From Flavobacterium okayamense (GTDB lineage Bacteria; Bacteroidota; Bacteroidia; Flavobacteriales; Flavobacteriaceae), in assembly GCF_019702945.1 (NCBI RefSeq), contig NZ_AP024749.1, positions 806,001 through 870,000 of the forward strand: a DNA stretch of 64,000 nucleotides, written 5' to 3'. The notes under the pieces are model-generated. The model did not search any database and had not been told where the DNA came from. It saw only the letters and a program-made list of their open reading frames with translations. Positions 1 through 64,000 of the stretch are shown here, in pieces. Positions within the stretch are counted from its first letter, which is position 1. The number at the start of each line of letters is the position of its first letter. The position numbers and the translations under genes are program-made.

Positions 1-615
1 CACGTTGAAACGTTTGAAAAAATAGGTTTTAAAATCTCTTTAGAAAATCCAATGTTTCTAGAAAAGGCAAAACTTTCAAAAGAAATTCTTGAAATTACTG
101 GAGAAAAAATTCAAAAATGGATTGGAATTGCCCCTTTTGCACAATACGAGAGTAAAGTGTATCCACAAGATTTAATGCAAAATGTACTAGATGGTTTAGC
201 TGAAAACAATAATCATAAAATCTTTTTATTCGGTGGAGGTGACGCTGAAATTGAAAAACTAAATCAATTGCAAAATCAACATCACAATGTAATTGTTGTA
301 GCTGGAAAATTGAAATTTCAAGAAGAATTAGATTTGATTTCCAATTTAGATCTAATGCTTTCAATGGATAGTGGTAATGCACATATTGCTGCTATGTTGG
401 GTGTGAAAGTAATTACACTTTGGGGTGCAACACACCCATATGCTGGATTTAAACCTTTTAATCAACCTGATGATTTTTGTATCACTGCAGATAGACAACA
501 ATATCCTTTGTTGCCAACATCGGTTTATGGAAACAAAAAAGTGGAAGGATACGAAGATATAATGCGAAGCATTAAGCCTAATTTTATTTTAGAAAAAATA
601 AGTGCTGCAATATAA
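1..615 (+). CDS. Glycosyltransferase family 9 (heptosyltransferase-like), 3' part
   Basis: The frame is open from the first base, so the gene starts upstream of the window; the first internal ATG is at 52. The visible 204 residues match the C-terminal nucleotide-sugar-binding half of GT9 ADP-heptose:LPS heptosyltransferases: a GIAPFAQ-type strand, an FGGG loop, and the signature MDSGNAHIAAMLG followed by TLWGATHPYAGF. The family transfers a sugar to the lipopolysaccharide core on the cytoplasmic face of the inner membrane. The actual sugar cannot be read from sequence. The C-terminus is complete, with the stop at 613-615. Confidence 0.88.
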   Translation, partial: HVETFEKIGFKISLENPMFLEKAKLSKEILEITGEKIQKWIGIAPFAQYESKVYPQDLMQNVLDGLAENNNHKIFLFGGGDAEIEKLNQLQNQHHNVIVVAGKLKFQEELDLISNLDLMLSMDSGNAHIAAMLGVKVITLWGATHPYAGFKPFNQPDDFCITADRQQYPLLPTSVYGNKKVEGYEDIMRSIKPNFILEKISAAI

Positions 616-683
616 ATTACAGCACTTAAGCCCTTTAAGTATTTATAAAACACTATAGAATAAATTTTCTACATAACCTTTAT

Positions 684-2393
684 TTACTCTTTATTTTTTA
701 ATGCATTAACCATTTCCTTTAAAAGGGCTATTTCTTTTTTTAATTCCTCTATTTGATTTTGTTGTTCTTGAATTGCTTTAACTGTAACAGGTATAATTTG
801 ATAAGGCATTATCCCTACAGGTTTTTCATATTCAATATATGTTCTTTTACCACTTTCATCTAAACATACCCAATCTGATTTTTTAACGGCTTCTGGAATG
901 ACAACCGATAGTTCTTGTGCATCAAAACCTAATTTATTTGCTTTTTGATTGTCTGGAATATTTATATTTCCTGTAGAAGGGGTGTTTTCTTTATATGAAA
1001 TAGGGTTTAATTGCATAATTTCCGTTAAACCTCTATTTTGTAAATTTGAGTTTTTATTACTTGTTTTTGAATAAGTGTTTGTTGGTGTAATAAAATCATC
1101 GGCATATACATCATCCCAACGTCTAGTTACACCAGAAAAAGGCGAAGCTCCTAAATCGGCTCCAAAATCAGACATTGGACTGAAAGCACTACCTTCATAA
1201 AACAATTCATTAGTTCCATCAACAATATATTCTATAGAACCTAAAGCAATTGCAGTTCCACCTGAAGAACCTTTATAAAAACCAGCTACAAATTTTTTAG
1301 TAAAAGGTCCTCCGTTATAGGTATCAGAAAATGTTTGGCCTTCATCACTATCAATAAATGCACCGCCATCTCCAAAGTTTATATAGTTATCCCCAAAATT
1401 TGTTTCTAATACAGTCAATGTATTGCCTTCAAAAAATAGGTCGCCAGTATTAGTACCATTAAAATTTAAGTTTCTCGTATTTAAATCGATTGCTGTATTT
1501 TGAGTTAGTGCTCCTCCTAACCGAACTGTGCCAGATGTTTCTGTTAATGCATTTGTAAAAGTGTAACTTCCTCCACCACCTGAAGGTAAAGTAACTGTGT
1601 TACCGTTTGAAATTGTTAAATCGTTTCCAACAATACTTAGTGTTTGGCTATCAGTTCCACCTGCTGGAGTTTCCCAATAACCATTTCCATTAGCATCAGA
1701 AGTTAAAACTTTTCCTGCAGATTGTGTCCCGTCTTCTAAACGAAAAGAAAATGTACCGCCTGAAGGAGCGCTTGTTTCAGTAACTAATATATTATCAATT
1801 GAAGCACCGTAGTCGAAATTTCCTTGGTATTCAAATCGTAATGAATAGGAATTCCCAGCTACAACAGTTGCACTGCCTGAATAAGAAGTGTTGGCATCAG
1901 TTGTTAAATTAACTAAATTTCCACCAACTTGAGCATTTGTTGTATTGTTGTATAAATAAGCTCTGAAAGAATCTGGAGCGGCTCCGAAATTATTATAACG
2001 ATAAGCAAATGATATTGAAATTGAAGTTGTTGTTGGAGCTGTTGTAAAATCTACTCGTGCAGTTGCATTTTGTCCGCAGCCTGATTCGTCTGAATTAATC
2101 CAGAGCCAACCTCCAGTACACGAAGAACAATTTGAGTTAGTGTTACCTGTTGTTGTTCTTACCCAACCATTTGTTCCTGGACCAGTACAACCAACCATAC
2201 CATTATTAGAATGAACAACTGTATATGGAGTGTCAAAATTTTGATTTAATAAATTTATAGTTCCTCCTCCACTTGGTAAGGTTGTATTACCATAAACATG
2301 TAAAGTAGCCGTTGGGGATGTTGTGTTAATTCCAACTTGAGCAAAAGAAGTAAGTCCAAAAATTAAAAATAAAACTGTAAATACTTTTTTCAT
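684..2393 (-). CDS. Secreted fibre-like surface protein with S74-type (endosialidase chaperone) C-terminus
   Basis: The start is placed at the Met opening a signal peptide (MKKVFTVLFLIFGLTSFAQ); a longer frame upstream lacks signal character. The 569-residue protein has VGINTTSPTATLHVYG just after the signal, a Cys- and aromatic-rich region (about 30-215) that may be a jelly-roll ligand-binding domain, a glycine-rich fibre segment with 'GYWETPAGG', and an end resembling the intramolecular chaperone of tailspikes (LNPISYKEN, LGFDAQELSVVIPEAV, PYQIIPVTVKAIQEQQNQIEELK) with a short coiled coil. S74 domains trimerise fibres and often self-cleave. Here the usual S-D-x-R-L-K-E-N stretch reads NKNSNLQNRG, so autoproteolysis is doubtful. 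No phage genes lie nearby. Confidence 0.8.
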   Translation of the reverse strand: MKKVFTVLFLIFGLTSFAQVGINTTSPTATLHVYGNTTLPSGGGTINLLNQNFDTPYTVVHSNNGMVGCTGPGTNGWVRTTTGNTNSNCSSCTGGWLWINSDESGCGQNATARVDFTTAPTTTSISISFAYRYNNFGAAPDSFRAYLYNNTTNAQVGGNLVNLTTDANTSYSGSATVVAGNSYSLRFEYQGNFDYGASIDNILVTETSAPSGGTFSFRLEDGTQSAGKVLTSDANGNGYWETPAGGTDSQTLSIVGNDLTISNGNTVTLPSGGGGSYTFTNALTETSGTVRLGGALTQNTAIDLNTRNLNFNGTNTGDLFFEGNTLTVLETNFGDNYINFGDGGAFIDSDEGQTFSDTYNGGPFTKKFVAGFYKGSSGGTAIALGSIEYIVDGTNELFYEGSAFSPMSDFGADLGASPFSGVTRRWDDVYADDFITPTNTYSKTSNKNSNLQNRGLTEIMQLNPISYKENTPSTGNINIPDNQKANKLGFDAQELSVVIPEAVKKSDWVCLDESGKRTYIEYEKPVGIMPYQIIPVTVKAIQEQQNQIEELKKEIALLKEMVNALKNKE

Positions 2394-2420
2394 GAATATT
2401 AGATTTAGGTTATGTTGAGA

Positions 2421-2428
2421 CAAAAGTA
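2421..2428 (-). promoter_or_regulatory. Bacteroidetes-type -7 box for the fibre gene
   Basis: Read on the minus strand this is TACTTTTG, a match to TAnnTTTG, about 27 bases before the start at 2393. No convincing -33 TTG is seen at the usual spacing. Confidence 0.45.
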
Positions 2429-2538
2429 TTTTTAGAATAATAAATTCTAAAATTTTCAATGTACAGAATTACGGAAAGCGTACTGTTTTCCATGTTTTTG
2501 TGCTTTATTTAAATGATGTTTATAAAAAATAAAATGTC

Positions 2539-2546
2539 TATTTTTG
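2539..2546 (+). promoter_or_regulatory. -7 box for the membrane AraC regulator
   Basis: TATTTTTG matches TAnnTTTG and ends 19 bases before the ATG at 2566, giving a short leader. Confidence 0.45.
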
Positions 2547-2565
2547 TTTTAATAACACACAATAA

Positions 2566-3624
2566 ATGAAATTACAATTAATAGGCATCTCTCTTGCAGC
2601 GTTCGTTTTTTCTTTATATCGATTGATTCAAAGAAAGGAAAACGCCGTTGTTGTAGTTTTTTATTTGTCCTGGTTTTTACTATTTATAAGTTTGTTTATT
2701 GCATCAGATTATGTAGATATTTTATCTGAAAATATAGTAAGTACTTTTGCCGTTTTATTTTTTGTTTGGTTAACGTTATTGCCTCCACTTTTATATGGAA
2801 TAATTCAATTTAAATTGAATAAAGTTTTACTTGATATTCGACATCTTTATATTCCAATCGTTTTATTTTTCATTAACATTTTTTCACTTCTATATTTTTC
2901 TGTTCAAAAAGATGAAAAAGTTTTTACCTATGAAGTAGTTGAAAACGTGATGACTTATAGTAATTATATTATTATTCTATTCGTTTTTCCAATTTCAACT
3001 TTTTATTATAGCTTTTTATCGTTTCGTTCGTTACAGTTTTTTCCTTCAAAAAATAATTTCAAAAAAAATATAGAAAAAGGATTGTTGTTTTGGTTTGTAT
3101 TACTTTATGATGTTTATATTTTTATTTGGATTCTTACTAATTATTTAATTGACAACTCCTCAGTTAAAAGTGTTTTAAAAGTTTATTATACTGGTTATTT
3201 TATTCTTTCTATTGCTATATTATTTAAGTTAAGTGCTAAAAGAGACGAATTTGAAATTGAAGATTCTGAAAATTCAATTTTTGAAGAAATTGGTAAAAAG
3301 TTAAATCATAAAATTCACTCAGATAAGATTTTTTTGAACCCTCAAATAAATTTAAAATTATTAGCAAAAGAAATTGGAACAAATGAAAAGTATTTATCAC
3401 AGTATATAAATAAAAATTATAATAAAAACTTTTCATTATTTATTAATGAGTTTAGAGTTGAATATGCTAAACAAATTCTTATAAATGGTGAATATTCAAA
3501 TTATACGCTTGAAGCGATTGGTTCATTATCAGGTTTTAATTCTAAAACATCTTTTAATTCAACTTTTAAGAAATATACTGGGGAAACTCCTTCAGAGTTT
3601 AAAAATAAAAAGGAGCTTAATTAA
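2566..3624 (+). CDS. Membrane-anchored AraC-family transcriptional regulator
   Basis: The 352-residue protein has an N-terminal half of about six hydrophobic segments (residues 1-220) and a C-terminal AraC/XylS double helix-turn-helix (about 255-350). The DNA-binding part reads NLKLLAKEIGTNEKYLSQYIN, then a second helix-turn-helix ending FNSTFKKYTGETPSEFK, the typical family signature. This layout, with a multi-helix sensor fused to HTH_18, is common in Bacteroidetes and suggests a regulator that binds DNA while held in the membrane. The signal is unknown. It is monocistronic, and its stop codon lies inside a terminator hairpin shared with the convergent reductase gene. The target could be the divergent fibre gene; this is inference. 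Confidence 0.82.
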   Translation: MKLQLIGISLAAFVFSLYRLIQRKENAVVVVFYLSWFLLFISLFIASDYVDILSENIVSTFAVLFFVWLTLLPPLLYGIIQFKLNKVLLDIRHLYIPIVLFFINIFSLLYFSVQKDEKVFTYEVVENVMTYSNYIIILFVFPISTFYYSFLSFRSLQFFPSKNNFKKNIEKGLLFWFVLLYDVYIFIWILTNYLIDNSSVKSVLKVYYTGYFILSIAILFKLSAKRDEFEIEDSENSIFEEIGKKLNHKIHSDKIFLNPQINLKLLAKEIGTNEKYLSQYINKNYNKNFSLFINEFRVEYAKQILINGEYSNYTLEAIGSLSGFNSKTSFNSTFKKYTGETPSEFKNKKELN

Positions 3625-3634
3625 GCTCCTTTTT
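3607..3634. terminator. Bidirectional terminator between convergent genes
   Basis: A perfect 14+14 palindrome centred between 3620 and 3621 (core AAGGAGCTTAA / TTAAGCTCCTT) with A and T tracts on both sides. It contains the stop codon of the AraC gene. Confidence 0.85.
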
Positions 3635-4681
3635 TTATACGTCATCGTAATCTACTTTAATGGTTGGTGTAATAGGATGTGCTTGACACGTTAAAACCAA
3701 ACCTTCTTCAATTTCATCATCAGTAAGTATTTGATTTTTCTTCATTTCAGCCTTTCCTTCAGTAACTCTTGCAATACAACTACTACAAATTCCACCTTGA
3801 CAAGAATAAGGCGCATCTAAACTTTGTTTTAAAGCCGCTTCTAAAAGGGTTTGCTTTTGACTCATTTCAAATGAAGTTTCTTCATCATCGAGAAGAATAG
3901 TAATCTTTGTATGTCCTTGAGCTGAGATTTCTTTATCGTTTTCTGTTGAAGTAGAAAACAACTCAAATTTAATATCTCCTTCTTTTATGTTTTGCTCTTT
4001 TAATGTAGAAGAAACAATATTAATCATTTCTTCCGGTCCACATAAATAGAATTTTTCAAAAGTCTTTTCGTTATGTTTTGTATGCAAAACAAAATTAACA
4101 GCTGACTTATCGATACGACCAAATAATTCGCCTTTACCTGATTGACTAAACACATAATGAACAAATAAACGACCAACATATTTTTGTTGTAAATCGTGTA
4201 GTTCATCGTGGAAAATAGTTTCCTCAGGTGATTTATTTCCGTAAGTTAACACAAATGTGCTTTTTGGTTCACTTTCTAAAACCGATTTTAAAATTGACAT
4301 AATTGGAGTAATTCCACTTCCAGCAGCAAAACCAGCATAGTTTTTTTGGCGTTCAGCATTAGGTTCAAACGTAAATTTTCCTTCAGGAACACCAACTTCA
4401 ATTACTTTTCCAGCGGTTAATTGTTCGTTCGCAAACTTAGAAAAGAAACCGTTTTTAATAGCTTTAATTGAAATGCGTAATTCACCACTATTAGGTGAAG
4501 AACAAATGGAATACGCTCTACGGATTTCTTCTCCGTCAAGTGTTAATTTTAAAGTTACATATTGTCCAGCAGTGAATTTATAGAAATCTTGAAATTCAAG
4601 TGGAATATTAAAAGTTACCGAAATAGCCGATGGTGTTTCGCGTTTAATTTCTTTTATGCTGAGTTTATAAAATGTAGACAT
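3635..4681 (-). CDS. Ferredoxin-NAD(P)H oxidoreductase, PaaE-like, with C-terminal 2Fe-2S domain
   Basis: The 348-residue protein has an FAD-binding barrel (RAYS at 55-58), an NAD(P)-binding domain (GSGIT at 121-125, CGPEEM at 214-219) and a plant-type [2Fe-2S] ferredoxin domain with Cys294, Cys299, Cys302 and Cys332. That domain order is the class IA flavin reductase layout of phenylacetyl-CoA epoxidase reductase PaaE and relatives, which pass electrons from NAD(P)H through FAD to the iron-sulfur cluster. No paaABCD genes are nearby, so the partner oxygenase or desaturase is unknown and paaE is not assigned. Cytosolic, no signal peptide. Confidence 0.88.
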   Translation of the reverse strand: MSTFYKLSIKEIKRETPSAISVTFNIPLEFQDFYKFTAGQYVTLKLTLDGEEIRRAYSICSSPNSGELRISIKAIKNGFFSKFANEQLTAGKVIEVGVPEGKFTFEPNAERQKNYAGFAAGSGITPIMSILKSVLESEPKSTFVLTYGNKSPEETIFHDELHDLQQKYVGRLFVHYVFSQSGKGELFGRIDKSAVNFVLHTKHNEKTFEKFYLCGPEEMINIVSSTLKEQNIKEGDIKFELFSTSTENDKEISAQGHTKITILLDDEETSFEMSQKQTLLEAALKQSLDAPYSCQGGICSSCIARVTEGKAEMKKNQILTDDEIEEGLVLTCQAHPITPTIKVDYDDV

Positions 4682-4770
4682 GATAAATCTTTTTTACAAA
4701 AATACTATTAATCAAGAAAAAAGAAGTTAGAAGAAAGAAAAAAGAGTTAAAAAATAATACCTAAGAATTT

Positions 4771-4793
4771 TATACATAAGAAAATTATGTATA
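4771..4793. promoter_or_regulatory. Probable PadR operator (perfect inverted repeat)
   Basis: TATACATAA, five bases, then TTATGTATA: a perfect 9-bp inverted repeat. It overlaps the -7 box of the padR operon. PadR-family repressors typically bind ATGT/ACAT-type inverted repeats in their own promoters, so autorepression is a good inference. Confidence 0.7.
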
Positions 4794-4797
4794 TTTG
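4790..4797 (+). promoter_or_regulatory. -7 box of the padR operon
   Basis: TATATTTG matches TAnnTTTG, ends 18 bases before the ATG, and shares its first four bases with the inverted-repeat operator. Confidence 0.55.
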
Positions 4798-4815
4798 TTT
4801 TGAAATTTTACACTT

Positions 4816-5151
4816 ATGAAAAATTCCCAATTATATAAAGGAAGTTTAAATACCATTATCATGAAGCTTTTAGAAGAAAAAGGCAGAATGTATGGTTATG
4901 AAATTACGCAGAAAGTAAAAGAAATTACAAAAGGCGAATTAAACATTACGGAAGGCGCTTTGTATCCTGCTTTGCATAAATTAGAAGCAGAAGGTTTATT
5001 AGATGTTGAGGTTGAAAAAGTAGATAATCGTTTACGAAAGTATTATAAACTAACTGAAAAAGGAACTACGGAAACCGTTAATCGATTAGCAGAATTAGAA
5101 GAGTTTATTAAGAACATGCAAACTATTGTGAATCCTAAATTGAGTTATTAA
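4816..5151 (+). CDS. PadR-family transcriptional regulator
   Basis: This 111-residue winged-helix protein is of short PadR type (subfamily 2). It shows the family core: LLEEKGRMYGYEITQKVKE, then TEGALYPALHKLEAEGLL, then a wing with NRLRKYYKLTEKG. The stop codon is one base before the start of the next gene, so it is the first gene of a four-gene operon with three membrane paralogues. It probably represses this operon through the inverted repeat at 4771-4793 and responds to an unknown ligand or stress. Confidence 0.92.
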   Translation: MKNSQLYKGSLNTIIMKLLEEKGRMYGYEITQKVKEITKGELNITEGALYPALHKLEAEGLLDVEVEKVDNRLRKYYKLTEKGTTETVNRLAELEEFIKNMQTIVNPKLSY

Positions 5152-5152
5152 G

Positions 5153-5779
5153 ATGAAGTTGACTTCGGAACAAATAAATAAAATCGATATAATTTTAGAA
5201 AAATTAGGATTAGATTTTCTTGATTTTAAACTAGAAATAAAAGATCATATTGCTTGTCAGGTTGAAGAGGAAATGGAATTAAACCAATCCGATTTTAATG
5301 AGGCATTACTATTGGTCTTGAAACAATGGGAACAAAAATTAGTTCTTTCAGAAAGTGTATTTATTAGCAATAAAAGAACTTTTCCTAAAATTGTAATTAA
5401 CCAACTTTTTAAAAGGTTTTTGATTTACAATATTGCTTTAGTGGTTTCATTTTTATTTGGAATTCTAACTTTTAATAACTTTTTAAAAGATTTTGAAAAT
5501 GAATTATTCACAAAATCTTTCAGATGGATTTTCATTTTTTGTTTTTTCATTTTCTCTGCTTTGAAATTTAAAATCTATCAAGGGAAATTTAAGACAAGTT
5601 ATTCTTATATGTTTAACCAAAACTTTTGGCTTTTAACAATTTACTTTGTCTTTGTTTTCCTTTGGAATTCAAGCTTTATGAATTTTATAAGCTTTTCATT
5701 ACTTATAGCAGTTTCTCCATTTTTGATTTACTCTTTTTATAAGCATCAGCATTTTATTAATAAATATCAGTTGGTATGA
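5153..5779 (+). CDS. PadR-operon membrane protein 1 (paralogue family)
   Basis: Function unknown. The 208 residues comprise a cytoplasmic N-terminal helical domain (1-80) and about four membrane segments (about 89-198). The N-terminus aligns without gaps with the next two proteins: MKLT at 1-4, Ile8, Glu28, Asp31-His32, Ala34 and Glu38 are shared. The layout, a short helical prefix with a D-H motif ahead of membrane helices and behind a PadR gene, resembles the PadR-linked HAAS/DUF1700 proteins of Firmicutes; this is analogy, not proven homology. The stop overlaps the next start by four bases (ATGA), implying translational coupling. Confidence 0.75.
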   Translation: MKLTSEQINKIDIILEKLGLDFLDFKLEIKDHIACQVEEEMELNQSDFNEALLLVLKQWEQKLVLSESVFISNKRTFPKIVINQLFKRFLIYNIALVVSFLFGILTFNNFLKDFENELFTKSFRWIFIFCFFIFSALKFKIYQGKFKTSYSYMFNQNFWLLTIYFVFVFLWNSSFMNFISFSLLIAVSPFLIYSFYKHQHFINKYQLV

Positions 5780-6420
5780 AACTCACCCCACAAAACATCC
5801 AATTCATAGACAATTACCTTAAAAACAGTGAAGTCATTTACTACGACATTCGCATGGAAATGCTTGACCACGTGGCAACTGCTGTAGAACAAAAAATGGA
5901 AGCTGAAAATTTAGATTTTTATGATGCTTTTAAAAACTATATGGTTTTGAATAAGAGGGATTTAATTAAAGAAAATGAGAAGACCCTTAAACATAATTAT
6001 AAAGTAATTATTCCTTTTTTAAAATTTAATTTGAAGCTGTATTCGTTATTATTATATTTTTCTTTAATTGGACTTTTTTATTTCATTCATAATGATTTCG
6101 AGGCAAAAACAATTGCAAAATTTTTAGTTTTTTCTGTCTTTTTAGGAATGGGCTTGTTTTACTTTATACAAGCATTAACTTACTATTTCAAGGAGAAAAA
6201 AAGGTTTTATTATTTAGAAAAAAACTCTGTTATTCTATTTGTTTTGTATCAACCTTTATTGTTCTTAAATAATGGCTATTTGACAGGAAATAAAAACAAT
6301 ATTAATATAACCGTATTAATTTTTTTATTACTTTTTTTTGGATTGTTTTTAAATTTTGTAAGATATCATTTCATAAAGCAAAAACAACTTTTTAAAAGCA
6401 ATCTTTATGAAATTCAATAA
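5776..6420 (+). CDS. PadR-operon membrane protein 2 (paralogue family)
   Basis: Function unknown. The 214 residues begin MKLTPQNIQ and carry EMLDH at 28-32, matching the other two members, followed by four hydrophobic segments. It overlaps the preceding gene by four bases and is separated from the next by one base. Three diverged members kept side by side suggests either a hetero-oligomer or divided sensing roles under the same PadR switch; both are inference. Confidence 0.73.
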   Translation: MKLTPQNIQFIDNYLKNSEVIYYDIRMEMLDHVATAVEQKMEAENLDFYDAFKNYMVLNKRDLIKENEKTLKHNYKVIIPFLKFNLKLYSLLLYFSLIGLFYFIHNDFEAKTIAKFLVFSVFLGMGLFYFIQALTYYFKEKKRFYYLEKNSVILFVLYQPLLFLNNGYLTGNKNNINITVLIFLLLFFGLFLNFVRYHFIKQKQLFKSNLYEIQ

Positions 6421-6421
6421 C

Positions 6422-7120
6422 ATGAAACTAACTCCAGAACAAATAGAGCGTTTATATCAATTCACTCGACAACATTATGTAGAATGGTATGACTTACAAA
6501 CAGAATTAGTCGATCATTTAGCAAATGCAATTGAACAACAATGGCCAGATAATCCCAATCTAGATTTTGAAGAAGTCTTACAATTAGAATTTAAAAAATT
6601 TGGTGTTTTTGGCTTTATGGATGTGGTTGAAAAACGTCAATCTGCGCTTAATAAAAGATATAATAAAATTGTTTGGAAGCATTTTAAAAATTTCTTTTCT
6701 ATCCCGAAGGTTGTTATTACAATCTCTTTAATAGGAAGTTTAAGTTTTCTGTTTTTTTACTTTCAATATTCTAGTATTTTATTGTCAATTTTGTTTTTTG
6801 CAACTTTAGTTTTATTTTGGATTGGTTTAGTTAAAAGAACGAAAGCGTATAAAAAAGAAGTTAAAGAAACAGGTAAAAAATGGCTTTTTAAAGAAATTAT
6901 TTCAGGCTATTCTGCAATGACTGGATTAAGTTATTTACCTGTACAAATTATGCTACAATTTGATGATGTAACAGTTCGGTTTTCTATCGTAAAGTCAGTT
7001 TTTTTTGCTTCACTTATTGTCACAATGTGTTTGTTGGAATATATTATCCTTTTCGAAATTCCATCGAAAGCTCAGAAATATTTAGAAGAAACATATCCAG
7101 AATATAAGTTTGTAGCATAA
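6422..7120 (+). CDS. PadR-operon membrane protein 3 (paralogue family)
   Basis: The start at 6422 gives MKLTPEQIERL, which aligns with both paralogues; an ATG at 6407 would overlap the upstream gene and add five unrelated residues. The protein is 232 residues with ELVDH at 28-32, FGVFGFMDVVEKRQ before the membrane part, and about four membrane segments. It is the last gene of the operon, followed by a strong terminator. Confidence 0.73.
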   Translation: MKLTPEQIERLYQFTRQHYVEWYDLQTELVDHLANAIEQQWPDNPNLDFEEVLQLEFKKFGVFGFMDVVEKRQSALNKRYNKIVWKHFKNFFSIPKVVITISLIGSLSFLFFYFQYSSILLSILFFATLVLFWIGLVKRTKAYKKEVKETGKKWLFKEIISGYSAMTGLSYLPVQIMLQFDDVTVRFSIVKSVFFASLIVTMCLLEYIILFEIPSKAQKYLEETYPEYKFVA

Positions 7121-7150
7121 AAAAAGACAAGTTCAAAACTTGTCTTTTTT
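7119..7150. terminator. Bidirectional terminator
   Basis: Stem GACAAGTT (7126-7133) with AACTTGTC (7137-7144), loop CAA, extended by A and T tracts. It ends the padR operon on plus and the thioesterase gene on minus. Confidence 0.85.
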
Positions 7151-7156
7151 ATTTTA

Positions 7157-7666
7157 TTATGAAAACAACGCTTTCAATTCGGTTGCTTCACTCGGATTCA
7201 TTTTTCCAGCAAGCACTAAACTTAACTGTTTTCTTCTAAGTGCGGCATCAAAACGTTGTTGCTCTAATTCGGTTTGTGGAACAACTGCAGGAACAGGAAC
7301 TGGACGTCCGGTTTCATCAACAGCTACAAAAGTGTAAATACCTTCATTAGCTTTATTTCGAATTCCAGATTCTCTATCTTCAATCCATACATCGATATAA
7401 ATTTCCATAGACGAATTAAACGTTCTTGAAACTTTAGATTCAACAGTAACTACACTTCCTAATGGAATCGCTCTGTTAAACGCTACGTGATTTACCGAAG
7501 CCGTTACACAAACTCTACGCGAATGACGACGAGCGGTAATACTTGCAGCTCTATCCATACGTGCTAAAAGTTCGCCACCAAATAAATTATTTAATGGATT
7601 GGTTTCACCTGGTAAAACTAAATCGGTTAATGTTGTTAATGAATCAGAAGGAAATTTTGGTTGCAT
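7157..7666 (-). CDS. Acyl-CoA thioesterase, hotdog fold
   Basis: The start at 7666 (MQPKFPSDSLTTLTD) removes a 20-residue non-conserved extension that would read through the promoter. The resulting 169 residues match the single-hotdog acyl-CoA thioesterase family (YciA/BFIT-like): NNLFGGELLARMDRAASITARRH, VTASVNHVAFNRAIPLGSVV, then a strand ending GIYTFVAVDETGRPVPVP. The family hydrolyses acyl-CoA to free acid and CoA in the cytosol. Substrate chain length cannot be inferred. Confidence 0.9.
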   Translation of the reverse strand: MQPKFPSDSLTTLTDLVLPGETNPLNNLFGGELLARMDRAASITARRHSRRVCVTASVNHVAFNRAIPLGSVVTVESKVSRTFNSSMEIYIDVWIEDRESGIRNKANEGIYTFVAVDETGRPVPVPAVVPQTELEQQRFDAALRRKQLSLVLAGKMNPSEATELKALFS

Positions 7667-7680
7667 TGTCGTTTTTTTTG

Positions 7681-7688
7681 CAAAGATA
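7681..7688 (-). promoter_or_regulatory. -7 box for the thioesterase gene
   Basis: TATCTTTG on the minus strand fits TAnnTTTG, 14 bases before the start at 7666. It supports the shorter thioesterase start. Confidence 0.5.
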
Positions 7689-7713
7689 TAAAGCAACCGT
7701 AAATAGTAAGCAT

Positions 7714-7738
7714 AAAAAAATCCCAAAAAATGGGATTT
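7714..7738 (-). terminator. Terminator of the HU/SPOR gene
   Basis: AAATCCCA (7718-7725) pairs with TGGGATTT (7731-7738). The minus strand continues into a T run, directly after the stop of the gene at 7740. Confidence 0.8.
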
Positions 7739-7739
7739 G

Positions 7740-8678
7740 TTAGTCTATTAAAAGCCAAGCTTCGGCATCGACTTCACTTTTAAGCTTTTGTTTTTCCATT
7801 TCTGCTTCTTCAAGTGTTGCAAAACTTCCGTAAGCAACTGGATATAAATCGTATTTATTTTTTTCTAATTTTTGTGCTTTAAAACCTTGATCGATTAACA
7901 TTTGTAATGCTTTTTCAGCATTTTCTTCGCTTCTAAAAGCGCCAGCAATTAAATGATATGGTAATTTTTCTTCTACAACAGGAAGTTCAACAGCTGTTAC
8001 ATTTGGTGTTTCAATGAAAAAAGTAGCTTGTTGAATTTGCGCTTCTAATTTATCTTGAACATTCTTTTGAACTACTAAAGTTTGTTCGGCTACTTGTTGG
8101 TCATAATGCATTTTGTATCCAAATAAACCAACCGTTCCTAAAACCGCAATGGCAGCTGCATATTTTACAAAAGCGAAATTATTTTTCTTGCGTTCAGGTG
8201 TAAAGATAATTGGCGCTTTTTCTTCTAAAACTTCAACTTCTTGTTTTAAAACTTCACGTTTTACTTCTGGTGAAACAAATTGTGATAATCCAAACGAACT
8301 TACTAAGAAATTGGTTGTATTGGCAGGTTCGAAAACTAAATTCTTTTCTTCGCCATTTACATTAATTGTTCCAATTTTATCGAAAATAAGAGCGTTTCTT
8401 TGATCTAATTCGTAATTCCAAGACGCTACTTTTTGAGCAATCATTTCAGTTGCTTTTTCAAAACTTACGTTTTCATTAGCTGCAATATGGTTTGCCAAAA
8501 GCCCATCGTTGTTTTTAATATTGCTATTAAAAGTGATGATTTTTCGTGGTGGCAAAAAGGTTGCAGCGCTGCCATTTACTTGCGCAGGAACCGTTTCGGC
8601 AACAAAAGCACCAAAACCAGGAACCGTAACACATTGGTAACGATATAATAAGTCCGAAATGTAGTTGTCAAGCATCAT
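7740..8678 (-). CDS. HU-like (CCDC81) N-terminal, SPOR C-terminal envelope protein
   Basis: The 312-residue protein (or 311 from the second of two adjacent ATGs) starts with an HU/CCDC81-like domain (MLDNYISDLLYRYQCVTVPGFGAFVAETVPA, then PRKIITFNSNIKNNDGLLANHIA). A single membrane segment lies near residue 165-185 (NNFAFVKYAAAIAVLGTVGLFGYKM), and a SPOR domain forms the end (YHLIAGAFRSEENAEKALQMLIDQGFKAQKL). SPOR domains bind denuded peptidoglycan glycan strands at division sites. This layout is conserved in Bacteroidetes and suggests a protein linking the cytoplasm or nucleoid to septal peptidoglycan; the cytoplasmic partner is unknown. Confidence 0.85.
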   Translation of the reverse strand: MMLDNYISDLLYRYQCVTVPGFGAFVAETVPAQVNGSAATFLPPRKIITFNSNIKNNDGLLANHIAANENVSFEKATEMIAQKVASWNYELDQRNALIFDKIGTINVNGEEKNLVFEPANTTNFLVSSFGLSQFVSPEVKREVLKQEVEVLEEKAPIIFTPERKKNNFAFVKYAAAIAVLGTVGLFGYKMHYDQQVAEQTLVVQKNVQDKLEAQIQQATFFIETPNVTAVELPVVEEKLPYHLIAGAFRSEENAEKALQMLIDQGFKAQKLEKNKYDLYPVAYGSFATLEEAEMEKQKLKSEVDAEAWLLID

Positions 8679-8794
8679 AGTAACAAAAGTAAGGAAACAA
8701 TAGGTTTTTCAAAATTTTATCAACAAAAATTATTAACAATCTGAATTTTTTTGAGAATGTGATAAATGTCACCAACCATTTCATATAAAGATAA

Positions 8795-8802
8795 TACCTT
8801 TG
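8795..8802 (+). promoter_or_regulatory. -7 box for the cytochrome c gene
   Basis: TACCTTTG fits TAnnTTTG, 24 bases ahead of the ATG at 8827. Confidence 0.5.
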
Positions 8803-8826
8803 AGAGGTCTTAAATAAATTAGTACA

Positions 8827-9228
8827 ATGAAGAAGTTAGTTTTAAGTATAGCGATTGTTGTTTTAGCAAGTTGTGGTGGAAAAAAGGAAGAAGAACCTTT
8901 TGGTAAGAAACAAGTGGAACCCGTTTCGGTAACAGAGGAGGCAGCAACAGTAAACCCAATGCTTGAAAAAGGAAAAAAGCTTTTTGAAGGAAAAGGAACC
9001 TGTACAGCTTGCCACAAACCAGCGACTAAAGTAATTGGACCAAGTTTAAAAGAGATTTCTAAAATTTATAAAGACAAAAACGCAAGTATAGTTACATTCT
9101 TAAAAGGTGAAGGCGAACCTATTGTTGATCCATCTCAGTTTGAAGTAATGAAAGCAAACTTTGCCATTACTAAAAATATGACCGACGAAGAATTACAAGC
9201 GCTTGAAGCGTATGTGATGAGTTTTTAG
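8827..9228 (+). CDS. Lipoprotein c-type cytochrome
   Basis: The 133-residue protein has a lipoprotein signal (LASC, Cys16) and one heme c site, CTACH at 59-63. A Met in FEVMKANFAIT is a plausible sixth ligand, and MTDEELQALEAYVMSF is the usual C-terminal helix of class I cytochromes c. It should be a membrane-tethered periplasmic electron carrier. It is transcribed alone, with no oxidase genes beside it. Confidence 0.9.
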   Translation: MKKLVLSIAIVVLASCGGKKEEEPFGKKQVEPVSVTEEAATVNPMLEKGKKLFEGKGTCTACHKPATKVIGPSLKEISKIYKDKNASIVTFLKGEGEPIVDPSQFEVMKANFAITKNMTDEELQALEAYVMSF

Positions 9229-9258
9229 TTTTTATTTAAGAAGCATACTTCATATTTA

Positions 9259-9501
9259 TTAATCATTTTTATCATTTTTTTGTTTTTCAAACCATTCAAG
9301 CTGTGATTTAATGCGATTTATTATATCACTATCTTGATCATTGTATATATCTCTAATTCTAAAATCGTCTTTTTCAGGATCAACTTTATTTAAAAATTCA
9401 TTAATACCAATGTTAAAAATTGCCTGTCCAAATCTTTGATCTGGATGTTGATTTAAGTAATCTGAAATTAAATTAATTATTTCATTATGTTCTTTTTTCA
9501 T
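9259..9501 (-). CDS. Small conserved hypothetical protein
   Basis: Function unknown. It has 80 residues, is highly charged and helical (NEIINLISDYLNQHPDQRFGQAIFNIGINEF, then RDIYNDQDSDIINRIKSQLEWFEKQ), and has no signal peptide or membrane segment. The composition and clean start suggest a real gene of a small Bacteroidetes family. It lies just downstream of the response-regulator gene on the same strand, 36 bases away, so it could be co-transcribed. Confidence 0.7.
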   Translation of the reverse strand: MKKEHNEIINLISDYLNQHPDQRFGQAIFNIGINEFLNKVDPEKDDFRIRDIYNDQDSDIINRIKSQLEWFEKQKNDKND

Positions 9502-9537
9502 TAGTCTATTTAATTTAAATCTACACTATAGATTGAT

Positions 9538-10224
9538 TTACTCAACCACTAATTTAAACCCAACTCTAGGGATATTTTCTATACGCACGTTGGTTTCTTC
9601 TTTAAAGATTTTGCGCAAGCGTGAAATAAAAACATCTAAACTTCTGCCTAAAAAATAATCGTCGCTTCCCCATAATTGTATTAAAATGGTTTCGCGTTTT
9701 AAAACCGTGTTCGTGTTTTCTACAAACAAATGCAACAACGCCGATTCTCTTTCGGTTAGTGTAATGCTTTCTTTGTCATTTTTCAATTGGTAATTTTCGG
9801 GTTCAAAAGTAAAAGAACCAATTGTATAGGTTTTTTGCGATTTATCAACTCCAGATTTTTGACTTCGGTTTAAGAAAATTTCAATTTTTAAAATTAATTC
9901 TTCAATCGAATAGGGTTTTACTAAATAATCATCGGCACCTAATCGTAACCCTTTAATACGATCTTCTTTCATGGTTTTTGCCGAAAGAAAAATAATAGGA
10001 ATTTCAACGTCTTTTTTTCGAATTTCTTGTGCAATTTCAAAACCATCCATGTCAGGCAACATAATGTCGAGCACACACAAATCGAAATGTTCTTCGCAAA
10101 ATAATTCGAATGCTTTTTTTCCGTTATTTACATGAATTACATGAAAATGTTGTTCGAGATTATCGGCTGTTAAAAAAGCAAGCGTTTCGTCGTCTTCTAC
10201 GTATAAAATTCTTTTTTTAGACAT
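9538..10224 (-). CDS. OmpR-family response regulator
   Basis: The 228-residue protein has a receiver domain with acidic pocket Asp11/Asp12, phospho-acceptor Asp53 (VLDIMLPDMDG), Ser81 and Lys103, followed by a winged-helix DNA-binding domain (about 130-226, ESITLTERESALLHLFVEN and RSLDVFISRLRKIFKEE). It lies six bases downstream of a histidine kinase, its evident partner. The pair resembles the RprX/RprY type of Bacteroidetes; that assignment is tentative. Confidence 0.92.
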   Translation of the reverse strand: MSKKRILYVEDDETLAFLTADNLEQHFHVIHVNNGKKAFELFCEEHFDLCVLDIMLPDMDGFEIAQEIRKKDVEIPIIFLSAKTMKEDRIKGLRLGADDYLVKPYSIEELILKIEIFLNRSQKSGVDKSQKTYTIGSFTFEPENYQLKNDKESITLTERESALLHLFVENTNTVLKRETILIQLWGSDDYFLGRSLDVFISRLRKIFKEETNVRIENIPRVGFKLVVE

Positions 10225-10230
10225 TGCTGA

Positions 10231-11487
10231 TTATTTTTTAGGAATTTCAATATCCGTTTGAAGTCCGTTATCAGTATTTTTTACTTTAATTTTCCAGTGA
10301 TGAAGTTCGCATATTTTTTTCACATAGGCTAATCCAATTCCAAAACCCTCAATTTCTTCAGTGTCTTTTCGGCTCACGCGATAAAATTTATCGAAGATAA
10401 AAGGCAAATCTTTCTCAGGAATTCCGGGACCATTGTCATTTAGTTGAATGATATAATGCGAATTAGTTTCTACAACTTTTATATCAACTTTCGGATTTTC
10501 AATTCCATATTTGATAGCATTGTCAACTAAATTGTACAACAAATTATAAAAATGGAATTCATCAGCGTTTATTATAATTTTAGTAGAATTATCAATGGTA
10601 AAATCAAAATTCTTAGTATGTTTTAGTTTTAGATTTTCTATTATTAGTTCCAAATTTTTAAACAAATCTACTTCTGTTTTTTGCAAATGAATTTGATGAC
10701 TATCCGTTCTGGCTAAAGATAAAATTTGCTCAATATGTTGGTTCAGTTTATTGCTTTGTTCAATAATAATTTGAACGTATTTACTAAGTTTTGCATTTTC
10801 TTTAATTTCCTTTTGTGAATTGGCAAAATTTGAAGCAATAAGAATGGACGATAAAGGCGTTTTAAACTCATGCGTCATATTATTGATAAAGTCGGTTTGC
10901 AATTCAGTATATCGTTTTTGTTTTAACAATAGAAAAACAGAATACACATATATAATAAGTACTAAGAACAAGACAAAAGTGAAAATCCAATATTGGTTTA
11001 AACTTTTAAAAAGGTTTTGTTTTAAATGTGGAAATCGAATGGCGAAATAATAAATTAAGTCTGAGTCTTTTGTAAAGCAATCCACACATTTTTTTTCTGC
11101 TTCACCAGAAGAGGAAATATAATTTCCATACATCATATCGTCGGTTCCGCAATTATAAATGGCATATTCAAAATCTTGTTCAAGCTTAACTTTGCTAAAC
11201 TCGGTTTTTAAATAATGCTCCAGAACATTGTTTTCAAAAACATCATTTACGTTTACGATATAATAGTTGTCGGAAACTTTTTGAATTTGATTCGTAATTG
11301 GTAAAGAAGAGTTGTTATCGGCATAAATTTTCTTTACAACATCTTGAAGTGCGAAGTGAATTTTGTTTTCTAGCTCTTTTTTCTCAAACATAAATGCTTG
11401 ATTAAGCAATAGTAATTGCATAATAATTACACCTACAATTGCAACAAAACCAAAAAGAATAAGTATGTTTAGCCGATTAAATTTCAA
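10231..11487 (-). CDS. Sensor histidine kinase with periplasmic Cys motif
   Basis: The 418-residue protein has membrane segments near 5-29 and 166-188 enclosing a periplasmic domain of about 135 residues. HisKA follows (MTHEFKTPLSSIL, His206), then an HATPase domain with NLVDNAIKYG, DNGPGIPEKDLPFIFDKFYR and GFGIGLAYVKKI. The periplasmic domain has Cys113 and a CVDC at 134-137, which could form a redox or metal site. The start codon appears to be TTG: no ATG lies upstream in frame and the next Met is inside the first membrane segment. It forms an operon with the response regulator. Confidence 0.9.
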   Translation of the reverse strand: MKFNRLNILILFGFVAIVGVIIMQLLLLNQAFMFEKKELENKIHFALQDVVKKIYADNNSSLPITNQIQKVSDNYYIVNVNDVFENNVLEHYLKTEFSKVKLEQDFEYAIYNCGTDDMMYGNYISSSGEAEKKCVDCFTKDSDLIYYFAIRFPHLKQNLFKSLNQYWIFTFVLFLVLIIYVYSVFLLLKQKRYTELQTDFINNMTHEFKTPLSSILIASNFANSQKEIKENAKLSKYVQIIIEQSNKLNQHIEQILSLARTDSHQIHLQKTEVDLFKNLELIIENLKLKHTKNFDFTIDNSTKIIINADEFHFYNLLYNLVDNAIKYGIENPKVDIKVVETNSHYIIQLNDNGPGIPEKDLPFIFDKFYRVSRKDTEEIEGFGIGLAYVKKICELHHWKIKVKNTDNGLQTDIEIPKK

Positions 11488-11533
11488 AACGCGATTAACA
11501 AATCATTAACAACAATTAAAAACTGATTAACAA

Positions 11534-11541
11534 CAAAAATA
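11534..11541 (-). promoter_or_regulatory. -7 box for the two-component operon
   Basis: TATTTTTG on the minus strand, 46 bases before the TTG start. It lies back to back with the DUF1573 promoter. Confidence 0.45.
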
Positions 11542-11552
11542 GAATTTGTTTC

Positions 11553-11560
11553 TAAATTTG
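11553..11560 (+). promoter_or_regulatory. -7 box for the DUF1573 gene
   Basis: TAAATTTG fits TAnnTTTG, 38 bases before the ATG at 11599. Confidence 0.5.
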
Positions 11561-11598
11561 TTAAACCAAAAATAACAATAACATAAAAAATAGACAGT

Positions 11599-12054
11599 AT
11601 GAAAACTTTAAAATTAACTTTAGTTGCTCTTTTTGTATCAGCTTTATCTTTTGCACAAAAAGTTGAAACTAAAAAATCAGTAGCTCCAGAAGCTGTAAAA
11701 CCTACAAAACAATCTGAAATTAAATGGACTGAAGAGTCTCACGATTTTGGACAAATTGAAAAAGGTAAACCAGTTTCTTATGAGTTCGCTTTTACTAATA
11801 CAACGAATCAAACAGTTTTATTAACTAATGTAAAAGCGTCTTGTGGTTGTACTGCAACTAACTATACTAAAACTCCTGTAAAACCAGGTGAAACAGGTAC
11901 AGTAACTGCAACTTATAATGCTGCTGCTCCAGGTAATTTCCACAAAACGGTAACAGTTACTACAAATGAAGAAGGTGCTGCTCCAAAAGTTTTAATTATC
12001 AAAGGAACAGTTAAAAAAGCAGAAACAGAAGAAAAATCGATCTTATTAAAATAA
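11599..12054 (+). CDS. DUF1573 secreted protein
   Basis: The 151-residue protein has an export signal (MKTLKLTLVALFVSALSFAQ) and one immunoglobulin-like DUF1573 domain: SHDFGQIEKGKPVSYEFAFTN, then VKASCGCTATNYTKTPVKPGETGTVTATYNA. The CGC-type motif is typical. The family is abundant in Bacteroidetes, where its role is unproven. It is divergent from the two-component system, with back-to-back promoters, so the two could be co-regulated. Confidence 0.9.
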   Translation: MKTLKLTLVALFVSALSFAQKVETKKSVAPEAVKPTKQSEIKWTEESHDFGQIEKGKPVSYEFAFTNTTNQTVLLTNVKASCGCTATNYTKTPVKPGETGTVTATYNAAAPGNFHKTVTVTTNEEGAAPKVLIIKGTVKKAETEEKSILLK

Positions 12055-12074
12055 TAAGTAATTATAATTCTAGG

Positions 12075-12103
12075 AAAACCACTTCAATTGAAGTGGTTTT
12101 TTT
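12075..12103 (+). terminator. Terminator of the DUF1573 gene
   Basis: A perfect 13+13 palindrome centred at 12087/12088 (CCACTTCAA / TTGAAGTGG) followed by a T run. It lies between the DUF1573 stop and the next start. Confidence 0.82.
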
Positions 12104-12114
12104 ATTTTTACAAT

Positions 12115-12585
12115 ATGGAAACGGTTTTTATAAATACGCCTTTGGGTACAGCAAAAATTAAAGGAAATGAAAACGGAGTTTCTGTGATTTCAATTTTACA
12201 AGAAGGGGAAATATCAAAAACAATTCCATTAGAACTTAAAGATGCTGTAAACCAACTACAAGAATATTTTGAAGGAAGACGTCAAACGTTTACATTTCAA
12301 ACCAATCCTAAAGGAACTGACTTTCAAAAAAGAGTTTGGCAAGAATTACTTCAAATTCCTTATGGAAAAACCACTTCTTATTTAGAGCTCTCTAAAAAAT
12401 TAGGAGATGTAAAAGCGATTCGCGCTGTAGCTTCCGCCAATGGTAAAAATCCACTTTGGATAGTTGTTCCCTGTCATCGTGTTATTGGTTCCGATGGTTC
12501 TTTAACAGGTTACGCTGGTGGATTGTGGCGTAAACAATGGTTGTTAGAACACGAAAAAGGAGAAAAACAACAAACTTTGTTTTAA
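12115..12585 (+). CDS. ogt: Methylated-DNA-[protein]-cysteine S-methyltransferase
   Basis: The ATG at 12115 is chosen because a TTG at 12088 falls inside the upstream terminator. The protein has 156 residues. The C-terminal domain has the helix-turn-helix (IPYGKTTSYLELSKKLG), the arginine finger (Arg103 in KAIRAVASANGKNP) and acceptor Cys120 in PCHRVIG. It repairs O6-alkylguanine by irreversible transfer of the alkyl group to the Cys. There is no Ada regulatory domain, so it is of Ogt/MGMT type. Its last four bases overlap the end of the convergent lipoprotein gene. Confidence 0.95.
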   Translation: METVFINTPLGTAKIKGNENGVSVISILQEGEISKTIPLELKDAVNQLQEYFEGRRQTFTFQTNPKGTDFQKRVWQELLQIPYGKTTSYLELSKKLGDVKAIRAVASANGKNPLWIVVPCHRVIGSDGSLTGYAGGLWRKQWLLEHEKGEKQQTLF

Positions 12586-13208
12586 TTTTCAAAAACAATA
12601 TCTATATAAACTAATGAATCTAGATATTGATTATTACTTGTACTTCCTATACTGTAAGAACTTGAACTTTCAATAGTCAAAAAGCCTGAAGTTGCTGGTA
12701 AGATGTTTGTAGTTCCTGGGTTACTTAGGTCATTAACAAAAACATACCTGCCCAAAAGATCTGACAAATCAGTTGAAATGATATTTTGAATTCTTCTTAT
12801 TGAATATGAGTTATTTGCATTTAATGTAATAGGACTATTAAGCGTAACGTAGCTTGTGTTTAATTGAGAAAATAAATGTGAACCCGAATAAACAATTTGA
12901 TTATTTGTATTGTCAAAAATTTCTATTGTATATGGAATAGTAGAATTAGAATGTTGACTTTGATAGCCAATTTTACATATATTTTTAGTTGAACTAAGAG
13001 AAATAGTTATTTCATGAACTTCCAAATCTATAGAAACATCATCATATGAATTTGGATCTTGAAGTATATTGTTATAAATATTTTGAAATTCTGTGTTTGA
13101 TTCGTCACAGCCAATCATTAATTGTGAATCTATCTTATCATCAAAATCTGAATTACAGCTTATATTTATTACAAAACAAGAAACTATTAGGTAGAAATGT
13201 TTTTTCAT
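12582..13208 (-). CDS. Hypothetical lipoprotein
   Basis: Function unknown. The start at 13208 gives MKKHFYLIVSCFVINISC with lipobox Cys18; an upstream ATG adds six residues. The 208-residue product is Ser/Asn/Thr-rich and probably beta-stranded (NSYSIRRIQNII, YVFVNDLSNPGTTNILPAT). Nothing points to an enzyme. It ends tail to tail with ogt, with a four-base overlap. Confidence 0.75.
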   Translation of the reverse strand: MKKHFYLIVSCFVINISCNSDFDDKIDSQLMIGCDESNTEFQNIYNNILQDPNSYDDVSIDLEVHEITISLSSTKNICKIGYQSQHSNSTIPYTIEIFDNTNNQIVYSGSHLFSQLNTSYVTLNSPITLNANNSYSIRRIQNIISTDLSDLLGRYVFVNDLSNPGTTNILPATSGFLTIESSSSYSIGSTSNNQYLDSLVYIDIVFEN

Positions 13209-13302
13209 AATTGATATTTTTAACAAGATTCTATTTATAAAAAAAAGTTGCGTTGATTTAGTGACTATTTTTTTATTATTTTTAGACTTTAACTAAATTA
13301 CC

Positions 13303-14460
13303 ATGAAATTTCTAAAAAACTTCTTTAAATGGTTGGCTATTTTAGTAATAACAATCATTGTTTTAGCTTATATTTTTGATGTAGATTATTTATTAAGAGC
13401 GGTACGAACGATTTATTTTCGCGGACATACAACTGCTTTCTTAGATGATTATACACATTTTCCAAATCGAGAAATAAAAAAAGGAACAGCACAACCTTGG
13501 GCAATTGCCAAAGATTATAATTCTATTCCTACAACAGAAGTTTTAGAAAAAACTCACAAAGAGCTACAAACGGTTGCTTACTTAATTATCAAAAATGATA
13601 GTATTTGGCACGAAAGCTATTTTGATGGTTACGGTAAAGATTCTAAATCCAATTCTTTTTCTATGGCAAAAAGTGTCGTTACATTAGCTTTAGGAAAAGC
13701 AATTATGGAAGGAAAAATTAAAAGTTTAGACCAAAAAGTAACCGATTTTTTCCCAGAACTTAAAGGCGAGTTTGCAAATGAAGTTGCCGTTGGCGATTTG
13801 TCGTCTATGGCATCTGGTTTAAGTTGGGACGAACGTTATTACAGTCCATTTTCAATAGTAACTAGGGCTTATTTTGATGATGATTTAAAGAAAGTAATAC
13901 TTGGTTTAGAAGTAAAAGATAAACCAGGGAAATCATTCAGTTATTTAAGCGGTGCTACACAATTACTAGCGATGTGTATTGAAAAAGCAACTGGCGAATA
14001 TTTATCAGATTATGTTTCAAAAAACTTTTGGCAACCTATGGGAGCCGAAAACGAAGCACTTTGGCAATTAGATCATGAACCCGATGGTATTGAAAAAGCC
14101 TATTGTTGTATTGCCAGTAATGCACGTGATTTTGCACGTTTTGGAAAACTAATGAAGCAAGACGGAAAATGGAACGGAAAGCAACTTCTCGATTCAACTT
14201 TTGTACAAAAATGTGTTACGCCGCGTTTTCCAGAAAGTCCGCAATACGGTTACGGCTGGTGGATGCATAATGTAAGCGGAAAACAATTGTATTATATGCG
14301 TGGTCATTTAGGGCAATTTGTAATTGTAATTCCAGAAGACGATTTAATTATTGTTCGTTTAGGCCATATAAAAGGTTTACAAACTGATACTGACCCGCAT
14401 AGTGATGATTTGTATGTTTATGTAGATGAAGCTTATGAAATGTTAGCTCAGAGAAAATAA
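13303..14460 (+). CDS. Serine hydrolase of the beta-lactamase/class C family
   Basis: The 385-residue protein has an N-terminal membrane anchor (residues 8-26). Its catalytic SxxK is Ser120-Met-Ala-Lys123 (NSFSMAKSVVTLALG). A Tyr-x-Ser motif (Tyr214-Leu-Ser216 in SFSYLSGATQ) takes the YxN position, and a RGHLGQF segment near the end takes the place of KTG. The family includes esterases, D-aminopeptidases and PBP-like proteins, so a true beta-lactamase should not be assumed. It is probably attached to the inner membrane facing the periplasm. Confidence 0.88.
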   Translation: MKFLKNFFKWLAILVITIIVLAYIFDVDYLLRAVRTIYFRGHTTAFLDDYTHFPNREIKKGTAQPWAIAKDYNSIPTTEVLEKTHKELQTVAYLIIKNDSIWHESYFDGYGKDSKSNSFSMAKSVVTLALGKAIMEGKIKSLDQKVTDFFPELKGEFANEVAVGDLSSMASGLSWDERYYSPFSIVTRAYFDDDLKKVILGLEVKDKPGKSFSYLSGATQLLAMCIEKATGEYLSDYVSKNFWQPMGAENEALWQLDHEPDGIEKAYCCIASNARDFARFGKLMKQDGKWNGKQLLDSTFVQKCVTPRFPESPQYGYGWWMHNVSGKQLYYMRGHLGQFVIVIPEDDLIIVRLGHIKGLQTDTDPHSDDLYVYVDEAYEMLAQRK

Positions 14461-14468
14461 ATTTAAAT

Positions 14469-14747
14469 ATGAATAGTCATTTCTCAGGCCTTCACAATAG
14501 AGATAAATTAGTAAAACAAAATCAGCAAAACAGAAAAGAAAGATTAGATAATAGAAAGAAAGCTTTTGAGAATCTGAAAAGTAATAATATTGGTTCTGAT
14601 TCAAAATCAATTTCAAAAAATGAATTGATTAAAATCAAAAACAAAGTTTTAAAAAGTAACAGAGAGCAACTTTTTATATTTATTTTAATTTTTACGATTT
14701 TGTTTGTATTGATTTTGTTTTTTTCAATGAGATATAATATTCTTTAA
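14469..14747 (+). CDS. Small basic protein with C-terminal membrane segment
   Basis: Function unknown. The 92 residues comprise a very basic, Asn/Lys/Arg-rich N-terminal part (HNRDKLVKQNQQNRKERLDNRKK) and one hydrophobic helix (about 69-88, LFIFILIFTILFVLILFFSM), suggesting a tail-anchored protein. It sits eight bases after the serine hydrolase gene and 19 before the exonuclease gene, all on plus, so it is probably co-transcribed. Confidence 0.6.
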   Translation: MNSHFSGLHNRDKLVKQNQQNRKERLDNRKKAFENLKSNNIGSDSKSISKNELIKIKNKVLKSNREQLFIFILIFTILFVLILFFSMRYNIL

Positions 14748-14766
14748 TTAATAACAACTATAAAAA

Positions 14767-15480
14767 ATGATAGAAAAAATTCAACTCAACAACATTTTAT
14801 TTTTAGACATTGAAACCGTTCCGCAATTCGATTCTTATATGGGAATGGATGAAGAAACCAAAAAGCTTTGGGAAAACAAAACTCAATACCAACGTCGCGA
14901 TGAGGTTACCGCTGAAGATTTTTATGAACGAGCAGGAATTTGGGCCGAATTTGGAAAAATCATTTGTATTTCGGTTGGATATTTTACAAACAAAGCAGAC
15001 ATTAGAAATTTTAGAACGACAAGTTTTTGGGGTGAAGAAAAGAAAATATTACAAGATTTTACTAATTTATTAAACCAATATTTTAATGGCGCGGCTCATG
15101 TTTTATGCGGACATAATGCTAAAGAATTTGACATTCCATTTATTGCGCGTCGCATGATTATTCATGGAGTTGCGTTACCTGATAAGTTAAATTTATTTGG
15201 TAAAAAACCTTGGGAAGTTCCACATTTAGATACTTTAGAATTGTGGAAATTTGGCGACTACAAACATTTTACTTCATTACGCTTACTAACAAAAATATTA
15301 GACATTCCATCGCCTAAAGACGATATTGATGGCAGTGAAGTAGCACGAGTATTTTATATTGAAAAGGACATAGATAGAATTATCACCTATTGCGAAAAAG
15401 ATGTTATCGCTGTTGCTCAAATCTTTCTGCGTTTTCGTAGAGATGATATTTTAATCGAAGACGAAATCACGCATGTTTAA
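14767..15480 (+). CDS. 3'-5' exonuclease, PolB-like (ribonuclease H fold)
   Basis: The 237-residue protein has the DEDDy exonuclease motifs: Exo I DIE at 14-16 (FLDIETVPQF), Exo II in CGHNAKEFDIPFIARR, and Exo III in YCEKDVIAVAQIFLRF (Tyr-x-x-x-Asp). There is no polymerase domain, so this is the stand-alone 'predicted PolB-like 3'-5' exonuclease' family. A role in DNA repair or RNA trimming is plausible; the substrate is unknown. Confidence 0.9.
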   Translation: MIEKIQLNNILFLDIETVPQFDSYMGMDEETKKLWENKTQYQRRDEVTAEDFYERAGIWAEFGKIICISVGYFTNKADIRNFRTTSFWGEEKKILQDFTNLLNQYFNGAAHVLCGHNAKEFDIPFIARRMIIHGVALPDKLNLFGKKPWEVPHLDTLELWKFGDYKHFTSLRLLTKILDIPSPKDDIDGSEVARVFYIEKDIDRIITYCEKDVIAVAQIFLRFRRDDILIEDEITHV

Positions 15481-15520
15481 ACATATCTATTTCTTGAATG
15501 TTATAATATGAACTGAACTT

Positions 15521-15544
15521 TGTCAGTTCGAGCGGAGTCGAGAA
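15521..15544 (+). repeat. REP-like repeat, left flank of the GIY-YIG gene
   Basis: A 24-base GC-richer motif, core TTCGAGCGGAGTCGAG, in an AT-rich background. Its inverted copy at 15863-15886 matches in 22 of 24 positions. Confidence 0.85.
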
Positions 15545-15555
15545 CACACAAAAAA

Positions 15556-15891
15556 ATGAAGTTATATTATGTTTATATATTAAAATGTTCAGATGAAATC
15601 TATTATGTTGGTTTTAGATCTAATTTAGAACAACGAGTTATGCAACATAATATAGGAACTGATTCAGATTCATATACATTTAAAAGAAGACCAGTTGAAT
15701 TATTTTGGTATCAAGATTTTGTTGAACCTTATCAAGCTATTTATTTTGAAAAGAAAATAAAAAAATGGAGTAAAGCTAAAAAGGAAGCATTAATAAATGA
15801 TAACTTTGATTTGTTACCTTTGCTTTCAGAGTGTAAAAATGAAACACACTTTAAAAATAAGGCTCTCGACTCCGCTCGACCTGACAAATAA
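15556..15891 (+). CDS. Small GIY-YIG nuclease-domain protein
   Basis: The ATG at 15556 gives 111 residues starting MKLYYVYILKCSDEIYYVGF, the GIY-YIG motif with YVYI at 4-7 and YYVG at 16-19. Conserved features follow: Arg27 in NLEQRV, His32 in MQHN, Glu48 (KRRPVELFW) and Glu64 in YFEKKIKKWSKAKKEALI. The family is stand-alone GIY-YIG proteins similar to the UvrC N-terminal nuclease. The gene lies between inverted repeats: the last residues (ALDSARPD) are encoded by the right repeat, and the frame stays open backward through the left one. This suggests the gene and repeats move or evolve as a unit. No transposase is present. Confidence 0.85.
   Translation: MKLYYVYILKCSDEIYYVGFRSNLEQRVMQHNIGTDSDSYTFKRRPVELFWYQDFVEPYQAIYFEKKIKKWSKAKKEALINDNFDLLPLLSECKNETHFKNKALDSARPDK
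15863..15886 (-). repeat. REP-like repeat, right flank (inverted)
   Basis: Inverted copy of 15521-15544 with two mismatches. It encodes the C-terminal LDSARPD of the GIY-YIG protein. Confidence 0.85.
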
Positions 15892-15911
15892 GTGAAATGA
15901 AAGAGTCTTTG

Positions 15912-15935
15912 TGTCACTTCAAGCGGACTCGAATA
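15912..15935 (+). repeat. Degenerate third copy of the REP-like repeat
   Basis: Same orientation as the left flank, matching in 19 of 24 positions (TTCAAGCGGACTCGA core). It is 25 bases beyond the right repeat. Confidence 0.6.
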
Positions 15936-16010
15936 TTTTAAATAAATATTAATATAAAAAGGCTTTAATCAAGTATTTAATTACTTTGAGCTAAGTCAAG
16001 AAAGGAAATT

Positions 16011-17450
16011 ATGGTTTTAAGCAGATTTTGGTTCGTTATATTCGTTTGTTCTATCACTTTTGTAATTGCAGGATTGTTTACCAATCAGTATTATTCCATC
16101 GATTATGTATTAAATGGTAAACAAGGCGAACCTCTTTTAATAAATGAAAAATACTTAAACGAAATTCCAAAGTTTGTTCAGGATAGTCTAAAAGTTTCAG
16201 AAAATAACGAGTTTGTTTTAAATAAAGTTACTTCTGATGCTGATACTACTTATGTTTACAACAAACAAACGGTAAAAATTTATAGTGGAACTCAAAAAGC
16301 CGATGGTTTATTACCCATGGCAAAAAGTAGTTTACTCGATTTAATTCTTCCGTTAATTGCCTATTTAGCTTTTTTCTGTGGTATTATGGAATTATTGATT
16401 ATTTCTGGGGCTTCCGAAAAATTAGCAGGTTATCTAAGTCCAGCATTTGCTAAGATTTTTCCTTCTATTCCTAAAAATCACGAATCGATTTCATACATGA
16501 CGTTAAATTTTGCGGCCAACTTTTTAGGGTTGGATTCTGCGGCAACCCCATTCGGATTAAAAGCCATGGAAAAACTGCAAGAAATAAATCCAAGTAAAGA
16601 TAAAGCCAGCGATGCGCAAATTATGTTTATGTGTTTGCATGCTGCCGGTTTAACGTTAATTCCAACGTCAATTATTGGTTATCGTGCCGCAGAAAATGCT
16701 GCGAATCCAGCCGATGTAATGTTGCCATGTATTATTACGTCTTTTGTAGGAACAATTGCAGCTTTTATTTTAGTAGGAATTAAACAACGCATCAATTTTA
16801 AAAGTGCTTCGTTATTAGTCGGGTTAATGTCTTTAATTGGAGCAATAATTGGTTTGTTGTTCTATGTAAATACTTTAGATTTAATTGGTAAAAACTATTT
16901 TACGGCAAATTTATCAGGTGTTTTATTATTAGCAATTATCGGATTTACGTTAGTTTTTTCGTTCATAAACGAGAAAAAATTTATTGAAAAGAATACTAAT
17001 TTATTCGACACTTTTGTTGTTGGTGCAAATAACGGATTAAAAACTGGAGCCATGATTTTTCCTTATGTAATGGGAATGTTAGTAGCAATTTCATTGTTTA
17101 GAAACAGTGGTTTATTCGAATTAATCAGTCACGGAATGGCGTTTGTATTTTCACATTTAGGTGTTCACAAAGAAATTATCGATTCGTTACCAGTTGCGAT
17201 GTTACGTCCTTTTGCATCGAGTGGTTCGCGCGGATTCATGATTGATGCGATGCGCGTTTACGGACCCGATTCTTTTGCCGGGCGTTTAAGTTGTATTTTC
17301 CAGTGTAGTGCCGAAACCACATTTTATGTTATTGCGGTTTACTTTGGTTCTGTAAATATTAAAGACACTCGTTACACACTTTGGATGATGTTATTAGTGG
17401 ATTTAATTTGTGTGTTGACTGCAATTTTTGTGGCAAGTTGGTTTTTTTAA
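16011..17450 (+). CDS. SpmA/SpmB-like fusion, nucleoside-recognition (gate) membrane protein
   Basis: The 479-residue polytopic membrane protein contains two 'nucleoside recognition/gate' domains in one chain, corresponding to Bacillus SpmA and SpmB. The first includes SPAFAKIFPSIPKNHESISYMTLNFAANFLGLDSAATPFGLKAMEKLQ; the second includes FIDSLPVAMLRP-like and SGSRGFMIDAMRVYGPDSFAGRLSCIFQCSAETTFYV. Non-sporulating Bacteroidetes keep this fusion; its transport or signalling role is not established. The N-terminal 30-100 region between the first helices is probably periplasmic. Confidence 0.88.
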   Translation: MVLSRFWFVIFVCSITFVIAGLFTNQYYSIDYVLNGKQGEPLLINEKYLNEIPKFVQDSLKVSENNEFVLNKVTSDADTTYVYNKQTVKIYSGTQKADGLLPMAKSSLLDLILPLIAYLAFFCGIMELLIISGASEKLAGYLSPAFAKIFPSIPKNHESISYMTLNFAANFLGLDSAATPFGLKAMEKLQEINPSKDKASDAQIMFMCLHAAGLTLIPTSIIGYRAAENAANPADVMLPCIITSFVGTIAAFILVGIKQRINFKSASLLVGLMSLIGAIIGLLFYVNTLDLIGKNYFTANLSGVLLLAIIGFTLVFSFINEKKFIEKNTNLFDTFVVGANNGLKTGAMIFPYVMGMLVAISLFRNSGLFELISHGMAFVFSHLGVHKEIIDSLPVAMLRPFASSGSRGFMIDAMRVYGPDSFAGRLSCIFQCSAETTFYVIAVYFGSVNIKDTRYTLWMMLLVDLICVLTAIFVASWFF

Positions 17451-17453
17451 GAG

Positions 17454-18581
17454 ATGAAAAATTTTATAGTAATAATAATTTCTATTTTTCTTTTTTCTTG
17501 TGAAAAGGAAGTAAAAATTTCTCTAAAAGGTGAGTGGACTTTAGATAGTATAATAGATTATGGAGATAGGAAAGATCATTTATTTGCTGAAGATGAATTT
17601 GATGATATCGCAAATTTTAAAATTCTAAATGATTCGATAATTGAATTTAAATCAGGTTTCTTTGATTATTTAGAACTTACAAATAGAATTGATAAATCTT
17701 CTTCAAGCGCATTGTATTATTTAGGAACTCAAACTAAATATAGCTTAAAGGATTCTTTGCTTATTTTTTATAATAAAAATGATAATAAAAAAGACACAAT
17801 TAGAATTTTAAAATCTGATGTTGACAAAATATCAATTCAATTAAAGAATAAAGTTACTTTAAATTTAAAAAAAATTAATAATAAATATTTTAATAGTACA
17901 AAATATGATGCAGTTGTTGTAGATAGAAGTCCTTGTTTAGGTTATTGTCCTTTTAATTTCACATATATTGATAGACAAGGAAATTTTTATTTTAAAAACA
18001 AAGGTTATAATACTATTGACGGTAATATTGCAACTAAAGTTTCACAAGATAAAGTTGATTATTATTTTAACATTTTTGATAAAATTGACATAGAAAAGTT
18101 TGAAAAGACATATCAATTATCAGCTACAGACGGGCAATCAAATACTATTTCCTTTTTTAAAAATGGGAAAGTTGTAAAAACTATTTCAACATATTTAACT
18201 TCACCAATAGAGTTAAAAACAGTTATAAATGAACTAAGTTATGCATATCAATTCATGCTAGACGAGATTAAATATTATTCAGTCTTGGGAGATGATTATT
18301 TATTTGGAATGCAGTTTGAAAATAGCAATTTGAGGTTGCTAGATTCCGAATCAGATTTTCTTGAAGTTTCATTGAGTATGGGTAAAGAAGTTGAAATCTT
18401 CTTTGAACCCAAATATGAGATGCAAGTAAAAGCTTTTTATAGTGAAGGGCCTTTTAAAAAAATATTAACTGATGGTAGGTATTATAAATTTATAAAGAAA
18501 GATGATTCATCATTTACAATTGATTTAGGTTATAACTTTATTGAAATAAATCCAATTTTAAAAGAAGATAGATATAATTAG
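17454..18581 (+). CDS. DUF6438-type lipoprotein
   Basis: The 375-residue protein has a lipobox (IFLFSC) and a lipocalin-like start (LKGEWTLDSIIDYG). A DUF6438-like segment follows, opening with VVVDRSPCLGYCPFNFTYIDRQG and covering about 150-255. The paired Cys in SPCxGxCP are characteristic. The remaining 120 residues are unassigned. Probably anchored in the envelope; function unknown. It begins three bases after the preceding gene. Confidence 0.75.
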   Translation: MKNFIVIIISIFLFSCEKEVKISLKGEWTLDSIIDYGDRKDHLFAEDEFDDIANFKILNDSIIEFKSGFFDYLELTNRIDKSSSSALYYLGTQTKYSLKDSLLIFYNKNDNKKDTIRILKSDVDKISIQLKNKVTLNLKKINNKYFNSTKYDAVVVDRSPCLGYCPFNFTYIDRQGNFYFKNKGYNTIDGNIATKVSQDKVDYYFNIFDKIDIEKFEKTYQLSATDGQSNTISFFKNGKVVKTISTYLTSPIELKTVINELSYAYQFMLDEIKYYSVLGDDYLFGMQFENSNLRLLDSESDFLEVSLSMGKEVEIFFEPKYEMQVKAFYSEGPFKKILTDGRYYKFIKKDDSSFTIDLGYNFIEINPILKEDRYN

Positions 18582-18662
18582 ATATACCAAATAACCACAG
18601 AAATTTTTCATCAAAAAATTCAGAATACTTACCTTTACAACACTTAAAAAAACGAACACACA

Positions 18663-20267
18663 ATGGATTTTATATATCAAGATCCGTATCCGATTTTAAA
18701 AGACGATACGCAATACAAAAAATTAACTTCTGATTACGTTACAGTTGAAAAATTAGGCGATAGAGAAATTTTAGTAGTAGACCCAAAAGGTTTAGAATTA
18801 CTAGCCGAAGAAGCCATGTTTGACGTTTCTTTTATGCTTCGCACAAAACACTTACAAAGTTTACATAACATTTTAAATGATCCTGAAGCAACAGATAACG
18901 ACCGATTTGTTGCTTACAATTTATTGCAAAATGCAAAAGTAGCTATCGACAAACAATTACCTTCTTGTCAAGATACAGGAACGGCAATCGTGATGGCAAA
19001 AAAAGGAGAAAATGTCTACACAGGCGCTGATGATGCAGAATATTTATCGCGTGGTGTTTTTAATACGTACCAAAAAAGAAATTTACGTTATTCTCAAATT
19101 GTACCGATTAGTATGTTTGAGGAGAAAAATTCGGGTTCAAACTTACCAGCTCAAATTGATATCTATGCGAAAAAAGGAAATTCATACGAGTTTTTATTCT
19201 TAGCAAAAGGTGGTGGATCGGCGAATAAAACGTTTTTGTACCAACAAACAAAATCGTTGTTGAATGAAAAATCAATGACGGAATTCATCAAAGCTAAAAT
19301 TAAAGATTTAGGAACGTCGGCTTGTCCGCCTTATCACTTGGCTTTGGTAATTGGAGGAACTTCTGCGGAAGCAAATTTAGCAGCTGTTAAAAAAGCATCA
19401 GCAGGATATTATGATAATTTACCAACATCTGGAAACATGGCAGGTCAAGCTTTCCGCGATTTAGAATGGGAAGCAAAAGTGCAACAAATTTGTCACGAAA
19501 GTGGAATAGGAGCGCAATTTGGTGGAAAATATTTTGTGCATGATGTTCGAGTAATTCGTTTACCACGCCACGCAGCTTCTTGTCCTGTAGGATTAGGTGT
19601 TTCATGTTCAGCAGATAGAAATATCAAAGGAAAAATAACTAAAGATGGAATTTTCTTAGAACAATTGGAAACCAATCCAGCTCAGTTTTTACCAGAAGTA
19701 GCGCCACATTTGGAAGATCCTGTAATTGTGGATTTAAATCGTCCGATGGCTGATATTTTAGCAGAACTTTCTAAATATCCTATTAAGACACGTTTAAAAC
19801 TAAACGGAACAGTAATCGTTGCTCGTGATATTGCACACGCTAAGATTAAAGAAATGTTAGATGCTGGGCAACCTATGCCAGAATATTTCAAAAACCACCC
19901 AGTTTATTATGCAGGACCTGCAAAAACCCCAGAAGGAATGCCTTCAGGAAGTTTTGGACCAACTACTGCGGGTCGTATGGATGTTTATGTAGATGAATTT
20001 CAAGCTGCAGGCGGAAGTATGGTAATGTTAGCCAAAGGAAACCGTTCGAAACAAGTTGCAGATGCTTGTGCTAAGTATGGCGGATTTTATTTAGGTTCTA
20101 TTGGCGGACCAGCAGCTATTTTAGCAAAAGAGAATATTCTTTCGGTTGAAGTAGTCGATTTCCCTGAATTAGGAATGGAAGCCGTTCGTAAAATTGAAGT
20201 GAAAGATTTCCCTGCGTTCATTATTACCGATGATAAAGGAAATGATTTCTTCGCTAATTTAAAATAA
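18663..20267 (+). CDS. fumA: Fumarate hydratase, class I (4Fe-4S)
   Basis: The 534-residue single-chain protein contains both alpha and beta fumarase domains, close to the usual length of E. coli FumA/FumB. One cluster Cys is Cys102 ([12 protein letters not shown]); the others are in [18 protein letters not shown]. The beta domain includes [29 protein letters not shown]. It interconverts fumarate and malate in the TCA cycle. The oxygen-labile cluster distinguishes it from class II FumC. Confidence 0.95.
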
Positions 20268-20273
20268 CTTAAA

Positions 20274-20711
20274 ATGAATAAACTAAAATTTATATTTATA
20301 GTTAGTGTTTTTTCCTTGAATTGTTTTAGTCAAAATAAATTTTTGAAAAACAATTCTGAATCAGAAGAGTTGTCTAGAAATGTTTCAGAGCTTTTTAGTC
20401 AAAATAAGATTTCAAATGGCATTAATAATTTGTCTGAATATTGGCCTCTACCAAAAAATGAATTAGATGCTTTAGAAGAAAAGACTATTAAATATTTAAA
20501 TTTAATAGAATCTAGATTTGGAAAATCAATTGGTTATTTAAAAGTAAATGAAGAGAAAATAGCGGATATTGCAATTAGAGAAACATATTTAGTTAGATAT
20601 TCAATGAGTGCTATTAGACTAAAGTTTACTTATTATAAATCAACTAAAGGATGGATTCTTAATGCTTTTGAATGGGACGATTCATTTACTGAAGAATTTA
20701 AAAATAATTAA
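20274..20711 (+). CDS. Hypothetical secreted protein
   Basis: Function unknown. The 145-residue product has a signal peptide (MNKLKFIFIVSVFSLNCFSQ) and a helical then stranded mature part (LDALEEKTIKYLNLIESRFGKSIGYLKV, then FTYYKSTKGWILNAFEWDDSF), reminiscent of small NTF2-like or DUF4864-type proteins, though I cannot place it. It starts six bases after fumarase and ends at a terminator. Confidence 0.7.
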   Translation: MNKLKFIFIVSVFSLNCFSQNKFLKNNSESEELSRNVSELFSQNKISNGINNLSEYWPLPKNELDALEEKTIKYLNLIESRFGKSIGYLKVNEEKIADIAIRETYLVRYSMSAIRLKFTYYKSTKGWILNAFEWDDSFTEEFKNN

Positions 20712-20713
20712 TT

Positions 20714-20745
20714 AAAAAAACCTGCAAAATTTTGCAGGTTTTTTT
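20714..20745. terminator. Bidirectional terminator
   Basis: A perfect palindrome centred at 20729/20730 (CCTGCAAAA / TTTTGCAGG) flanked by seven A and seven T, serving the convergent genes on both sides. Confidence 0.87.
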
Positions 20746-21454
20746 AATAACCATTTACCGAAATGTCATAACAATTGTTTGTACTTAAATTAATTTTTAA
20801 TTTAAAGTAACAATGACCACCATCTTTAGTATTTGTTATATAATATTTAAAAAAATCTTTGGCAATTCCTGAACAAGCACAGTTTACCCAAACTTGAACT
20901 TCTCCTTTTTTGTTAAGTGTTGCAATACATTGTTTGGAATAATTATTTGTATGTTCCATTCCTTCAAAATATTTTGTTTCATTCAGGCATTTAAGAAGTG
21001 TTGAATCAATTTTAAGTAAATCATTTTCAGTTAAATCATAAGGAATAGCTGTTTCTTCAAAATGATTATAATTCTTTGATTTATCAAACGTAAAAGTTGT
21101 ATATGTTGGGAATTTTTTAAAATCAATTTTTGAATTCGAATTAATTTTTGAATTTATAATTTCATATTTTTCATATTCTTCGATAGATTCAATAAAATTA
21201 TTTATTATTAAACCATTGAAATTGAAATCACCAGAACAAAACAGAGAATCATTAATCAACTTAAACGTACCTTTTAAAGTTTCATTTTTAATTGAATCAA
21301 ATTCATAAATTCTTTTGAAAACGTATGTGCTATCACTGTAAAGCCTTAAATCAATTTTCATATTAAAAGACTTTATTTCAGCTTGAACCAATTCCGTTTT
21401 TTGTTTACAACTAAACAAGAAAAGTATTAAGAAGAAACTAAAAATTCTAATCAT
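20744..21454 (-). CDS. Hypothetical lipoprotein
   Basis: Function unknown. The 236 residues have a lipoprotein signal (MIRIFSFFLILFLFSC, Cys16). The N-terminal part could be a lipocalin-like barrel (SDSTYVFKRIYEFDSIKNETLKGTFKLIND). The C-terminal part includes ATLNKKGEVQVWVNCACSGIAKDFFKYYI with two close Cys. Isolated gene in the minus direction. Confidence 0.72.
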   Translation of the reverse strand: MIRIFSFFLILFLFSCKQKTELVQAEIKSFNMKIDLRLYSDSTYVFKRIYEFDSIKNETLKGTFKLINDSLFCSGDFNFNGLIINNFIESIEEYEKYEIINSKINSNSKIDFKKFPTYTTFTFDKSKNYNHFEETAIPYDLTENDLLKIDSTLLKCLNETKYFEGMEHTNNYSKQCIATLNKKGEVQVWVNCACSGIAKDFFKYYITNTKDGGHCYFKLKINLSTNNCYDISVNGY

Positions 21455-21510
21455 AAAAAATTTTTAAAAGTAATTCTATAAAATTCCTACGGATTGACAA
21501 ACTAAACTTA

Positions 21511-21535
21511 AAAACTGACCACTGATTACTGAATT
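21511..21535. repeat. ACTGA-type short tandem repeat at the rlmI 3' end
   Basis: Degenerate units (AAAACTGACC, ACTGATT, ACTGAATT) directly abut the rlmI stop. A similar block lies at 23919-23947 at the 3' end of scoA. Confidence 0.55.
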
Positions 21536-22697
21536 ATTCCACATACAACACCAATCCTTTTAAATAATGTCCTTCTGGATGGTAAATATTGGTTGGATGA
21601 TCTGGACCTTGTTCTAATTTGTGTAGCACACGAATATTTCTTCCAGTTTCAATTGCTGCTGCGGCTACAGTATTGTAAAACAATACATCATCGATTACTT
21701 GCGAACAAGAAAACGTGAATAAAATTCCTTTTGGTGCTAAAGCTTTTAATCCGGCAATATTTAAGCGTTTGTATGCTTGTGTGGCGGTGTGTTTGCTTTT
21801 GATGTTTTTGGCAAATGCAGGCGGATCTAAAACAATAAGATCATAAATCTGATGGTTTTCTTTCATGAAATTAAACACATCATCTGCAACTGCTTTGTGG
21901 TTTGAATTCGGGAAATTCAATTCCATATTTTGTGCGGCTAAATCAACTGCTTTTTGCGAAATATCAACAGAAGTGACTAATTCTGCTCCAGCGCTCATTG
22001 CATAAATAGAAAAACCACCTGTATAACAAAACGTATTCAATACTTTTTTACCTTTTGAAAAAGTACCTAATAATTTTCGGTTATCGCGTTGATCAAGGAA
22101 AAATCCCGTTTTTTGTCCTTCCACCCAATTCACATGAAATTGAATGTTATTTTCTTTCGCAATAGTACTTTCTTTGGTTCCAAATAAAAAATAATCGGTT
22201 CCTGTATTGGGTAAAGTGCTTGAGCTTTTACAGTAAATCGTATCGCAGTTTTTAGCAAAAGTTTTTTGAATAGCATTTGCAATTTTCTCCATTTGGAAAT
22301 AAATGCCTGATGAATGTGCTTGAATTACCCAACAATTATTATAAAAATCGATGATTAATCCAGGAATGCCATCACCTTCACCATGAATCACTCGGAAAGC
22401 ATCCGTTTCGTTTATATCTAATAATTTAGTTCTTAATTCCCAAGCCCATTGTAATTTTTCAACCCAAAAGTTTTCGGTAAATTGCTCTTTTCCAAAAGTC
22501 AATAATCGAACAACAATACTTCCTCTATCACTAAAAAAACCTGTGCCTAAATGTTTTTGATTATTATCGACAACATCCACTAATTGTCCGTCTTCTAGTT
22601 CTTCAGTAACGCCATATACAGCGCCACTAAAAACCCACGGATGTCTTCTTAGAATTGATTTTTCTTTACCTTGTTTTAAAATTACTTTTGGATTCAT
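21534..22697 (-). CDS. rlmI: Class I rRNA (cytosine-C5) methyltransferase, RlmI-like
   Basis: The 387-residue protein has an N-terminal PUA domain (VILKQGKEKSILRRHPWVFSGAVYGV), a linker with GFFLDQRDNR, and a Rossmann methyltransferase domain: FCYTGGFSIYAMSAGA for SAM, DLIVLDPPAFAK, and the FSCSQVI Cys motif. RlmI methylates C1962 of 23S rRNA in E. coli; the family assignment is firm and the exact site is inferred. Confidence 0.92.
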   Translation of the reverse strand: MNPKVILKQGKEKSILRRHPWVFSGAVYGVTEELEDGQLVDVVDNNQKHLGTGFFSDRGSIVVRLLTFGKEQFTENFWVEKLQWAWELRTKLLDINETDAFRVIHGEGDGIPGLIIDFYNNCWVIQAHSSGIYFQMEKIANAIQKTFAKNCDTIYCKSSSTLPNTGTDYFLFGTKESTIAKENNIQFHVNWVEGQKTGFFLDQRDNRKLLGTFSKGKKVLNTFCYTGGFSIYAMSAGAELVTSVDISQKAVDLAAQNMELNFPNSNHKAVADDVFNFMKENHQIYDLIVLDPPAFAKNIKSKHTATQAYKRLNIAGLKALAPKGILFTFSCSQVIDDVLFYNTVAAAAIETGRNIRVLHKLEQGPDHPTNIYHPEGHYLKGLVLYVE

Positions 22698-22718
22698 AAA
22701 TTACGATATATCAATTTG

Positions 22719-22740
22719 AAAATGTGTCGATGTGTCAATT
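22719..22740. repeat. TGTGTCAAT-type repeat, one side of the four-helix-bundle gene
   Basis: AAAATGTGTCGA followed at once by TGTGTCAATT. The same AATGTGTCAATT word recurs at 23121 on the other side of the gene. The stop codon of the four-helix-bundle gene lies inside this repeat. Confidence 0.6.
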
Positions 22741-23097
22741 TTTTTTCGATGAAGAAATGATTTTATTAGTGATTTTTAGAATTTCAAAAACTTCTAATAG
22801 TAAACTTTCTGTATTTGGATAATTTTCTAATTCATTACAAAGGAATAACCAAAACTCAGTTTCTTCAGCTTCTTTCATTGCAATTTTCATCTTATGAATA
22901 AAATCTGCTTTACTTTCAGAGTTTTGAGCCTCTTTAATATTTGCGCCTATTGAAGTCCCTGATTTTAATAATTGATTTGCAATTACAAACTTTTTGTTTT
23001 CTTCTAAAGCTTCAGAATATAGAACAATCTTTTTAGCAAAATCAAACGACTTTAAAAGAATTAAATTGTCTTTGTATTTTTCTTGAAATGTTATCAT
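22735..23097 (-). CDS. Four-helix-bundle protein (S23/IVP family)
   Basis: The ATG at 23097 gives 120 residues; a TTG start at 23130 would lie in the flanking repeat. The product matches the four-helix-bundle family first seen in 23S rRNA intervening sequences: VIANQLLKSGTSIGANIKEAQNSESKADFIHKMKIAMKEAEETEFWLFLC. Members form small bundles, often pentameric, of unknown function and occur as scattered orphan genes in Bacteroidetes. Here it sits between TGTGTCAATT-type repeats and interrupts the rlmI-scoB spacing, which suggests insertion. Confidence 0.88.
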   Translation of the reverse strand: MITFQEKYKDNLILLKSFDFAKKIVLYSEALEENKKFVIANQLLKSGTSIGANIKEAQNSESKADFIHKMKIAMKEAEETEFWLFLCNELENYPNTESLLLEVFEILKITNKIISSSKKN

Positions 23098-23120
23098 GGC
23101 GTGAAAAGTTTTTATAATAA

Positions 23121-23156
23121 AATGTGTCAATTAATCATACAACTAATTGACACATT
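23121..23156. repeat. Inverted repeat next to the four-helix-bundle start
   Basis: AATGTGTCAATTA (23121-23133) and its exact complement TAATTGACACATT (23144-23156) form a 13-bp stem with a 10-base loop. It shares its arm with the repeat at 22719-22740. Confidence 0.7.
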
Positions 23157-23174
23157 GGCTATTTGTCATATTGA

Positions 23175-23831
23175 CTAATTAAGATCCATTTCAGGAATAT
23201 TTCCTTCAATAATTAACGTACCTTCTGTTGCTTTTTTAACATCTTCAACAGTAACTCCTGGAGCAGTTTCTAATAATTTAAAACCTTGAGGTGTTACTTC
23301 TAAAACCGCTAATTCTGTAACGATTTTTTTTACACAACCAACACCTGTTAGAGGTAATGAACAACGTTTTAATAGTTTTGATTCTCCTGCTTTATTCACG
23401 TGCATCATCGCTACAATGATATTTTCAGCAGAAGCTACTAAATCCATAGCGCCACCCATTCCTTTTACCATTTTTCCTGGAATTTTCCAGTTGGCAATAT
23501 CTCCATTTTCAGAAACTTCCATAGCTCCTAAAATTGTTAAATCTACTTTTTGAGAACGAATCATTCCGAAACTAAAAGCAGAATCGAAGAAACTTGCGCC
23601 TGGTAATGTAGTAATGGTTTGTTTTCCAGCGTTAATGATGTCTGCATCTTCTTCTCCTTCAAAAGGAAACGGACCCATGCCTAAAACACCATTTTCCGAT
23701 TGAAATTCTACTGAAATATCTTCACGAACAAAGTTCGCAACCAATGTAGGAATACCGATTCCTAAATTTACGTAGTAACCGTCTTTTACTTCTTTAGCAA
23801 TTCGTTTTGCTATATCTTCTTTTGTTAACAT
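23175..23831 (-). CDS. scoB: 3-oxoacid CoA-transferase subunit B
   Basis: The 218-residue protein has the beta-subunit features GIGIPTLVANFV and SENGVLGMGPFPFEG, with catalytic-type Glu46 forming the acyl-CoA thioester intermediate. It also has GGAMDLV and LTGVGCVKKIVTELAVLEV. With subunit A it exchanges CoA between succinyl-CoA and acetoacetate (SCOT). The gene is separated from scoA by 113 bases filled with repeats, unusual for a heterodimer pair. Confidence 0.94.
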   Translation of the reverse strand: MLTKEDIAKRIAKEVKDGYYVNLGIGIPTLVANFVREDISVEFQSENGVLGMGPFPFEGEEDADIINAGKQTITTLPGASFFDSAFSFGMIRSQKVDLTILGAMEVSENGDIANWKIPGKMVKGMGGAMDLVASAENIIVAMMHVNKAGESKLLKRCSLPLTGVGCVKKIVTELAVLEVTPQGFKLLETAPGVTVEDVKKATEGTLIIEGNIPEMDLN

Positions 23832-23859
23832 GTCTAATAATTTGTCAATTAATTAATAA

Positions 23860-23913
23860 TTCTCGATACATTTTTTGTTTCGTAATTCTCTACAAAAAAC
23901 ACTCGAATTGACG
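23860..23913. repeat. Hairpin element with the same ends as the GIY-YIG repeats
   Basis: Begins TTCTCGA and ends CTCGAATTGACG; the reverse complement of the 15521 repeat begins TTCTCGA and ends CTCGAACTGACA. Here 35 bases lie between the ends instead of five, with an inner stem TTTTTTGT / ACAAAAAA. Confidence 0.65.
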
Positions 23914-23918
23914 TTTTT

Positions 23919-23947
23919 ACTGAATACTAAAAACTGAAAACTGATTA
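23919..23947. repeat. ACTGA-type short tandem repeat at the scoA 3' end
   Basis: Units ACTGAAT, ACTAAAA, ACTGAAA and ACTGATT run into the scoA stop, resembling the block at 21511-21535. Confidence 0.55.
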
Positions 23948-24643
23948 CTTTTTTCGAACTGTTCGTTGCTCAATTCTTTTTTCAAATTTCTCCCCTTGGA
24001 AAATTCTATTTACCATAATTCCTGGAATATGAATTTCGTTTGGATCTAAAGTTCCTGCAGGAACTAATTCTTCAACTTCTGCTATTGTAATTTTTCCAGC
24101 TCCTGCCATAGGCGCATTAAAATTACGTGCTGTTCCTTTGAAAATTAAATTTCCTGCTTCATCACCTTTCCATGCTTTTACAATTGCGAAATCAGCTTTA
24201 AAAGCATGTTCTAAAATGTGCATTTTTCCATTGAATTCTCGAACTTCTTTTCCTTCAGCAACTTCAGTTCCGTAACCAGCAGGAGTAAAGAAGGCTGGGA
24301 TTCCAGCTTGTGCAGCGCGACATTTTTCGGCTAATGTTCCTTGAGGTGTTAGTTCCACTTCTAATTCACCAGAAAGCATTTGGCGTTCGAACTCAGCATT
24401 TTCTCCTACATAAGAAGAAATCATTTTTTTAATTTGTCTTTTCTGTAATAATAAACCAAGTCCGAAATCATCAACACCTGCATTGTTTGAGATGCAAGTT
24501 AGGTTGTTAACATTCATACGCACTAGCTCGGCAATACTATTTTCAGGAATACCACAAAGTCCGAAACCACCCAACATGATGGTCATTCCGCTTTCAATTC
24601 CTTGAAGCGCTTCCTGCACGGTATTAACTTTTCTAGAAATCAT
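23945..24643 (-). CDS. scoA: 3-oxoacid CoA-transferase subunit A
   Basis: The 232-residue protein has alpha-subunit motifs [16 protein letters not shown] and [17 protein letters not shown], and [18 protein letters not shown]. It partners with scoB in ketone-body or branched-chain catabolism. The start is 31 bases downstream of the PBP1A stop, so it may be transcribed from further upstream as well. Confidence 0.94.
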
Positions 24644-24674
24644 AATTATTATTTAGTTTGTTGTTTTTTTAATT

Positions 24675-26951
24675 TCAAAAGTCGAATTCTTCAATCCCAG
24701 GTTCCTCAATACTTGTTGAGTCTACAACTTTTTTATTACAATCTACACGTATTGATAAATCTTTAGGTCTTTCAAAAGCTTCTTTAGATACAGATAAATC
24801 TTTGTCTTTATAACATTTATCCATAAAAAGCCCCCAAATAGGTAATGCCATACAAGCGCCTTGACCAAATTGTGTTTGTCTAAAATGAGCCGAACGATCT
24901 TCATTTCCTACCCAAATCCCAGTAGCTAGGTTAGGGACCATTCCCATAAACCATCCATCGGAATTGTTTTGAGAAGTTCCAGTTTTTCCAGCAATTGGAT
25001 TGGAAAACTTATAATCATACTGCGTTAAACCGCTAACACCACCCCATTGTAAACGTTGACCTGTACCACTTTGTGTAACACCTTCTAAAAGTTTTATAAT
25101 GGCATAGGCAACGTCTTGATTCATTACGTCTTTGCTTTCTGGAATAATTTGCTCCAAAACAATACCATTTTTATCCTCAATGCGTGTAATGAAAGTTGGC
25201 TTAATATAAACACCTTTATTTGCATAAGTACTAAATGCTCCTACCATTTGTTCTACGGTAATATCAACCGCTCCTAATGCAATTGCAGGTTGTTCAGGAA
25301 TTTCAGAAGTTACTCCTAAATCTCTAGCCATATTGATAACAGCTTTTGGACCTATTCTATCCATTAATTTAGCTGACACTGGGTTTAATGAATTTGCTAA
25401 ACCTTGACTCAAAGTTACCATTCCTTTATATTTTCCATCGGAGTTTGTTGGAGACCAAGCAGCTGAAATACCCCATTTCCCTTTTGGCATGGTAAAAGGA
25501 CCATCAATAATAGTGTCACAAGGTGACATGCCTAATTGTTCTATGGCTGTAGCGTAAACAAAGGGTTTAAAAGTAGAACCAACTTGACGTGCTCCTTGAC
25601 CTACGTGATCATATTGAAAATACTTTTGATTGATACCACCAACCCAAACTTTTATATGTCCAGTTTGAGGTTCCATTGCCATCATACCAGTTTGTAAAAA
25701 ATGCTTGTAATAACGAATAGAATCCAGAGGAGTCATTAGAGTGTCTTTTTCGCCTTTCCAGCTGAAGACTTTCATTTTTCGTTTTACATCGAATGATTTT
25801 ATAATTTCTTCTTCTGATTTCCCTTCCTCTTTCATTAAACGCCATCTTTCAGAAGACTTCATACCACGTTTTAATATTCTGTCCGTTTCTTCATTAGAAA
25901 TGTTTATGAAAGGCGCATTTTTTTTCCCTTTCGATAAATCAAAAAATTTCTTTTGAAGTATCGTCAAATGTTGTTCCACAGCTTCTTCTGCATATTGTTG
26001 CATTTTAGAGTCTATAGTTACATATATTTTTAATCCATCACGATAAATATCATATTCAGTACCATCTTCTTTAGGGTGATCTTTTACCCATTTTTTCATG
26101 TAGTCACGAAGATATTCTCTAAAATAGGTAGCAATACCATCGTTGTGACTTTCTGGCTTAAAGTCTAAAATAACTGGAAGTTTTTTTAACGAATCAAATT
26201 CTTTTTCGTTTATGATTTCATTTCGGACTAATTGACCTAATACAACATTTCTTCGAGTAGTAGATCGCTCTGGAAACCTATTAGGATTAAAACGAGATGG
26301 ATTGGTTAACATTCCAATTATTACAGCACTTTCTTCAATTGTTAAATCTTTTTGATTTTTATTGAAATAAGTTTTTGCTGCTGAATTAATACCTATAGCA
26401 TGATTAACGAAATCAACTTCGTTTAGATACATGGCTAAAATCTCTTTTTTGGTATATTGACGTTCTAAGCGAACTGCGATTACCCATTCTTTAATTTTTT
26501 GAGTTATTGCAACAATTTTATTTTTTGAGCGCTCTCCATGAAACAATAATTTGGCCAATTGCTGAGTAATAGTACTTGCTCCACCATCTCTACCTAACAT
26601 AACAACAGCACGAAGCGTTCCTCTTGCATCAATACCAGAATGTTCATAAAAACGTTCGTCTTCAGTAGCTACTAAAGCATTTACAAGATTAGGAGATAAG
26701 TCTTCAAATTTAACCGGGACTCTATTTTCAGCATAAAATTTACCTAAAACTTCACCATCTGAAGAAATAATTTCTGTTGCTACGTTTGAATCAGGATTTT
26801 CAAGTTTTTCAAAACTTGGCATGTAGCCTAAAAGTCCCCAAGAGGCAAAAAGAAATAATAAAATTATAAAGGCAATTCCTCCTAAAAATAATTTCCAAAA
26901 CCATTTAATGTATTTTGAAAAATCTTGATTCTCAACTTTTTTAGTAGCCAT
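24675..26951 (-). CDS. mrcA: Bifunctional penicillin-binding protein 1A (class A PBP)
   Basis: The 758-residue protein has an N-terminal membrane anchor (17-40), a GT51 glycosyltransferase domain (catalytic Glu97 in EDERFYEHSGID; STITQQLAK at 126-134) and a transpeptidase domain with SxxK (GSTFKPFVYA), SLN and KTGTSQNNSDGWFMG. It polymerises and cross-links peptidoglycan in the periplasm. Three bases separate it from gldH upstream, so ricT, gldH and mrcA look like one operon. Confidence 0.95.
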   Translation of the reverse strand: MATKKVENQDFSKYIKWFWKLFLGGIAFIILLFLFASWGLLGYMPSFEKLENPDSNVATEIISSDGEVLGKFYAENRVPVKFEDLSPNLVNALVATEDERFYEHSGIDARGTLRAVVMLGRDGGASTITQQLAKLLFHGERSKNKIVAITQKIKEWVIAVRLERQYTKKEILAMYLNEVDFVNHAIGINSAAKTYFNKNQKDLTIEESAVIIGMLTNPSRFNPNRFPERSTTRRNVVLGQLVRNEIINEKEFDSLKKLPVILDFKPESHNDGIATYFREYLRDYMKKWVKDHPKEDGTEYDIYRDGLKIYVTIDSKMQQYAEEAVEQHLTILQKKFFDLSKGKKNAPFINISNEETDRILKRGMKSSERWRLMKEEGKSEEEIIKSFDVKRKMKVFSWKGEKDTLMTPLDSIRYYKHFLQTGMMAMEPQTGHIKVWVGGINQKYFQYDHVGQGARQVGSTFKPFVYATAIEQLGMSPCDTIIDGPFTMPKGKWGISAAWSPTNSDGKYKGMVTLSQGLANSLNPVSAKLMDRIGPKAVINMARDLGVTSEIPEQPAIALGAVDITVEQMVGAFSTYANKGVYIKPTFITRIEDKNGIVLEQIIPESKDVMNQDVAYAIIKLLEGVTQSGTGQRLQWGGVSGLTQYDYKFSNPIAGKTGTSQNNSDGWFMGMVPNLATGIWVGNEDRSAHFRQTQFGQGACMALPIWGLFMDKCYKDKDLSVSKEAFERPKDLSIRVDCNKKVVDSTSIEEPGIEEFDF

Positions 26952-26952
26952 A

Positions 26953-27444
26953 TTATTTTGTTTTTTCTATTCTAAAACCAACTTCAGTAACACCGTTTAC
27001 TTTTTCAAGACCATTAATTTCTCTTGATTCTCTTAAAGCATGAACAATATCTACTTGATATTTACCTAATTTTTTAAACACAAAGTTTTCTTGATACCAA
27101 AGTTTACTTTCTTTTACATCACTAAATCCAGTTCCCATCAACGAACCATCTGCATTTGCCATTTGGTATTCTAGAGTATCTATCTTAACTTCGTTTTCTG
27201 GATTTTTAAGAGACACAATAACGAATAAATTATTAAACGGATATTCGTTGTTGTTTCTTATGTTTAAAAACAAATTGTACGGATTAATAGTATCGTTTTG
27301 TTCAAATTCGAAATGAAGTGTATCGTTTTTGGACCAAGAACCATCAAGTTCTTTATATTCATCGAAAACACGATTTTTATCGCAAGAAGCGAACAAAACA
27401 AAAAGGAAAACTATAAACCAATAATTATTGTTTTTTAGGACCAT
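26953..27444 (-). CDS. gldH: Gliding-motility lipoprotein GldH
   Basis: The start at 27444 (MVLKNNNYWF) gives 163 residues with a lipobox LFASC (Cys21). The mature part (NRVFDEYKELDGSWSKNDTLHFEF, LWYQENFVFKKLGKYQVDIVHALRE, VTEVGFRIEK) is characteristic of GldH, a lipoprotein needed for Flavobacterium gliding and linked to the type IX secretion/gliding machinery. The first 20 bases overlap the 3' end of ricT in another frame. A longer frame upstream would merely read through ricT. Confidence 0.93.
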   Translation of the reverse strand: MVLKNNNYWFIVFLFVLFASCDKNRVFDEYKELDGSWSKNDTLHFEFEQNDTINPYNLFLNIRNNNEYPFNNLFVIVSLKNPENEVKIDTLEYQMANADGSLMGTGFSDVKESKLWYQENFVFKKLGKYQVDIVHALRESREINGLEKVNGVTEVGFRIEKTK

Positions 27445-28663
27445 TGTTTCGGTTTTTATTTGAAGGTTTATTTCTGTTGTTATTGTTGTTTGTGTTTGTG
27501 TTAGGAGTGTTTGGTTTAGTTCCCTCACTTGTGTTAGGCTTACGCTTTTTACTTTTTCTTTTTTTCTTCGTTGGTTTGTCGAAACGATTTAAATCGTCTT
27601 GGCCTACTACATTTTGGAAGTTTTTTGGTTCATCTTTTTGAATGTCAACAACAAAATCTTCTAGTGCTTCTACTTTTTTCTTTTTTGCATTAAGTGCTAA
27701 AATCTCTTTTACTTGTTCTGTAGTTAGAACATGCCAAAATGAAGCTTGATTCTCATAACTAAACCACATTAATCCTTTGAAAATATCAACTTTTTGACAG
27801 TTAGCATTTCCTTTTTCAGTGTAAAGTTTAGTGTCTAAATCTGGAAAATCTTTTAAAGCGTCTAAATACGTGTCTAATTCATAATTTAAACAACATTTTA
27901 ATTTTCCACATTGACCCGCTAATTTTTGAGGATTTAAAGAAAGCTGTTGGTATCTCGCTGCAGAAGTGTTTACACTTCTAAAATCGGTTAACCATGTTGA
28001 GCAACACAGTTCGCGTCCACAAGATCCAATTCCGCCTAAACGAGCAGCTTCCTGACGGAAACCAACTTGTTTCATTTCAATACGAATACTAAATTCTCTT
28101 GCGAAATCTTTAATTAGTTGACGAAAATCAACACGATCATTTGCAGTATAGTAGAAAGTTGCCTTAGACCCATCACCTTGAAATTCCACATCAGAAATTT
28201 TCATTTCAAGATTTAAAGCAATAGCAAGCTCTCGAGCTCTCATGCGAACAGGTTCTTCTTTTTTTCTGGCTTCGCTCCAAATATCAATATCCTTTTGAGA
28301 AGCTTTACGGTAGACTTTTGGAAGTTCGGCGTTAAACGCAACGTTTTTCTTCTTCATTTGTACCTTGACCAATTCACCAGCCAATGAAACAATACCAACA
28401 TCGTGTCCTGGTGAGGTTTCAGTTGCAACGATATCACCCATTGAAAGCGAAAGTTTCTCAGTATTTCGATAAAAGTCTTTTCTTCCGTTTTTAAAACGGA
28501 TTTCAACGACATCGAACTGTTCTTGACCTTGAGGTAAACTCATATTAGACAACCAATCGAATACTGTTAATTTATTGCAGCTTCCGGTGCCACAAGAACC
28601 TTTATTATTACATCCTTTTGGAACTCCATCTTGAGTTCCAGTGGAACAATTATTACATGCCAT
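27425..28663 (-). CDS. ricT: PSP1-domain protein, RicT/YaaT-like
   Basis: The 412-residue protein has Cys-rich N-terminal motifs (CNNCSTGTQDG), a PSP1 core with GGIGSCGRELCCSTWL and CGKLKCCLNYE, and a Lys/Asn-rich disordered tail (about 365-412). In Bacillus, RicT joins RicA and RicF in a [4Fe-4S] complex assisting RNase Y; no RicA or RicF is visible here, so function in this organism is inferred from family only. It is followed by gldH and mrcA in an apparent operon. Confidence 0.9.
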   Translation of the reverse strand: MACNNCSTGTQDGVPKGCNNKGSCGTGSCNKLTVFDWLSNMSLPQGQEQFDVVEIRFKNGRKDFYRNTEKLSLSMGDIVATETSPGHDVGIVSLAGELVKVQMKKKNVAFNAELPKVYRKASQKDIDIWSEARKKEEPVRMRARELAIALNLEMKISDVEFQGDGSKATFYYTANDRVDFRQLIKDFAREFSIRIEMKQVGFRQEAARLGGIGSCGRELCCSTWLTDFRSVNTSAARYQQLSLNPQKLAGQCGKLKCCLNYELDTYLDALKDFPDLDTKLYTEKGNANCQKVDIFKGLMWFSYENQASFWHVLTTEQVKEILALNAKKKKVEALEDFVVDIQKDEPKNFQNVVGQDDLNRFDKPTKKKRKSKKRKPNTSEGTKPNTPNTNTNNNNNRNKPSNKNRNNGPKKQ

Positions 28664-28750
28664 AATTCTTATATGTTGATCGTTCTTTCGAACTACTTGT
28701 CAAAAGTGTGTTTTGAGTGTAAAGATAATACAAATTTGTTAATGCTTAGA

Positions 28751-28788
28751 AAAGAAAAACCTGCTTTCATTAATAACGAAAACAGGTT
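28751..28788 (-). terminator. Terminator of the ferredoxin/trhP/trhO operon
   Basis: AACCTGCTTTC (28758-28768) pairs with GAAAACAGGTT (28778-28788) with one wobble; on the minus strand it runs into a T-rich tract. Confidence 0.78.
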
Positions 28789-28813
28789 GTAAAAATTATT
28801 TTTTATAACTTCT

Positions 28814-29044
28814 TTATGTTTCTTTAACCGAAATAATATTGACTGGACAAGCTTTTTCGGCTAATTCACAAGCTTCTACAATGGTATGATCGGGTGATTT
28901 TAGCGTATGAAATCCTTTAGTATTGACCGATTTCATCAAAACCGTTTTTCCGTCTTTTTTAGACATTTGGAATTGTTTAGGGGCAAATTCAACACAATAA
29001 TTGCAACCAATACACTTATCTCGTTGTAAAGTAATGATAACCAT
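28814..29044 (-). CDS. Small [4Fe-4S] ferredoxin
   Basis: The 76-residue protein has Cys11, Cys14 and Cys17 (CIGCNYC) plus Cys66 followed by Pro, the pattern for one [4Fe-4S] cluster; Cys59 could make a disulfide. Its start overlaps the stop of the U32 gene by one base, so it is translationally coupled. The context suggests it supplies electrons to, or maintains the cluster of, the TrhP-type U32 protein; that is inference. Confidence 0.9.
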   Translation of the reverse strand: MVIITLQRDKCIGCNYCVEFAPKQFQMSKKDGKTVLMKSVNTKGFHTLKSPDHTIVEACELAEKACPVNIISVKET

Positions 29045-30285
29045 TAAGCTTCTACAATTTTATACATTTTGTCCGACAAACGAATTCTAAATGGCAACTT
29101 AACAGTTAAACTATCACCTTTGGTTGCTTTTTCAGAAGTCTCATCATTTACCATCATATCTTCGATGACCAATTCTTGTACACCTGTTGTTGGACCTGTA
29201 ATTAAAACTTTATCTCCTTTTTTAATGTCGTAAGCTTCAATTTTAAATTCAGCAATACTAGCTTTAGGAAAATAATGCATTCCTTTTCCAATGTATACTT
29301 TCTTTTGTGTGGCATTGCTTCCTGGATCTTTACTCCATTCGCCTAATTTTTGTCCTAAATAGTAACCACTCCAAAAACCTCTGTTATAAACTGTATTTAA
29401 GGCCTCCATCCATTCTGCTACTTTTTCTTGCGAAAATGTCCCATCATAGTATGAGTCAATAGCTTCTCTATAGGTTTTGATAACCGTTGCTACATATTCT
29501 GGAGCACGACCGCGACCTTCAATTTTTAAAACTTTAATTCCAGTATCAATTACTTGGTCTAAGAAATCAAGTGTACATAAATCTTTTGGCGACATCATGT
29601 ATTCGTTATCGATTTCAATTTCAAAACCAGTTTCTTGATCGATAACAGTATATTTTTTACGACAATTTTGTTTGCAGGCGCCACGGTTTGCAGAAGAATT
29701 ATGTGAGTGTAAACTCAAATAACATTTCCCTGAAACAGCCATACATAAAGCACCATGACCGAAAATTTCAATTTCTACTAAATTGCCACTTGGACCTTTG
29801 ACTTGTTCTTTTTCAATTTGTTCAGTAATTTTTTTTACTTGTCGTAAACTTAATTCACGAGAAAGTACAATAGTATCGGCAAATAGGGCGTAAAATTTAA
29901 CCGTTTCAATATTGGTTACATTAACTTGAGTAGAAATATGAACTTCCATGCCAATGCTTCTAGCTGTCATAATCACCGCTTGGTCAGAAGCAATAACTGC
30001 TGTAATATTAGCTTCTTTTGCTTTGTTTAAAAGTGTTTTTACAATCGACAAATCGTGATCGTAGATAATAGTATTTAAAGTTAAGTAAGTTCTAACGTTT
30101 TTTTCTTGGCAGCGGCGCGCTATTTCCGGTAAATCGTCTAAGACAAAATTGATAGAAGCGCGTGCACGCATATTTAATTGCTCTACACCAAAATAAACAG
30201 AATCACATCCGTTGTCTAAAGCTGCTTGTAAGGATTCAAAATTACCAGCAGGTGCCATTAATTCTATTTTTCCTGTAGTAGTCAT
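29044..30285 (-). CDS. trhP: U32-family protein, TrhP-like (tRNA U34 hydroxylation)
   Basis: The 413-residue protein opens KIELMAPAGNFESLQAALDNGCDSVYFGV and has the U32 signature EIFGHGALCMAVSGKC with later Cys in GACKQNC, which likely bind an iron-sulfur cluster. The last 86 residues (328-413) form the U32 C-terminal beta domain. E. coli TrhP makes 5-hydroxyuridine at tRNA position 34 using prephenate. The adjacent trhO gene supports TrhP over the older 'peptidase' name. Confidence 0.88.
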   Translation of the reverse strand: MTTTGKIELMAPAGNFESLQAALDNGCDSVYFGVEQLNMRARASINFVLDDLPEIARRCQEKNVRTYLTLNTIIYDHDLSIVKTLLNKAKEANITAVIASDQAVIMTARSIGMEVHISTQVNVTNIETVKFYALFADTIVLSRELSLRQVKKITEQIEKEQVKGPSGNLVEIEIFGHGALCMAVSGKCYLSLHSHNSSANRGACKQNCRKKYTVIDQETGFEIEIDNEYMMSPKDLCTLDFLDQVIDTGIKVLKIEGRGRAPEYVATVIKTYREAIDSYYDGTFSQEKVAEWMEALNTVYNRGFWSGYYLGQKLGEWSKDPGSNATQKKVYIGKGMHYFPKASIAEFKIEAYDIKKGDKVLITGPTTGVQELVIEDMMVNDETSEKATKGDSLTVKLPFRIRLSDKMYKIVEA

Positions 30286-31652
30286 TACTTCTTAGTGATT
30301 TTAAATAGTTTATCTGATTTTCTAATTTTAAAAGGCAACTCAATAGTGATTTTATCACCTGCTTGAGCCGTTGAATTTTCGGTTCCATTAACCAACATTT
30401 TTTCCAAAGTAAATTCAACTTCGCCTGTTGTTGGTCCTGAAATTAATAAAGAGTCACCAAGTGCAATTTCTTTATTCGAAAGTAAAAATAAGGCTACTTG
30501 CGATTTAGAATAATAATGTTCGCCATTACCAACTAAAACTTTTTTAGTAGCAATTTTTTGACGAATAGTTAAATCGTTTTCTGGTTTTGCTTTAGCTAAA
30601 GAAACATCAGATAATGCACCTGAATGTTTGAATTTTAAAGCTTCAGATTTTCCTTTTTTGAAAATTTTATTGCTGTTGCTTTGTCCTTTTCGTAAGTTAA
30701 TTTGTTCCACTAATGGCATATGAATGATTTCTTGACATTCTGTAGAACAACAATGATCCATTTTGGTAGCACATTCGTCACATTGAATAAATAACAAGTG
30801 ACAACCGTCGTTAGCACAATTGGTATGAGTATCGCATGGTTTTCCGCATTGGTGACATTGTGAAATGATATCGTCGGTAATTCTTTCGCCTAAACGATTA
30901 TCGAAAACGAAATTTTTCCCAATGAATTTACTTTCTAAATTTTCCGCTTTTACCTGACGAGCATATTCAATTACACCACCTTCTAACTGGTATACATTTT
31001 TAAAACCTTGATGTTTGAAATAAGCTGAAGCTTTTTCGCAACGAATTCCTCCAGTGCAATACATCAATAAGTTTTTTGATTCTTTGTAGTCTTTTAGTTG
31101 GTCATTAATGATAGGTAAACTTTCACGAAATGTATCTACATCTGGAGTGATAGCGCCTTTAAAATGTCCAACTTCACTTTCATAATGGTTACGAAAATCG
31201 ACTACAATGGTATTTGGATCTTCTAATAATTGATTGAATTCATTCGCTTTTAAGTGAATTCCTTTATTGGTTACATCAAAAGTAGCATCGTCTAATCCAT
31301 CCGCAACGATTTTATGACGTACTTTTATGGTTAACTTTAAAAAAGAATGATCGTCTTGTTCGCGAGCCACATTTAATCGAATGCCACGCATGAAATCATA
31401 TTGTTCTAAAGTATTTCTGAACGCTTCAAATTGATCGGCAGGAACACTCATTTGAGCATTAATTCCTTCATGAGCAACATAAATTCGACCAAGAGCTTCT
31501 AAAGGATTCCAAGCTAAAAATAAATCGTCGCGAAACTGTTGTGGGTTTTCAATTTTGGCATACGCATAGAACGAAAGTGTGATTCTTTCTTTTCCCGCTT
31601 CATCGATTAAACGGGCACGTTCTTCTGCGCTTAAAGTGTTGTACAGTTGCAT
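30285..31652 (-). CDS. trhO: Rhodanese-type tRNA uridine hydroxylase TrhO with extra U32-like C-terminus
   Basis: The start at 31652 (MQLYNTLSAEERARL) is chosen; an upstream frame adds 37 unconserved residues across the promoter. The protein has 455 residues. Its order is an N-terminal acylphosphatase-like domain, a rhodanese domain (CTGGIRCEK, Cys199-Lys207), a Cys-rich zinc-binding region (266-306), and an 86-residue C-terminal domain (370-455). That last domain aligns without gaps to the neighbour's end at about 45% identity. E. coli TrhO, the oxygen-dependent tRNA-U34 hydroxylase, is about 350 residues and lacks the last part. It overlaps trhP by one base. Confidence 0.93.
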   Translation of the reverse strand: MQLYNTLSAEERARLIDEAGKERITLSFYAYAKIENPQQFRDDLFLAWNPLEALGRIYVAHEGINAQMSVPADQFEAFRNTLEQYDFMRGIRLNVAREQDDHSFLKLTIKVRHKIVADGLDDATFDVTNKGIHLKANEFNQLLEDPNTIVVDFRNHYESEVGHFKGAITPDVDTFRESLPIINDQLKDYKESKNLLMYCTGGIRCEKASAYFKHQGFKNVYQLEGGVIEYARQVKAENLESKFIGKNFVFDNRLGERITDDIISQCHQCGKPCDTHTNCANDGCHLLFIQCDECATKMDHCCSTECQEIIHMPLVEQINLRKGQSNSNKIFKKGKSEALKFKHSGALSDVSLAKAKPENDLTIRQKIATKKVLVGNGEHYYSKSQVALFLLSNKEIALGDSLLISGPTTGEVEFTLEKMLVNGTENSTAQAGDKITIELPFKIRKSDKLFKITKK

Positions 31653-31708
31653 GCTATAACTTTTAAGTGAGAAATTAATTTTGAATTTTAAATGGAAAAA
31701 TTCGGTTG

Positions 31709-31716
31709 CAAATATA
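31709..31716 (-). promoter_or_regulatory. -7 box of the trhO operon
   Basis: TATATTTG on the minus strand, 56 bases before the trhO start. Confidence 0.4.
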
Positions 31717-31785
31717 CAGCTATTTTTTGAAGTAAAAAATGTAACTATTTGTAAATGAAACAACTGATTTATAATTAGTTGGTTC

Positions 31786-31793
31786 TATTTTTG
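31786..31793 (+). promoter_or_regulatory. -7 box of recA
   Basis: TATTTTTG matches TAnnTTTG, 64 bases before the ATG. I see no clear LexA-type palindrome beside it. Confidence 0.4.
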
Positions 31794-31857
31794 TTGTTAA
31801 TAACATTTCGATGAATTAATAAAAAAAAGAATTATTTTTACGCAAAATATATATGTT

Positions 31858-32859
31858 ATGAGTTCAGATAAAGATGCCAAATTAAAAGCCCTTCAATTAA
31901 CGTTAGACAAATTAGACAAAACTTACGGTAAAGGAACTGTAATGAAAATGGGAGATTCTGCCATAGAAGAAGTAGAAACTATTTCTTCAGGCTCTCTAGG
32001 ATTAGATATTGCTCTTGGAGTAAATGGATATCCAAAAGGTAGAATCATCGAAATTTACGGACCAGAATCGTCAGGTAAAACAACGTTAACCTTACACGCC
32101 ATTGCTGAAGCTCAAAAAGCCGGTGGAATTGCAGCATTTATTGATGCAGAACACGCTTTTGATCGTTTTTATGCAGAAAAATTAGGAGTTGATATTGATA
32201 ACTTAATTATTTCTCAGCCTGATAATGGTGAACAAGCCTTAGAAATTGCTGAAAGTTTAATTCGTTCGGGAGCAGTTGACATTGTTGTTATTGACTCGGT
32301 TGCTGCCTTAACGCCTAAGAGTGAAATTGAAGGCGACATGGGAGATAGTAAAATGGGATTACATGCTCGTTTAATGTCGCAAGCATTACGTAAGTTAACA
32401 GGAACAATACATAAAACAAATTGTACGGTTTTCTTCATCAACCAGCTGCGTGATAAAATTGGTGTAATGTTTGGAAATCCAGAAACAACGACAGGAGGTA
32501 ATGCTTTAAAATTCTATGCTTCAGTTCGTGTTGATATTCGTAAATCATCTCAAATTAAAGATGGTGACAATGTAATTGGTAACAGAGCAAAAGTAAAAAT
32601 TGTTAAAAATAAGGTTGCTCCACCTTTTAGAACGGCTGAATTTGACATTATGTATGGAGAAGGCGTTTCTAAAGTGGGAGAAATCCTAGATTTAGCTGTT
32701 GATTATGAGATTATAAAGAAAAGTGGATCATGGTTTAGCTATGGAGACACTAAACTAGGTCAAGGTAGAGACGCTGTTAAATCATTGATAAAAGATAATC
32801 CAGAATTAATGGATGAACTAGAAGAAAAGATAAAAGAATACCTTAAAGCACAAGCTTAA
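31858..32859 (+). CDS. recA: Recombinase RecA
   Basis: The 333-residue protein has Walker A GPESSGKT, the DAEHAF strand, VVIDSVAAL (Walker B), [10 protein letters not shown] and the L2 segment ([26 protein letters not shown]), all diagnostic. It forms the ATP-dependent filament on single-stranded DNA for strand exchange and the SOS response. The C-terminal acidic tail is short. Monocistronic, followed by a strong terminator. Confidence 0.98.
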
Positions 32860-32863
32860 AATT

Positions 32864-32893
32864 AAATCCCGAAAATTTTTTCGGGATTTTTTT
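32864..32893 (+). terminator. recA terminator
   Basis: AAATCCCGAAAA pairs with TTTTCGGGATTT, followed by a T run. Confidence 0.88.
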
Positions 32894-32954
32894 ATTAAAT
32901 TAACGCAACCTTTTAAAGAAAAACGCATCTTAAAACTGTAAATACCCCGAAGAA

Positions 32955-33362
32955 ATGAAAAAAATATTTTTTTTGTTAAGTTTACTTTTAGTTCTGACAT
33001 CTTGTAATTTAGATGATGAACCAAAAAACGAATATGTTTTATTGCCTGTAGAGGATGTAGTTATGCCAACTGAATTTAATATTAACGAGGTAAATCCTAT
33101 TCTTATTAAGTATAGAAGACCAACAACATGTCACCTTTACAATGGACTGTATTACAATGCTGAAGATTACACAAGAACAGTAGCGATTAGTTTTGTAAAA
33201 CTTAATGAGAATAATTGTTTAGATGCAAGTGAGGAAGGCCCTTATGAGGTTTATTTAAATTTTAAACCAACTGAAATAACAACATATCATTTTAAGTTTT
33301 GGTTGGGTGTAAATTCTGATGGACAAGATGAATTTTTAGAATATGATGTAGAAGTAAACTAA
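32955..33362 (+). CDS. Hypothetical lipoprotein
   Basis: Function unknown. The 135 residues have a lipobox (LLVLTSC, Cys17), then an acidic linker and a beta-rich domain (FNINEVNPILIKYRRPTTCHLYNGLYY, TEITTYHFKFWLGVNSDGQDEFLEYDVEVN). It precedes the ECF sigma-factor gene by ten bases, so the three genes to 35.6 kb probably form one unit. Confidence 0.75.
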   Translation: MKKIFFLLSLLLVLTSCNLDDEPKNEYVLLPVEDVVMPTEFNINEVNPILIKYRRPTTCHLYNGLYYNAEDYTRTVAISFVKLNENNCLDASEEGPYEVYLNFKPTEITTYHFKFWLGVNSDGQDEFLEYDVEVN

Positions 33363-33372
33363 TATGTAAAGT

Positions 33373-33915
33373 TTGATACTAGAGCAAATCATAAATGATT
33401 GTAAGAAAGGAAATAGAAAGGCACAGGAACAAGTATATAGGCTATTAAGTCCAAAAATATTTGCTGTTTGTCTTAAATACTCTCGTAATTATGAGGAAGC
33501 TCAAGATAACTTACAAGAAGGTTTTCTGTTAATTTTTGATAAAATTGAAAAGTTTCAGTTTAAAGGCTCATTTGAAGGTTGGGCAAAAAGGGTAGTGATA
33601 AATTATATATTACAACAATACAGAGATAAAAGAATATTTGAGATTGTTTCAGAACAATTACCCGAGAATGATGAAGTAGAAATTGATGATGAAAATATAT
33701 CTATGGATTTTTTAGTTAGAATTATTCAGGAACTTCCTGATAGATATAGATTAGTTTTCAATTTGTATGTAATTGACGGTTATTCACACAAAGAAATCGC
33801 AGAGATGTTAACTATAAATGAAGGCACATCTAAATCAAATTTAGCACGAGCTAAAACTATTTTAAAAGAAAAAATTGAAAGCTATAAAAATAGTTTTGGT
33901 TCAAAAGCAAAATAA
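33373..33915 (+). CDS. ECF-type RNA polymerase sigma factor
   Basis: The 180-residue protein has sigma region 2 (LYxxLSPKIFAVCLKYSRNYEEAQDNLQEGFLLIFDKIEKF, then FEGWAKRVVINYILQQYRDKR) and region 4 (LPDRYRLVFNLYVIDGYSHKEIAEMLTINEGTSKSNLARAKTILKEKI). The start appears to be TTG at 33373: an in-frame stop lies just upstream, and the nearby ATG at 33364 is followed at once by TAA. It is followed after five bases by its likely membrane regulator. Confidence 0.9.
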   Translation: MILEQIINDCKKGNRKAQEQVYRLLSPKIFAVCLKYSRNYEEAQDNLQEGFLLIFDKIEKFQFKGSFEGWAKRVVINYILQQYRDKRIFEIVSEQLPENDEVEIDDENISMDFLVRIIQELPDRYRLVFNLYVIDGYSHKEIAEMLTINEGTSKSNLARAKTILKEKIESYKNSFGSKAK

Positions 33916-33920
33916 AGAAG

Positions 33921-35630
33921 ATGAAAGAAAATAAAAAAATTGAACGACTTTTTCAAGAAAAATTTAAGGATTTTGAGGCAATGCCTCCAATTGATGCTTG
34001 GGAAAATATTGAAAAACGTTTACAAAATAAGAAAAATAAAAGAAGAGTTATACCTTTTTGGTTGAAGTCTTCGGGAATAGCAGCAGTTTTAATAGTGAGT
34101 ATTGGACTTTTGTTTAATAAAAATATAAACAAAAACCAAAATACACTTGAATTTAATAATGACAATTCAGTCGTTATTCAAGATAATCATATAGAAGAGA
34201 ATAAAACTAATTCAATTAATTCTGAATCTAACTCATCTGAATTTGTTAAAGAAGCTAATCCTGAAGGTAATACTACTACTATAATAAGAACGAATGAAGT
34301 AGTTACTGATAACAACACAAACTCAAAAATTAAGGAATTGTCCTCTGGAAATCAAAAGATTAATTCCGATGACAATTTGGTTTTTGGTAGTACTAATTAT
34401 AAATTGATTGATAAAAAAGCTAACAATAAATCAAATAAATTTAATGAAAATTCAACTGATTTGATTTCTAATTCTAAATCAGAATTTGTTGTTGCCGAAG
34501 GAAACAAATCTTCAAAAAACAAGAAAAATAATCTAGATTTTAGGAATACAGAGGTACTTATAGAAAATGAAAAAAATGCGTTATCAGCAAATGTTAAAAC
34601 TCAAGAAAGCAACAACTCTATTTTTGAAAAGTTATTAGAAGAAAACAATAATAATAGTATTGTTTTAAAATCAGTAGAAAAATTAATTCCTGAGTCTACA
34701 AATTCAAATATTGTTGTTGACAACAAATCTAATCAAAATAATGTTGATTTTGCATTAATTGACACATTGAAAATTAAAGAAGTTTTGGCTGTAAATGCTG
34801 AAGAAACTGAAGATAGTAATCAAGTTGTTTCTGTCGAAACGGAAAAAGAAAATGAACTTGAAAAATTGCTGAAAGAGAAAGAAGAGGGAAAGAATGCTGA
34901 TGAAAAAGAAAAAGAGAAGAGAAATAGATGGGTGGTTAGTACAAATGTAGCACCCGTTTATTTCAATTCGTTTTCTGAAGGCTCTCCTTTAGATGATGAG
35001 TTTGAATCAAGTGATAAATCCTATCAAACATCAATAAGTTATGGTGTAGGTGCTGAATATAATTTGAGTAAAAAATTCTCACTAAGATCAGGTTTAAATA
35101 CTTTTAATTTAAGTTATAATGTTAACGATGTAGTTTTTTATCAAGATGTTAATGCAAAACAACTTAAAAATGTTGAAACGAATGAGGCTGGAAGAATGAT
35201 AAGTGTTCAAAGTGAAGCTAAAAATGACATTGATGCTGTTACCCTTTCGGGAGATATTGTGTCTAAATATAATGGAGAATTAAATCAGCAATTGAAGTAC
35301 ATTGAAGTTCCATTAGAATTAAGTTATAAAGTAGTAGATAGTAAATTCGGAATAAATGTAATAGGAGGGATGAGTACTCTTTTTCTTCAAGATAATTCAG
35401 TCTCTTTAAAATCAAATGGGATTGAAATGGAGATTGGAGAAGCAAAAAATTTAAACAATGTACATTTCAGTGGAAATGTTGGTTTAGGTTTTAGATATAC
35501 TTTTTGGAAATCTTTTAACGCAAACTTCCAACCTATGTTAAAATATCAGTTTAATACTTTTAGCGAAAGTTCAGGCAACTTTAAGCCATATATAGTTGGT
35601 CTTTACACAGGATTAAGTTTTAATTTTTAA
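33921..35630 (+). CDS. Anti-sigma-like protein with long linker and outer-membrane beta-barrel end
   Basis: The 569-residue protein starts with a cytoplasmic segment carrying MPPIDAWENIEKRLQ (21-35), as seen in Bacteroidetes anti-sigma-type partners. One membrane helix follows (about 47-66), then an Asn/Ser/Lys-rich linker of some 280 residues. The C-terminal region (about 345-569) reads like an outer-membrane barrel (WVVSTNVAPVYFNSF, YGVGAEYNLSKKFSLRSGLNTFNLSYN, FNANFQPMLKYQFNTF, final aromatic Phe). If correct, one chain would span from cytoplasm to outer membrane. The partner is the ECF sigma factor just upstream. Confidence 0.75.
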   Translation: MKENKKIERLFQEKFKDFEAMPPIDAWENIEKRLQNKKNKRRVIPFWLKSSGIAAVLIVSIGLLFNKNINKNQNTLEFNNDNSVVIQDNHIEENKTNSINSESNSSEFVKEANPEGNTTTIIRTNEVVTDNNTNSKIKELSSGNQKINSDDNLVFGSTNYKLIDKKANNKSNKFNENSTDLISNSKSEFVVAEGNKSSKNKKNNLDFRNTEVLIENEKNALSANVKTQESNNSIFEKLLEENNNNSIVLKSVEKLIPESTNSNIVVDNKSNQNNVDFALIDTLKIKEVLAVNAEETEDSNQVVSVETEKENELEKLLKEKEEGKNADEKEKEKRNRWVVSTNVAPVYFNSFSEGSPLDDEFESSDKSYQTSISYGVGAEYNLSKKFSLRSGLNTFNLSYNVNDVVFYQDVNAKQLKNVETNEAGRMISVQSEAKNDIDAVTLSGDIVSKYNGELNQQLKYIEVPLELSYKVVDSKFGINVIGGMSTLFLQDNSVSLKSNGIEMEIGEAKNLNNVHFSGNVGLGFRYTFWKSFNANFQPMLKYQFNTFSESSGNFKPYIVGLYTGLSFNF

Positions 35631-35690
35631 TTCTTATGTAAGTTTAAATTTTAGTTAAGTTGTTTCATTACTTGAAAAAGGTGAAACTGA

Positions 35691-35716
35691 AAAAGTCCCA
35701 CTTTAGTGGGACTTTT
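35691..35716. terminator. Bidirectional terminator
   Basis: AAAAGTCCCAC (35691-35701) and GTGGGACTTTT (35706-35716) with loop TTTA, between the convergent barrel and plsC genes. Confidence 0.87.
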
Positions 35717-36442
35717 TTAATATTTTAAATCATTTAAAATTATAGTTTTAGCTTGATCTTTTATTTGTTGTTTATGCTCTAATGTATAGCCTTCTGTTTG
35801 TATTGGAGCATGAACTTTAACTCTCATTCTTCCTGGTCTTCCACTAAAAAATCGGAAAGGAAATCGTTTTTTATTGTCAATAAAACTCATTGGAATAATA
35901 GGGATTTGATGTTCAATTGCTAAACGAAAAGCGCCATCTTTAAATTCATCTAAAATTATACTTTCATCATCAGGAACACCACCTTCAGGAAAAATACAAA
36001 TACTAAGGCCTTGTTGCAAGCGCTTCTGAGCTCTTTCAAAAACTTGATATCTACTTTTACTACTACTTCTATCTACCATTATACAAACTCTCTTATAGAA
36101 GAAACCAAAAATTGGAAATTTAGACAACTCTTTTTTACCAACAAAAACAAACGGATTATGTTTTACAACTATTAACATTAACATAATATCTGTCATAGAA
36201 GTATGATTGGCAATTAACATATAACTTTTCCCTTTTTCTAAAGGTTGCTCAAATTCAATTTTGTAATAAAAGCCCATTCCCCATAAAACAAATTTACCCC
36301 AAGATCTAGCTACTTTAAAAAATTGAGGATAAGTACTTTCTGAACTCACTAAAATTAATAAAACAGGAAACATAACGATTATAGGAATCATCACCAAGAT
36401 GTAAAACCAAATACGCCAAACAATCCAAAATAAATATTTCAT
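35717..36442 (-). CDS. plsC: 1-acyl-sn-glycerol-3-phosphate acyltransferase
   Basis: The 241-residue protein has an N-terminal hydrophobic segment and acyltransferase motifs NHTSMTD (HxxxxD), a KKEL stretch after the second strand, and FPEGGVPDDES. It acylates lysophosphatidate to phosphatidate on the inner membrane. Other lysophospholipid or ornithine-lipid acyltransferases of this family cannot be excluded. Confidence 0.9.
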   Translation of the reverse strand: MKYLFWIVWRIWFYILVMIPIIVMFPVLLILVSSESTYPQFFKVARSWGKFVLWGMGFYYKIEFEQPLEKGKSYMLIANHTSMTDIMLMLIVVKHNPFVFVGKKELSKFPIFGFFYKRVCIMVDRSSSKSRYQVFERAQKRLQQGLSICIFPEGGVPDDESIILDEFKDGAFRLAIEHQIPIIPMSFIDNKKRFPFRFFSGRPGRMRVKVHAPIQTEGYTLEHKQQIKDQAKTIILNDLKY

Positions 36443-36461
36443 CCAATTATGTTTAGTAATC

Positions 36462-36469
36462 CAAAAGTA
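36462..36469 (-). promoter_or_regulatory. -7 box for plsC
   Basis: TACTTTTG on the minus strand, 19 bases before the plsC start. Confidence 0.45.
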
Positions 36470-36507
36470 AACAAAATTAAATTATCGTTTTTCTGAAAGC
36501 AAAATCT

Positions 36508-36515
36508 TATTTTTG
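36508..36515 (+). promoter_or_regulatory. -7 box for trpS
   Basis: TATTTTTG, 17 bases before the trpS ATG. Confidence 0.5.
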
Positions 36516-36532
36516 CAAAAATATTTATAGAA

Positions 36533-37501
36533 ATGGCAAAAATACTTACAGGAATTCAGAGTACGGGAACACCGCATTTAGGAAACTTATTGGGGGCAAT
36601 TTTACCAGCTATTGAAATGACTAAAAACCCGAGTAATGAATCATTTTTATTCATTGCCGATTTACATTCAATTACTCAAATTAAAAATGGTGAATCGCTA
36701 AGAGCGAATACTTATAGTGTTGCTGCAACTTGGCTAGCGTGTGGTTTAGATACAGAAAAAGTGATTTTTTACCGCCAAAGTGATGTGCCTCAAGTAACTG
36801 AATTGTCTTGGTATTTAAGTTGTTTTTTTCCATTTCAGCGCCTAACTTTAGCACATTCGTTTAAAGATAAAGCTGATCGTTTAGATGATGTAAATGCTGG
36901 ATTGTTTACGTATCCAATGTTAATGGCGGCCGATATTTTATTATATGATGCTGAATTTGTTCCTGTTGGGAAAGATCAATTACAACATTTAGAAATTACA
37001 CGTGATGTAGCTTCTCGATTCAATCATCAAATGGGAGAAACGTTTGTGTTGCCTGATGCTAAAATCGATGAAAATGTGATGATTATTCCAGGTACTGATG
37101 GTGAGAAAATGAGTAAGTCTCGCAATAATTATATCAACATTTTTGAAGACGATAAAAAGTTACGCAAGCAAATCATGGCTATTCAAACAGATAGTACGCC
37201 ACTTGAAGAACCTAAAAACCCTGATACTTGTAATTGCTTTGCATTATACCGATTATTGGCTTCGCCTGAACAAGTTGCTGAAATGAGAACTAATTATTTA
37301 GCTGGCGGTTATGGTTACGGTCATGCGAAACAAGCTTTATATGAGTTAATTTTAGAGCGTTTTGCAACGGAAAGAGAAAAATATAATTACTATATGAATA
37401 ATCTTGAAGAATTAGATGAATTGCTTCAAGAAGGCGCTTCAAAAGCAAGTAAAATTGCAAATGGCGTTTTAGAACGTGTTCGTGTAAAATTAGGATATTA
37501 A
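36533..37501 (+). CDS. trpS: Tryptophan-tRNA ligase
   Basis: The 322-residue class I synthetase has the HIGH-like motif PHLGN in GIQSTGTPHLGNLLGAI and KMSKS in GEKMSKSRNNYINIF. DLHSITQ and the GKDQLQHLEITRD strand fit TrpRS. It charges tRNA-Trp. The gene stands alone and ends at a palindromic terminator. Confidence 0.97.
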   Translation: MAKILTGIQSTGTPHLGNLLGAILPAIEMTKNPSNESFLFIADLHSITQIKNGESLRANTYSVAATWLACGLDTEKVIFYRQSDVPQVTELSWYLSCFFPFQRLTLAHSFKDKADRLDDVNAGLFTYPMLMAADILLYDAEFVPVGKDQLQHLEITRDVASRFNHQMGETFVLPDAKIDENVMIIPGTDGEKMSKSRNNYINIFEDDKKLRKQIMAIQTDSTPLEEPKNPDTCNCFALYRLLASPEQVAEMRTNYLAGGYGYGHAKQALYELILERFATEREKYNYYMNNLEELDELLQEGASKASKIANGVLERVRVKLGY

Positions 37502-37506
37502 AAAGT

Positions 37507-37535
37507 AAAAGGAACTCAATTGAGTTCCTTTTTTT
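37507..37535. terminator. Bidirectional terminator
   Basis: A perfect palindrome (GGAACTCAA / TTGAGTTCC) with A and T tracts, between convergent trpS and dprA. Confidence 0.87.
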
Positions 37536-38634
37536 ATATAATTTCAAAAATCTTTCCAGGTAAAGGTCTTATTATTCCTTTGAGTTCCATGTTGAGTAAA
37601 ATGCCCGAAAGTTTAAATATTGGAATATCGCATTCAATTGAAATAATGTCAAGTAGTTCTTTTCCATTTTGAAGAAAATTATAGATTTTTTGTTCGTTTT
37701 CATCAAGTGAAACAAATAACTGTTTTTGAATAGTTTTCGATTCTTTTTTCTTGACTTCCCAATTCAAATGATATACTAAATCAGCTGCTGATGTAATTAA
37801 TTGGGCGCGTTGTGTTTTGATGAGGTTGTTACAACCTTGACTCAATTTATCATTGCTCCTTCCCGGTAAGGCAAAAACTTCCCGATTGTAATCGTTGGCT
37901 AAATTAGCTGTAATTAAGGAACCACCTTTTTCTGCACTTTCAATTACAATAGTAGCTTCACTCATCCCAGCTACAATACGATTGCGTTTCACAAAATTTT
38001 CCCTGTCAGGTTTTGAATGTGTCCAAAATTCGGTCAAGAAACCACCGTTTTGTTCCATTTTAGCCATATACTTTTTATGGTTTTTAGGATATATTTGGTT
38101 TAATCCATGTGCTAAAACACCTATTGTTTGTAAGTTGTTTTCTATAGCTGCTTGATGTGAAACAATATCAACTCCATAAGCAAAACCACTTACTATTATT
38201 GGATTTAAAGGAGCTAATTCTTCAATAAAATTTTTAGTAAATTCGGTTCCGTATGTAGTAATGTTTCGTGTACCAACAATACTAATTATTTTAGGATTTG
38301 ATAAATCAATTATTCCTGATTGGAAAAGTAAAACAGGCGCATCAATACAATGTTTCAAACGTTCGGGATAATTCTCGTTTTGAAAATACAAAGAAGTTAT
38401 ATTTTCTTTTTCTAGAAAATCGAGTTCTGTTTCAGCAAGATTAAAAATAGTTGGATTTTTTAAGTTAGAAAGAATAGATTTACCTATTCCATCAATCTTA
38501 GCTAAATCAGTTTTTTTAGCTTTGAAAATTTCTTCAGCTGAACCAAAGTTTTTGAGTAGTTTTTTGGCAATAACATCACCTATTCCTTCCACTTGCAACA
38601 AAGCGAGTGTGAAGAACAAATCGTTCTTTTGCAT
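37534..38634 (-). CDS. dprA: DNA-processing protein DprA
   Basis: The 366-residue protein has an N-terminal helix-hairpin-helix part (VEGIGDVIAKKLLKNFG), the DprA Rossmann core (ISIVGTRNITTYG, VSGFAYGVDIVSHQAAI, TIGVLAHGLNQIYPKNHKKY, VFALPGRSNDKLSQGCNNLI) and a C-terminal winged helix. DprA loads RecA on incoming single-stranded DNA in transformation. No other competence genes are in view. Confidence 0.95.
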   Translation of the reverse strand: MQKNDLFFTLALLQVEGIGDVIAKKLLKNFGSAEEIFKAKKTDLAKIDGIGKSILSNLKNPTIFNLAETELDFLEKENITSLYFQNENYPERLKHCIDAPVLLFQSGIIDLSNPKIISIVGTRNITTYGTEFTKNFIEELAPLNPIIVSGFAYGVDIVSHQAAIENNLQTIGVLAHGLNQIYPKNHKKYMAKMEQNGGFLTEFWTHSKPDRENFVKRNRIVAGMSEATIVIESAEKGGSLITANLANDYNREVFALPGRSNDKLSQGCNNLIKTQRAQLITSAADLVYHLNWEVKKKESKTIQKQLFVSLDENEQKIYNFLQNGKELLDIISIECDIPIFKLSGILLNMELKGIIRPLPGKIFEII

Positions 38635-38723
38635 GGCGTATAATAATTATTTGGCGTATAAATTTCTAAAACAAATGTACACTTTCTTTTGAAAAACTCA
38701 AATAGAAAATCGTATCAGATGAT

Positions 38724-39788
38724 TTATTCTTCGTCTTTAGAGTATCCTAAACCTTTAGCTCGTTTTTCCCAGTTTTTACGAGCCAATTGTTGTAAATCTT
38801 CAACAGAGTCACTTTCATCCATAATTTCAAGACCTAGAAGCGTTTCTATTACATCTTCTTGTGTAACTAATCCGTTAAATGAACCATATTCATCAACAAT
38901 AATGGCCATGTGATTCTTGGTTTGAATAAGTTGTTCAAATAAAATTGGAATAGGTTGTGATCGTTTTGAAAGTAAAATAGGTCTTTTAATGGTTTCCAGT
39001 TTTTCTTTACCTGTACCTGTAATAATTGCATTTAAGATATCTGTTCGTAAAACAATACCAATAATATTGTCTTGATTTTCGGAATAGATAGGAATTCTAG
39101 AATACCGAATATTTTTATTTTCACTATAAAAGTCTTGAATTGTTGAATTGGCGTCTGCGATTTTAACAACTGTCCTAGGTGTCATAATTTCTTTTGCTAA
39201 AACTTGATCTAAAGACAAAAGATTTTTTAAAATTATAGATTCTGAAGTTTTAAAAACACCTTCTTTTTCTGCAATGGTTGCCATGGTGTTGAAATCTTCC
39301 TTACTAACCATAGTAGTATGTGCCGAACCGCCAATTAATTTTGTAGTTAATTGAAGCAACCAAAGTATTCCGGTTATTTTTAACGGGAAAATTAAAATTT
39401 GTAAAGTTCTTGTAGTAAAAGGTGCTAATTGTTTCCAAAATTTTGCACCAATTGTTTTAGGAATAATTTCGGAAAGAATTAAAATTAAAAATGTCATTAT
39501 TGAAGAAACGATGGCAACGGCATTATTACCATCTCCAAAAGCTTTTTCAGCCTGAACACCAACTAGTATTGCACCTACAGTATGTGCAACAGTATTCAAC
39601 GTTAAAATAGTGATTAACGGCTTGTCAATATCTGACTTTAATTCTTCCAGTTGTGATGCAAAAATTCTTCCTTCTTGTTTTTTTACGTTTAAGAAAGTAG
39701 GAGTAACACTAAGCAAAACAGCTTCTAGTATTGAGCATAGAAATGAAAAGAAAATTGAAACTGTGGCGTATAAAATTAAAAGTGTCAT
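38724..39788 (-). CDS. CNNM-domain (DUF21) protein with CBS domains
   Basis: The 354-residue protein has an N-terminal CNNM/DUF21 membrane domain (about 1-170: LIILYATVSIFFSFLCSILEAVLLSVTPTFL, TVAHTVGAILVGVQAE, ILILSEIIPKTIGAKFWKQLAPF). Two CBS domains follow (MTPRTVVKIAD..., ILVDEYGSFNGLVTQEDVIETLLG). Members (CorC/HlyC, MpfA) act in magnesium or cobalt export or resistance. It is shorter than GldE, lacking the C-terminal CorC_HlyC domain, so I do not call it gldE. Confidence 0.88.
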   Translation of the reverse strand: MTLLILYATVSIFFSFLCSILEAVLLSVTPTFLNVKKQEGRIFASQLEELKSDIDKPLITILTLNTVAHTVGAILVGVQAEKAFGDGNNAVAIVSSIMTFLILILSEIIPKTIGAKFWKQLAPFTTRTLQILIFPLKITGILWLLQLTTKLIGGSAHTTMVSKEDFNTMATIAEKEGVFKTSESIILKNLLSLDQVLAKEIMTPRTVVKIADANSTIQDFYSENKNIRYSRIPIYSENQDNIIGIVLRTDILNAIITGTGKEKLETIKRPILLSKRSQPIPILFEQLIQTKNHMAIIVDEYGSFNGLVTQEDVIETLLGLEIMDESDSVEDLQQLARKNWEKRAKGLGYSKDEE

Positions 39789-39830
39789 TTAGAATTAATT
39801 AGCTAAGAACTAAAATACTCAATTTTCAAA

Positions 39831-40820
39831 TTATTTCAAAAGCTTAACGATATCTTTCGCAAAATAACTAGCAATAATATCTGCTCCTGCTCTTTTAAAT
39901 GCTGTAGTTTGTTCGAGCATGATAGCATCGTGATCAAGCCAACCTTTTTCGGCAGCAGCTTTAATCATGGCATATTCGCCAGATACTTGATAAACTGCAA
40001 CAGGAACATCAACGGCATCTTTGATTTCGCGAAGGATGTCTAAATAAGAAATGCCGGGTTTTACCATTACAATGTCGGCACCTTCATTAATATCCATTTC
40101 CGTTTCACGAATGGCTTCAAAACGATTATGATAGTCCATTTGATATGTTTTCTTGTCTTTAGGGATATCAATTAAATCAACTGGAGCAGAATCTAAAGCA
40201 TCACGGAACGGGCCATAATGTGCCGAAGCATATTTAGCGCTATAACTCATTATGCCTGTGTTGTAAAATCCTTCGTCTTCTAATAATTCGCGAATTGCTG
40301 AAATACGTCCATCCATCATATCACTTGGGGCAACAAAATCAGCACCAGCTTGTGCATGAGATAAGGCCATTTCAGCTAAAACAGCTGAAGTTTCATCGTT
40401 TAAAATTTGTCCGTTTCCAATAATTCCATCATGTCCAAAAGAAGAATAAGGATCTAATGCCACATCAGTCATAACAATCATTTCTGGAACAGCATTTTTT
40501 ATCACTTTTACAGCGCGTTGCATTAATCCATTTGGATTTAGCGCTTCCGTGCCTTTATTGTCTTTTAAATTATCGGGAACTTTTACAAATACTAAAACTG
40601 ATTTTAAACCCATTGCCCAAAGTTCTTTTACTTCTTTTTCTAGTAAATCTAAACTGTATCTAAAGTAATTTGGCATGGATGGAATTTCTTCTTTTACCCC
40701 TTTTCCTTCCACTACAAAAAGTGGCACTAAAAAATCATTTGGTGTTAAAACAGTTTCACGAACTAATGAACGAATGCTTTCGTTTGTTCTTAATCTTCTA
40801 TTTCTTCGTAATGGGAACAT
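39831..40820 (-). CDS. hemB: Porphobilinogen synthase (delta-aminolevulinate dehydratase)
   Basis: The 329-residue protein has HemB motifs PLFVVEGKG, MTDVALDPYSSFGHDGI, VAPSDMMDGRISAIRE and the Schiff-base Lys in MVKPGISYLDILREIK, with VYQVSGEYAMIKAAAEKGWLD. It condenses two 5-aminolevulinates. Its -7 box at 40839 lies in the 45-base gap it shares with the divergent helicase. It belongs functionally with hemF-hemA downstream, from which it is now separated by that helicase. Confidence 0.97.
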   Translation of the reverse strand: MFPLRRNRRLRTNESIRSLVRETVLTPNDFLVPLFVVEGKGVKEEIPSMPNYFRYSLDLLEKEVKELWAMGLKSVLVFVKVPDNLKDNKGTEALNPNGLMQRAVKVIKNAVPEMIVMTDVALDPYSSFGHDGIIGNGQILNDETSAVLAEMALSHAQAGADFVAPSDMMDGRISAIRELLEDEGFYNTGIMSYSAKYASAHYGPFRDALDSAPVDLIDIPKDKKTYQMDYHNRFEAIRETEMDINEGADIVMVKPGISYLDILREIKDAVDVPVAVYQVSGEYAMIKAAAEKGWLDHDAIMLEQTTAFKRAGADIIASYFAKDIVKLLK

Positions 40821-40827
40821 TTTGAGT

Positions 40828-40835
40828 TATATTTG
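40828..40835 (+). promoter_or_regulatory. Candidate -7 box of the helicase gene
   Basis: TATATTTG matches TAnnTTTG, 30 bases before the ATG at 40866. It lies within four bases of the opposing hemB box. Confidence 0.42.
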
Positions 40836-40838
40836 AAG

Positions 40839-40846
40839 CAAAGTTA
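40839..40846 (-). promoter_or_regulatory. -7 box of hemB
   Basis: TAACTTTG on the minus strand fits TAnnTTTG, 18 bases before the hemB start. Confidence 0.5.
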
Positions 40847-40865
40847 AAAAATATAAGGGTAGTCT

Positions 40866-43481
40866 ATGCCATTTAAAGAGCTAAAGTTTTGTTACAATTG
40901 GAGAAACTATCAGAAAATATTTCTAGATAATTTTGAAAAACATATTGATGATAACCACTTACATGTAATTGCTCCTCCAGGATCAGGGAAAACTATTTTA
41001 GGAATTGAAGTTATGCGTAGATTAAATAAAAAAACTTTAATCTTAGCACCAACACTTACCATTAAAAATCAATGGTTTGATAGATTAAAAGGGTTTTTTG
41101 ATGAAAATAATAAATTTAATTCCATATCATTTGATATTAAATCACCTTCCGATGTAATTTTAGAAACATACCAAGGGTTACATTCATTTTATAAAAAATC
41201 AAAAGCTAAAGAAGATTATTTTAATTTTTTTCTTGAGAATAATATTCAAGTTATAATTTTAGATGAAGCGCATCACTTAAAAAATGAATGGTGGAAATGT
41301 TTGTATGAATTAAAGGAGTTACATAAACAAACTATAGTAGCTTTAACCGCAACGCCTCCCTATGATAGTGAGGCTATTGAAGTTAACAAATATTTTAAAT
41401 TATGCGGCGATATTGATGACGAAATTGTTGTGCCAGATTTAGTAAAAGAAGGAGATTTATGTCCTCACCAAGATTTTATATACTTTTCTAAACCAAGCGA
41501 TGTTGAAATAAATCACATTACTAATTATAGGTTAAAAATTTCAAAATTTATAGATTCTCTTGAAATAAACGATGGCTTAATAGGGTTTGTACAAAATCAT
41601 AGATTTATAAAAAAAACAAGCTTATATTCAAATGATATTTATACTAATCCAGAATATTTTTCTTCACTTTTAATTTTTCTAAATCATTGCAAGAAAGAAG
41701 TCCCAAAGTCTCTTTTTCTTACTTTAGGTTTTGATGATAAAGAAGAATTTGAAATTCCTAGTTTTGACATAAAATGGGCTCAAGTTTTTTTGCAAAATAT
41801 TTTAGTTAATGATAGAAAAAATTTAGAAGAAGATGAAGTTTTATTAGAAAGTTTAGAACAAAATTTAAAACGCGTTCATGGTTTTGAAAACAATCAAGTA
41901 GATTTTGTTGGTTCTAAGTCTTTATATCGCTATTTATCAAATAGTGTTAATAAACTGGAAAGCATAACGTCAATTTTAAAATTTGAACAAGAATGTTTAC
42001 AAGACAATCTAAGAGCGGTTGTTTTAACAGATTATATTAAAAAGGAGTTTTTAGAATTAGAGAATAATAATATATCTGAAATTAATAAAATAGGAGTTGT
42101 ACCAATTTTTCATTTTCTAAAAAGAAATATTCCGAAACAAGATATAGCTATTCTTACTGGTTCTCTTGTTGTTATTCATAAATCATTGAAAGAGCATCTT
42201 GAAAAAGATTTATCCGTAACATTTTCATCCATTAATTTTGAAGACGATTTTATAAAAGTTAATGAGAAATCAACATCAAATGAATTGGTAAATTACATTA
42301 CAACCCTTTTTGAAAAAGGTAAGGTTAAAGTATTAATTGGAACTAAATCTTTGTTAGGAGAAGGTTGGGACGCTCCATCTATAAATACTTTAATTTTAGC
42401 TTCATTTGTTGGTTCATTTGTTTCATCAAACCAAATGCGAGGAAGAGCAATTAGAACGCAAAAAAATAATTTAGAAAAAACAGGTAATATTTGGCATTTA
42501 GTGTCTTTAGACCCGACGGATGAATCAGGAGGAAAAGACATTGAAACGCTTTCAAAAAGATTTAATTCCTATGTGGGAATATCAAATCAAAAACCAATAT
42601 ATATTGAAAGCGGGATTGATCGTTTACATTTACCATCAAATTTTAAAGACTTAGATATAGATGAATTTAATAAAGAAGTTTTTGAAATTGCTGGAAAAAG
42701 AAATGACCTAAAAGAAGATTGGAATAAAGCTATTTTGAGAGGTAGTTCTTTAACAAGAGAAATTAAACAATATTACCCCGGAAACTCACCCTTTAAATTT
42801 GAAAAGAAAAGAAGGTTTAAAGATGCTGTTAGAAACTCAACTATAGAACTAACAATAGGATTATCTCTTTTTTTGCCTCAATTCTTACTTAAAAACTTAA
42901 ATGTTTTGCTAACAAAAGGTTTTCTGTTTTTCATTTATTCACTTTTAACTAGTTTAGGATTAACTTTTGGTTATAAATCATACAAAGCAATAAAGTCCTA
43001 TATTCAATTCGGCTATTTACATAAAGACTTAGAAAAAATTAGTAAAGCGCTTTTAGATGCTATGTTAGAAAAGGAATACATACTTACTAAAAGAAATGAA
43101 ATTGAATTAAGTACATTTTTAAATTCAGAAGGAGATGTTATTACTTCTATAAAAGGAGTTTCTAATTATGAAAGCACCATATTTATTAATGCACTTGAAG
43201 AATTAATTCTTCCAATTCAAAATCCAAGATATCTCTTAATCAAAACGAATGTTTTTAGAAAACAATTTAATGTAGAAAACTATTATTCTGTTCCTGAAAT
43301 TTTTGGTGACAAAAAAGAAAATTGTTTGGTTTTTGAAAAGAACTGGAAAAGGTGGGTTGGTGATTCTAAAATAATTTTCACAAGAAATATCCATGGAAGA
43401 AAAGAGCTTTTAAAAGCTAGACTGTTTCATGTTAGTAATAGTGAAGAAAAAACCACAAAAAAAGCTGTAATTTGGAATTAA
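40866..43481 (+). CDS. DEAD/DEAH-box helicase with C-terminal membrane hairpin
   Basis: The 871-residue superfamily 2 helicase has Walker A APPGSGKT (36-43), DEAH (133-136), TATPP (161-165), motif V GEGWDAPS (498-505) and motif VI QMRGRAIRT (523-531). About 220 uncharacterised residues lie between the two RecA-like lobes. Two hydrophobic segments (about 660-680 and 684-703) are followed by a basic/helical tail to 871, an unusual arrangement that would tether the helicase to a membrane. I do not recognise the tail. It stands alone, opposite in direction to the heme genes it interrupts, and its plain AT-rich codon use fits accessory DNA. A defence role is possible; restriction-type or DNA-repair helicase are alternatives. 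Confidence 0.85.
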   Translation: MPFKELKFCYNWRNYQKIFLDNFEKHIDDNHLHVIAPPGSGKTILGIEVMRRLNKKTLILAPTLTIKNQWFDRLKGFFDENNKFNSISFDIKSPSDVILETYQGLHSFYKKSKAKEDYFNFFLENNIQVIILDEAHHLKNEWWKCLYELKELHKQTIVALTATPPYDSEAIEVNKYFKLCGDIDDEIVVPDLVKEGDLCPHQDFIYFSKPSDVEINHITNYRLKISKFIDSLEINDGLIGFVQNHRFIKKTSLYSNDIYTNPEYFSSLLIFLNHCKKEVPKSLFLTLGFDDKEEFEIPSFDIKWAQVFLQNILVNDRKNLEEDEVLLESLEQNLKRVHGFENNQVDFVGSKSLYRYLSNSVNKLESITSILKFEQECLQDNLRAVVLTDYIKKEFLELENNNISEINKIGVVPIFHFLKRNIPKQDIAILTGSLVVIHKSLKEHLEKDLSVTFSSINFEDDFIKVNEKSTSNELVNYITTLFEKGKVKVLIGTKSLLGEGWDAPSINTLILASFVGSFVSSNQMRGRAIRTQKNNLEKTGNIWHLVSLDPTDESGGKDIETLSKRFNSYVGISNQKPIYIESGIDRLHLPSNFKDLDIDEFNKEVFEIAGKRNDLKEDWNKAILRGSSLTREIKQYYPGNSPFKFEKKRRFKDAVRNSTIELTIGLSLFLPQFLLKNLNVLLTKGFLFFIYSLLTSLGLTFGYKSYKAIKSYIQFGYLHKDLEKISKALLDAMLEKEYILTKRNEIELSTFLNSEGDVITSIKGVSNYESTIFINALEELILPIQNPRYLLIKTNVFRKQFNVENYYSVPEIFGDKKENCLVFEKNWKRWVGDSKIIFTRNIHGRKELLKARLFHVSNSEEKTTKKAVIWN

Positions 43482-43491
43482 TTACAGCTTT
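43461..43491. terminator. Terminator between convergent helicase and hemF
   Basis: AAAGCTGTAATT (43461-43472) pairs with AATTACAGCTTT (43480-43491). It contains the helicase stop codon, and on the minus strand it runs into a T tract. Confidence 0.8.
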
Positions 43492-43503
43492 AGTTTATAT
43501 AAA

Positions 43504-44436
43504 TCAAACCCAATCAATCGGCTTTTCTAATATTTTAATCAATTTTTCTTCTTCACTTCCCGCTTTGGGTTGATGATTGTAAACCCATTGCACATGTGGT
43601 GGTAAACTCATCAAAATACTTTCAATTCTTCCATTAGTTTTTAATCCGAATAAAGTTCCTTTGTCGTGAACTAAATTGAATTCAACATAACGACCTCGAC
43701 GAATTTCTTGCCATGTTCTGTTCGCTTCATTATAAGGTAAATCCTTTCTTCTTTCTACAATAGGAACGTAAGCTTGTAAGAAAGAGTTTCCAACTTCGGT
43801 AACAAAGTTGTACCAATCTTCCATAGACATTTTTGCTTCGGTTTGCTTCGCCAGTTCACTATTGCTCGTGTCTTTTAAATAATCGAAGAATAATCCACCT
43901 ATTCCACGTGCTTCATTTCTGTGTGTATTCCAGAAATATTCATCGCATTTCTTTTTATAATTCGGATAAAATTCTGGATTGTGTTTATCGCAAGCGGTTT
44001 TACAAGTTTGATGAAAATGTTTGGCATCTTCTTCAAACAAATAGTAAGGCGTTAAATCTTGTCCACCACCAAACCATTGATTGATAATTTTACCCTTTTC
44101 ATCGTACATTTCAAAGTAACGCCAATTCGCATGAACGGTTGGCACCATTGGGTTTTTAGGATGAATGACTAAACTCAATCCGCAAGCAAAAAAATCTGCT
44201 TCTCCTACACCAAACATTTTTTGCATGGTGTCTGGCAATTTCCCATGAACGGCAGAAATGTTTACGCCGCCTTTTTCAAAAACGTTTCCATTTTCAATTA
44301 CACGTGTTCTTCCGCCACCACCTTCTGGACGTTGCCATAAATCTTCCACGAATTTTGATTTTCCGTCAATGTTTTCTAAACCCTTACAGATTTGATCTTG
44401 TAATTGTTGTATGTAGGCGTAAAATTTATTTTTCAT
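43504..44436 (-). CDS. hemF: Oxygen-dependent coproporphyrinogen III oxidase
   Basis: The 310-residue protein has characteristic HemF segments: EGGGGRTRVIENGNVFEKGGVNISAVHG, VPTVHANWRYFEM, WFGGGQDLTPYYLFEEDAKHFH, EARGIGGLFFDYL, RRGRYVEFNLVHDKGTLFGLKTNGRIESILMSLPPHVQW. It converts coproporphyrinogen III to protoporphyrinogen IX using oxygen. Its start overlaps the acetyltransferase gene by 11 bases, so it is co-translated with the upstream hem operon. Confidence 0.97.
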   Translation of the reverse strand: MKNKFYAYIQQLQDQICKGLENIDGKSKFVEDLWQRPEGGGGRTRVIENGNVFEKGGVNISAVHGKLPDTMQKMFGVGEADFFACGLSLVIHPKNPMVPTVHANWRYFEMYDEKGKIINQWFGGGQDLTPYYLFEEDAKHFHQTCKTACDKHNPEFYPNYKKKCDEYFWNTHRNEARGIGGLFFDYLKDTSNSELAKQTEAKMSMEDWYNFVTEVGNSFLQAYVPIVERRKDLPYNEANRTWQEIRRGRYVEFNLVHDKGTLFGLKTNGRIESILMSLPPHVQWVYNHQPKAGSEEEKLIKILEKPIDWV

Positions 44437-44962
44437 GTTCTAATTCATATAATTCCATATCCAATGGAGTTTCATTTGGAGGTGTGTATTCATTTAAAAG
44501 TGTTTTTTTCCACTGGAAACCACACTTTTCTGCCACTTTACAACTTCCAACATTTGTTTTATGGGCAATAATTTGAAATTTATTGAACCCTAAAACTTCA
44601 AAGCCATATTTTGAGGTTAGTGCAATTGCTTTTGACATCCAACCTTTGTTTTCGTATTCTGAACTAATACAATAGGCAAATTCTCCTTGTTTGATATCCC
44701 AATTTATTTCTTTGATAATGATTAAACCAGCAATTTTTGAATTTAAAACATCTTTAATTCCAAAAGTAAATTCTGTTTTTGAAACGTTTTCTTTTCTTTT
44801 TTCTTGAATATATTTTAAACTATCATCAAAGGATAAATTTGTTGATAGTGTAATTGGAAAATAGCGTTTAAAGTTATCAAAATTCAAAACCATCATTTCA
44901 GATAAACTTTTTGCATCATCTGCTTGTAAAGTGATTATATGAAATGAATCGGTTGTTATCAT
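44426..44962 (-). CDS. GNAT acetyltransferase
   Basis: The 178-residue protein fits the RimJ/RimL-type GNAT fold: ITLQADDAKSLSEMMVLN, FTFGIKDVLNSKIAGLIIIKEI, EFAYCISSEYENKGWMSKAIALTSKYGFEVLGFNKFQIIAHKTNVGSCKVAEKCGFQWKK. It transfers acetyl from acetyl-CoA to an amine of an unknown substrate. It sits inside the hem operon between hemE (one-base overlap) and hemF (11-base overlap). Confidence 0.88.
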   Translation of the reverse strand: MITTDSFHIITLQADDAKSLSEMMVLNFDNFKRYFPITLSTNLSFDDSLKYIQEKRKENVSKTEFTFGIKDVLNSKIAGLIIIKEINWDIKQGEFAYCISSEYENKGWMSKAIALTSKYGFEVLGFNKFQIIAHKTNVGSCKVAEKCGFQWKKTLLNEYTPPNETPLDMELYELEHEK

Positions 44963-45987
44963 TATTTTTTATACTCCTTAACCGCTTCAATAAACGCTTT
45001 CGCATGATCTACAGGAATGTTTGGTAAAATACCGTGACCAAGGTTTACAATGTAATTGTCTTTTCCGAATTCGTCAATCATTTCATGTACCATTTTTTTG
45101 ATAATTGGAATTGGTGATAACAAACGACTTGGATCGAAATTACCTTGTAAAGTGATTTTTCCACCGGTTAAATAACGTGCATTTCTAGGAGAACATGTCC
45201 AGTCAACTCCCAATGCAGACGCTTTTGATTTAGCCATATCGCCTAAAGCAAACCAACAGCCTTTTCCGAAAACAATTACTTTGGTTTCATCTGCTAATGC
45301 TTCTACAATTTGGTTGATATACTGCCAAGAAAATTCTTGATAATCTGCTGGTGATAGCATTCCACCCCAAGAGTCGAAAATCTGCACAGCATTTACGCCG
45401 TGTTTAACTTTCTCTTTTAAGTAAGCAATAGTGGTATCAGTAATTTTTTGTAATAATAAATGAGCTGCAACAGGTTCAGAAAAACAGAAACCTTTTGCTT
45501 TATCGTAACTTTTTGATCCTTTTCCTTCAACAGCATAACAAAAAATCGTCCAAGGCGAACCAGCAAAACCTATTAAAGGCACTTCGTTGTTCAATTTCTC
45601 TTTCGTCATGTCGATAGCATCCATCACATATCCTAAACTTTCATTAATGTCTGGAATGCGAACTTGCTCCACATCCTTCATAGAACGAATAGGGTTTGGT
45701 AGAATTGGTCCGATTCCGTCTTCTAATTCCACATCTATTCCCATAGCTTGTGGAATTACTAGAATGTCTGAAAATAAAATAGCGGCATCGGGTTTTACAA
45801 TACGAATAGGTTGTACTGTAATTTCCGAAGCTAGCTCAGGCGTTTTACAACGTGTGAAAAAATCGTATTTGTTTTTCAACTCCATGAACTCTGGCAAATA
45901 TCTTCCGGCTTGGCGCATCATCCAAACGGGTGGACGTTCAACGGTTTCGTTATTTAAGGCTTTTAAAAATAAATCGTTTTTAATCAT
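44962..45987 (-). CDS. hemE: Uroporphyrinogen decarboxylase
   Basis: The 341-residue protein has the N-terminal signature [16 protein letters not shown], then [45 protein letters not shown] and [14 protein letters not shown], the full set of HemE motifs. It removes four carboxyls from uroporphyrinogen III. It overlaps hemD by four bases (ATGA). Confidence 0.97.
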
Positions 45988-46643
45988 TTCTTTTGTTTAA
46001 AATATTTTATACAAGCTTTTAATACAGCTTCAATTTTATGTTTCTTTGCAATTATTATATTGCTTGTTTTTCCGTTTAATGTTTCTGCAGTTGTGTTACC
46101 AATACAAAAACAAGTTTCGTTTTTAATCTCGTTTTCTAGTAAATAACTTTTTATTCCTGATGGACTAAAAAACAGAATACCATCTAGTTTTATGGATATT
46201 TTATGTGATTTGAGTTTGGTTTTATAAACAACTATTTCATTTAATTCAACTTGGTTTTCTTTAAGAATATTAGGCAATGTTTCTTTTCTAATATTTCCAC
46301 AAAAAAAAGTAAATCTTAAATGGTTGAAACTCTCACTAATTTTATTGGCTAAAGTTTCCGCATTTTCAGCTTGAAATATAACTTTAAACCCGTTTTTTTC
46401 TAATTGTTTTTTTGTTTTTTCTCCAACACAAAAAGCACTTTTATCTATTAATTCTTTCTTGAATGGGAGAACACTTTTAACAGCATTTTTGCTCGTAAAA
46501 ATTAAATTTTCTGAAACTTCATTAAGCGAAAAAGGAATTGATTTCGTTTTGATAAAGTTTTTTTCCACAACTAAAAAACCTGAATTTTCAAGTTTAACTT
46601 TATTTTTTTCGGTTAATTTTTTAGTGGAAAGAAGTGTGTGCAT
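45984..46643 (-). CDS. hemD: Uroporphyrinogen-III synthase
   Basis: The 219-residue protein is of the poorly conserved HemD family. Supporting segments are [75 protein letters not shown] and [10 protein letters not shown], which fit the two-lobed fold, and so does its place between hemE and the hemC side. It closes and inverts ring D of hydroxymethylbilane. It overlaps trkA by one base and hemE by four. Confidence 0.88.
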
Positions 46644-47350
46644 TATTTACGAATTTCGTGCTCTTCTTGATCTTGACAATAAAATTCAATGTTTTTATTA
46701 TTTCCATAAACTACTAAAATATCGCCTTCTTCGATAATAGTTTCAGGTAAAGGTCGTCCAATACTTTCCTTCTTAATAGTTTTTTTACCAATCAAATTAC
46801 GTTTTTCACGTTTTCGAATAATTGTAATTAATGTTAAATGATATTTATCAATAGTATCTAATTCTTGTAAAGTTTTATTATAAAATTCTGGTTTTGCAAG
46901 AACTTCAGAGATTGTAAAATTATCATCTAGTTGATAGTTTTCTAAAGTAGATCTAAAATTGATTTGTTTCGTTAAACGATCCGCAGATTCTTGTTCAGGA
47001 TGTATGATACTATAAATCCCCATTGCTTCTAAAACTGTATCGTGAATAGGAGATAAAGCTCTACTTATAATTTTTACATCACTTAGTTTTTTTATAATAG
47101 CAGTAGTTATAATAGCTGCTCCCTCATTTTCACCAATAGCTACAACAACTTTATCTGCATCTTTTAACGGAACAGCTTCATAAGCTAATTCATTTGTAGA
47201 ATCCATACAAATAGCATGGGAAATTTTATCTTTTACTAGATTTACCTTTTCCATGTTTTTGTCAATTCCAATCACTTCATTTCCAGTTTCTGTCAAACTT
47301 AAAGAAAGCGACATGCCGAAATTTCCTAATCCAAAAACAATGACTTTCAT
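46643..47350 (-). CDS. trkA: Trk/Ktr potassium uptake regulatory subunit
   Basis: The 235-residue protein has a Rossmann RCK_N domain (VIVFGLGNFGMSLSLSLTETGNEVIGIDKN) and an RCK_C domain (about 140-225, ending EEGDILVVYGNNKNIEFY). It gates the TrkH-type channel through nucleotide binding on the cytoplasmic face. It is ten bases downstream of trkH and co-transcribed with the heme genes. Confidence 0.93.
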   Translation of the reverse strand: MKVIVFGLGNFGMSLSLSLTETGNEVIGIDKNMEKVNLVKDKISHAICMDSTNELAYEAVPLKDADKVVVAIGENEGAAIITTAIIKKLSDVKIISRALSPIHDTVLEAMGIYSIIHPEQESADRLTKQINFRSTLENYQLDDNFTISEVLAKPEFYNKTLQELDTIDKYHLTLITIIRKREKRNLIGKKTIKKESIGRPLPETIIEEGDILVVYGNNKNIEFYCQDQEEHEIRK

Positions 47351-47360
47351 ATATAAAAAA

Positions 47361-49103
47361 TTAGTTAATCAAAATATTTTCTTTTGGATACTCATAGAAT
47401 TGATGGTTCATTTGGCGTAATAAACCAATCATTAAGTTGAGCATACCAATTCTACCTATGAACATTACAGCAATTAAGACATATTTGCTAGGCTCACTTA
47501 AAGTAGGTGTGAAATTTAAACTTAAACCAACTGTACTATAAGCCGAAAAACATTCAAAAGCAACAGTAATTAATGGAGTTCCTGCAGGCTCAAAAATTAG
47601 CAGTGCCATAATAGCAACTCCAATAACTATTAAAGATATGCATAAAATTGCAAAAGCCCTTAATGCAGACTCAGCTGTAATTCTTCTACCAAACAATTGA
47701 ATTCTGCTTTTTCCTTGAGCAATTGATAAAATATTTAAAGTAGCAATTGCAAACGTGCTCGTTTTAACACCTCCACCTGTAGAGGCAGGTGAAGCACCAA
47801 TCCACATCAAGAATATTATAAATAATAATGAAGGTAATGTCATTTGGCTAAAGTCTATTGTATTAAATCCTGCAGTTCTCGGCGTAACCGAATTAAAGGC
47901 TGAATTTGTTAATTTTCCAAAAAAGGAATCGTGCAATTGAAGAGTATTATTGTATTCTGAAATGAATAGAAAAATCCAACCTCCTATTAATAAAACGATT
48001 GTAGTATAAATTACAATTTTTGTATTTAAAGTAATAATTCTAATGTCTTTATGAATTAAACTTTTATCGAGAAATTCAGTAACATAGGTTTTAATATATT
48101 GATAAAAGTTGAAAACAATATTATGTCCTAAACCACCGAAAACAACTAGCACCATTATTATCCATTGAAAATAATAATTGAAGCGAATACTTTCATCAAA
48201 TAAACCTGATGAAAAAATTGAAAATCCAGCGTTACAAAATGATGATATTGAATGGAAAATGGAGAAAAATATTTTATTATCAATTGACGACACATTAGAT
48301 ATCGAAGTATAAATAAAAAGGGCTCCTATTACTTCTACACTTAAAGTAAATATTACCACATTTAAAGCAGCTCTAAAAACGTCTTTTAAGCCTTCGTGAG
48401 CAATAAAGTCTTTTGTGTTTAATCCTTCTTTAAAACTTGAACTTCCTCTAAAGAAAAAGGCGAAGAATGAAGTAAAGGTTAATATACCAATTCCACCCAA
48501 TTGAATTAATACAAGAATTATTGATTGCCCCATAAAAGTGAAGTCGTTTGCAGTGTCTACTACGGCTAAACCAGTAACACAAACAGCACTTGTTGAGGTA
48601 AATAATGCATTTGTAAATGTTATTCCATTTGTGGTTGCACTGGGGAGCATTAATAAAAATGCACCAGCAATGTCTAATATTATAAAACTTCCAACAAATA
48701 CAATGGCAGGATTAAAATATACATCGTAAACGTGTCTAACTAACGTTAATAATCTAAGTAAGAAATAGAAAATTAATCCACCCTCAAGAATAGGTTTTAT
48801 TTTTTGTAAAATATAATCTAAACTAAAATCATTATGATAAAAAGCATCTATACCTGATGCAATTAAAAGTGAAGTTAACAAAACAATATTTACAAGGGCA
48901 ACTTTAATGTTACTCTTGTATTTGTATTTGTAATATTTAAAAATGTTGAATCCTAACAACCCAAACGTTAGAATGAATAAACCAATTACGTGTGGAGTAT
49001 TGAAGTTTTCTTTGAAATCATATCCAAAATCGAAAACAATGAAGAGAAGTACAATTAAATCGAAAAACCGATAAATATAATTGAGTAAGGATTCTCGTTC
49101 CAT
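47361..49103 (-). CDS. trkH: TrkH-family potassium transporter
   Basis: The 580-residue polytopic membrane protein has the four-repeat pore architecture: SATTNGITFTNALFTSTSAVCVTGLAVVDT (first P-loop), SSFCNAGFSIF, NSVTPRTAGFNTIDF and FECFSAYSTVGLSLNFTP. The N-terminal extension (about 120 residues) has extra helices. It is a K+ uptake channel working with trkA. Its placement between hemC and hemD within one operon is notable. Confidence 0.94.
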   Translation of the reverse strand: MERESLLNYIYRFFDLIVLLFIVFDFGYDFKENFNTPHVIGLFILTFGLLGFNIFKYYKYKYKSNIKVALVNIVLLTSLLIASGIDAFYHNDFSLDYILQKIKPILEGGLIFYFLLRLLTLVRHVYDVYFNPAIVFVGSFIILDIAGAFLLMLPSATTNGITFTNALFTSTSAVCVTGLAVVDTANDFTFMGQSIILVLIQLGGIGILTFTSFFAFFFRGSSSFKEGLNTKDFIAHEGLKDVFRAALNVVIFTLSVEVIGALFIYTSISNVSSIDNKIFFSIFHSISSFCNAGFSIFSSGLFDESIRFNYYFQWIIMVLVVFGGLGHNIVFNFYQYIKTYVTEFLDKSLIHKDIRIITLNTKIVIYTTIVLLIGGWIFLFISEYNNTLQLHDSFFGKLTNSAFNSVTPRTAGFNTIDFSQMTLPSLLFIIFLMWIGASPASTGGGVKTSTFAIATLNILSIAQGKSRIQLFGRRITAESALRAFAILCISLIVIGVAIMALLIFEPAGTPLITVAFECFSAYSTVGLSLNFTPTLSEPSKYVLIAVMFIGRIGMLNLMIGLLRQMNHQFYEYPKENILIN

Positions 49104-49114
49104 TTGAGCGTGGT

Positions 49115-50032
49115 TTATTTTACCTTTAACGTTTTACGCAATTCTACCATTAATTCGTTTCCTCCGCTAGTTAGAATTTCATTTGCGCAAAGTTTTCCAA
49201 AAGTTTTATAATTATCAAAAGTACAACTTTTTTCAATACTAAACTTTTGTTTACCGTCTAAAGAAAATAAAACTCCTTGAAAATGAATTTCTTCGTCTTT
49301 AAATTGTGCAAGAGCACCAATTGGAGCAGTACAACCACCTTCTAAAGTTCTTAAAAATTGGCGCTCTATAAAAGTACAAATTTCAGATTCTTTATGATTT
49401 AATTTTGCAACAGCTTCTTTACAAAAAGTATCGCTTTCCATTGCTACAACTAGCATAGCGCCTTGAGCTGGTGCTGGAACCATCCAATCTAATTCAATAA
49501 ATGTATCAGGTTTTAAATTAATTCGCTCTAAACCAGCTGCAGCAAAAATGGCTCCGTCCCAATTATTATCTTGTAGTTTTTTTAAACGAGAATTTACATT
49601 TCCCCTTAAATCAACTACGTTGTGTTTAGGATATTTGTTTAACCATTGTGCTTTTCTGCGAAGACTTCCTGTTGCGATTGTTCCTTCAGAAATTAAAAAA
49701 TCTGTATTGCCTTTATGAACTAAGATGTCAAAAACAGTTGCACGTTCTAAAACAGCGCCTTGAACTATTCCTTTTGGTAAAAGAGTAGGAACATCTTTCA
49801 TAGAATGAACAACAATATCTACATCGCCGTTTAACATGGCAATGTCTAGTGTTTTTGTAAAAATTCCAGTGATTCCAAGTTCATAAAGAGGTTTGTCTAG
49901 AATAATGTCTCCTTGTGATTTAACAGCTGTGATTACAGTTTTATATCCTAAGTCGTTAAGTTTTTTTTCAACTGTTTTGGCTTGCCAAAGCGCCAATTCA
50001 CTATCGCGAGTTCCTATGCGTATTGTTTTCAA
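49115..50032 (-). CDS. hemC: Porphobilinogen deaminase (hydroxymethylbilane synthase)
   Basis: The 305-residue protein has the N-terminal RIGTRDSELALWQAKTV, SMKDVPT, TGSLRRKAQ, LRGNVNSRLKKL and the dipyrromethane-cofactor Cys in EGGCTAPIGA. It polymerises four porphobilinogens. Seven bases separate it from hemA and eleven from trkH. Confidence 0.97.
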   Translation of the reverse strand: MKTIRIGTRDSELALWQAKTVEKKLNDLGYKTVITAVKSQGDIILDKPLYELGITGIFTKTLDIAMLNGDVDIVVHSMKDVPTLLPKGIVQGAVLERATVFDILVHKGNTDFLISEGTIATGSLRRKAQWLNKYPKHNVVDLRGNVNSRLKKLQDNNWDGAIFAAAGLERINLKPDTFIELDWMVPAPAQGAMLVVAMESDTFCKEAVAKLNHKESEICTFIERQFLRTLEGGCTAPIGALAQFKDEEIHFQGVLFSLDGKQKFSIEKSCTFDNYKTFGKLCANEILTSGGNELMVELRKTLKVK

Positions 50033-50039
50033 AATCTTT

Positions 50040-51287
50040 TTATTCGTTTAATTGAAAAACTTTTTCAATCCATTCTATGCTTTCATCTACAGATGTATCA
50101 TCTTGTTTAAGGTGATTTGCAAAGTGGGTTGTAATTTTCTGAATGATTCTATTACTAATAATTTCAGCTTGTTCTTCGTTGAAGTTGTTCAATTTTTTTC
50201 TTTGATAATTTAGTTCAGCTTGTTTTATGTTTGCCAGTTTTTCTTTTAGAGAATGTATGGTTGGAGCAAATTTTCTCGCTTTTGTCCATGTCAGAAACTC
50301 TTCTATTATTTCTTCAATTATGTATTCCGCTGCTGGTATGTGCTCTTTTCTTTTTTCTAAAGTTTCATCTGTAATTTGAGAAAGATGATCCATGTGCACT
50401 AAAGTAACTCCTTCAACTTTTTTAACGTTTTCATCTACATTTTTAGGTATTGATAAATCTAGAATTAAAAGTGGTTTTTTTGGATTTAAAAGAGAAGCAT
50501 CTATCGTAGGGTTTTGAGCGCCAGTAGCAACAATAAGTACGTCTGCACTTTGAATTTCTTCTTGAAGCTGCGAATATTCTTTAACAATTAAATGAAATTT
50601 ACCTGCAATTTTTTCAGCTTTTTCTTTAGTTCTATTAATAAGAACAATATGGTCGTTTTTAGAATGCTTTACAAGGTTTTCACAAGTGTTACGTCCAATT
50701 TTTCCAATTCCGAAAAGCACTAATTTTTTCTCACCAATATTTTCAATGGTGTTCATAATGTATTGAACAGCAGCGAAAGAAACAGAAGTAGCACCAGAGC
50801 TAATTTCAGTTTCGTTTTTTACACGTTTACTTGCTTGTATTACTGCGTTAACTAATCTTTCAGTGTAAGCATTAGACAACTCCTTTTTTTTGCTTTCAAC
50901 GAAGCCTTGTTTAATTTGTGAAATAATTTCAAAGTCACCTAAAATTTGACTATCTAAACCTGTTCCTACTTTAAATAGGTGTTCAATTGCTTCTTTGTTT
51001 TTATATATATAGGCATAGTTTTGAAAATCTTCCACTGTTCCTAAACTATTATCACAAAGAAGTTTAATTAATTGGAATGGATGTTGTGCAAAACCGTAAA
51101 TTTCAGTTCGATTACATGTAGAAATTGAAAAAAGACTTTCAATTCCTTCTTCTTTAGCTTGATTTAGCAAATTGTTTTTGCCATTATCATCTAAACTAAA
51201 CTTACCTCTTATTTCAGCATCAGCTTTTTTATAGCTCAATCCTACTACATAAAATGTAAGTTGTTTGCCATGTAATATGTTTTCCAT
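50040..51287 (-). CDS. hemA: Glutamyl-tRNA reductase
   Basis: The 415-residue protein has catalytic Cys58 in SISTCNRTEIYG, the NADPH-binding GIGKIGRNTCENL and the C-terminal dimerisation helix. It reduces glutamyl-tRNA to glutamate-1-semialdehyde, the first step of the C5 heme route. It is the first gene of the minus-strand hem operon (A, C, trkH, trkA, D, E, GNAT, F). Confidence 0.97.
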   Translation of the reverse strand: MENILHGKQLTFYVVGLSYKKADAEIRGKFSLDDNGKNNLLNQAKEEGIESLFSISTCNRTEIYGFAQHPFQLIKLLCDNSLGTVEDFQNYAYIYKNKEAIEHLFKVGTGLDSQILGDFEIISQIKQGFVESKKKELSNAYTERLVNAVIQASKRVKNETEISSGATSVSFAAVQYIMNTIENIGEKKLVLFGIGKIGRNTCENLVKHSKNDHIVLINRTKEKAEKIAGKFHLIVKEYSQLQEEIQSADVLIVATGAQNPTIDASLLNPKKPLLILDLSIPKNVDENVKKVEGVTLVHMDHLSQITDETLEKRKEHIPAAEYIIEEIIEEFLTWTKARKFAPTIHSLKEKLANIKQAELNYQRKKLNNFNEEQAEIISNRIIQKITTHFANHLKQDDTSVDESIEWIEKVFQLNE

Positions 51288-51308
51288 ATTGCTTACCTAA
51301 TTTCAAAA

Positions 51309-51316
51309 CAAAAGTA
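51309..51316 (-). promoter_or_regulatory. Promoter of the hem operon (-7 box)
   Basis: TACTTTTG on the minus strand, 21 bases before the hemA start, with a TTG at 51338-51340 (21-base spacing), close to the TTG-N19-TAnnTTTG layout. Confidence 0.55.
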
Positions 51317-51411
51317 AATCTAACAAATTTATAAAAACAACGCTAAAAGTACTTTTTGTGTCGCTAGAAGTTATTTTAATTTAAATAGTACTAGTATTTC
51401 CTTAATTATCA

Positions 51412-51419
51412 TAAATTTG
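51412..51419 (+). promoter_or_regulatory. Candidate -7 box of the AraC gene
   Basis: TAAATTTG fits TAnnTTTG, 93 bases before the ATG at 51513. A second promoter nearer the start is possible. Confidence 0.35.
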
Positions 51420-51512
51420 TAGTAATTGAGATTACTATTTATTAATTAATATAGATTGATTCTAAATAAAAATCTTTACAGTTCATTTTTACTTTAATAA
51501 AAAAATATCGCT

Positions 51513-52379
51513 ATGAGTTCTATAGATGAAATAAAAATTGAAAATGATTTTACTTTATATAAATTTCAAAATAATGAAAATGAAAGTGTTTTAATAAAAC
51601 AAATTGTAAATCAGGGTTTGTTGCAGTTTCACTTTGGTATAAAAGGAAAAGGTAAATTTGTTTTTAATGAAGGAAGTTATGCTTTAGAATTAAACGAAGA
51701 AAAATCTTTTTTGTTTTATAACCCTCAAAAAGAATTGCCAATTAATTTAGAATTAAAGCCTAAAAGTTGGGTTATTTCTGTTGTCATTTCTATTAAAAAA
51801 TTTCACAGCTTATTTTCTAATGAGGCTGAAATTATTCCTTTCTTAAGCAAGGATAATATTGATAAAAAGTACTACAAAGAAGATGATATTTCTCCATCTA
51901 TGGCAATTGTGTTAAATCAGCTATTGCATTATAATTTAAGTCCTTCAATTAAAAAACTCTATTATAAAGGGAAAGCTTATGAATTACTAAGCTTATATTT
52001 TAATAGATCTGAAGATCCAAATGCTGAGCAATGTCCTTTTTTAATCGATGAGGAAAATGTTTTAAAAATAAGAAAAGCAAAGGATATTATTTTATCTAAG
52101 ATGTCTGAACCGCCTACATTACAAGAGTTGGCAGATATGGTAGGAATTTCTTTAAAAAAATTAAAAGAAGGATTTAAAGAAATATATGGAGATACAGTTT
52201 TTGGTTTTCTATTAGATTATAAACTTGAATATGCTCGTCAATTATTAGATAGTGGTTCTTTTAATGTGAATGAAGTTGGTTTAAAAATTGGATATAGTAC
52301 ATCAAGTCATTTTATATCCGCTTTCAAGAAGAAGTTTGGGGTAACTCCAAAAAAATATTTACAAAATTTAAACAATTAA
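51513..52379 (+). CDS. AraC-family transcriptional regulator
   Basis: The 288-residue protein has a cupin-like N-terminal sensor (about 1-170, QFHFGIKGKGKFVFNEGSYALEL) and a C-terminal AraC DNA-binding domain (PPTLQELADMVGISLKKLKEGFKEIYG, VNEVGLKIGYSTSSHFISAFKKKFGVTPKKYL). It is divergent from hemA and between hemA and hemH, so it may control heme genes; iron-responsive AraC regulators of this shape exist. Convergent with the surface cassette. Confidence 0.88.
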   Translation: MSSIDEIKIENDFTLYKFQNNENESVLIKQIVNQGLLQFHFGIKGKGKFVFNEGSYALELNEEKSFLFYNPQKELPINLELKPKSWVISVVISIKKFHSLFSNEAEIIPFLSKDNIDKKYYKEDDISPSMAIVLNQLLHYNLSPSIKKLYYKGKAYELLSLYFNRSEDPNAEQCPFLIDEENVLKIRKAKDIILSKMSEPPTLQELADMVGISLKKLKEGFKEIYGDTVFGFLLDYKLEYARQLLDSGSFNVNEVGLKIGYSTSSHFISAFKKKFGVTPKKYLQNLNN

Positions 52380-52406
52380 AAAAAGCTCCATTTGGAGCTT
52401 TTTTTA
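52378..52406. terminator. Bidirectional terminator
   Basis: AGCTCCA (52384-52390) pairs with TGGAGCT (52393-52399), with A and T tracts outside, between the AraC gene and the surface cassette. Confidence 0.85.
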
Positions 52407-52422
52407 TAATTTTTTATAATAA

Positions 52423-53244
52423 TTAGTTGTAATAATGTGCAACAATAATAACTTCATCATCACCAGGGCCAATTTGCATTTTTACTGCACCAGTTCCTGC
52501 AGTGTTTGCAACGAATAAAATTCCTGAAAACATTGGACTATAAGTGCCTGGGCCTAATTTAACATAATCATGTCCCGTAGCATAAAAAACTTTATCAAAT
52601 CCTTCTGTTCCACCAGCGCCACTTGAGCTTCCGTTTGTGTAGAAATTTCCACTATATCCTAAAGCACCAGGGTTCCCTGCAAAATCGATAGGATTTCCAT
52701 CATAATCTGTTGTAACGATTGCACCTGTATGACTTCCGCTTCTTAAGTATACATAGAACTGGGCAGTTCTAGCATGGAAATCATCAATAGGATTACCACT
52801 TTTATATATGTTATATGATATTGAATAATTAATTTCAACAATTGCAGGTCTTGTTAAAGTAAAAGTTGAATTTCCAGGGCCAATTACTCTTGGCCATCCA
52901 GCCTGTGAATATCCAGTACCCACACCTGTTTGGTTAATTTGATTCGAGTCTGCACCACCTGTATCTAAAGGATCTTCCAAATAATTAGCAGGATTAAATA
53001 ATACACCAATATCAGCAGGTACATTTGCTAATACTAAATCTCCATCAGGATCTGCATAAACCCTTGAGTTTTGTTTATCTCCTAAGTTTAAAGGGTTATT
53101 AGTTTCGTTTAGACCTTCAATACGAATAGTTGAAGTAGGTCCAGCAACATGAAGTTCTTCTGTAGGGGTGTTTGTGTTTACGCCTACTTGAGAAAAACCT
53201 AATGCGCCAATCAAAATATATGTTAATGATAATATTTTTTTCAT
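52423..53244 (-). CDS. Secreted surface protein, cassette type A (copy 1)
   Basis: Function unknown. The 273 residues have a signal peptide (MKKILSLTYILIGALGFSQ) followed by VGVNTNTPTEELHVAGPTSTIRIEGLNETNNPLNLG. Its A-type body is shared with the protein at 54879: GDLVLANVPAD, the NYLEDPLD stretch, GYSQAGWP, AIVEINYSISYNIYKSG, IDDFHARTAQFYVYLR, and an end VKMQIGPGDDEVIIVAHYYN. It is predicted all-beta, no known enzyme motif. Last gene of a six-gene run. Confidence 0.8.
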   Translation of the reverse strand: MKKILSLTYILIGALGFSQVGVNTNTPTEELHVAGPTSTIRIEGLNETNNPLNLGDKQNSRVYADPDGDLVLANVPADIGVLFNPANYLEDPLDTGGADSNQINQTGVGTGYSQAGWPRVIGPGNSTFTLTRPAIVEINYSISYNIYKSGNPIDDFHARTAQFYVYLRSGSHTGAIVTTDYDGNPIDFAGNPGALGYSGNFYTNGSSSGAGGTEGFDKVFYATGHDYVKLGPGTYSPMFSGILFVANTAGTGAVKMQIGPGDDEVIIVAHYYN

Positions 53245-53254
53245 AATCAGAAAA

Positions 53255-54025
53255 TTAATTGTAAAGACGAATTTTTAAATAATCAGAAGAACCTCCAAAA
53301 CCTACATAAGTGTTTAAATTAGTTCCATCATGTGTCTCGCCAAAAAATACTAGTGAGTGGTTTCCAGCTGGAATGTTACCATAACCAACACCATGAATAA
53401 AAGCATAACCTACTGAACCCTGTCCAAAGGAGGTGTAAGCCTCACCATGTAAACCATAAACTTTTGATAGTTCCGTAGCATCTAAACCATCACTGTTTAA
53501 ATCAATATAAAAGTAACAACGTACACTTTTTGCAGAAATATCAGTAAAAGTTGATGCTGCTGGAGCGGGTAAAAGTTCGTCAGATAAATCAATTGTCATG
53601 GCATAACGTACCTCAATTAGCGCATCTTGCGGACTTGTAAATGGCACAGAAACAATTTGTGCAGTAGCTGAAGTAATTGTGTTATCATTTGCAACAACAG
53701 TTCCGTCGCCATAAGGTCCATTAGGAACAAAGTTTGGAATACTAATTAAGAAATTTAAAGGTTCGTTAGTTCCAGCTCCACCACCAGTTGTCCATCCAGA
53801 AGGATTTAAGGTTAAATCTCCATCTCCTGTTACATAAACAGGCGCTAGTTTCAAACCATCATTTAAAACAGGCTCGTTTATATTATTTAAACTTTCAATT
53901 CTGATTGTTGAAGTTGGTCCTGCAATATGCAATTCTTGTTGCGGATTTTCAGTTCCAATACCAACTTGTCCAAAAATTATATTGGAAAAAATAAGCGTAG
54001 TTATATATAAAGTAATTTTTTTCAT
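53255..54025 (-). CDS. Secreted surface protein, cassette type B (copy 1)
   Basis: Function unknown. The 256 residues have a signal peptide, then VGIGTENPQQELHIAGPTSTIRIESLNN. The B-type body is shared with the protein at 55720: PVYVTGDGDLTLNPSGW, PLNFLISIPNFVPNGPYGDG, ALIEVRYAMTIDL, KSVRCYFYIDLNSDGLDATELSKVYGLHGEAYTSFGQG, and VGFGGSSDYLKIRLYN. Ten bases from the A gene. Confidence 0.8.
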   Translation of the reverse strand: MKKITLYITTLIFSNIIFGQVGIGTENPQQELHIAGPTSTIRIESLNNINEPVLNDGLKLAPVYVTGDGDLTLNPSGWTTGGGAGTNEPLNFLISIPNFVPNGPYGDGTVVANDNTITSATAQIVSVPFTSPQDALIEVRYAMTIDLSDELLPAPAASTFTDISAKSVRCYFYIDLNSDGLDATELSKVYGLHGEAYTSFGQGSVGYAFIHGVGYGNIPAGNHSLVFFGETHDGTNLNTYVGFGGSSDYLKIRLYN

Positions 54026-54036
54026 AGACTTCTTTA

Positions 54037-54789
54037 TTAGTGTAATTTAAGAAAAACAGCATCAGGTCCACCTGCAAAACGCACAAAAGTTGATCTATTT
54101 GCAGATCCAGAACAAACGCTTCCATAGAAACGAAGTGTATGTGTACCCGGTGTTAGAGTTACATAAGTAGTTCCACTATTATAAATGTATCCTGTAGAAG
54201 CATTTGGAAGTGATGCCGCACCATTCTCATAGTTATAATTAAAATAACATTTTGAATGAGCTGCATATCTTCTCGTAGTTGGAGTAAGTACAGGAGTGTC
54301 TAAAGTGAAAAAATTCGATATATTTCTTGCATAAGGATCACGAATTATATTTAAAAGCAAATCTTGAAAAACCTCAATACTTAAAGAGTATTTTATTTCT
54401 AAAATTGTGTTCCTGTCAACGGTGAAATCATAAGAAGTAATTTCAATGACTTCGTATCCATCATTTGCTTGAGCTAGCGTAATCGATACTTCAGAATTAA
54501 TTGGGTCAGTCGATAAAAACGCATCATTACCATCACTGTTATTGTATGCAGTGGTTTGTAATGTCATATCACCATTATTGTCTACATATAACGGATATGT
54601 TTTGTCTAATTCTCCACCATTATAGTTATTGTTGGTAGCATTTAAACCATCAACCCTAATTGTTCCTGTTGAAGAACCTAGATGGAGTGACTGTTGCGGA
54701 TTATCTTCATTGATTCCCACACCTGAAACTTGAGAAAATGACAACAAAGTAGCAGAGCAGGTTAATAAAAGTAGTAATTTTCTTATCAT
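54037..54789 (-). CDS. Secreted surface protein, cassette type C (copy 1)
   Basis: Function unknown. The 250 residues have a signal peptide, then VSGVGINEDNPQQSLHLGSSTGTIRVDGLNATNN. The C-type body is shared with the protein at 56521: YPLYVDNNGDMTLQ, NNSDGNDAF, TILEIKYSLSIEVFQD, HSKCYFNY, and FVRFAGGPDAVFLKLH at the end. An 89-base gap upstream separates copy 1 from copy 2. Confidence 0.8.
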   Translation of the reverse strand: MIRKLLLLLTCSATLLSFSQVSGVGINEDNPQQSLHLGSSTGTIRVDGLNATNNNYNGGELDKTYPLYVDNNGDMTLQTTAYNNSDGNDAFLSTDPINSEVSITLAQANDGYEVIEITSYDFTVDRNTILEIKYSLSIEVFQDLLLNIIRDPYARNISNFFTLDTPVLTPTTRRYAAHSKCYFNYNYENGAASLPNASTGYIYNSGTTYVTLTPGTHTLRFYGSVCSGSANRSTFVRFAGGPDAVFLKLH

Positions 54790-54844
54790 ATATGATGCAG
54801 ATTAGTGTATTTTTTATGAAAATAAAAAAAAAATTTTAATTCTG

Positions 54845-54852
54845 CAAAATTA
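54845..54852 (-). promoter_or_regulatory. Candidate internal -7 box for cassette copy 1
   Basis: TAATTTTG on the minus strand, 55 bases before the type C start, in the only sizeable gap of the six-gene run. Confidence 0.32.
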
Positions 54853-54878
54853 ATGCTTTATTTTTAAATAATTACTAA

Positions 54879-55706
54879 TTAGTTGAAATAGTGTGCGATA
54901 ACTTGCATTTCATCTTTATCTACCCCTAGATACATTTTAACCGCACCTGTAGCATTAGTGTCTCCAACTGCTAGTTGAGCTGCAAACATAGGTGTATAAG
55001 TTCCAGGTCCTAAAACAACATAATCAGAAGCAGAGTTTCTATAACTTTTATATTCGCCTTCAGTTTTACTTTCGTTGTTGTAAATTTGACCATTAATTGC
55101 AATTAATCCTGCTTGTTCACTACATGTAGATGTAATACACAAAGCTCCACCATTAATAGGATTTCCGAAATAGTCATTTATAACAGCAGGCCCCATATAG
55201 TTATCACGTCTAAAATACACACCTGTTTGTACGGTTCTAGCTCTATAGTCATCAATTTTTTTTGTAGCACTAAAGTTCTTACCTACGGTCCAAGAAACGG
55301 AATAATTGATTTCAACAACTGCAGGAGCCGTCAATGTAAATGAAGCAGCTATCCCAAGAGTTGGAATTCCAGCTTGACTAAAACCATCTCCTTCACCTGT
55401 TTGCAAAATAAGAGAGGTTGGATTAGCTACATCTTGTAAGTAGTTTTCAGAGTCAAAAATTAATTGAACATTATCAGTCATTTCTCCTAAAACTAAATCA
55501 CCAAATTCATTTACAAAAACTCGTGAAGTAGATTGTTCGCCTAGATTATTTACATTGTTAATTTCATTTAAGCCTTCAACTCGTATTGTTGAAGTGTTTC
55601 CTGAAACATGTAATTCTTCTTGAGGATTAGTAGTGTTTATTCCAATATTTTGCGATGTCGCTAATGAAAAGAATAAAACGGTTGGATATATATAAATAAA
55701 TTTCAT
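54879..55706 (-). CDS. Secreted surface protein, cassette type A (copy 2)
   Basis: Function unknown. The start at 55706 opens a signal peptide (MKFIYIYPTVLFFSLATSQ); an upstream ATG adds eight residues. The 275 residues carry NIGINTTNPQEELHVSGNTSTIRVEGLNEINN and the A-type body: SRVFVNEFGDLVLGEM, NYLQDVANPTS, GFSQAGIP, AVVEINYSVSWTVGK, IDDYRARTVQTGVYFRR, GAVKMYLGVDKDEMQVIAHYFN. It is a clear paralogue of the gene at 52423. Confidence 0.8.
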   Translation of the reverse strand: MKFIYIYPTVLFFSLATSQNIGINTTNPQEELHVSGNTSTIRVEGLNEINNVNNLGEQSTSRVFVNEFGDLVLGEMTDNVQLIFDSENYLQDVANPTSLILQTGEGDGFSQAGIPTLGIAASFTLTAPAVVEINYSVSWTVGKNFSATKKIDDYRARTVQTGVYFRRDNYMGPAVINDYFGNPINGGALCITSTCSEQAGLIAINGQIYNNESKTEGEYKSYRNSASDYVVLGPGTYTPMFAAQLAVGDTNATGAVKMYLGVDKDEMQVIAHYFN

Positions 55707-55719
55707 AACATTAAAATTT

Positions 55720-56502
55720 TTAATAAACACGAATTCTTAAATACTCATTTGCGCCACCAAAACCGAAACTAGTAAAAGTATTAGGTGGGTCAGTAACTAC
55801 TCCATAGAAATAAATAGTATGTGTACCGGGCGGCAAAACAGCATATCCTTGACTATTCATATACGTAAACCCTCTTGTGCCTCCTTTTGCAGTTCCGTAA
55901 TATTGTCCTTTTCTCCCATATTGATGATTATATTCTGCAGCAGATAAGCCATCGGAGTTTAAATCAAAACAGAAAAAGGTTTCATAGCTTCTTGTTTTTT
56001 CGTCAGAAATAAAACTTGCAGTGTAAGGAGGTAAAGTTAAATCTGAACCAGAATACATAACAGACATTGCGTGTTTGATCTCTATCATAGAGGCTACAGG
56101 TACTGTAATTGAAACGGTATGTATAAGTTCGGTTACAGATTCAGTGCTTGCGTCACTAGTAATTACTCTCCCTCTGTTTGTAAATGGAGCAGGTAGTCCT
56201 TCAATATTGTCGGGTACAAAATTTGAAGAATCAATTAAAAAATTAACAGGTAGATTATTTACGCCATAACCTGGAGCAGTTAGGGTTAAATTCCCTTCGC
56301 TGGTTACGTATACAGGAGTTAGATTTCCGGCACCTCTGTTAAGAGGATTGTTAACAACGTCCAGACCTTCAATTCTAATAGTAGAATTTGTTCCGCCAGC
56401 AACATGCAGTGTCTGTTGAGGATTCATTGTTCCTATTCCAACTTGACCAAATGAGTTATAGCAACATATAACTCCTATTAAGAAGATGTAGATTTGTTTC
56501 AT
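55720..56502 (-). CDS. Secreted surface protein, cassette type B (copy 2)
   Basis: Function unknown. The 260 residues have a signal peptide, VGIGTMNPQQTLHVAGGTNSTIRIEGLD, and the B-type body: LTPVYVTSEGNLTLTAPGYG, PVNFLIDSSNFVPDNIEG, SMIEIKHAMSVMYSG, ETFFCFDLNSDGLSAAEYNHQYGRKGQYYG, FGFGGANEYLRIRVY. Paralogue of the gene at 53255. Confidence 0.8.
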   Translation of the reverse strand: MKQIYIFLIGVICCYNSFGQVGIGTMNPQQTLHVAGGTNSTIRIEGLDVVNNPLNRGAGNLTPVYVTSEGNLTLTAPGYGVNNLPVNFLIDSSNFVPDNIEGLPAPFTNRGRVITSDASTESVTELIHTVSITVPVASMIEIKHAMSVMYSGSDLTLPPYTASFISDEKTRSYETFFCFDLNSDGLSAAEYNHQYGRKGQYYGTAKGGTRGFTYMNSQGYAVLPPGTHTIYFYGVVTDPPNTFTSFGFGGANEYLRIRVY

Positions 56503-56520
56503 AATATATGGTGTTTGGGG

Positions 56521-57255
56521 TTAGTAAAGTTTGTACATTAAAGTATCATCTCCTCTTCCGAATTTTACACATGTGGCTAATCCTGTATTTGGAGTACCAG
56601 CCTCTAAACCTGATGAAATTTCTCCAAATACTTCAATAGTGTGAGTTCCAGCCGTTGGAATAATCATATAAGAAGAAGACATATTGTAAAACATTCCTGC
56701 AACGTTTAATCCTAAAGAGCCACCAGTATAGGATTTAGAAACGTGACAATATTTTCTTGTAGAACCATTCAATCTAAAAAAAGTATTGATTCTTCTTGCC
56801 TTTTTATCTTTTAAGGCATCTTCTTCAGTGTTTGCAAAAACCTCAAAACTCAAATTATATTTAATTAAAAGTAAAGATGGCCTGTTTACCGTTACTGTAA
56901 AAGATGAAATTTGAATGGTTTGTAGTCCGTCTGCGTCTCCATCTAAGATTACTGCATCAGAATCGTTTATATTAGCAGTAGTAAACGCGTCATATCCATC
57001 ATTGTTGAAAAGTGTACCATTGTAAAGAGTCATGTCTCCTTGATAATCGACATAAAGTTGGTAAGTGTTGGATGGACCAAGGTTGTAAATGTTGTTGTTG
57101 TTGTCTAAACCTTCAACACGGATTGTTCCGTTTGAAGTGCCTAAGTGTAATGTTTGCTGAGGTACATCTTCGTTTATTCCTACACCTGAAACTTGGGCAT
57201 AAGAATAATTGCAAACAAAAGCACAAAATAGGATTGGTTGGTAGATTTTTTTCAT
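56521..57255 (-). CDS. Secreted surface protein, cassette type C (copy 2)
   Basis: Function unknown. The 244 residues have a signal peptide, VSGVGINEDVPQQTLHLGTSNGTIRVEGLDNNNN, and the C-type body: YQLYVDYQGDMTLYNG, NDGYDAFTTANI, SLLLIKYNLSFEVFAN, YCHVSKSY, CVKFGRGDDTLMYKLY. It is the first gene of the run. Upstream lie about 200 bases before hemH with no other gene. Confidence 0.8.
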   Translation of the reverse strand: MKKIYQPILFCAFVCNYSYAQVSGVGINEDVPQQTLHLGTSNGTIRVEGLDNNNNIYNLGPSNTYQLYVDYQGDMTLYNGTLFNNDGYDAFTTANINDSDAVILDGDADGLQTIQISSFTVTVNRPSLLLIKYNLSFEVFANTEEDALKDKKARRINTFFRLNGSTRKYCHVSKSYTGGSLGLNVAGMFYNMSSSYMIIPTAGTHTIEVFGEISSGLEAGTPNTGLATCVKFGRGDDTLMYKLY

Positions 57256-57442
57256 AAGCTAAAAGAATTAGATTATTACTTTTTTTTGGGTAAGACTAAA
57301 TTAGTAAAAATTTAATACAACAATGTTAAAAGTTATAATAATCACAAATTTTAACATTTAGTATAGAAAAAATGTAAGAAACAATTTATTAACATTAAAA
57401 ATCATCAAAATTAACGTACAAAAAAAATAGATAGATATTTAG

Positions 57443-57450
57443 TATTTTTG
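57443..57450 (+). promoter_or_regulatory. -7 box of hemH
   Basis: TATTTTTG, 11 bases before the GTG start, giving a nearly leaderless message. Confidence 0.4.
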
Positions 57451-57461
57451 AAAAAAAAATT

Positions 57462-58484
57462 GTGAAAAAAGGAGTCTTATTGGTTAATCTTGGTTCGCCA
57501 GATAGTACAAGTGTAAAAGATGTTAAAAAATATTTAGACGAGTTCTTAATGGATGAACGCGTAATAGATGTTCCATATTTATTGAGAGCTTTTTTAGTTA
57601 AAGGAATAATTTTAAATACACGCCCCAAAAAATCAGCTGCAGCTTATAAAAAAATTTGGTGGGAAGATGGTTCACCACTAATAGTTTTATCTAAGCGTTT
57701 ACAAGAAAAGGTTCAACAACAAGTTAGTGTTCCAGTAGAATTAGCTATGCGATATGGAAAACCTAGTATTGAATCTGGTTTGCAAGAACTTTATAACAAG
57801 GGAATAAAAGAAGTTATGTTACTTCCATTATATCCTCAGTTTGCTATGGCAACAACAGAAACAATCTTGGTTTTGGCTGAAAAAATTAGAATGGAAAAAT
57901 TTCCGGATATGGAATTTACAATTTTGCCAGCATTTTACAACCAACCAGATTATATTCGAGATTTATCGAATTCAATAAAGAATTCCCTAGAAAATTTCAA
58001 AGAAGATTATATTTTATTTTCCTACCATGGAGTTCCAGAGCGTCATATTAAAAAGAGCGATGTTACTAAATCACATTGTAAAATAGATGGAAGTTGTTGT
58101 AATACACCTTCAAAAGCTCACGAATTTTGTTATAGACATCAATGTTATGAAACTACAAAGCAAGTTGCCAAATTTTTAGGATTAAAAGAAGACAAATACA
58201 GTACGTCATTTCAATCTAGATTAGGAAGGGACCCTTGGTTACAACCTTATACAGATGCAACAATAGATGAATTAGCACAAAAAGGGATTAAGAACTTAGC
58301 GGTAGTTACACCTGCATTCGTTTCAGATTGTTTAGAAACTTTAGAAGAAATTGGTATGGAAGCCGCTCATAGTTTTAAAGAGAATGGAGGAGAAAACTTC
58401 TTAGCAATTCCATGTTTGAACGATAATGAAGATTGGGTAAAAACATTGAGCCGTTGGATAGATCAATGGGCTTTACAGCAATAA
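57462..58484 (+). CDS. hemH: Ferrochelatase with internal Cys-rich segment
   Basis: The GTG start at 57462 gives MKKGVLLVNLGSPDS, the conserved opening. The 340-residue protein has LPLYPQFAMATTETI, catalytic-type His189 in FSYHGVPERHI, and a C-terminal PAFVSDCLETLEEI. Between them, Cys206, 212, 213, 223 and 228 form an insertion that could bind a [2Fe-2S] cluster, as described for a class of bacterial ferrochelatases with internal ligands. It inserts Fe2+ into protoporphyrin IX. It heads a plus-strand unit with a MATE gene and hemJ. Confidence 0.95.
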   Translation: MKKGVLLVNLGSPDSTSVKDVKKYLDEFLMDERVIDVPYLLRAFLVKGIILNTRPKKSAAAYKKIWWEDGSPLIVLSKRLQEKVQQQVSVPVELAMRYGKPSIESGLQELYNKGIKEVMLLPLYPQFAMATTETILVLAEKIRMEKFPDMEFTILPAFYNQPDYIRDLSNSIKNSLENFKEDYILFSYHGVPERHIKKSDVTKSHCKIDGSCCNTPSKAHEFCYRHQCYETTKQVAKFLGLKEDKYSTSFQSRLGRDPWLQPYTDATIDELAQKGIKNLAVVTPAFVSDCLETLEEIGMEAAHSFKENGGENFLAIPCLNDNEDWVKTLSRWIDQWALQQ

Positions 58485-58487
58485 AAA

Positions 58488-59831
58488 ATGAAAGTTACTT
58501 CGGCTGAATTAGGCAATTTAGATATAAAAAAATTACTGATAAAACAATCAGTCCCAGCTTCTATAGGTATCTTATTTATGTCAGTAAATATATTGATTGA
58601 TACCATTTTTGTGGGACAATGGATTGGGTCATTAGCAATAGCTGCTGTTTCAGTGGTATTGCCAATAACTTTTCTTATTTCCTCTTTAGGAATGGCAATT
58701 GGAATAGGAGGAAGCTCAATAATATCAAGAGCTTTAGGTGCTCAAGATAAGGAAAAGGCATTGTACACTTTTGGTAATCAATTAATGATGACTTTAACAT
58801 TAGCCTTAGTTTCAGTCCTTATTGGATTTTGGTTTTTTGATGAGATTTTGCTTTTGTTTGGAGCAAATGGAGAAATAATGAAACCCGCAAAAGAGTTTTT
58901 CTTTCCTGTTTTATTTAGCGTTCCATTTTTAGCATTATGTATGATGGGTAATACAGTAATTCGTGCCGAAGGGAAGGCAAAATTTGCTATGTATGCCATG
59001 ATTATTCCTGCGTTTGGAAACATTATCATGGATATTGTTTTTATTAAGGTATTGAATTTGGGAATGTTTGGAGCAGCTTTGGCAACTTCAATTTCGTATT
59101 TCCTATGCTTTTTGTTTATTCTTTGGTTTTTTATTGCGAAGAGCGAATTAAAGTTTCAATTTCATCATCTCAAATTAAAATCTGAATTAGTTAAAGAAAT
59201 AACATCATTAGGATTTGTAACATTTTCTCGCCAAGGAGTGGTAAGTCTTTTGGCAATTATTGTAAATCATACATTATTTGTTTATGGAGGTGAACATGGA
59301 GTTACTGTTTATGGAATCATTAATAGAATGTTGATGTTTGCCTATTTCCCAATTCTTGGAATTACTCAAGGGTTTTTACCAATTGCAGGATATAATTATG
59401 GTGCTAAGAATTATAATCGTGTTAAAGAAACGATTAGTAAATCTATTGTTGCAGCTGCAATAATGGCAACATTAATCTTTCTTGTGATTTTCTTTTTTGC
59501 TGAACCTATTGTGAAAGTTTTTACTAATGATGCTGATGTTATTAGGACAACGCCTCAAGCTTTAATTTTAGTTTTTTCTGCAACTCCTATTATAGCTTTA
59601 CAGTTAATAGGTGCTGCATATTTTCAAGCTGCGGGAAAAGCAACGCCTGCATTATTGTTAACTTTAACAAAACAAGGGTTTTTCTTAATACCTTTGGTTT
59701 TAATACTTCCGAATTATTTTGGTATTTTAGGAGTTTGGATAGCATTTCCTATTGCTGATTTTTTAGCAACGGTTGTAACAGCTTTTTTTTTACAAAGAGA
59801 AATGAAAATAAAATTAGTAGAGAATGATTAA
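58488..59831 (+). CDS. MATE-family efflux transporter
   Basis: The 447-residue protein has about 12 membrane segments in two halves. Typical MATE features are QSVPASIGILFMSVNILIDTIFVGQWIGSLAIAAVSVVLPITFL, GIGGSSIISRALGAQDKEKA, and in the second half GFLPIAGYNYGAKNYNRVKETI. It exports cations or drugs in exchange for Na+ or H+. It starts three bases after hemH and overlaps hemJ by eight bases. Confidence 0.92.
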   Translation: MKVTSAELGNLDIKKLLIKQSVPASIGILFMSVNILIDTIFVGQWIGSLAIAAVSVVLPITFLISSLGMAIGIGGSSIISRALGAQDKEKALYTFGNQLMMTLTLALVSVLIGFWFFDEILLLFGANGEIMKPAKEFFFPVLFSVPFLALCMMGNTVIRAEGKAKFAMYAMIIPAFGNIIMDIVFIKVLNLGMFGAALATSISYFLCFLFILWFFIAKSELKFQFHHLKLKSELVKEITSLGFVTFSRQGVVSLLAIIVNHTLFVYGGEHGVTVYGIINRMLMFAYFPILGITQGFLPIAGYNYGAKNYNRVKETISKSIVAAAIMATLIFLVIFFFAEPIVKVFTNDADVIRTTPQALILVFSATPIIALQLIGAAYFQAAGKATPALLLTLTKQGFFLIPLVLILPNYFGILGVWIAFPIADFLATVVTAFFLQREMKIKLVEND

Positions 59832-60375
59832 CGAATATTATGATTACATAAAATCGCTTCACCTTATTTTTGTTATAACGTGGTTTGCTGGTCTGTTTTA
59901 TATTGTTAGGTTATTTGTATATCATGCTGAAGCTAAATTAAAACCTCAACCCGAGCAAGACATTTTAGTAAAACAGTATCAATTAATGCAATACAGACTT
60001 TGGTATATTATAACTTGGCCAAGCGCAGTTTTGGCTAGTATATTTGCATTCTTACTATTATATATAAATCCAGGTTGGTTACAAATGTCTTGGATGCATG
60101 TTAAATTGTTTTTTGTCTTTTTATTGTATTTATATCATTTAAAATGTCATCAAATTTTCAATCAATTACAAAAAGATGATGTTAGGCATTCTTCTAACTT
60201 TTTTAGGTTGTGGAATGAAGGCGCAACAATAATTTTATTTGCAGTAGTTTTCTTGGTGATTTTAAAAAATGAGTTCAATTGGATTTATGGTGTTATAGGA
60301 ATTATACTTTTTTCCGTACTTTTAATGCTAGGATTTAAGTTATACAAAAGAATCCGTGAAAAGAACCAATCATAA
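59824..60375 (+). CDS. hemJ: Protoporphyrinogen IX oxidase HemJ
   Basis: The 183-residue protein has about five membrane helices and the HemJ/UPF0093 signature LHLIFVITWFAGLFYIVRLFVYH with His13, Arg29 and His34, then MHVKLFFVFLLYLYHLKCH. HemJ oxidises protoporphyrinogen IX to protoporphyrin IX. Position beside hemH supports HemJ over the generic CopD label. It fills the step between HemF and HemH. Confidence 0.9.
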   Translation: MINEYYDYIKSLHLIFVITWFAGLFYIVRLFVYHAEAKLKPQPEQDILVKQYQLMQYRLWYIITWPSAVLASIFAFLLLYINPGWLQMSWMHVKLFFVFLLYLYHLKCHQIFNQLQKDDVRHSSNFFRLWNEGATIILFAVVFLVILKNEFNWIYGVIGIILFSVLLMLGFKLYKRIREKNQS

Positions 60376-61848
60376 ATGTATCGAATTTTAAACTTAAAGC
60401 AGTTATCTCTTCGGTTAAGGATTTTCCTTTCCATGATATTTTTAACCTTAATTGCTTCGATACTTATTGCATTAGTTTCGGTTTACCAAATTAGAAGAGA
60501 ATCTAAATTATACCATCAAGACAGATTAGAACGAAAGGAAAATGCCATTATTGAACATATTGATTATGTTCTTAGAAATACAACATATGAGTTAGAAACT
60601 GATAAAATTCCTTTAATTTTTAAAGATAGAATTGGGGAAATTTCTGACGTTCATAGTATGGAAATTAATTTTTACGATTTAAAAGGTGAATTATTAATTT
60701 CTTCCAAAAAAGGTTTCAAACTAGATAGTTTACGTCCAAAAATTAACAAGGCTACATTAAGAATTCTACAAGGAACAATTGAAAAGCGATATGTAGATTT
60801 TATTGAAATCGACAAACAACAATTCAGATCATCCTATTCATACATAAAGGACGCAAAATTTAAGCCTTTAGCAATTTTAAATTTACCTTATGAGGAAGAC
60901 ACAAGCTTTTATGATAATGAAGTTAAAAACTTCTTATTACGTTTTGGTCAGGTTTATGTTTTAATGTTTTTAATTGCTATTGTTTTATCATATTTTCTTT
61001 CCAGTTATATAACCAAATCCTTAAAAATTGTAAGTGATAAAATTAGAGCAACAAATTTTAGTAGTAATGAAATTCAAAAAATTGAATTACAAGAAGGAAG
61101 TAAAGAAATAAATGTTCTGATTGACTCATATAATAATATGGTCGATCAGTTAGAAGAGAGTAAATCAATGTTGGCTCAAAGCGAAAGAGAACAAGCATGG
61201 CGTGAAATGGCAAAACAAGTGGCACACGAGATTAAAAATCCGTTAACACCTATGCGATTAACAGTTCAAAGTTTTCAGCGTAGATTTGATGAAAGTGATC
61301 CAAATATCAAACAAAAATTAGATGATTTTTCTACTACATTAATTCAACAAATTGACACTATGAGTTCTGTTGCTACAGCGTTTTCAAATTTTGCTTCAAT
61401 GCCAGCTCAGCAAAATGAAACGCTTAATGTTGTTAAAATAGTTCAATTAGCCTTAGATATTTTTAATGAAGATTGTATCGAATTTAAAGCATATGAAGAT
61501 GAAATTATTGCAGTTTTCGACCGTACTCAATTAATAAGAGTTATAACTAATTTAGTTAAGAATGCAATTCAAGCAATTCCTGATGAACAAGAAAACAAAA
61601 AAGTTGAGGTTTTAGTTTATAGAGAAGGAAAAGAAGTTAAAATTGTAGTTAAAGATAATGGTAAAGGGATAAATGAAGAAAATCAAAGTCGTATTTTTGA
61701 GCCAAAATTTACTACAAAGACAAGTGGTATGGGCCTTGGTTTAGCAATTATAAAAAATATCATAGAAAATTATAACGGAACAATAACTTTTGAAACTGAA
61801 ACAAACAAAGGAACGACTTTTTATGTTTCCTTTCCAATAACTGAATAA
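60376..61848 (+). CDS. Sensor histidine kinase, NtrY-like
   Basis: The 490-residue protein has membrane segments near 14-36 and 190-212 bounding an extracytoplasmic domain, a HAMP-like linker, HisKA with VAHEIKNPLTPMRLTVQSFQRRF, and HATPase with NLVKNAIQAIPDEQ, DNGKGINEENQSRIFEP and TSGMGLGLAIIKNI. No response-regulator gene adjoins. It begins directly after the hemJ stop (no gap), implying coupling with hemH-MATE-hemJ; a link to envelope or heme stress is inference. Confidence 0.9.
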   Translation: MYRILNLKQLSLRLRIFLSMIFLTLIASILIALVSVYQIRRESKLYHQDRLERKENAIIEHIDYVLRNTTYELETDKIPLIFKDRIGEISDVHSMEINFYDLKGELLISSKKGFKLDSLRPKINKATLRILQGTIEKRYVDFIEIDKQQFRSSYSYIKDAKFKPLAILNLPYEEDTSFYDNEVKNFLLRFGQVYVLMFLIAIVLSYFLSSYITKSLKIVSDKIRATNFSSNEIQKIELQEGSKEINVLIDSYNNMVDQLEESKSMLAQSEREQAWREMAKQVAHEIKNPLTPMRLTVQSFQRRFDESDPNIKQKLDDFSTTLIQQIDTMSSVATAFSNFASMPAQQNETLNVVKIVQLALDIFNEDCIEFKAYEDEIIAVFDRTQLIRVITNLVKNAIQAIPDEQENKKVEVLVYREGKEVKIVVKDNGKGINEENQSRIFEPKFTTKTSGMGLGLAIIKNIIENYNGTITFETETNKGTTFYVSFPITE

Positions 61849-61858
61849 ATTAAAGTTC

Positions 61859-62452
61859 ATGAAATATATTTTTGTCTTATTTTTTTTGTCAATATCATTT
61901 AGTTTTGGTCAGAATATTAATTATGAAATTAATAAAACAACTCTAAAGGAATACCTACTTTTAGAAGAATCAACCGGTAGTGAATTATTTTATTCTAACT
62001 CAAGATATTATTCTTCAAATGGTGATGCGCAGCCAATGGAATATTTAAGAAAAGAAACACTGATACCAAATTTAAAAGTATACTATTTTTTCAAAGAAAA
62101 GGATTCAGTAATGTCATATGTTCTATATGAATGGGATGTTAGTAATTTTGAAGATGATGACAATAATAAACAGTCTGAAAAAGTTCAAAAGGCCTTAATA
62201 CAGAAATATCAAGATTTAAAACAAGATATAAGCAACAAGTTTGGAGAACCAGTTGTCAAAAAGAATTACTCAAATATTAGTAGGCTAGACCCAGAAAATG
62301 TTTTTGAAGAAAATTCAAAATGGAATTCAAATGAGAATATAGAAATTGAATTATATTCAACTGTTTCTAACTTTTTTAAAAAAGAAGGTTTTTTGACAGT
62401 TAACCCAGTTCATAGAATAAGATTATATATCAGAAACTTAAATATAAAATAG
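61859..62452 (+). CDS. Hypothetical secreted protein
   Basis: Function unknown. The 197 residues have a signal peptide (MKYIFVLFFLSISFSFGQ) and no recognised domain. The middle carries KQSEKVQKALIQKYQDLKQDISNKFGEPV, a helix, flanked by strands. Ten bases after the kinase gene. Confidence 0.7.
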   Translation: MKYIFVLFFLSISFSFGQNINYEINKTTLKEYLLLEESTGSELFYSNSRYYSSNGDAQPMEYLRKETLIPNLKVYYFFKEKDSVMSYVLYEWDVSNFEDDDNNKQSEKVQKALIQKYQDLKQDISNKFGEPVVKKNYSNISRLDPENVFEENSKWNSNENIEIELYSTVSNFFKKEGFLTVNPVHRIRLYIRNLNIK

Positions 62453-62476
62453 TACAATCATAATAAAGTTCAAAAA

Positions 62477-63253
62477 ATGGAAAATATTTTAATTGAGAAA
62501 CAAGATAATATTGCGGTAGTAACGATTAATCGCCCAACAAAATTAAACGCATTAAATAAAGCTACTATTCAAGAATTACATGAAGGTTTTAAACAACTGA
62601 ATGAAGATACAGCTATTAAAGTTATTATTGTAACTGGAAGTGGTGAAAAAGCATTTGTTGCAGGTGCAGATATTTCAGAGTTTGCTCATTTTTCTGTTGA
62701 AGAAGGAGGAAATCTTGCTGCAAAAGGTCAAGAATTATTATTTGATTTTGTTCAAAATTTAAGCACACCAGTTATTGCAGCTGTAAATGGTTTCGCTTTA
62801 GGTGGCGGATTAGAATTAGCAATGAGTTGTCATTTTAGAGTAGCTTCAGATAATGCAAAAATGGGATTGCCTGAAGTAACGTTAGGCGTAATTCCAGGAT
62901 ATGGTGGCACACAACGTTTAGCACAATTAGTTGGTAAAGGTCGTGCAATGGAAATGGTTATGACAGCCGGAATGATTGATGCTCAAACAGCTTTAAATTA
63001 CGGATTGGTGAACCACGTTGTTAGTCAAGAAGAATTGTTAGAATTTGCAAAAGGAATTGCAACTAAAATTACTAGAAATTCAAGTATTGCGATTGGAAAA
63101 GCTATCGAAGCTATAAATGCAAACTATAAAGATGGTATTAACGGATTTAATGTAGAGATTAAAAACTTCGGATACTGTTTTGGAACTGAAGACTTCAAAG
63201 AAGGTACAACCGCATTTTTAGAAAAGCGTAAAGCTAATTTTCCTGGGAAATAG
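62477..63253 (+). CDS. Enoyl-CoA hydratase/isomerase (crotonase)
   Basis: The 258-residue protein has crotonase motifs NRPTKLNALNKATIQEL, AFVAGADISEFAHF, oxyanion-hole VNGFALGGGLELAMSCHFRVAS and GLPEVTLGVIPGYGGTQRLAQLVG with the two Glu of true hydratases. It hydrates 2-enoyl-CoA in beta-oxidation or related routes. Confidence 0.93.
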   Translation: MENILIEKQDNIAVVTINRPTKLNALNKATIQELHEGFKQLNEDTAIKVIIVTGSGEKAFVAGADISEFAHFSVEEGGNLAAKGQELLFDFVQNLSTPVIAAVNGFALGGGLELAMSCHFRVASDNAKMGLPEVTLGVIPGYGGTQRLAQLVGKGRAMEMVMTAGMIDAQTALNYGLVNHVVSQEELLEFAKGIATKITRNSSIAIGKAIEAINANYKDGINGFNVEIKNFGYCFGTEDFKEGTTAFLEKRKANFPGK

Positions 63254-63258
63254 AAAAT

Positions 63259-63927
63259 ATGTTTAGTAAAGAAGAGCGACCTAATTACTTTGAAACTATT
63301 CTAAAATTATTCATAATTTTAGTTGTTAGTGTTTTAGTATTTGTGTCGCCTTTTTTGTTATATGCAAATTATGCAGCAACTGGACTTATAATGTATTTTG
63401 TTGCTTTAATATTGCTATCGCCTTCTGTTGCATTTACCTATAAAAATCTTATTTATTTTAAAAAAAATGAAGTTAAAAATGCATTAACTAGTAGTAAAAC
63501 CTATGTTGGGACGTTAGCAATTTTGAATTGTTTTGTGTTTTTTACAATTGGATTCGACACATTGCTACCTACTTTTTGGTTAGGTGTTTTTTACTTTCTT
63601 ACACATTTGTCTGTTTACTTTTTTTTCAAAGGTAAATTGAGTTTAGCTTTAACTATATTTTCTGAAGTTTTAATCAGCCTTTTCTTGCTCATTAATTATT
63701 ATACTGTAGAAAAAACTACAATTGAAAAATATCGATATTATATAAATCGTTCAAATTCTACAATTTATTTAGAAAATAATCAATACGAAGCGTTTTTTGG
63801 TATTAGAGTTTTTTGGATAAATCCAGAGGTTTCAAATTTTAATAAAATATATTATGAAATAGGCGAAGGGGTTTTAGGGGTTAAAGTGGTCAAAGCCTAT
63901 AATTTTAAACCAAAAAAAGCCAAGTAA
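63259..63927 (+). CDS. Hypothetical membrane protein
   Basis: Function unknown. The 222 residues have about five hydrophobic segments (roughly 15-37, 42-62, 82-102, 104-122, 128-148) and a C-terminal soluble part of about 70 residues (NSTIYLENNQYEAFFGIRVFW). It follows the crotonase gene by five bases and ends at a terminator. Confidence 0.68.
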   Translation: MFSKEERPNYFETILKLFIILVVSVLVFVSPFLLYANYAATGLIMYFVALILLSPSVAFTYKNLIYFKKNEVKNALTSSKTYVGTLAILNCFVFFTIGFDTLLPTFWLGVFYFLTHLSVYFFFKGKLSLALTIFSEVLISLFLLINYYTVEKTTIEKYRYYINRSNSTIYLENNQYEAFFGIRVFWINPEVSNFNKIYYEIGEGVLGVKVVKAYNFKPKKAK

Positions 63928-63944
63928 TTTACTTGGCTTTTTTT
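63912..63944. terminator. Bidirectional terminator
   Basis: AGCCAAGTAA pairs with TTACTTGGCT, flanked by A and T tracts. It overlaps the stop of the upstream membrane protein. Confidence 0.87.
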
Positions 63945-63961
63945 GATTTAATGATTTTGAA

Positions 63962-64000
63962 TTATTTACAAGAATTATATTCATCAACAATTTTAATTAA
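63962..64000 (-). CDS. Possible 3' end of a minus-strand gene
   Basis: Reading leftward from the window edge, the frame gives LIKIVDEYNSCK and a stop at 63962-63964, just before the bidirectional terminator. The position fits a convergent gene, but only 12 codons are visible and the product cannot be named. Confidence 0.35.
   Translation of the reverse strand, partial: LIKIVDEYNSCK

Follow-up and report, generated by a model that had tools for sequence, protein, structure and literature searches.

Why a small nuclease gene should lie tightly packed between inverted copies of a short repeat is the question raised by a locus of Flavobacterium okayamense, which we analysed within a window of 64,000 nucleotides (bases 806001-870000 of the one-contig, 2.78 Mb genome labelled G000). 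An earlier note on this DNA had proposed a candidate mobile or self-spreading unit, in which a GIY-YIG nuclease may recognise the repeats and stand in for the Y1 transposase of REP/RAYT systems. The gene, identified as an open reading frame with a Pfam match, is located at 15556..15891 on the plus strand (stop included) and encodes 111 residues. A left repeat, referred to here as type A, lies at 15521..15545 (+), and an inverted right copy at 15862..15886 (-); both carry their TGTCA tag outward. The near-identical inverted 24-base repeats that the note placed at 15521 and 15863 are borne out: the arms at 15519-15543 (+) and 15864-15888 (-) are 24/25 complementary (96%), and the 18-mer GTTCGAGCGGAGTCGAGA, with at most 3 mismatches, occurs twice in the 64-kb window versus 0 times in 100 shuffles. 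A third, decayed type A copy, TGTCACTTCAAGCGGACTCGAATA, is indeed visible at 15912..15934 (+), where the core pattern used below misses it. It is also correct that the right repeat encodes the protein's final residues and that the frame is open through the left repeat. This frame spans 15520-15891, from a TTG within the left repeat to a stop just beyond the right one, with ATG 15556 as the likely start codon. Outside the unit, a predicted 3'-5' exonuclease gene (DNA_pol_B_exo2; 14767..15480, +) on the left and a nucleoside-recognition (Gate) transporter-like gene (16011..17450, +) on the right mark the empty site.

Counted genome-wide, as the note had suggested, the core TCGAGCGNAGTCGA gives 31 copies (15 forward and 16 reverse), with 0 for a reversed-pattern control. 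Alignment of 30 of the 31 copies defines a 25-nt element, TGTCA-NN-TCGAGCGNAGTCGAGA-N'N', which spelled out reads TGTCA-NN-TC-GA-GCGGAG-TC-GA-GA-N'N'. Its stem of about 7 pairs consists of NN-TC against GA-N'N', a GA bulge and an inner GA/TC, closed by the 6-nt loop GCGGAG. The tag is TGTC in 28 of the 30 copies (L019 and L027 deviate). In the same alignment, two stem pairs vary on both sides (21 cells versus 5.6, sd 1.7, when shuffled; 0/500 as high). The second stem pair (8-27) is C-G in 16 copies, G-C in 9, A-T in 2, T-A in 2 and unpaired in 1, while the outermost pair (A-T) is formed in only 17/30. Because NN and N'N' vary in a compensated way, the two arm mismatches counted in the note are normal variable stem positions. 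By folding energy, six isolated copies are no better than shuffles, so the hairpin claim rests on covariation, which indicates that the type A stem is conserved as a structure. Covariation is more marked in type C, a longer relative built of TTCGAGTG, a variable stem and GTATCGAGAA: across 65 distinct copies, whose 5' arms come in 54 versions, 367/390 cells of the inner stems are paired in register, versus 198 (sd 9.7) with the arms shuffled. The type C pattern has four matches in the window's genome, and one such repeat lies in the window itself at 23858-23913 (-), where it separates the genes for the two subunits of a predicted CoA-transferase. A search of Rfam returned a single, sub-threshold match within a neighbour gene, and hence no known RNA family.

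In the window protein, the Pfam GIY-YIG domain covers residues 4-76 (E 2.3e-14), and Y7, Y17, G19, R27, H31 and E65 are invariant in an alignment of 40 sequences, which places it in the GIY-YIG superfamily. Its AlphaFold model has a pLDDT of 86.6, with low values in the tail from about residue 91. As modelled, then, the protein is a bare GIY-YIG domain with a repeat-encoded tail predicted at low confidence. The nearest folds to the model are UPF0213 proteins (1zg2, 1ywl) first and Slx1 next, the likeness being that of the catalytic fold; Slx1 is a structure-selective nuclease that cuts branched DNA. Neither NCBIfam nor PHROGs gave a match to a named family, and a protein search of the window's genome found no second close relative of the GIY-YIG protein. 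Another small GIY-YIG gene of that genome (L112 2958-3400, about 1518957-1519400) begins right behind a tRNA-Pro gene and is followed downstream by a repeated tRNA 3' end, as if inserted at the tRNA gene. At three loci (L323, L336, L349), the GIY-YIG frame reads on without a stop into the next, unrelated protein gene.

The association between gene and repeat was examined in a family set of 83 places from 149 Flavobacteriaceae genomes, reaching down to E 2.7e-12 (84 were found, one of which, in G127, belongs to the same-genus set). Some of these genes are broken copies, and one place (L035) covers two near-identical tandem genes and may duplicate L324. The note had asked whether other small GIY-YIG genes share such flanks, and most do: motif A, B1, B2 or C occurs within 250 nt of 69/83 genes, with matching motifs on both sides in 51, compared with 1 (type A), 2 (C) and 0 (B1 and B2) in 90 end windows of family loci. 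Flanking inverted repeats scoring at least 13 are seen in 45/83 family genes versus 6/338 shifted windows, and in 15/19 versus 0/63 in the same-genus set. The 14/83 genes with no repeat motif within 250 nt count against a mobilising role. At the level of whole genomes, the GIY-YIG query matched 102/149 at E <=0.001 and 56 at <=1e-12; repeat A is present in 41/56 genomes with the gene clade versus 26/93 without (odds ratio 7, p 9e-8, a statistic that ignores phylogeny). The main exceptions, also counted against mobilisation, are 10/93 genomes that hold at least 5 A repeats and in which the clade gene was not detected. Two of them, G084 with 31 copies and G080 with 29, could reflect gene loss, another mobiliser or a missed gene.

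The spacing of tag-outward A pairs was recorded for 207 listed copies from seven genomes chosen for holding type A genes. Four contribute complete sets (G000, 31; G148, 29; G085, 44; G077, 54) and three partial ones (G106, 15/17; G002, 11/14, omitting copies alone on a contig; G131, 23/112); G056, with 27 A copies, contributes none. Each of the 8 pairs at 250-500 nt has a GIY-YIG gene inside; the 24 pairs at <=80 nt are all empty dimers. Other pairs within 2 kb, 4 at 81-249 nt and 1 at 501-2000 nt, are likewise gene-free, and one further GIY-YIG gene is located between tandem A copies. The note had named two outcomes that would speak against its proposal, and neither was observed. One was a genome-wide repeat with no bias towards GIY-YIG genes; the repeat is genome-wide and biased, as these 8/8 pairs and the 69/83 flanked genes (at most 3/90 in controls) document. 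The other was repeat-free orthologues at fixed syntenic positions; related genes keep no fixed position, the site being closed in 21/43 genomes of the genus (see below) and related genes being found elsewhere, mostly among repeats again.

The comparison of empty sites proposed in the note was made in 61 genomes of the same genus, including the window's own; apart from the latter, 43 carry both neighbour genes on a single contig. In 21/43 of these the neighbour genes are 33-186 nt apart, versus 530 nt in the window; such a spacing is too short for the gene, and the unit is therefore absent there. The remaining 22/43 have spacings of 259-7026 nt. A match at a different genomic place, in G195, spans window positions 15520-15886, that is, from repeat to repeat, and the two genes flanking that site abut (0-9 nt) in 9/20 regions fetched, which were selected to display closed and filled states and so give no frequency. 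At this junction, G195 and G367 carry arrays of alternating inverted repeats, in which the GIY-YIG gene occupies the position that a short spacer fills in the other dimers; A repeats are found at the junction in two more genomes (L316, L320). One gene junction of the genus (L093, L301, L316, L320, L098) resembles an insertion hot spot: several species have GIY-YIG genes or arrays of repeats there, and in others it is closed. In Azospirillum lipoferum, a GIY-YIG gene of a second subfamily, described below, sits with REPs on both sides between sufB and sufC. Three relatives lack that gene (95.1-96.4% identical over the aligned 67%), and their site contains neither gene nor REP. When precise ends and target-site duplications were sought, the flanks were strongly diverged at the sites compared. 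These comparisons show that related genomes differ in whether they have the unit.

Copies of the repeat are also found inside genes, with 10/30 type A copies having at least 60 open codons on both sides. Six in-frame copies (L002, L005, L008, L011, L021 and L022, about 1480-1530) lie in host genes that resemble kdtA, gltX, leuS, aroA, hisA and pyrD, the names being assigned by reading the translations; the hisA copy is read in frame. Relative to relatives, the pyrD copy corresponds to a net 21-nt insertion (7/7), the kdtA copy to a 21-nt insertion (2/3), and the hisA copy to an 18-19 nt insertion that is missing in 3/5 and present in G160 and G193; aroA with its copy is 15 nt longer than in 2/4 relatives. 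For gltX (3 relatives) and leuS (8), the gene with its copy is no longer than in the relatives and no shorter, which counts against mobilisation. Gene-internal copies without a length change either predate the comparison or replaced sequence.

The type of repeat tracks the protein clade. Types were assigned by simple patterns, each locus being given its commonest motif (L038, L339 and L245 bear two types), and a tree was built from 84 proteins trimmed before their repeat-coded tails, 5/89 rows being excluded as too short. Type C (25 rows) forms one side of a single branch with support 100/89. Over the whole tree the repeat labels require 15 changes versus 51.8 when shuffled (0/200 as low), and 7 once unlabelled rows are excluded; types A, B1, B2, D and E need 2-6 changes each. 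C-terminal signatures, picked post hoc after the data had been seen, fit the repeat type in 75/75 loci where signature and motif are both present (29 C, 37 A or B1, 9 B2), with 7 further loci having a signature but no motif and 20 having no signature. Counting both subfamilies, 18 genomes hold at least two GIY-YIG loci with different repeat types, a comparison in which the genome background is held constant. This type-for-type match between protein clade and repeat makes it likely that the GIY-YIG protein recognises the repeat.

The scope is wider than the earlier note had guessed, extending to other bacterial groups and to a second GIY-YIG subfamily. In a scan of named genomes, mostly Sphingomonadales plus Chloroflexota and others, flanking inverted repeats scoring at least 15 occur at 65 of the best 80 of 556 loci versus 0/273 shifted windows; at a score of at least 13, the figures for the same best 80 are 69 and 2/273. 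The pairing of gene and repeat thus recurs in Sphingomonadales and some Chloroflexota. The second subfamily (about 25-40% identical) was intended as a negative control of 20 loci, of which 11 were found to have repeats of their own, versus 0/87 shifted windows. Hence it became a second positive set, with shifted windows as the only control. From 33 second-subfamily records, 14 were examined, chosen for variety, and 10 of these loci have inverted repeats scoring at least 13 versus 2/56 shifted windows. By eye, a CGTC tag, an AT-first stem of 8-9 bp, a 4-5 nt loop and a CCA-like tail are seen in A. lipoferum, Aeromonas, Shinella HZN7, Neorhizobium and Rhizobium CIAT894. The Photobacterium and Rhizobium K1/93 loci have no flanking inverted repeat, those of Planktothrix and Spirosoma have weak ones only, and the flanks inspected at a Cupriavidus GIY-YIG locus contain no such repeats.

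REP/RAYT and REPIN systems, reportedly described by Nunvar in 2010 and by Bertels and Rainey in 2011, combine REPs that bear a GTAG tag with a transposase of the Y1 HUH type. The present system resembles them in its short tagged hairpins, dispersed copies and inverted dimers, and in having a single small nuclease gene enclosed by its own repeats in inverted orientation, with repeat type tied to nuclease clade. It differs in the enzyme (GIY-YIG versus HUH) and in the tag (TGTC or CGTC versus GTAG). No match to the Y1 HUH transposase (PF01797) was found in the window's genome, while control genomes including E. coli gave matches, and mobilisation by a RAYT was rejected for this genome on that ground. 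PF01797 is also without a match in 7/11 other genomes searched, so that 4/12 overall have matches, and in these a RAYT may act as mobiliser. The system works like REP/RAYT and, differing in enzyme and tag, is not a member of it. The note's idea of a REP-like system with GIY-YIG in place of the Y1 transposase gains support from the gene-repeat bias, the type matching and the lack of a Y1 match.

A second comparison is with the CGTC-tagged REPs, which make up one of the two large classes of REP and, according to the 2013 paper by Di Nocera, De Gregorio and Rocco, apparently have no dedicated transposase (PMC3733652). By the rule given there, the tag is CGTC, TGTC or CCTC at one end, the first and second stem positions are complementary AT, the stem is 8-9 bp and the loop 4-5 nt. 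Window type A agrees with this description in its TGTC tag, the hairpin, the HH dimers and the occurrence of some copies within genes; it departs from it in its bulged stem of about 7 pairs, its loop of 6 nt and a second stem pair that is not fixed as AT. By this description, type A is a related new type beside the published CGTC families. The repeats next to the second subfamily fit the description, if not at all 14 loci, and by eye the L244 repeat nearly does so. Plasmid records matched by the second-subfamily query include A. lipoferum, Novosphingobium aromaticivorans, Sinorhizobium meliloti and Neisseria, all of which the same paper names as carriers of CGTC repeats (PMC3733652). As cited there, RPE-4 and RPE-6 of Rickettsia also have copies in frame within protein genes, with sequences unlike type A (PMC3733652). 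Our search of the open-access literature, excluding preprints and most subscription papers, by titles, abstract starts and term counts found no paper that connects REP or CGTC repeats with nucleases of the GIY-YIG type. A nuclease tied to the spread of its own gene is also a feature of GIY-YIG homing endonucleases and Penelope-like elements; here, by comparison, the gene-bearing units are 330-360 nt and have neither intron nor reverse transcriptase.

Given a gene between dispersed hairpin repeats, and related genes of many other bacteria between their own hairpin types, we see in this family of enzymes a strong candidate for the partner that a large class of bacterial repeats has been missing. 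We consider it probable that the locus is the autonomous member of a REP family, arranged as tag-hairpin, GIY-YIG gene and inverted hairpin-tag, with the GIY-YIG nuclease as the partner enzyme. The nuclease would recognise the TGTC tag together with the hairpin of its own type when the DNA is single-stranded or extruded (at a replication fork or in a cruciform) and would cleave at or beside the tag; the dimer might then be re-integrated or copied by host repair, with or without the gene, and gene-free dimers could spread in trans. We infer these steps of recognition, cutting and copying. With an unrelated and presumably hydrolytic nuclease, re-joining would be a task of the host, or an activity so far unknown for the GIY-YIG fold. 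We know of no GIY-YIG enzyme that joins DNA, a point against mobilisation, and to our knowledge no enzyme of this fold has been described that spreads DNA in the absence of both an intron and a reverse transcriptase. We lean, somewhat less firmly, towards the general proposition that small stand-alone GIY-YIG nucleases are dedicated mobilising enzymes of CGTC/TGTC-tagged REPs across several phyla, forming a second REP-nuclease system that would be independent of RAYT, diversified in tag and hairpin specificity by clade, and free of an HUH covalent intermediate.

The most serious rival, which we regard as rather unlikely, is a homing-type parasite: the GIY-YIG gene would cut existing REP dimers and be copied in by repair, while the REPs spread otherwise. 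GIY-YIG homing genes are known. The gene in G195 and G367 does take the place of a short spacer, and ten genomes keep at least 5 A repeats with the clade gene undetected; Y1 matches are present in 4/12 genomes. However, the window's genome and 7/11 others have no Y1 match and would need some other spreader, the presence of repeat A tracks the gene clade, and in the A. lipoferum relatives the site has neither gene nor REP. The data thus favour mobilisation of the REPs by the nuclease over such a parasite, short of proof, and the recognition step is common to both.

Less probable still is a housekeeping or repair nuclease that trims REP hairpins or cruciforms, the repeats regulating or protecting its gene with no role in mobility. 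Hairpins can stall replication, and the model does resemble the structure-selective Slx1, after UPF0213; such a function fits poorly with the patchy presence of the gene (102/149 or 56 genomes, depending on the E value), its presence or absence at given sites, and the existence of several loci in one genome that differ in repeat type. That the flanking repeats are coincidental, or mere terminators or local signals, we regard as hardly credible: many copies do lie away from GIY-YIG genes, a third of those aligned within open frames, but type match and pair spacing speak against it. Chance flanking repeats were rejected, as shifted windows of the same loci give values near zero.

Taken together, our results name a specific and widespread candidate partner for the CGTC-tagged REPs, which in 2013 were said apparently to lack a dedicated transposase (PMC3733652). 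If the mobilising role is true, this would be a second, independent partnership between REPs and a nuclease. It would also give a likely role to many anonymous small GIY-YIG genes, and provide naturally matched nuclease-hairpin pairs for studies of hairpin recognition.
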